Origin: Nitrospirota bacterium
GTDB lineage: Bacteria; NPL-UPA2; JAADIA01
Reading direction: 5' to 3'
DNA length: 19,632 nt
Assembly: GCA_013151555.1 (NCBI GenBank)
Contig: JAADIA010000007.1
Span: 1 to 19,632 of the forward strand
In this document: piece after piece, positions 1 to 19,632 of the stretch
How positions within the stretch are numbered: position 1 is the stretch's first letter
Layout: every line of letters begins with the position of its first letter
The notes under the pieces: model-generated
Seen by the model: the letters and a program-made list of their open reading frames with translations, nothing else
What the model was told of the DNA's origin: nothing
The model's database searches: none
Translations under genes and position numbers: made by a program

Positions 1-2
1 AA

Positions 3-410
3 CGGACGGCAGAGGAAGTAAAGATAAAGATTGGGTCGGCTTTCCCCCTGGATGAGGAAACGACTATGGATGTTAAGGGAAGAGACCTGGTGGCTGGATT
101 ACCGAAGATATTAACGATTTCCTCTCAGGAGATACGGGAAGCATTGAGTGAAACCATTAACGCTATTGTAGAGACGGTGAAATTGACTCTGGAACAAACT
201 CCTCCGGAGTTGTCCGCTGACCTGGTGGATAGGGGAATAGTCATGGCCGGTGGTGGTGCTCTCCTTAGAGGGTTGGATAAACTGTTAAATGAGGAAACAG
301 GTCTGCCGGTACATATAGCTGAAAATCCTTTAAATACGGTGGTTATGGGTACAGGTAAGATATTGGATGAGATTAAAATCCTGAAACAGGTGGCCATAAG
401 CGTAGATTAA
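3..410 (+). CDS. mreB: Rod-shape protein MreB, C-terminal part (5' end outside window)
   Basis: This is the last 135 codons of the bacterial actin homologue MreB, which polymerises under the inner membrane and positions the elongation machinery. The reading frame is open from the first bases of the window, so the gene begins upstream. The residues RTAEEVKIKIGSAFP and GRDLVAGLPK are typical of MreB subdomain II, and GIVMAGGGALLRGLD near residues 79-93 is the conserved C-terminal nucleotide-binding segment of the actin fold. The stop is at 408-410. mreC follows after 120 bases, the usual mreBCD order. The in-frame ATG at 66 is internal and not the true start. The family assignment is firm. Confidence 0.96.
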   Translation, partial: RTAEEVKIKIGSAFPLDEETTMDVKGRDLVAGLPKILTISSQEIREALSETINAIVETVKLTLEQTPPELSADLVDRGIVMAGGGALLRGLDKLLNEETGLPVHIAENPLNTVVMGTGKILDEIKILKQVAISVD

Positions 411-530
411 GCAATTCTCCAATCCTTTTTAAGAGGCTGTCACGAAACTTATTCCAGCCTATGATTACCCGGACCTTGAGAAGATTATATAGCTTTTCCC
501 TTCGAGCAAAACGAGGCAGGAGGACTTTTC

Positions 531-1325
531 TTGAGCTTCTTCAAACGCAGAAAGGTGCTCGTCCCCGGGGTCCTAATTTTTTTATCTTTCCTTATCTTGA
601 CTCTAAGGTTTACAAGTGACTCTTCTTCAGATATTTTTCTTTCCTTTCTTGCTCCCTTCCAAAAGGTTTTGACTTCCAGTTGGACGAGGCTGGTCAGATT
701 TAAGGAAAATCTTTCTGCTGATAGCGGTAAGGAGGACCTTCAGAAAGAGGTTGCCCGTCTAAATTCTAAAATAGTTGAATTGGAAGAGGAAAAATTAGAG
801 AATCAAAGACTCCGAAGGTTATTGATTTTTAAAGAGAGAACATCTTTTGAAGAACTTTTAGCAGACAGTGTGGGAGCCAAAGTTATTGGAAGGGAACCAA
901 CTAATTGGTATAGAATAGTGACTATTGACAAAGGAAAAAAAGAAGGAATTCAAAAGGGAATGCCCGTGATTACGGCTGAGGGAATTGTTGGGTATATAGA
1001 TGAAACCGGAAGGAATACTTCTCAAGTTCGGCTTATTTTAGATAGATCCGCTTCCGTTGGCGGCCTGATACAAAGAAGCCGGGAAAATGGAGTGGTAAGG
1101 GGAAGAGGAACTGCGCTCTGTGAGATGGTCTATCTCTCTCCCGAGGCTGATATCAAGAAAGGAGATCTGGTTATTTCCTCTGGTTTGGGAGGAAGATATC
1201 CGTCAAGTTTGAGAATAGGAAAGATTGTTTCCATAAAAAAGGAAAGCTTTCTTCAAAAAGCGGAGGTTCTTCCTTCTGTTGACTTTTCCAGGTTGGAAGA
1301 AGTCTTAGTATTAAAGAAATTTTGA
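531..1325 (+). CDS. mreC: Rod-shape-determining protein MreC
   Basis: This 264-aa protein is the membrane-anchored, mostly periplasmic scaffold that activates PBP2/RodA. It has a basic N-terminus (FKRRK), one membrane helix at about residues 8-27, a charged coiled coil at about 65-100 (heptad-like LQKEVARLNSKIVELEEEK), then the beta-domain typical of MreC with segments such as GREPTNWYRIVTIDKG and GIVGYI. The length is normal for the family. The start is a TTG, chosen because a strong AGGAGGA lies at 518-524, six bases upstream, and it places the basic residues directly before the membrane helix. It sits between mreB and mreD as expected. Confidence 0.95.
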   Translation: MSFFKRRKVLVPGVLIFLSFLILTLRFTSDSSSDIFLSFLAPFQKVLTSSWTRLVRFKENLSADSGKEDLQKEVARLNSKIVELEEEKLENQRLRRLLIFKERTSFEELLADSVGAKVIGREPTNWYRIVTIDKGKKEGIQKGMPVITAEGIVGYIDETGRNTSQVRLILDRSASVGGLIQRSRENGVVRGRGTALCEMVYLSPEADIKKGDLVISSGLGGRYPSSLRIGKIVSIKKESFLQKAEVLPSVDFSRLEEVLVLKKF

Positions 1326-1402
1326 CACGGGTTACATTTAAACTTAACAAATCCTATTAATTCAGTCAACTTAAATTGTAATCGCAGAGAATTAACTTGC
1401 CC

Positions 1403-1981
1403 ATGACTATCTTTCTCCGGATTCTGCTGATAACCGTCTTCTTGATTTTACAAACCACTATTTTATCCCCCTCAAGACTTTACGGAGTAAGAATTGATTT
1501 AATTCTTCTCTTAACCATCTTTTTCGGTCTCTACCGGGGGGAGATACAAGGAGGACTGACGGGATTTATGGGAGGAATACTTGAGGATTCCGTCTCCGGA
1601 AGTTTAATGGGGACAGGAACTTTGTCCAAGACAGTGGTTGGTTCCCTTAGTGGTTTCCTGGGGACTAAGTTATATCAAAAAAATATCCTCGTTCAATTGG
1701 TAACCTCTTTCGTACTTATCCTTATCCATGAAATACTCTATCTTTCTTTAATCTTCTTTTACAAAATGGCTTCTCCTCTTCTATCAGCAGCCTTTAAGGT
1801 AACAGCTATTACTGTCCTTATCAATACTCTTCTTTCTCCCCCCTTTTTTTGGGGGATGAAGAGGATTTTCGGAAGATGGCAAGGATCTCATCAGCCTTCT
1901 GAGCAAAGAGATCGTTGGCGGCGAAGAAGGCGGCGGCGGATATCTTTTCATACGCGTACAAAAAGAACCAGAAAAGTATAA
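1403..1981 (+). CDS. mreD: Rod-shape-determining protein MreD, with arginine-rich C-terminal tail
   Basis: This is a small polytopic membrane protein of about 192 aa that joins MreC in the elongasome. It is almost entirely hydrophobic, with roughly five membrane segments, and has the family-typical RIDLILLLTIFFGLYRGEIQGG stretch (split here only as description: residues about 28-50) and a Gly-rich loop after it. I place the start at ATG 1403; TTG 1397 is two codons upstream, and neither has a clear ribosome site. The membrane part ends near FFWGMKRIFG. An unusual tail of about 30 residues follows, with seven arginines in a row inside DRWRRRRRRRIS. Position between mreC and mrdA supports the call. 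Confidence 0.88.
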   Translation: MTIFLRILLITVFLILQTTILSPSRLYGVRIDLILLLTIFFGLYRGEIQGGLTGFMGGILEDSVSGSLMGTGTLSKTVVGSLSGFLGTKLYQKNILVQLVTSFVLILIHEILYLSLIFFYKMASPLLSAAFKVTAITVLINTLLSPPFFWGMKRIFGRWQGSHQPSEQRDRWRRRRRRRISFHTRTKRTRKV

Positions 1982-2007
1982 ATTGCCAGGAGAGCACAGA
2001 AGGAAAA

Positions 2008-2066
2008 TCAGGATTCAATGGGGCCCGGGGAAATTTTTAAAAAACGCTTGAAACCTCGAATCCTGA
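2008..2066. repeat. Inverted repeat between mreD and mrdA
   Basis: TCAGGATTC at 2008-2016 is the exact reverse complement of GAATCCTGA at 2058-2066, separated by 41 bases that include GGGGCCCGGGG. The arm sequence (CAGGATT / AATCCTG) is the same as in the larger palindrome after mrdA at 3921-4005, so this may be a reduced member of the same intergenic repeat class. A chance 9-bp match is possible. Confidence 0.4.
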
Positions 2067-2117
2067 AAAACTTTGAGTCTCTGTAGGGACGATTTCTTTT
2101 ATGAGGTAATTAAAAAT

Positions 2118-3923
2118 ATGCGATTAGGATACCATTCCTCACGAGTTATCCGGCGTCCTGAGGATATGGAAGATATGCGAAGAAGGATGAGATTGGTAGT
2201 AGGCTGCGGTATCTTAGGTTTTCTCATTCTCCTGAGTGGTCTTTGGTACAAGCAGATAGTTCAGGGAAAAATGTTCAAAGAATTATCGGAGAAAAACTAT
2301 ATCCGTTTGGTTTCCCTGAAAGCTTGCCGGGGAGACATCTATGACCGTAAGGGAGTGCTCTTAGCTGACAATCAACCCCTTTTTAAGATAGTTATTATTC
2401 CTCAGGAATTGAAAGGTGCTCAGGAAACGGTCGAAAGGTTGAGTCAGCTTTTTAAGATAGATAAAGAAAAGGTTCTTAAGAAGATTAAGTCTCGTTCTTT
2501 CAATCCCTTTCAACCGGTAGTTATCAAGAACGAGGTAGATATGAAGATTATTACTACCATAGAAGAAAGGAAGAGCGATTTTCCGGGAGTCTTCATCCAG
2601 GCTGAACCAAGGCGTGATTACCCTTTTGGGGAATTGGCCGCTCATCTTCTTGGTTACCTGGGACGGATGGAAGACAAAAAAAGAGAAGCTTCCGGATATC
2701 GGGAAGGAGAGCTTGTCGGTCGGACAGGTATAGAGAAGACTTTTCAGCGTTATTTAAAAGGAAATAATGGGGGACGGGAGGTTTTGGTAAACTCTCGAGG
2801 AGAGCAAAGAGGAATTCTGGGAGAGAGGGAAGCAATTGCCGGGGATAATCTTATCCTTACTATTGATAAGGAACTACAGGAAGTGGCAGAGAAATCTCTG
2901 GAGGGTAAGAGAGGGGCCATTGTGGCAATCGACCCGGAGAATGGAGATGTTTTAGCTTTAGCCAGTTCTCCGGCCTTCGACCCTAATATCTTTACTAAAT
3001 ATCTTTCTCCGAAGAAATTCAAAGAAGTATCTGAACATCCCGGCCGGCCTTTCTTTAATCGAGCTATTGCCGGTCTTTATCCTCCCGCTTCCACCTTTAA
3101 GATAGTTATTGCTTCAGCAGCTTTAGAGAAGGGAGTGATAAAACCGGAAACAACCTTAACTGTTGATGGTGAACGGCTAAATTTAATCGAAGCTTTAGCT
3201 TATTCCTCCGACCCTTTCTTTTATAAACTGGGAGAAGCTCTGGGTGTTGATAATATCGCCTATTTTGCGCGCCAGTTCGGACTGGGAGAAATTACCGGGA
3301 TTGATCTTCCTTATGAGAAGAAAGGACTGGTTCCGGACAGAAAATGGAGACGGAGATGGCCGCGAGGAGAAGTTGCTAATCTTTCCATTGGACAGGGAGC
3401 TCTGCAGGTTACTCCTCTCCAGATGGCTAATCTCATAGCTACTGTTGCCAATGGAGGAAAAATTTACCGGCCCAGGATAGTTAAAGAGATTATATCTCCG
3501 GAAGGGAAAAAAATAAAATCTTTTCCTGTTCAGTTAAAAGCGAAACTTTCTGTTTCAAAAGCTAATCTTGATGTGGTTAAGAGCGGTTTATTGGAAGTGG
3601 TTAATAAAAAAGGAAAACGGGGGACAGGATGGAGAGCGAGGATGGATTCGGTGAAAGTGGCCGGGAAGACAGGGACAGCTGAGACAACGGATCGGAAGTT
3701 CAGGCCGGGAGAAGCGAAACCCTATGAGTTACGCGACGATGCCTGGTTCGTTGCCTTTGCTCCCTTCAAAAACCCCAAAATCGCTTTAGCTGTTCTGGTG
3801 GAACACGGAGGATGGGGAGGAGTAGCTGCTGCTCCTCTGGCAAAAAAAATGCTGGAAGCTTTTTTTAGACAGGAAAATAAAATAGGCCCGGATGAACACG
3901 GAAAAATTAAAAAGAAAATATGA
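2118..3923 (+). CDS. mrdA: Penicillin-binding protein 2, elongation-specific D,D-transpeptidase
   Basis: This 601-aa class B PBP cross-links peptidoglycan during side-wall elongation, working with RodA. It has an N-terminal membrane helix (about LVVGCGILGFLILLSGLW, after a basic stretch), the PBP dimer/pedestal domain with GDIYDRKGVLLADN, and the transpeptidase domain. The three active-site motifs are visible: S-T-F-K with nucleophile Ser325, S-S-D at 363-365 (PBP2 proteins use SxD here) and KTGT at 517-520. I chose ATG 2118 because GAGG lies at 2103-2106; a TTG at 2073 in the same frame has no ribosome site, and ATG 2166 is also possible. Its stop codon lies inside a palindrome. The call is firm. 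Confidence 0.95.
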   Translation: MRLGYHSSRVIRRPEDMEDMRRRMRLVVGCGILGFLILLSGLWYKQIVQGKMFKELSEKNYIRLVSLKACRGDIYDRKGVLLADNQPLFKIVIIPQELKGAQETVERLSQLFKIDKEKVLKKIKSRSFNPFQPVVIKNEVDMKIITTIEERKSDFPGVFIQAEPRRDYPFGELAAHLLGYLGRMEDKKREASGYREGELVGRTGIEKTFQRYLKGNNGGREVLVNSRGEQRGILGEREAIAGDNLILTIDKELQEVAEKSLEGKRGAIVAIDPENGDVLALASSPAFDPNIFTKYLSPKKFKEVSEHPGRPFFNRAIAGLYPPASTFKIVIASAALEKGVIKPETTLTVDGERLNLIEALAYSSDPFFYKLGEALGVDNIAYFARQFGLGEITGIDLPYEKKGLVPDRKWRRRWPRGEVANLSIGQGALQVTPLQMANLIATVANGGKIYRPRIVKEIISPEGKKIKSFPVQLKAKLSVSKANLDVVKSGLLEVVNKKGKRGTGWRARMDSVKVAGKTGTAETTDRKFRPGEAKPYELRDDAWFVAFAPFKNPKIALAVLVEHGGWGGVAAAPLAKKMLEAFFRQENKIGPDEHGKIKKKI

Positions 3924-4018
3924 CAGGATTTACTGGATTAAAGAGGATAAATATGAGGAAATAAAGAAAAGTTAAAAAATCCAGTTTATCCGGTTAATCC
4001 TGTCAAACACTTTTTTTT
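3921..4018. repeat. Palindromic intergenic repeat, possible terminator or attenuator
   Basis: TGACAGGATT at 3921-3930 pairs perfectly with AATCCTGTCA at 3996-4005, and ACTGGATT at 3932-3939 pairs with AATCCAGT at 3978-3985, with an extra 10 bases (TTATCCGGTT) on the right arm. Each arm looks like three degenerate units of 9-10 bases around GGAT or ATCC. The stop codon of mrdA forms the start of the left arm. Eight T residues at 4011-4018 follow the hairpin after a five-base gap, so it could slow or stop transcription before rodA. The link to termination is inference. Confidence 0.65.
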
Positions 4019-4032
4019 CAGGGAAACAAGAA

Positions 4033-5145
4033 ATGATCGACCGCAGATTATTAAAAAATTTTGATTATATCCTTTTTCTTCTTACCTTGCTGATAACTTT
4101 AATCGGAATAGCTATGATATATAGCGCTTCTTATTATCGGGGACAGCTCTTTTCTTCTGCGGGGGTTAGCTATCCCTTACGCCAGCTTATCTGGGCAGCG
4201 ATTGGTTTATTTTCTCTTCTGGCCGTTATTATGATAGATTATCAGAAGCTAATGAAATATGCTTACCATCTCTACGGCTTAAATATCCTTTTGCTTATTC
4301 TGGTTTTTATCTTCGGGACAGTATCCCGGGGATCCCAGAGATGGATTAACTTGGGCTTTTTCTCTTTTCAACCCTCGGAACTGATAAAAATAACGGTCAT
4401 TCTTGCCCTGGCTTGCTACTTGAGAGATAGAAAACGGGAAATCAAGAGGGTTAGAAAGCTTCTTGTTCCTTTCGGGTTGGTTCTCTTCCCCTTTATTCTT
4501 ATTATCAAACAGCCGGATTTAGGAACGGCTTTTATCCTTCTTCCTATTCTTCTTATCATGCTTTATCTCGCGGGGGCGAAACCGCGGCATCTGGCGGTTA
4601 TTGTTCTTATCGGAGTTCTAATTGTTGCTCCGCTAACCTACCATTTTGTTCTCAAGGATTACCAGAAGGGACGCCTGAAAGTATTTCTTAACCCTGACCT
4701 CGATCCTCTGGGTGTTGCCTATAGCCTTAACCAGTCAAAGATTGCTATTGGCTCCGGGCAATTTTGGGGCAAGGGATGGCTGAATGGGTCCCAAACGCAT
4801 CTCCAATTTCTAACGGCCCAATACACTGATTTCATTTTCCCGGTGGTGGGAGAGGAATGGGGGTTTGTAGGGTCATCTTTTCTTCTCTTGCTTTATTTTT
4901 TCCTTCTCAGTCGGGGAGTGGCTATTGCTCTCCGGGCAAAAGATAGTTCCGGGGCTCTTTTAGCTGCGGGATTGACAATGATGATTAGTCTTCACATTTT
5001 TATTAATATAGGGATGACAATGGGAATGCTGCCGATAACCGGGTTGCCTCTTCCCCTCATGAGTTACGGGGGATCGTCGTTGTTGGTTACTATGCTCTCT
5101 GTTGGTCTTCTCCTTAATATCAACATGCGAAGATTTATGTTTTGA
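4033..5145 (+). CDS. rodA: Peptidoglycan glycosyltransferase RodA
   Basis: This 370-aa SEDS-family protein polymerises lipid II into glycan strands with PBP2 as its partner. It is a polytopic membrane protein (about ten helices). Visible family features are RWINLGFFSFQPSELIK, the segment TDFIFPVVGEEWGFVG carrying Asp266, which matches the catalytic Asp region of SEDS proteins, and the C-terminal signature PLPLMSYGGSS followed by a terminal helix. RodA rather than FtsW is favoured by the location directly after mrdA. The start is ATG 4033 with a weak upstream AGGG. The palindrome and T-tract between mrdA and rodA may set the ratio of the two products. Confidence 0.95.
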   Translation: MIDRRLLKNFDYILFLLTLLITLIGIAMIYSASYYRGQLFSSAGVSYPLRQLIWAAIGLFSLLAVIMIDYQKLMKYAYHLYGLNILLLILVFIFGTVSRGSQRWINLGFFSFQPSELIKITVILALACYLRDRKREIKRVRKLLVPFGLVLFPFILIIKQPDLGTAFILLPILLIMLYLAGAKPRHLAVIVLIGVLIVAPLTYHFVLKDYQKGRLKVFLNPDLDPLGVAYSLNQSKIAIGSGQFWGKGWLNGSQTHLQFLTAQYTDFIFPVVGEEWGFVGSSFLLLLYFFLLSRGVAIALRAKDSSGALLAAGLTMMISLHIFINIGMTMGMLPITGLPLPLMSYGGSSLLVTMLSVGLLLNINMRRFMF

Positions 5146-5151
5146 AATTTT

Positions 5152-5169
5152 AAACTTTAGAGTTTTTTT
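5152..5169 (+). terminator. Weak candidate terminator after rodA
   Basis: AAACT at 5152-5156 and AGTTT at 5161-5165 can form a five-base-pair stem with loop TTAG, followed by more T residues to 5169. The stem is short and AT-rich, so this is a weak candidate. It would separate the shape cluster from the GH16 gene. Confidence 0.25.
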
Positions 5170-5233
5170 GTTTCTGACTGGGAGAACTCCTGTTTTATCA
5201 ATAGCCATAGAAAAAGAGAGGAGAAATGCGGGA

Positions 5234-7762
5234 ATGGAAAAACTTCGTTTTAGACAGGCCCGCTCGGGCGGTTGGTCCCCCGAAAAAGTATGTTTAATTC
5301 CGGAAGTCCGGCCCGGGGAATTCAGGCGAAAAGGAAAAATTTTCAATTGCCCCATTCCGCGGAAGGTAGGATATCTGTTATTAATGGTAATATTACAGAT
5401 AGGTGTACCTTCATTAGTTCAGGGTGAGGATATGCCGGTTAAGGTAGACTACACGCTTCTAAAGAAGATTTTTACCGATGACTTTAACCGGAAGGACCAC
5501 CGATATGGAAGTCCGGATATCATTTTCGAGAAGGTGGCTCCCTCTGTCCGGATCCGGGCCGGCAAGGGTATCTATACTGTCGGAAGTCAGGAAAAGTATG
5601 CCGGGAACATGCTCTATTATCCTAACCAGGACCTGTTCTTGCCGGAGGGAAAAGACCGCTATCTGCACATCTCTTTTATCCTGGACCGGTTCTCGGATCA
5701 GTTGAGTGGGAAAGACGACCTGGAATGTTCAGCGCGTTTCTTCCTGACGCCGGTTACGAACCTTCAGGCAGGACAATACGAGCCATTCACAGCATCTACG
5801 ACGCTTTCCCTGATCGTTACTTATAAAGGCAAGGGTAAAGACCTGAAGTTGGTCCTGTATGAGAAAACGGGCCAGAAAAGACCCGGCTTCGGCCGGTATC
5901 TTTATGAAGGGGTATGTTCAGCGAACAGTCTTCCCCTGCGGTTGGACTTGTTTTTCGGACGCGATAATTATATTATTGCTTTCAACAAGAAGGTAGTCAC
6001 AATATCCGGAAGCCCTACAGGGGAGCAGAGTTTATACAAAGTTCTTCCTACCCTGCCGTCGCTCGCATTGCGAACGGGGATTCGCATTGTCAATCACACT
6101 GCCGGTATCCGGGCTCAGATGGTTGTGGACGATTTTGAGGCAAGTATCGTTAAGGTTGAGAAAATTCAAGATGAAGGTTCTGAGAAGGTTCAAGCAGAAC
6201 AGTTCGATGTTTCGGCTGACAAAACCTGGAAACAAGTTTGGGGGGATGAGTTCGAGGGAACTGAACTTGATACCCGCAAGTGGCAGGTCCTTGAGAATGG
6301 GCCGTTTAATCTGGGAGAAGGCGGGCCGAAAGGCTATGCCAGGAAGGAGAACGTTTATCTCGATGGTAAAGGTCATGTTATTATCAAGTTCAGCAAAGAT
6401 AAGCAAGGTAACCTCGTTGTTGGTAGAATGAAGTCAAAGACCAGCTACCTTTATGGCTATTTCGAGGCGCGTTTGAAACTTACCAAAGAGCCTGGGTGGT
6501 GGGCGGCCTTCTGGCTGATGAGAAATGCAAGAGGAGGAGCAAATCCTTTCCTTAATGGGCTGGAGATCGATATCTTTGAAGACTTCTTCAAGAAGTCGTG
6601 GAACCAAGATGTAATCCAGGAGGCCCTTCATGTAGGTGTTCCGTCTGCCTATGCTAAATCCTTCACCCAGGTTACCCGGGTAAGCAATTGGGATGCCTTT
6701 CACGTTTTTGGACTGAAGTGGACGCCGTTAGAATATATTTTTTACATTGATGGTAAGGAAGTTCTGCGCTGGGGCAAGGAGCAGGCAGTGACTACCCAGC
6801 CCTGCCGTGTCTGGCTCTCGTCTAGTGTTAAGCAGGTAAGTTGGACAGGTGATTACCGGGATGCAAAGTTGCCGGACTACTACGTCATTGATTATGTGAG
6901 AGTGTATAGAAAGGACAACGGGGAGAAGAAGAAACCCCGGGTGGTTATAACCTCTCCCAAGGCCGGGCTGCAAAGCGTGAAGAAAAACGATAGTGTAACC
7001 ATTACCGCTTCAGCTGAAGATAAGGATGGTAAAATTCGGGAAGTATACCTTTTCGACAACGGGTATTTGCTGGAGACAAAGACAGCTTCTCCCTACCGTT
7101 TCAAAGTGACCTTCAATAAGGCCTATTACGCGAAGACGGACTATATGAGGCCGGCTAATTTAAGGGGGGTGACGAGCTTATTGACCGAACATGTATTTGT
7201 GGTAATGGCAAAAGACAACGATGGTCTGGTGGGAATCTCCGGACCCAGAGAATTCTATGTAGAAAGCCTTACTCCAAGTCGGCCGTACAAGGGAAGGGCT
7301 CAGAACATTCCCGGACGCATAGAGGTGGAGTACTTTGATGAAGGTGGCCAGGGTGTTGCTTATAATGATACCGACAAGAAAAATGTAGGAGCAGCATCAG
7401 CGAAGACTAATTTTAGGATCAAGGAAGGGGTGGATACGTCAGGCAAGAGTATCGGCTGGATTTATGGTGGGGAATGGCTCAAGTATACGGTGGACGTCAA
7501 ACAGAGCGGGAGGTATACGGTTACAGTTCCGTTTTCTGCCGGTCCGGGGTCTCCTGAAGGAGTAGAAAAGGGTATTCGTCTGGAAGTGGAGGGAAGACTC
7601 GTTGCAGATATCATGATGAAAGGTGTTACCGGGGGATGGGGTAAATGGATTACCGTTACCAGGCGAGGAGTGGTCCTGCCCAAAGGCAGGCATGTCCTGA
7701 CCGTGCGCATCGTGGGTGGGCTTTTCAACCTGAATTATATCGATTTCAAACTGGAGAAGTAA
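5234..7762 (+). CDS. Secreted GH16 glycoside hydrolase with Ig-like and CBM6 modules
   Basis: This 842-aa protein is an endo-acting beta-glycanase of the GH16 family. The N-terminus has an unusually long basic region, then a signal-peptide core at about residues 46-60, with likely cleavage after LVQG (61-64). Residues about 70-320 form a beta-rich domain starting IFTDDFNR, of concanavalin-like or DUF1080-like appearance. The GH16 domain is at about 330-560, with the catalytic motif EIDIFE: Glu444 nucleophile, Asp446, Glu449 acid/base. The six-residue (beta-bulge) form is that of laminarinases and agarases, not lichenases. A bacterial Ig-like domain (565-675) and a CBM6 (about 690-842, GRIEVEYFDEGGQGVAYND) follow. 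The start at ATG 5234 has GAGAGGAG at 5216-5223; ATG 5102 would overlap rodA without a ribosome site. The gene is visibly richer in GC and CTG codons than its neighbours, which suggests transfer. The substrate cannot be fixed; beta-1,3-glucan or a marine galactan is likely. Confidence 0.9.
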   Translation: MEKLRFRQARSGGWSPEKVCLIPEVRPGEFRRKGKIFNCPIPRKVGYLLLMVILQIGVPSLVQGEDMPVKVDYTLLKKIFTDDFNRKDHRYGSPDIIFEKVAPSVRIRAGKGIYTVGSQEKYAGNMLYYPNQDLFLPEGKDRYLHISFILDRFSDQLSGKDDLECSARFFLTPVTNLQAGQYEPFTASTTLSLIVTYKGKGKDLKLVLYEKTGQKRPGFGRYLYEGVCSANSLPLRLDLFFGRDNYIIAFNKKVVTISGSPTGEQSLYKVLPTLPSLALRTGIRIVNHTAGIRAQMVVDDFEASIVKVEKIQDEGSEKVQAEQFDVSADKTWKQVWGDEFEGTELDTRKWQVLENGPFNLGEGGPKGYARKENVYLDGKGHVIIKFSKDKQGNLVVGRMKSKTSYLYGYFEARLKLTKEPGWWAAFWLMRNARGGANPFLNGLEIDIFEDFFKKSWNQDVIQEALHVGVPSAYAKSFTQVTRVSNWDAFHVFGLKWTPLEYIFYIDGKEVLRWGKEQAVTTQPCRVWLSSSVKQVSWTGDYRDAKLPDYYVIDYVRVYRKDNGEKKKPRVVITSPKAGLQSVKKNDSVTITASAEDKDGKIREVYLFDNGYLLETKTASPYRFKVTFNKAYYAKTDYMRPANLRGVTSLLTEHVFVVMAKDNDGLVGISGPREFYVESLTPSRPYKGRAQNIPGRIEVEYFDEGGQGVAYNDTDKKNVGAASAKTNFRIKEGVDTSGKSIGWIYGGEWLKYTVDVKQSGRYTVTVPFSAGPGSPEGVEKGIRLEVEGRLVADIMMKGVTGGWGKWITVTRRGVVLPKGRHVLTVRIVGGLFNLNYIDFKLEK

Positions 7763-7842
7763 GACGTATATCAAGGTGATAATTGCTTTCTTATCATAAC
7801 CTGTTCCAAAACATGCAATTCCTCTTTGTCCGGGATCTTTCT

Positions 7843-7871
7843 TTGACAGCATATAGAGGATATGATATAAA
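7843..7871 (+). promoter_or_regulatory. Sigma70-type promoter for the radical SAM gene
   Basis: TTGACA at 7843-7848 is a perfect -35 box. TATAAA at 7866-7871 matches the -10 consensus in five of six positions, and the spacing is exactly 17 bases. Transcription would start near 7878, about 24 bases before the ATG at 7902. This is the best promoter match seen in the window. Confidence 0.6.
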
Positions 7872-7901
7872 TCAAGACGCAATCTAAAATGGAGTCCGAG
7901 C

Positions 7902-9749
7902 ATGTCTTCTAGCCAAGTCAAAACTAAATCTTTAAACCTGTCCGGAATATTGCCTCTTGTTTCCCGTCCGGCTCGTTATATCGGTAACGAGTGGAATAGT
8001 GTGCATAAAGACCATCGGAAAATGAAGGTGCGGGTAGCCTTAGCTTTTCCCGATGTTTACGAGGTGGGAATGTCTCATCTGGGTTTAAAAATCCTTTATC
8101 ACCTCTTGAATACCCGGGAAGAAGTGGTTGCCGAGCGAGTCTATGCTCCCTGGATAGATATGGAGAATTTGATGCGGAGGAAAGGGATTCCTTTGTTTTC
8201 CCTGGAATCGCATTTACCTCTTCAGGAATTTGATATTATTGGTTTTACCTTACCCTATGAGCTTAGCTATACCAACATCCTTAATATGCTCAACCTGGCC
8301 GGCCTGCCGCTTAAGGCTGAAGAAAGAAAAGAAGCCTTTCCCTTGATTCTGGCCGGTGGAATCGGAGCTTTCAGTGCGGAACCGTTAGCCGATTTTATAG
8401 ATGCTTTTGTTCTTGGGGACGGAGAGGAAGTAATAGAAGAAATTGTTGAGGCTTGCAAGGAAGAAAAGGCTGAGCCCGGAAAAAAGACAAAGAAAGAGCT
8501 ATTCCATCGCTTAGCACAAATCGAAGGTGTTTATATTCCTTCCTTGTACCGGGTTAGTTATAAAAAAGACGGAACAATCGAGTCTATTGAACCGAAAGAT
8601 AAAGATGTCCCTTCCCGAATCCGGAAGAGAGTAATAACCGACCTTAATCAAGCTTTTTATCCCTTAGCTCCTCTGGTCCCGTATCTGGATATTGTTCACG
8701 ACCGGATTACTCTGGAGATAATGAGAGGATGTAGTCGTGGGTGTCGTTTCTGCCAGGCAGGAATTCTTTACCGTCCGGTAAGGGAAAGATCTCCGGAGGT
8801 TCTTCTGAAAATAGCAGCGGAGTCTGTTAAGAATACGGGCTATGACGAAATATCCCTTTCTTCCCTGAGCAGCGGCGATTATAGTTGCCTGGAGGAATTG
8901 ATGACGAGACTATGGGAAAAGTTTGATCCCCGGAAAATTTCTCTTTCTTTACCGTCTCTCCATGTAGATAATTTCTCTTTGGAATGGGCAAAAAAGATAG
9001 CCAGGGGAAAGAAACCGGGTTTTACTTTTGCTCCTGAAGTGGGAAGCGAGCATCTCCGACAGACGATTAATAAAAATGTCCGGGAAGAAGATTTGCTTAC
9101 TACCGTTGGCCGTTTATCTCAGGCAGGATGGAGACGAATTAAACTCTACTTTATGATTGGTCTCCCGGGAGAGAGAAAGGAGGACCTGGAAGGGATTGTC
9201 GACTTGGTAGATAGATGTTGCCGGGAGAAGGTGCGTTTGAATTTAAGCCTTTCTTCTTTTGTTCCTAAGGCTCATACTCCTTTCCAATGGGAAGGAATGG
9301 AAAGGCAAGAAGTTCTTGAGGAGAAACAAAAATTTTTACGGGAGCGTTTGAGGAAAAAGAAAGTAAAGCTTAAATGGCACAATGCAGAAATGAGCTTCCT
9401 GGAAGCTGTCTTTGCCCGGGGAGATAGAAGGTTGGGCCAGGTCGTTCTTAAAGCCTGGGAAAAGGGATGCCGATTTGATGGCTGGAAGGAGCATTTTCAA
9501 TTTGGCTATTGGACGAATGCTTTCCGGGAATCGGGTCTGGACCCTTATTTTTATGCTCACCGGAAAAGGGATGATGATGAGATCTTTCCCTGGGAACATC
9601 TGGAGAGTGGGGTGGATAAGAAGTTTTTGCTGGCGGAAAGGAAAAAAGCGGAGGATGGCAAACAAACTTCCGATTGCCGTATTAGATGTGGCAACTGTGG
9701 AATAAGTCAAAAAAGTGCTTGCTGTGCGAGGACATTTATGGTAGTTTGA
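7902..9749 (+). CDS. TIGR03960-type radical SAM protein of unknown function
   Basis: This 615-aa protein matches the TIGR03960 family by pattern. The N-terminal part (residues about 40-190) has VALAFPDVYEVGMSHLGLK, ERVYAPW and the LGDGEE box of B12-binding-like radical SAM proteins. The radical SAM core begins at EIMRGCSRGCRFC with the [4Fe-4S] ligands Cys277, Cys281 and Cys284 (CxxxCxxC). The C-terminus has a short Cys cluster (DCRIRCGNCG) seen at the end of this family. The start is ATG 7902 with GGAG at 7891-7894. In many genomes it is fused to or followed by a TIGR03936 (DUF2344) partner, often near rod-shape and RNase G/E genes. No partner is present here. Its reaction is unknown. Confidence 0.88.
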   Translation: MSSSQVKTKSLNLSGILPLVSRPARYIGNEWNSVHKDHRKMKVRVALAFPDVYEVGMSHLGLKILYHLLNTREEVVAERVYAPWIDMENLMRRKGIPLFSLESHLPLQEFDIIGFTLPYELSYTNILNMLNLAGLPLKAEERKEAFPLILAGGIGAFSAEPLADFIDAFVLGDGEEVIEEIVEACKEEKAEPGKKTKKELFHRLAQIEGVYIPSLYRVSYKKDGTIESIEPKDKDVPSRIRKRVITDLNQAFYPLAPLVPYLDIVHDRITLEIMRGCSRGCRFCQAGILYRPVRERSPEVLLKIAAESVKNTGYDEISLSSLSSGDYSCLEELMTRLWEKFDPRKISLSLPSLHVDNFSLEWAKKIARGKKPGFTFAPEVGSEHLRQTINKNVREEDLLTTVGRLSQAGWRRIKLYFMIGLPGERKEDLEGIVDLVDRCCREKVRLNLSLSSFVPKAHTPFQWEGMERQEVLEEKQKFLRERLRKKKVKLKWHNAEMSFLEAVFARGDRRLGQVVLKAWEKGCRFDGWKEHFQFGYWTNAFRESGLDPYFYAHRKRDDDEIFPWEHLESGVDKKFLLAERKKAEDGKQTSDCRIRCGNCGISQKSACCARTFMVV

Positions 9750-9805
9750 TTAAAAGATGAGGTGTAAAAGATAGTATCCTGTTTTTTGAGAGGAGGTGAG
9801 GATAG

Positions 9806-9976
9806 ATGAGTAATCCCTGTGGTTGTGATCCGGTAGAAGCTTATTGTGTCAAGTGCAAAGCTAAGAAGAATATGTCCAATGCTGAAAAAGTGACTATGAA
9901 AAACGGCCGTTCGGCCATGAAAGGTAAATGTCCCGATTGTGGAACAGGAATGTATAAGATTGTAGGGAAGGGATAG
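9806..9976 (+). CDS. Small DUF5679-like zinc-binding protein
   Basis: This 56-aa reading frame begins at ATG 9806. It encodes two CxxC pairs, YCVKCKAKK near residues 13-21 and CPDCGT near residues 42-47, with VTMKNGRSAMKG between them. That is the layout of DUF5679 proteins, which often have strong sequence conservation but no known role. A further Cys-Gly-Cys lies at residues 5-7. The ribosome site AGGAGGTGA at 9791-9799 is nearly perfectly complementary to the 16S rRNA 3' end and is the strongest in the window, so high translation is expected. It is probably co-transcribed with the radical SAM gene 56 bases upstream. The coding call is firm; the function is unknown. Confidence 0.88.
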   Translation: MSNPCGCDPVEAYCVKCKAKKNMSNAEKVTMKNGRSAMKGKCPDCGTGMYKIVGKG

Positions 9977-10057
9977 ATGCTGTTTCGGGTAAGTTAAAGC
10001 TAACCTGATTACTATCAAGGCATATAAAGTAACTTTTCTAAGGAAGAAGACTATCTC

Positions 10058-10085
10058 TTGATTACCAGGAATAACCATAGATAAT
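10058..10085 (+). promoter_or_regulatory. Possible promoter upstream of the TIM-barrel gene
   Basis: TTGATT at 10058-10063 and GATAAT at 10080-10085 are separated by 16 bases. The match is four of six and five of six to the sigma70 consensus. Transcription would begin almost at the strong hairpin at 10094. The evidence is modest. Confidence 0.3.
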
Positions 10086-10093
10086 AGATAGAT

Positions 10094-10123
10094 AGAGAAG
10101 GGGGAGCTTGCTCCCCCTTCTCT
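10094..10123. repeat. Perfect 13-bp hairpin with CTTG loop
   Basis: AGAGAAGGGGGAG at 10094-10106 is the exact reverse complement of CTCCCCCTTCTCT at 10111-10123, with loop CTTG. The hairpin is very stable, but no T-tract follows on either strand, so it is not a standard intrinsic terminator. Its centre GAGCTTGCTC is shared with the hairpin at 14205-14220, which suggests a dispersed short palindrome. It lies in the 220-base gap (9977-10196), in which I see no gene. Confidence 0.75.
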
Positions 10124-10196
10124 GATTTAGAATTTCGGAACTTCTAATCTGTTTGGGTCTAAGGCAAGGCAGATCAAGATACAGGAGAAATAGATA

Positions 10197-11138
10197 TTGT
10201 CTTTTAATAGCGTTCTGGGAGCAAAACTGGAAGCGGATTTTTATTGTCATCCCGATTGGCAGAAAGTGTTTTCCGGCATTGAGGATCCTTTACAGACGAT
10301 AGCTGATCTGGGTTTAAAGACAGTAGAGTTTTCTCTGAAGGCGGAGTTTGAGGAAAAGGAGGTGCTGTCTCTCCTGGATAGATGTCTTAAACACGACCTG
10401 AAAATAAACCTTCATCCTTATACTAAAGGAGAAAATAACCCGGCTTGTTTCGAGGATAAGAAAGGTAATATTGCCCGGGAAAGGGGACGCTGCTTCCTGG
10501 AAATTTCTCATAAGGTCAGCCGGATTCAGGGGAGAAGAACAGTATTGATTCTTCATGGAGCCTCAACAGCTGAGATTCAAGAATCTCCTTTTAGCAGGAA
10601 AGAGAGAAACTATTTCCTGGAACGGACCAACTGTTTCTTTAAATGGCTGGAAAGATATGCTCAGAGGAAGAATCTGGAGGTCCTGATTGTTTCTGAACTT
10701 CAGATTGCTCCTTCTCCGGAAGAACATTTCTTCCGGATAGGAGATAGCTATCCAGAGGTTTTGGAGACCATCAGGGAGACAGACCTGGGTATTTGCTGGG
10801 ATACCGGCCATGCTTATTTTTCCTATTTGCGCAAGGGAGTTTCTCTTATTCCCTCAGCGGACTTTGTGAAGAAAGTAAAACATGTTCATCTCCATGACGT
10901 ACAAAGGGGAGAGGATCACCAACCGTTGTCTGCCGGGACTATTCCCTTGTCCGGTTATTTAGCACTTCTCAAGAAGTTTGACTTTTCCGGCGATATCACC
11001 CTGGAAATTTCACCCCGGGCTATTGCCTCAGCAGGAAGATTTGAAAAAGTAATGCAGGATTGTTTAAAGAGGGTGGAGGAGACCGCGGGTGTTGAACTCC
11101 CAATATTTAAGCAAAAAAACCCTTATGTCATAGGATAA
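10197..11138 (+). CDS. Xylose isomerase-like TIM barrel protein (sugar phosphate isomerase/epimerase or endonuclease IV-like)
   Basis: This 313-aa protein has the AP_endonuc_2 (PF01261) fold. Candidate metal ligands appear in the usual order: LHPY after the third strand, Glu167 in VSELQ, Asp202 and His205 in CWDTGHA, His229/231/233 in HVHLHD, and Glu270 in ITLEIS near the end. The start is TTG 10197, with AGGAG at 10183-10187, and the next gene begins 21 bases after the stop. The substrate cannot be read from the sequence; the family includes sugar epimerases, inosose dehydratases and AP endonucleases. The CWDTGH motif favours the sugar isomerase branch. Confidence 0.82.
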   Translation: MSFNSVLGAKLEADFYCHPDWQKVFSGIEDPLQTIADLGLKTVEFSLKAEFEEKEVLSLLDRCLKHDLKINLHPYTKGENNPACFEDKKGNIARERGRCFLEISHKVSRIQGRRTVLILHGASTAEIQESPFSRKERNYFLERTNCFFKWLERYAQRKNLEVLIVSELQIAPSPEEHFFRIGDSYPEVLETIRETDLGICWDTGHAYFSYLRKGVSLIPSADFVKKVKHVHLHDVQRGEDHQPLSAGTIPLSGYLALLKKFDFSGDITLEISPRAIASAGRFEKVMQDCLKRVEETAGVELPIFKQKNPYVIG

Positions 11139-11159
11139 AATAGGACCGGGATATAAATA

Positions 11160-12095
11160 ATGCTGAATAAAAGAAAACAGAAGATTGGTTTAGCCTTGGG
11201 AGGTGGAGGAGCACGAGGATTGGCTCATATCGGAGTGCTAAAAGTGTTTCAGGAAGAAAACATCGCGATTAGTATGATTGCCGGAACGAGTATCGGCTCT
11301 TTGATCGGAGGATTCTTTGCGCTTCACCTGGATGCTGAGATCCTTGAAAAAAGAATATTACCTCTTCTTAAAAGACAAGAAGTAGCCGGTTTGGAAAATT
11401 TTTCTCCTCCTTCTTTTACCCCGGGAAAGAAACATTTAACTTTTCCTACCAGAATAGCCTCCTTTCTCAAAGGACTTTACATCTACAATTTGCGTACAGT
11501 TAAGAAATATTTGATAGAAGCTGATGGTATCTATCAGTTAATTGAAGAAATAATCGGAACGTCAAGTTTTGAGCAAACAAAAATTCCTTTTGTGGCAGTA
11601 GCCACGGACCTGGAGAAAGGTGAAGAGGTTATTCTTAATCAGGGACAGATGGCGGAGGCTATCCTGGCCAGTTGTTCTATTCCCGGCATCTTCCCTCCTC
11701 TTAAGCTGAAGGGACGTCTCCTTATGGATGGAGGTATAATTAGTTCTGTTCCCGTAGATATCACTCGTCGTTCGGGGATGGATATGGTGATTGCCGTTAA
11801 TCTGGAGAAGAAAGTTATGGGAAGAGAATTCAAACATGGCCTGGATATTATGTTTCAGGCTGATGATATTAGGGCTCATGAACTTAACCGGCTCAAATTA
11901 ATTGCCGCTGATATAGTTATCGAACCTGACGTTGAGGATGTCAATTGGGCCCAATTTTCCCGGGCTGAAGAGTGTATAATAAAAGGGGAAAAAGCTGCTC
12001 GTGCTGCTCTGCCGGAAATTAGATTTCTTATATCTCAGATGCAGAAAAGACCCCTTGTGAAAAGATTTTTGCCTTTTCTTGACCGGAAAAGATAA
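11160..12095 (+). CDS. Patatin-like phospholipase, NTE/RssA type
   Basis: This 311-aa protein is a serine lipid acyl hydrolase with a Ser-Asp dyad. The oxyanion-hole loop GGGGARG lies at about residues 15-21, the nucleophile elbow G-T-S-I-G carries Ser44, and Asp190 lies in MDGGIISSVPVD, the DG[AG] motif. No signal peptide or membrane helix is evident, so it is probably cytoplasmic or peripheral on the membrane, as in RssA and YchK. The start ATG 11160 lies 21 bases after the preceding gene; the ribosome site is weak. Its likely role is phospholipid turnover; the precise substrate is not visible. Confidence 0.9.
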   Translation: MLNKRKQKIGLALGGGGARGLAHIGVLKVFQEENIAISMIAGTSIGSLIGGFFALHLDAEILEKRILPLLKRQEVAGLENFSPPSFTPGKKHLTFPTRIASFLKGLYIYNLRTVKKYLIEADGIYQLIEEIIGTSSFEQTKIPFVAVATDLEKGEEVILNQGQMAEAILASCSIPGIFPPLKLKGRLLMDGGIISSVPVDITRRSGMDMVIAVNLEKKVMGREFKHGLDIMFQADDIRAHELNRLKLIAADIVIEPDVEDVNWAQFSRAEECIIKGEKAARAALPEIRFLISQMQKRPLVKRFLPFLDRKR

Positions 12096-12107
12096 GCCAC
12101 GGATAAT
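12079..12107 (+). promoter_or_regulatory. Sigma70-type promoter for ligA
   Basis: TTGACC at 12079-12084 and GATAAT at 12102-12107 are each one base from consensus, with the ideal spacing of 17 bases. The -35 box lies inside the last codons of the patatin gene. The start of transcription would be near 12114, about 48 bases before the ligA ATG. Confidence 0.5.
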
Positions 12108-12143
12108 TATAGAAGGAGAAGTGTAAGAGCAAGATACAGATAA

Positions 12144-14189
<2,046 letters not shown>

Positions 14190-14196
14190 CTCTGCG

Positions 14197-14225
14197 TTGT
14201 AGTGGTCGAGCTTGCTCGACATAAT
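14197..14225 (+). promoter_or_regulatory. Weak possible promoter for the structured leader
   Basis: TTGTAG at 14197-14202 and CATAAT at 14220-14225 are 17 bases apart. The -10 box is a good match (five of six) but the -35 box is poor (three of six). The palindrome at 14205-14220 would fill the spacer. If real, transcription would start near 14232, just before the tandem hairpin module. Confidence 0.28.
14205..14220. repeat. Palindrome GTCGAGCTTGCTCGAC
   Basis: GTCGAG and CTCGAC form a six-base-pair stem with loop CTTG. It shares the ten-base centre GAGCTTGCTC with the hairpin at 10094-10123. It lies 16 bases after the ligA stop and has no following T-tract. Confidence 0.65.
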
Positions 14226-14243
14226 AGTACGTATGTTGTAGAT

Positions 14244-14353
14244 GTATCCCGCTTTGGGGGATATGCGAAAATTCTCTACGATAATTTTTTGGCATCTTCT
14301 CTGGTATGGGTTAATTCGCACTTATTGTCCGCCTTGGGTGGGCAATGTGCTCA
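14244..14353 (+). ncRNA. Structured RNA-like module, copy 1
   Basis: This unannotated element has three helices. A helper hairpin pairs GTATCCC 14244-14250 with GGGATAT 14258-14264. Hairpin A pairs GAAAATT 14267-14273 with AATTTTT 14283-14289 around loop CTCTACGAT. Hairpin B follows the box GTTAATTC: GCAC 14318-14321 pairs with GTGC 14347-14350, then a TT bulge, then ten more pairs (14324-14333 with 14337-14346) closed by loop TTG. It ends in GTGCTCA (14347-14353). The strand is assumed from the downstream gene. I know of no named family with these boxes. Confidence 0.6.
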
Positions 14354-14357
14354 CTCA

Positions 14358-14453
14358 CTTGCTTAAACAAGGGGAAATTCTCTGCGATAATTTCCCCTTA
14401 AGCTGCGGAGTTAATTCGCACTTATTACTTAGTTTCACTAAGTAATGTGCTCA
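14358..14453 (+). ncRNA. Structured RNA-like module, copy 2
   Basis: This is the second copy of the module. A short CTTG/CAAG hairpin at 14358-14371 overlaps the base of hairpin A. Hairpin A is a perfect 11-bp stem (14369-14379 with 14389-14399) around loop CTCTGCGAT, which differs from copy 1 in one base. GTTAATTCGCAC recurs at 14410-14421, exactly 100 bases after copy 1. Hairpin B keeps the GCAC/GTGC clamp and TT bulge, but its upper stem is a different sequence (ATTACTTAG with CTAAGTAAT) and still pairs fully. GTGCTCA at 14447-14453 ends six bases before the Shine-Dalgarno of the next gene. Confidence 0.62.
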
Positions 14454-14470
14454 TTAAAAGGAGGGTGGAG

Positions 14471-14824
14471 ATGTATGGTTTATACTTTCCTCAAAACGGA
14501 CAGTCTGCCGGTATTGATAAATCTGCACGAGCAGAAGCCCGGCGGGCAAATGCGGAGAGTCTTTACCTTGAGCATCAAGTAGAGAGGCTTTTGATGATTA
14601 CCGAGGCCTTATGGGAGATGGTGAAAGAGCAACATGAATATACGGATGAGGAGTTGGCAACCCGGGTTCAAAATATTGATTTGCGGGATGGAGTGCTGGA
14701 TGGAAAAGTAGCTGCCAAGAGTAAAGTTGACACTTGCGCATCTTGCAAACGGAAACTCTCCCGCCGGCATACTATATGCATCTATTGTGGAGCCCCTGTA
14801 AAACGAGGGGTTTTTGAAAGGTAA
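14471..14824 (+). CDS. Small conserved protein with C-terminal zinc ribbon
   Basis: This 117-aa soluble protein has an N-terminal helical region rich in Ala, Arg and Glu (residues about 17-65, with ARAEARRANAESLYLEHQVE, probably a coiled coil) and a C-terminal CxxC-x10-CxxC zinc ribbon (CASCKRKLSRRHTICIYCG). I recognise the general layout of helical region, then ALWE, then zinc ribbon from hypothetical proteins in other bacteria, but know no function. The start is ATG 14471, with a perfect AGGAGG at 14459-14464 six bases upstream. An upstream GTG at 14447 in the same frame is part of the structured module and should not be used. The location behind that leader suggests control at RNA level. 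Confidence 0.85.
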   Translation: MYGLYFPQNGQSAGIDKSARAEARRANAESLYLEHQVERLLMITEALWEMVKEQHEYTDEELATRVQNIDLRDGVLDGKVAAKSKVDTCASCKRKLSRRHTICIYCGAPVKRGVFER

Positions 14825-14867
14825 GACACAAAAAAATAGAAGGCACAAAGTGGCAAGGGCACAAAGG
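14825..14867 (+). repeat. Short degenerate direct repeats
   Basis: GGCACAAAG occurs at 14842-14850 and again at 14858-14866, a 16-base spacing. A degraded unit (GACACAAAA) precedes them at 14825. The stretch lies in the 91-base gap before the signal peptidase gene. No pairing partner or coding role is visible. Confidence 0.4.
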
Positions 14868-14930
14868 AGGGAATGAGAGATTAAGAAGGACTGTTTTATT
14901 AACCCCGGATAAGGTGTGCTAAGTTTTCTC

Positions 14931-15431
14931 ATGAGCTTTAGAAGAATAATTAAGAGGATTACGGTAGGAAAGTATCCCCGCCGGACATTTTGGCGCGCGG
15001 GTGTCCTGGCGGTTATCTTCTTTCTTCTGTTTAAGTTTATACTTCTGCCGGTTCGGATAAATGGTAGCAGCATGGAGCCTACTTATCGTAATGGTTCCGT
15101 CAACTTTGTGAATACTCTCCGTTACCGGTTCCGTGAGCCTCGCCGGGGGGATATAGTCGCTATTAGCTTAGCAGGAAGGCGAATTATGCTGCTTAAGAGA
15201 GTTATTGGCTTGCCGGGAGAACGTCTGGCGTTCCGGGAAGGTGCTCTTATCATAAATGGACAGCCGACCCCGGAGCCTTATCTGAAAAGCGATTACAATT
15301 GGAACATGCCTGAAATAAAGATTGACTCGGACGAGTTTTTCGTCGTTGGCGACAATCGGCAAATGCCTCTTGAGGAGCATCTGCACGGACGGGTAAAACG
15401 TCATAAAATTGTGGGAGGACCTTTGTTTTGA
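14931..15431 (+). CDS. lepB: Signal peptidase I-like protein (S26 family), short and variant
   Basis: This 166-aa protein would remove signal peptides at the outer face of the inner membrane by a Ser-Lys dyad. After a basic start there is one membrane helix (about residues 22-41, AGVLAVIFFLLFKFILLPV), then box B GSSMEPTYRNGS with nucleophile Ser47, box C RRGDIVAIS and box D LKRVIGLPGE with general base Lys89. Box E has GDNR, but the usual SxDSR that follows is replaced by QMPLEEHLHGRV. The protein ends soon after KIVGGPLF, with no second domain. I use ATG 14931, with AAGGTG 14 bases upstream; GTG 14916 is an alternative. The stop overlaps the next gene by four bases. Confidence 0.82.
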   Translation: MSFRRIIKRITVGKYPRRTFWRAGVLAVIFFLLFKFILLPVRINGSSMEPTYRNGSVNFVNTLRYRFREPRRGDIVAISLAGRRIMLLKRVIGLPGERLAFREGALIINGQPTPEPYLKSDYNWNMPEIKIDSDEFFVVGDNRQMPLEEHLHGRVKRHKIVGGPLF

Positions 15432-15925
15432 AAAAGATTGTCCCGGCTTTAATCTTACTGCTGGCTGGACTCTTTATCATTATCTTTCTTAGTACCCGGA
15501 ATCGGGATGAACGCCAAATTCGTAAGAGTCTAATCTCCCTGGCATCTATGGTATCTAAATCGGGAAACGAGAATGAGGTTATGGCTCTGGCTAATATCCA
15601 GAAGATAAAAACGCTTTTTACCCGGAATTGTCGAATTGCAGTAGGCGCTCCTATTCCGGAAATCAGGGGACATGATATGCTTATGTCTACTGTCTACCAG
15701 GCTCGGAAAATGGTGAACAAAATTGATGTTGACTTTTATGATATCTCGATTATCATAGGAGATAAGCAGGTAACGGCAAGAACGACAATGACCGTCAAGG
15801 CAACGGGACCTGACTCTCGAGGAGATAAACAGGTAATTGAGGCGCGCGAGATTGAGATGCGTTGGAAGAAGATAGAGAACAGGTGGAAGATAGCTGAGGT
15901 TCAAGTCATTAGGACTCTTCGCTAA
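15428..15925 (+). CDS. Membrane-anchored NTF2/SnoaL-like protein of unknown function
   Basis: This 165-aa protein has an N-terminal membrane anchor (KKIVPALILLLAGLFIIIF, residues 2-20), then a domain with helices followed by a curved sheet (VDFYDISIIIGDKQVTARTT and MRWKKIENRWKIAEVQV), the layout of NTF2-like or DUF4440-like folds. No catalytic residues are evident. It starts at a TTG whose last two bases lie in the stop codon of the signal peptidase gene, with GGAGGA at 15415-15420, so the two are probably translationally coupled and act in the same envelope compartment. The function is unknown; the fold is inferred from pattern only. Confidence 0.75.
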   Translation: MKKIVPALILLLAGLFIIIFLSTRNRDERQIRKSLISLASMVSKSGNENEVMALANIQKIKTLFTRNCRIAVGAPIPEIRGHDMLMSTVYQARKMVNKIDVDFYDISIIIGDKQVTARTTMTVKATGPDSRGDKQVIEAREIEMRWKKIENRWKIAEVQVIRTLR

Positions 15926-15956
15926 GGATAGTCACTTTATGACGGGAGGAAAGATG

Positions 15957-16430
15957 ATGGCTAAGGTATTGGTTATCTACTATTCTCGCACGGGGAATAC
16001 GGAGAAGATGGCTCAACTGGTGGGGGAAGGAGCTAAAAGCGAAGGAGTAGAAGTTGAGGTGAAGAAGGTGGGGGATGTTCAACCGGAAGAATTCCTTGAA
16101 GCGGAGGGAATAGTGCTGGGTTCTCCTACTTATTATGGTTCACCGGCGGCGGAAATCAAATCTCTTCTCGATAAGAGCGTTAAGTTTCATGGACAGTTGG
16201 AAGGAAAAGTAGGCGCGGCTTTCTCTTCCTCTGCTAACATCGGGGGAGGTAATGAAACTACTATTATGGATATCCTTAAGGCTTTTCTCATCCATGGGAT
16301 GATTATTCAGGGAGACTCTCAGGGAGGTCATTACGGTACCGTGGCTATTGGTGCTCCGGATAGCCGCGCGGACTCTCAATGCAAAAGGTTGGGTCAGAGA
16401 GTTGCTCAGTTAGTAAAGAAACTCGGTTAA
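15957..16430 (+). CDS. Flavodoxin-fold protein, WrbA/NAD(P)H:quinone oxidoreductase-like
   Basis: This 157-aa cytoplasmic flavoprotein has the FMN phosphate loop SRTGNTEKMA (residues about 10-19) and the WrbA-like second loop SPTYYGSPAAEIKSLLD, followed by the third FMN-contacting region SSSANIGGGNETT. Its length lies between flavodoxin and WrbA. It may reduce quinones to hydroquinones or carry electrons. The start is ATG 15957, seven bases after GGGAGG; ATG 15954 and 15939 are alternatives in the same frame. The gene is 31 bases after the NTF2-like gene. Confidence 0.88.
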   Translation: MAKVLVIYYSRTGNTEKMAQLVGEGAKSEGVEVEVKKVGDVQPEEFLEAEGIVLGSPTYYGSPAAEIKSLLDKSVKFHGQLEGKVGAAFSSSANIGGGNETTIMDILKAFLIHGMIIQGDSQGGHYGTVAIGAPDSRADSQCKRLGQRVAQLVKKLG

Positions 16431-16530
16431 ATGCGGGTCTCTCAGGAAAAATACGGAATGAAAAAAATCAGATAAGACTAAGCAGACAAACAGGATGAAG
16501 TTATCAGGTTGGAGGAAGTGATCCAGACCA

Positions 16531-17751
16531 GTGAAAATTAAATTTTTTGTTAATCTTCCGGATCCGGTCAAGAATAATCGAGAAATAAAATTGAATCAAA
16601 AAAAGAATTCCCGGCAAAAAGCTGAAGTTCCAGATAAGGCGAAATCTCTCTTTGAGAAAATTGTCCGGACCTCTACCAAAGAACGCCGGGAGTTGTTGAA
16701 GAGCTTAAACGATTTAAGAGAGTGCGCGGGATTAAGTTATACTCTCCTTGCTTTATACCGTCAACAAGTTGAAAGCGGGTTTGTCTTAGGAGATCCGTTG
16801 CAACCAAGGGGAAAGGAAGAGAAGCAATTTTTTGATCCGGATACAGGTATTACCTTCTGCTTACAATGGAATCCAGACCGGGAGTTAAGAAAAGACCATC
16901 TTCTTCTCGTGGAACGGGGAGTTATTGCTGGAGATGTTGATGAGACACAATTGATTAATAAGGATAAGAAGGGGAATGCTTGTTATCTTTGTAAGACAAA
17001 TATTGACCGGCAGAATCCGGGGGAGGTTCTTTTAGAAATTGAGTTGGCGGGAGAAAAATTTTATCTGGGAGCAAATTTTGCTTATATAACAGATAATCAT
17101 TTTACCTTGATGAATGCAGAACACCGACCTCAACAATATCGAAGAGAGATTCTCCGGATAGCTAACGAGTTCATAGATAAAACGGAAGGAACTTTCCGGA
17201 GTGTATATAATGGACTGGCCGGGGCTTCTATCAAAAAGCATGAGCATTTACAGGTAACCACGGAAGAATTTCCCCTGGAAGAGATCAGGATAAAGAAGGA
17301 AGAAGACATAGTATATGCAAACGACGAGATAAGAGTTTCCTATCCCAATTATTATCTTCCGGTCTGGATAGTAGAAGGGAAGGATAAAATAAGAAACGAA
17401 CACGTAGCGAACAGGATTATCAGAGAATGGCAGAGCTTAAACGAGCATCATACCGAAAATATCATTGCTGCCAAAAGAGGTGATTCCTACCGCATATTTA
17501 TTCTTCTCCGGGATAAGAGGCGGTTGGCGGGAGTGGGGAAAAAAGGCGGCATGGCCGTTTACGAAGCCGGAGGAAAGATAGTGCTTTCTTATGAACCCGA
17601 GGCGGATAGGACCGGGGAGATAAATGAGAGGAACACCTTTGAGAAAGCAAACCTGGAAACAGTAAAACAGCTTTTAAAAGATATCTCTCCCGAAGAACAT
17701 AGTTGTTCCCTCCTGGCTCGTTTTGTTCCTACCGTCTTAAAATTTGGATAG
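16531..17751 (+). CDS. HIT/GalT-like DUF4922-type protein, possible nucleotidyltransferase or phosphorylase
   Basis: This 406-aa protein has a central HIT-superfamily signature: KKHEHLQ with His237, His239 and Gln241, the HxHxQ pattern used by GalT, Ap4A phosphorylase and GDP-hexose phosphorylases, where the middle His forms the nucleotidyl intermediate. A CxxC (Cys151, Cys154 in NACYLCKTNI) lies upstream, similar in placement to a zinc or structural pair. FAYITDNHFTLMNAEHRPQQY between them also fits the fold. These features resemble DUF4922. The start is GTG 16531 with GGAGG at 16511, a rather long spacing. The substrate is unknown. Neighbouring que genes give no clear link. Confidence 0.72.
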   Translation: MKIKFFVNLPDPVKNNREIKLNQKKNSRQKAEVPDKAKSLFEKIVRTSTKERRELLKSLNDLRECAGLSYTLLALYRQQVESGFVLGDPLQPRGKEEKQFFDPDTGITFCLQWNPDRELRKDHLLLVERGVIAGDVDETQLINKDKKGNACYLCKTNIDRQNPGEVLLEIELAGEKFYLGANFAYITDNHFTLMNAEHRPQQYRREILRIANEFIDKTEGTFRSVYNGLAGASIKKHEHLQVTTEEFPLEEIRIKKEEDIVYANDEIRVSYPNYYLPVWIVEGKDKIRNEHVANRIIREWQSLNEHHTENIIAAKRGDSYRIFILLRDKRRLAGVGKKGGMAVYEAGGKIVLSYEPEADRTGEINERNTFEKANLETVKQLLKDISPEEHSCSLLARFVPTVLKFG

Positions 17752-17792
17752 TCCTCTAAAAAACATGGACTGTGATTCAAAAAAATTTCCTT

Positions 17793-18428
17793 ATGAAAAT
17801 AAACGAGATATTTAAAAGTATTCAAGGTGAATCTACTTATGCGGGCTTGCCCTGTATTTTTGTCCGTCTGACCGGTTGTAACTTGAGATGTTCTTACTGT
17901 GATACCACCTATGCTTATGAAGAGGGTAAGGACTTGAACCTTGCAGAGGTCTTGAAAAGAGTGAGAGCCTTTTCTTGTTCCCTGGTAGAAGTGACGGGAG
18001 GAGAACCGCTGTTGCAGGAGGAAGCATATTCTCTCATGGAAAAACTTTTGGAAAATGGTTATCAAGTGCTTCTGGAAACGAATGGAAGCCAGGATATCAG
18101 TCGTGTCGATCCCCGGGTTATCAGGATTATAGATATAAAATGTCCGGATAGCGGAATGTCGGAGAAGATGGACTGGGAAAACATGAAGAGGTTGAAAAAG
18201 AACGATGAGGTCAAATTTGTCTTGAGCAGCCGGACCGATTACCAGTGGGCAAAGGCGATTATCTCCCGGTATGACTTGGGGCGAAAGGTGAGAGTTCTTG
18301 TTTCTCCAGCCATGGGAAGGTTACAAGCGGAAACTTTAGCCGAATGGATTCTCCGGGATGCTCTCCCGGTCCGCTTGCAGTTACAAATGCAAAAATATAT
18401 CTGGCCGCAGCACTTGAGAAAGGTGTAA
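17793..18428 (+). CDS. queE: 7-carboxy-7-deazaguanine synthase QueE
   Basis: This 211-aa radical SAM enzyme converts 6-carboxytetrahydropterin to 7-carboxy-7-deazaguanine in preQ0 synthesis. It has the N-terminal [14 protein letters not shown], typical of QueE, then [15 protein letters not shown] with cluster ligands Cys29, Cys33 and Cys36, and VTGGEPLLQ for SAM binding. The C-terminus [13 protein letters not shown]-like end ([10 protein letters not shown]) is also family-typical. The start ATG 17793 has no clear ribosome site; a GTG at 17772 in the same frame is an alternative. queC follows one base after the stop. Confidence 0.94.
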
Positions 18429-18429
18429 A

Positions 18430-19098
18430 ATGGGTAAGAAAGCTCTGGTTCTTCTCAGCGGAGGAATAGATTCAACTACCGCTCTGGCGATAGCTGAAAG
18501 CGAAGGACTTCAAATCTTTGCTCTGACTTTTGACTATGGACAGAGGCATTCTCAGGAGATAGAATCCGCCCGGAAGATAGTTGAAACTCTGAAGGTCAAA
18601 GAACATCAGGTTATCAAGATAAACTTGAGGGAGATCGGGGGCTCTGCCTTAACGGATGAGATAGAGGTCCCTCGGGATCAGCCCATAGGAAAAGGAATTC
18701 CGATAACTTATGTTCCTGCTCGTAATACTATTTTTCTCTCCTATGCCCTCGGTTGGGCCGAGGTTTTAGGGATAAACGATATCTTTATAGGAGCCAATGC
18801 TATTGACTATAGTGGTTATCCCGACTGTCGTCCTGAGTACCTCGCTGCTTTCGAAAAGATGGCTAATTTAGCTACCAGGGCAGCAGTGGAAGGAAAGAGA
18901 TTAAAACTTCATGCGCCCCTTCTTAATTTGACCAAAGCTGAGATTATCAGGAAGGGGATATCCCTGGGAGTAGATTATTCTCTTACTCATAGCTGTTATG
19001 ATCCTTCTCCGGAGGGAAGACCCTGTGGCCGGTGCGATAGTTGTCGACTGCGCCGGAAAGGGTTTCAGGAAGCAGGCGTTGATGATCCTCTTGCTTAG
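18430..19098 (+). CDS. queC: 7-cyano-7-deazaguanine synthase QueC
   Basis: This 222-aa enzyme makes preQ0 from 7-carboxy-7-deazaguanine with ammonia and ATP. The N-type PP-loop SGGIDST is at residues 10-16. [18 protein letters not shown] and [17 protein letters not shown] are characteristic QueC segments. The C-terminal zinc site has Cys189, Cys199, Cys202 and Cys205. The ATG is one base after the queE stop, so the two are almost certainly one operon. Length and motifs are normal. Confidence 0.96.
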
Positions 19099-19135
19099 GG
19101 AACATAAACTATAGAGAACACAGAGAAAATAAGAC

Positions 19136-19315
19136 AGCTATGGATTTACACGGATAAAACCAATTAAAAGAGATGAAACCACGAGATTACACAAGATTTA
19201 CACGAGAGCATAATAAAATTTTTCAGGAATTATTATTAAGAATCTTGTGATAATCTGGGTAATCTGTGGTTAAGATTTTTAAGTTTTTATTTCTTATCAG
19301 TGTATATCCATGGCT
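19136..19315. repeat. Long nested palindrome between queC and queF
   Basis: The outer arms, 22 bases each at 19136-19157 and 19294-19315, are reverse complements at 19 positions. Inside them AACCAC-AGATTAC (19177-19190, one bulged G) pairs with 19259-19271, and ACAAGATT 19191-19198 pairs with AATCTTGT 19241-19248. The right inner arm carries an extra ten bases. The whole can fold as one hairpin of about 180 bases. It resembles the palindrome at 3921-4005 in phase and in the ten-base insertion. It fills most of the 241-base gap; no gene is visible there. Confidence 0.7.
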
Positions 19316-19339
19316 AAGAAGTAGGAGGAGACTAAGAAA

Positions 19340-19632
19340 ATGGCTAAAAAGACAGAAACGGGAAGGGGTGAAAGCTTAACGCTTCTCGGCCGGAAGGTAA
19401 CCGGTTATCCCTCTTCCCCGCAAGAGGCAAAATTAGAAACCTTTGAGAATCGGTATCCCGGGAGAGATTATCGGGTAACTTTCGAATGTCCGGAATTTAC
19501 TTCCCTCTGCCCTCGAACGGGGCAACCCGACTTTGGAATCGTGAACATCCAATATATCCCTGACAAGAAATGCCTGGAGGCAAAATCTCTAAAACTTTAT
19601 CTGTTTTCTTATCGAAGCATAGGAATTTTTAA
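19340..19632 (+). CDS. queF: NADPH-dependent 7-cyano-7-deazaguanine reductase QueF (3' end outside window)
   Basis: This is the first 97 codons of the enzyme that reduces preQ0 to preQ1 for queuosine in tRNA. The catalytic Cys57 and Asp64 lie in TSLCPRTGQPDFG, and the QueF signature EAKSLKLYLFSYR is at residues 80-92. Its placement close to the N-terminus marks the short unimodular (YkvM-like) type. The start ATG 19340 has AGGAGGAG at 19323-19330, eleven bases before. The frame is open to the end of the window. Together with queE and queC it covers three of the steps; queD is not in this window. Confidence 0.93.
   Translation, partial: MAKKTETGRGESLTLLGRKVTGYPSSPQEAKLETFENRYPGRDYRVTFECPEFTSLCPRTGQPDFGIVNIQYIPDKKCLEAKSLKLYLFSYRSIGIF

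Follow-up and report, generated by a model that had tools for sequence, protein, structure and literature searches.

A structured, covarying repeat element, apparently undescribed, in the leaders of unrelated genes of a Nitrospirota bacterium and of lineages in other phyla

The intergenic space between ligA and a zinc-ribbon gene

The window, as we call the whole stretch of 19,632 nucleotides analysed here (Nitrospirota bacterium, assembly GCA_013151555.1, contig JAADIA010000007.1), contains ligA followed on the same strand by a small zinc-ribbon gene, whose product gave a weak match to the Pfam family DZR, under the family cut-off. The space between ligA and the Shine-Dalgarno sequence (SD) of the small gene is occupied by two tandem units (Table 1). 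Each unit corresponds to the right half of the element described below and consists of hairpin A and hairpin R, the latter also called hairpin B. Copies were searched for by BLASTN and by two covariance models, R1 (hairpins A and B) and R2 (hairpin B alone); in the own genome, R2 matched hairpin B of copy 1 at C58:14315-14353. The small hairpin to the left of copy 1 is possibly a decayed left hairpin (hairpin L), a putative homology. The 286-nt leader folded with −98.8 kcal/mol, compared to −72.6 ± 4.5 kcal/mol for shuffles (z = −5.9).

Table 1. Positions of features in the window between ligA and the zinc-ribbon gene.
Feature	Positions	Strand	Basis
Stop codon of ligA	14187–14189	+	ORF 12162–14189; intergenic space starts here
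Left part of intergenic space, with small hairpin TCGAGC-TT-GCTCGA	14190–14246	+	Sequence, fold
Copy 1 (5' copy, diverged; type-I hairpin A + hairpin B)	14247–14352	+	R1 match, 40.7 bits, E 1.1e-7
Hairpin B of copy 1 (TAATTC, clamp GCAC/GTGC, TT bulge, CCGCC-type inner stem)	14312–14350	+	Sequence
Copy 2 (complete type-II element)	14353–14461	+	R1 match, 129.2 bits, E 2.8e-29
Hairpin A of copy 2	14353–14411	+	Folds of all copies; pair counts on alignment A1
Hairpin B (hairpin R) of copy 2	14412–14456	+	R2 match, 73.4 bits; pair counts on alignment A3
Shine-Dalgarno AAGGAGGG	14458–14465	+	Sequence; directly 3' of hairpin B, likewise in most other copies
Downstream gene, 117 aa, C-terminal CxxC..CxxC zinc ribbon	14471–14824	+	ORF

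An initial annotation, made from the letters alone, had described a tandem two-hairpin module with shared boxes and compensatory stem changes. The boxes were found as reported: GTTAATTCGCAC at 14310 and 14410 and GTGCTCA at 14347 and 14447, in both cases exactly 100 nucleotides apart, and the hairpin A loops CTCTACGAT and CTCTGCGAT. A repeat search also recovered the direct repeats. In the upper stem of hairpin B, pairs 27-43, 29-41, 30-40 and 32-38 (last two digits of the positions) were altered on both sides, as was pair 33-37. These changes are real, but they hardly represent several independent substitutions. The two stems belong to two different recurring palindromes, the CCGCCTNAGGCGG type and the CACTTAG..CTAAGTG type, and since each of them occurs many times in the genome, the window copies probably differ by one stem swap. 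Independent covariation is visible only in the wider family, not between the two window copies. An outer closing stem of hairpin B, formed by TAAT (14412–14415) and ATTA (14453–14456) around a TC/TC loop, had been missed; it is found in copy 2 and not in copy 1. Inside this stem, hairpin B of copy 2 has the GCAC/GTGC clamp, a 2-nt bulge and an inner stem of the CACTTAG type. Hairpin A of the same copy has the stems ACTC/GAGT, GCTTA/TAAGC and AGGGGAAATT/AATTTCCCCT, with the loop CTCTGCGAT at 14380–14388. The statement that no known family has these boxes agrees with the Rfam search, which gave 0 matches in the window at gathering scores (best sub-threshold E 1.5, opposite strand). No description of the element was found in the open-access literature.

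Copies, architecture and distribution of the element

The box GTTAATTCGCAC occurs 19 times in the 1.81-Mb genome of the window (G000) and its backward control 0 times; therefore, the boxes of the window are not due to chance. This genome yielded about 33 right ends that are complete, plus about 10 internal copies; several are arranged in tandem arrays. According to the contexts, which were read by eye, 31 of the 33 right ends immediately precede a gene start in sense orientation, mostly at a distance of 5–20 nt. One exception (C44:6417) is located 3' of rplQ and 5' of a terminator-like hairpin. The other (C55:20533) has its right end turned towards the neighbouring gene upstream of ribH and resembles a left end of this element. 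Downstream genes were yajC, MTHFR, rpsK, rpmA, ribH, nagB, PIN/TRAM, bifunctional nuclease, and radical-SAM methylthiotransferase genes. Further ones were PPDK, pgeF, groEL, hisS, peptidylprolyl isomerase, acyl-CoA dehydrogenase, amaP, and LysM genes, and others were read from the sequence. A regulon of co-functional genes was rejected, because the downstream genes have no common function. Tandem riboswitches or a dedicated protein-binding leader of the zinc-ribbon gene, which the initial annotation had considered, are not supported, given the presence of the element before about 30 functionally unrelated genes, as well as a tmRNA copy in a relative, presence/absence polymorphism, and homogenisation within genomes, all described below.

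Several copies of this genome had individual features. In three of them (L079, L146, L148), hairpins A and B were separated by an inserted double hairpin, identical in all three and composed of CCCCTAGAAATTGCTAAAAGCAATTTCAGGG and then a CCTGG..AATTCTTC..AATTTCTCAGG hairpin. The hflX frame 3' of the element at L007:1502-1600 (contig C32) seems to begin at ATT, with a weak SD nearby and no ATG, GTG, or TTG. The NifU-like gene 3' of another copy (L035, contig C8) is apparently frameshifted after 28 codons (assembly error or decay).

The consensus of hairpin B is XAATTC-NNNN-NN-inner stem-NNNN-TCATTX, followed by the SD. It comprises an XAAT/ATTX closing stem, TC opposite TC, a 4-bp clamp of any sequence, a 2-nt bulge, and an inner stem often with ACTTA. 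In alignment A3 (50 distinct hairpins from six genomes), 97.2% of cells were paired, and 15 of 18 pairs had double-sided changes. Double-change cells numbered 190 vs. 52.9 ± 9.1 in shuffles, and covariation was 0.542 vs. 0.176; the signal was lost (≤0.11) when the partners were slid. The foot XAATTC was present in 50/50 hairpins, with a variable closing pair (T-A, C-G, A-T). One row of alignment A1 contains two wrong bases; A3 and model R2, which carry the conclusions, were assembled exclusively from references to the sequences. Hairpin A was variable, with two types in the genome of the window and another type in G005. It contained nested extra hairpins, and a 30-nt inner hairpin was present or absent between orthologous copies. 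The existence of homologues and the strong covariation bear out the part of the initial annotation that postulated a selected structure with conserved unpaired boxes in a pre-SD leader. The element is a structured, covarying DNA/RNA family, which is apparently undescribed.

Within the phylum of the window's genome (nine genomes), families f1, f2, and f4 carried the element, and f3 and f5 lacked it. The R2 scan of 386 genomes of many phyla revealed it in ten, namely six of this phylum and G093, G233, G215, and G292. The latter represent three lineages, G093 and G233 being of one genus. An intact form was found in G093 and G215, where two inverted imperfect hairpins make up one unit, TNAATGAG - hairpin L - CCCC.. 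arms - hairpin R - CTCATTNA, with TNAATGAG and CTCATTNA as terminal inverted repeats. Hairpin L is the mirror image of hairpin B, with GA opposite GA. In these two genomes, hairpin L starts at the upstream stop codon (S11-like, fabG-like, pyrH, and others), and hairpin R extends up to the SD of the next gene (rpsD, acpP, frr, rplT, and others). The left end is degenerate or missing in many copies of G000 and G005, and most copies of these genomes are right halves only. The tsf copy of G093 and G233 is a 5' leader, since it is located between a promoter-like sequence (TTGACA-17-TAGAAT/TAAAAT) and the SD. Loci common over larger distances were ribH (three families) and yacL (two families), as well as nagB, acpP, and mlaD by inspection.

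Turnover between genomes, candidate mobilising genes and level of selection

Around an anti-sigma-antagonist-like gene, G005 and G007 are 93–95% identical, and the element is present in G005 only; G007 has a different 50-nt spacer, and the SD AAAGGAGG is common to both. The pyrH-frr junction has the element in G093 and not in G233, whereas tsf has it in both. These orthologous tsf copies carry arms of each genome's own type; like the copies of G005, they show hairpin A or arms uniform within a genome and different between genomes. This pattern resembles concerted evolution, for which copying or conversion within each genome is the best explanation. The two sister-species comparisons revealed no clean target-site duplication, and both empty sites carry other short hairpins and so are not clean. 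The element-less site of G007 (L233, C37:1153-1197) holds a different short palindrome, CGCAGGCTTTAGCCTGCG; in L101 of G005, a palindrome similar to it precedes the element. One copy of G005 (L159:1523-1660, contig C2) abuts the 5' end of the tmRNA gene detected by ARAGORN.

Two rules of placement were considered and rejected. SD-targeted insertion with SD duplication, suggested by GGAG-like left flanks in G005, is not supported, since the left flanks in other genomes are stop codons or a promoter region and an SD is missing at some right ends (argH, left-end copies). As a general rule, transcription starting where the element begins does not hold either: it was seen at tsf, and some copies of G005 hint at it, but many others are internal to operons.

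In a search of 13 genomes, Y1_Tnp genes occurred in some genomes with the element and in some without it; G000, G004, G005, G093, G215, G233, and G292 had them. The scan of 22 Y1 loci, with flanks of up to 1.5 kb, revealed no hairpin. G001 (90% complete) had 10 copies of the element and no Y1_Tnp, and G002 had six Y1 genes and no element. A transposase with the same ends as the element was not found. In G215 (C74:15087-15430, minus strand; L257/L299), an intact ORF of an 84-aa GIY-YIG nuclease lies inside an element, between arms ACCCAGCACTAATTTTAT and their complement, upstream of an alanine-dehydrogenase-like gene (ald). In G000 (C9:2984-3332; L285), a GIY-YIG ORF without its own stop crosses hairpin A and ends in hairpin B of an element preceding the radical-SAM methylthiotransferase gene. 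Other small GIY-YIG genes had no hairpin, and the association was thus seen in 2 of about 16 small genes inspected. We regard it as a lead to the mobilising machinery, not proof. Another GIY-YIG ORF, in G093 (L301, C122:40135-40420), has inverted arms ACCCAGCACCTC/GAGGTGCTGGGT at its two ends and no end hairpins.

If selection acted on the sense RNA, G-U should outnumber A-C in stems. Hairpin R had 8 G-U vs. 11 A-C, and hairpins R and A together had 25 vs. 15. The sense strand was on average 2–3 kcal/mol less stable than the complement. RNA-level selection was not demonstrated, because there was no clear G-U excess and the sense strand was the less stable one. These data would fit equally well with selection on single-stranded DNA, whichever the strand, as in mobile palindromes.

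Interpretation and comparison with known systems

On balance, we lean towards a dispersed, non-autonomous, MITE/REPIN-like mobile element living as an untranslated leader or intercistronic spacer of mRNAs. Intact copies are inverted repeats that start with hairpin L, located at the stop codon of the preceding gene or close to the transcription start, continue with genome-specific arms, and close with hairpin R, whose foot abuts the next SD. The end hairpins may be recognised in single-stranded form by a moving or copying machinery. Copies would spread within one genome, recombine with each other, and persist only where the stop codon and SD stay intact, so that they would be transcribed; once transcribed, they may modulate the stability or translation of the adjoining cistron. 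This reading is favoured by the abundance of right ends and internal copies before unrelated genes, by the structure being kept while the sequence changes, by the intact stop-to-SD inverted repeats of G093 and G215, and by presence/absence at orthologous sites together with homogeneity within genomes. Tandem duplication, nested hairpins, and the GIY-YIG ORFs inside one element (G215) or running into one (G000) point in the same direction, as do the tmRNA and rplQ copies, which fit no translation-control role. G-U is not above A-C in hairpin R, and the sense strand folds less stably than the complement, which would be expected if selection did not act on the sense RNA alone. The initial annotation had named homologues confined to mobile-element ends unrelated to transcription as evidence against it; this applies in part, since the element itself has the shape of a mobile inverted repeat, although it is clearly tied to transcription units.

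Against the mobile reading, the mobilising enzyme was not found, the GIY-YIG link concerns few of the genes inspected, and neither a clean target-site duplication nor a clean empty site was seen. Loci common across families, ribH in three of them, fit retention for function, and G-U exceeds A-C once hairpin A is counted. In addition, the copies lie almost only upstream of starts and in sense, whereas parasitic repeats such as BOX, RUP, and SPRITE of Streptococcus pneumoniae favour regions downstream of genes (PMC3049150). Nothing else about the element is as surprising as this opposite preference, and no other argument speaks as strongly for a role of position and perhaps of function. A bolder form of the mobile reading, which we hold to be rather doubtful, is a new class of selfish elements. 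Its full-length form would consist of conserved end hairpins, recognised in the single-stranded state, with a gene for a small GIY-YIG nuclease between them, would insert specifically from stop to SD, and would have spread through operons of several lineages without gene breakage, becoming the standard leader of dozens of housekeeping mRNAs.

The main rival is a class of cis-acting regulatory RNA leaders, which is possible with a distinctly smaller probability than the mobile element. Here, a trans factor (a protein or a ribosomal component) would bind hairpin R through the AAUUC..UCAUU box, the UC/UC loop, and the 2-nt bulge and would control translation or stability of many housekeeping mRNAs, while ordinary recombination would account for the spread. 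The sense orientation of 31/33 right ends, their fixed position before the SD, the conserved unpaired boxes with strong covariation across phyla, the tsf copy behind its promoter-like sequence, and the common loci ribH, yacL, nagB, acpP, and mlaD all agree with such leaders. They are harder to reconcile with the lack of a common function of the genes, the copies before tmRNA and after rplQ, the differences in presence between sister species, the genome-specific, homogenised arms, the left hairpin at stop codons, and hairpin R without a G-U excess.

It is quite unlikely that the family is of the REP/REPIN type moved by a RAYT (Y1 tyrosine transposase), in which AAT of the 5' foot would serve as the guide and ATT would be the site of cleavage, on the pattern of IS200/IS605. 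The inverted doublets of imperfect hairpins and the covarying foot (T-A, C-G, A-T) resemble this type, and Y1_Tnp genes occur in the genomes listed above. However, REPINs cluster at their RAYT genes (PMC3116915), whereas 0/22 Y1 loci had a hairpin, Y1_Tnp and element were dissociated in G001 and G002, and YAATTC is conserved at the 5' foot in place of a GTAG or CGTC tag. We therefore do not take the element for a RAYT-linked REP. It is very improbable that the repeats are dispersed intrinsic terminators or promoters: hairpin A contains a weak promoter-like TAAACA-16-GATAAT, and the window has a single weak match to a terminator, but both were at or near shuffle background, the SD and not a T tract follows hairpin R, and GATAAT lies in paired structure and is not kept in other lineages. 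Chance folding or an assembly artefact has practically no probability and is already refuted, since independent copies in 10 genomes of several phyla have the same covarying architecture, even though only draft contigs were available and short repeats can be mis-assembled.

The element appears to be an undescribed structured element, absent from Rfam, with dozens of copies in some genomes and common to lineages of different phyla. Its niche, at intercistronic junctions and on the side of genes where translation is initiated, is one that parasitic repeats normally avoid. If mobile, it is an example of a palindromic repeat colonising operons harmlessly and supplying leaders; if regulatory, it would represent a class of RNAs broadly linked to translation. 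Both readings can be tested with the covariance models and gene lists.

Like REPINs and REP-BIMEs (PMC3116915), the element is dispersed, extragenic, many-copy, and non-autonomous and forms inverted doublets of imperfect hairpins. It differs in the foot YAATTC/TCATTR, compared to the GTAG or CGTC tag of REPs, in hairpins located away from Y1 transposase genes, and in the strong tie to the stop-to-SD interval in sense. With BOX of S. pneumoniae (PMC3049150), it shares a modular palindromic organisation, variable inner modules, nesting, tandem copies, co-transcription, folding in leaders, and a possibly parasitic nature. No sequence relation was noted, and the element lies before starts and across phyla, whereas BOX, RUP, and SPRITE are mostly downstream of genes. 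The Correia/NEMIS and ERIC MITEs (PMC2229807, PMC2649163) are likewise inverted repeats of about 100–200 bp transcribed with neighbouring genes, and effects on mRNA processing have been reported for them. They have terminal inverted repeats, target-site duplications, and TA ends, whereas no duplication was found for the element in the two sister-species comparisons. Riboswitches, ribosomal-protein leaders, and T-box leaders (Rfam) are also structured leaders ending at the SD. In contrast to them, the element has no Rfam match and no common pathway, also precedes tmRNA, and varies in presence between sister species; according to the best reading of these data, it is not a classical riboswitch.
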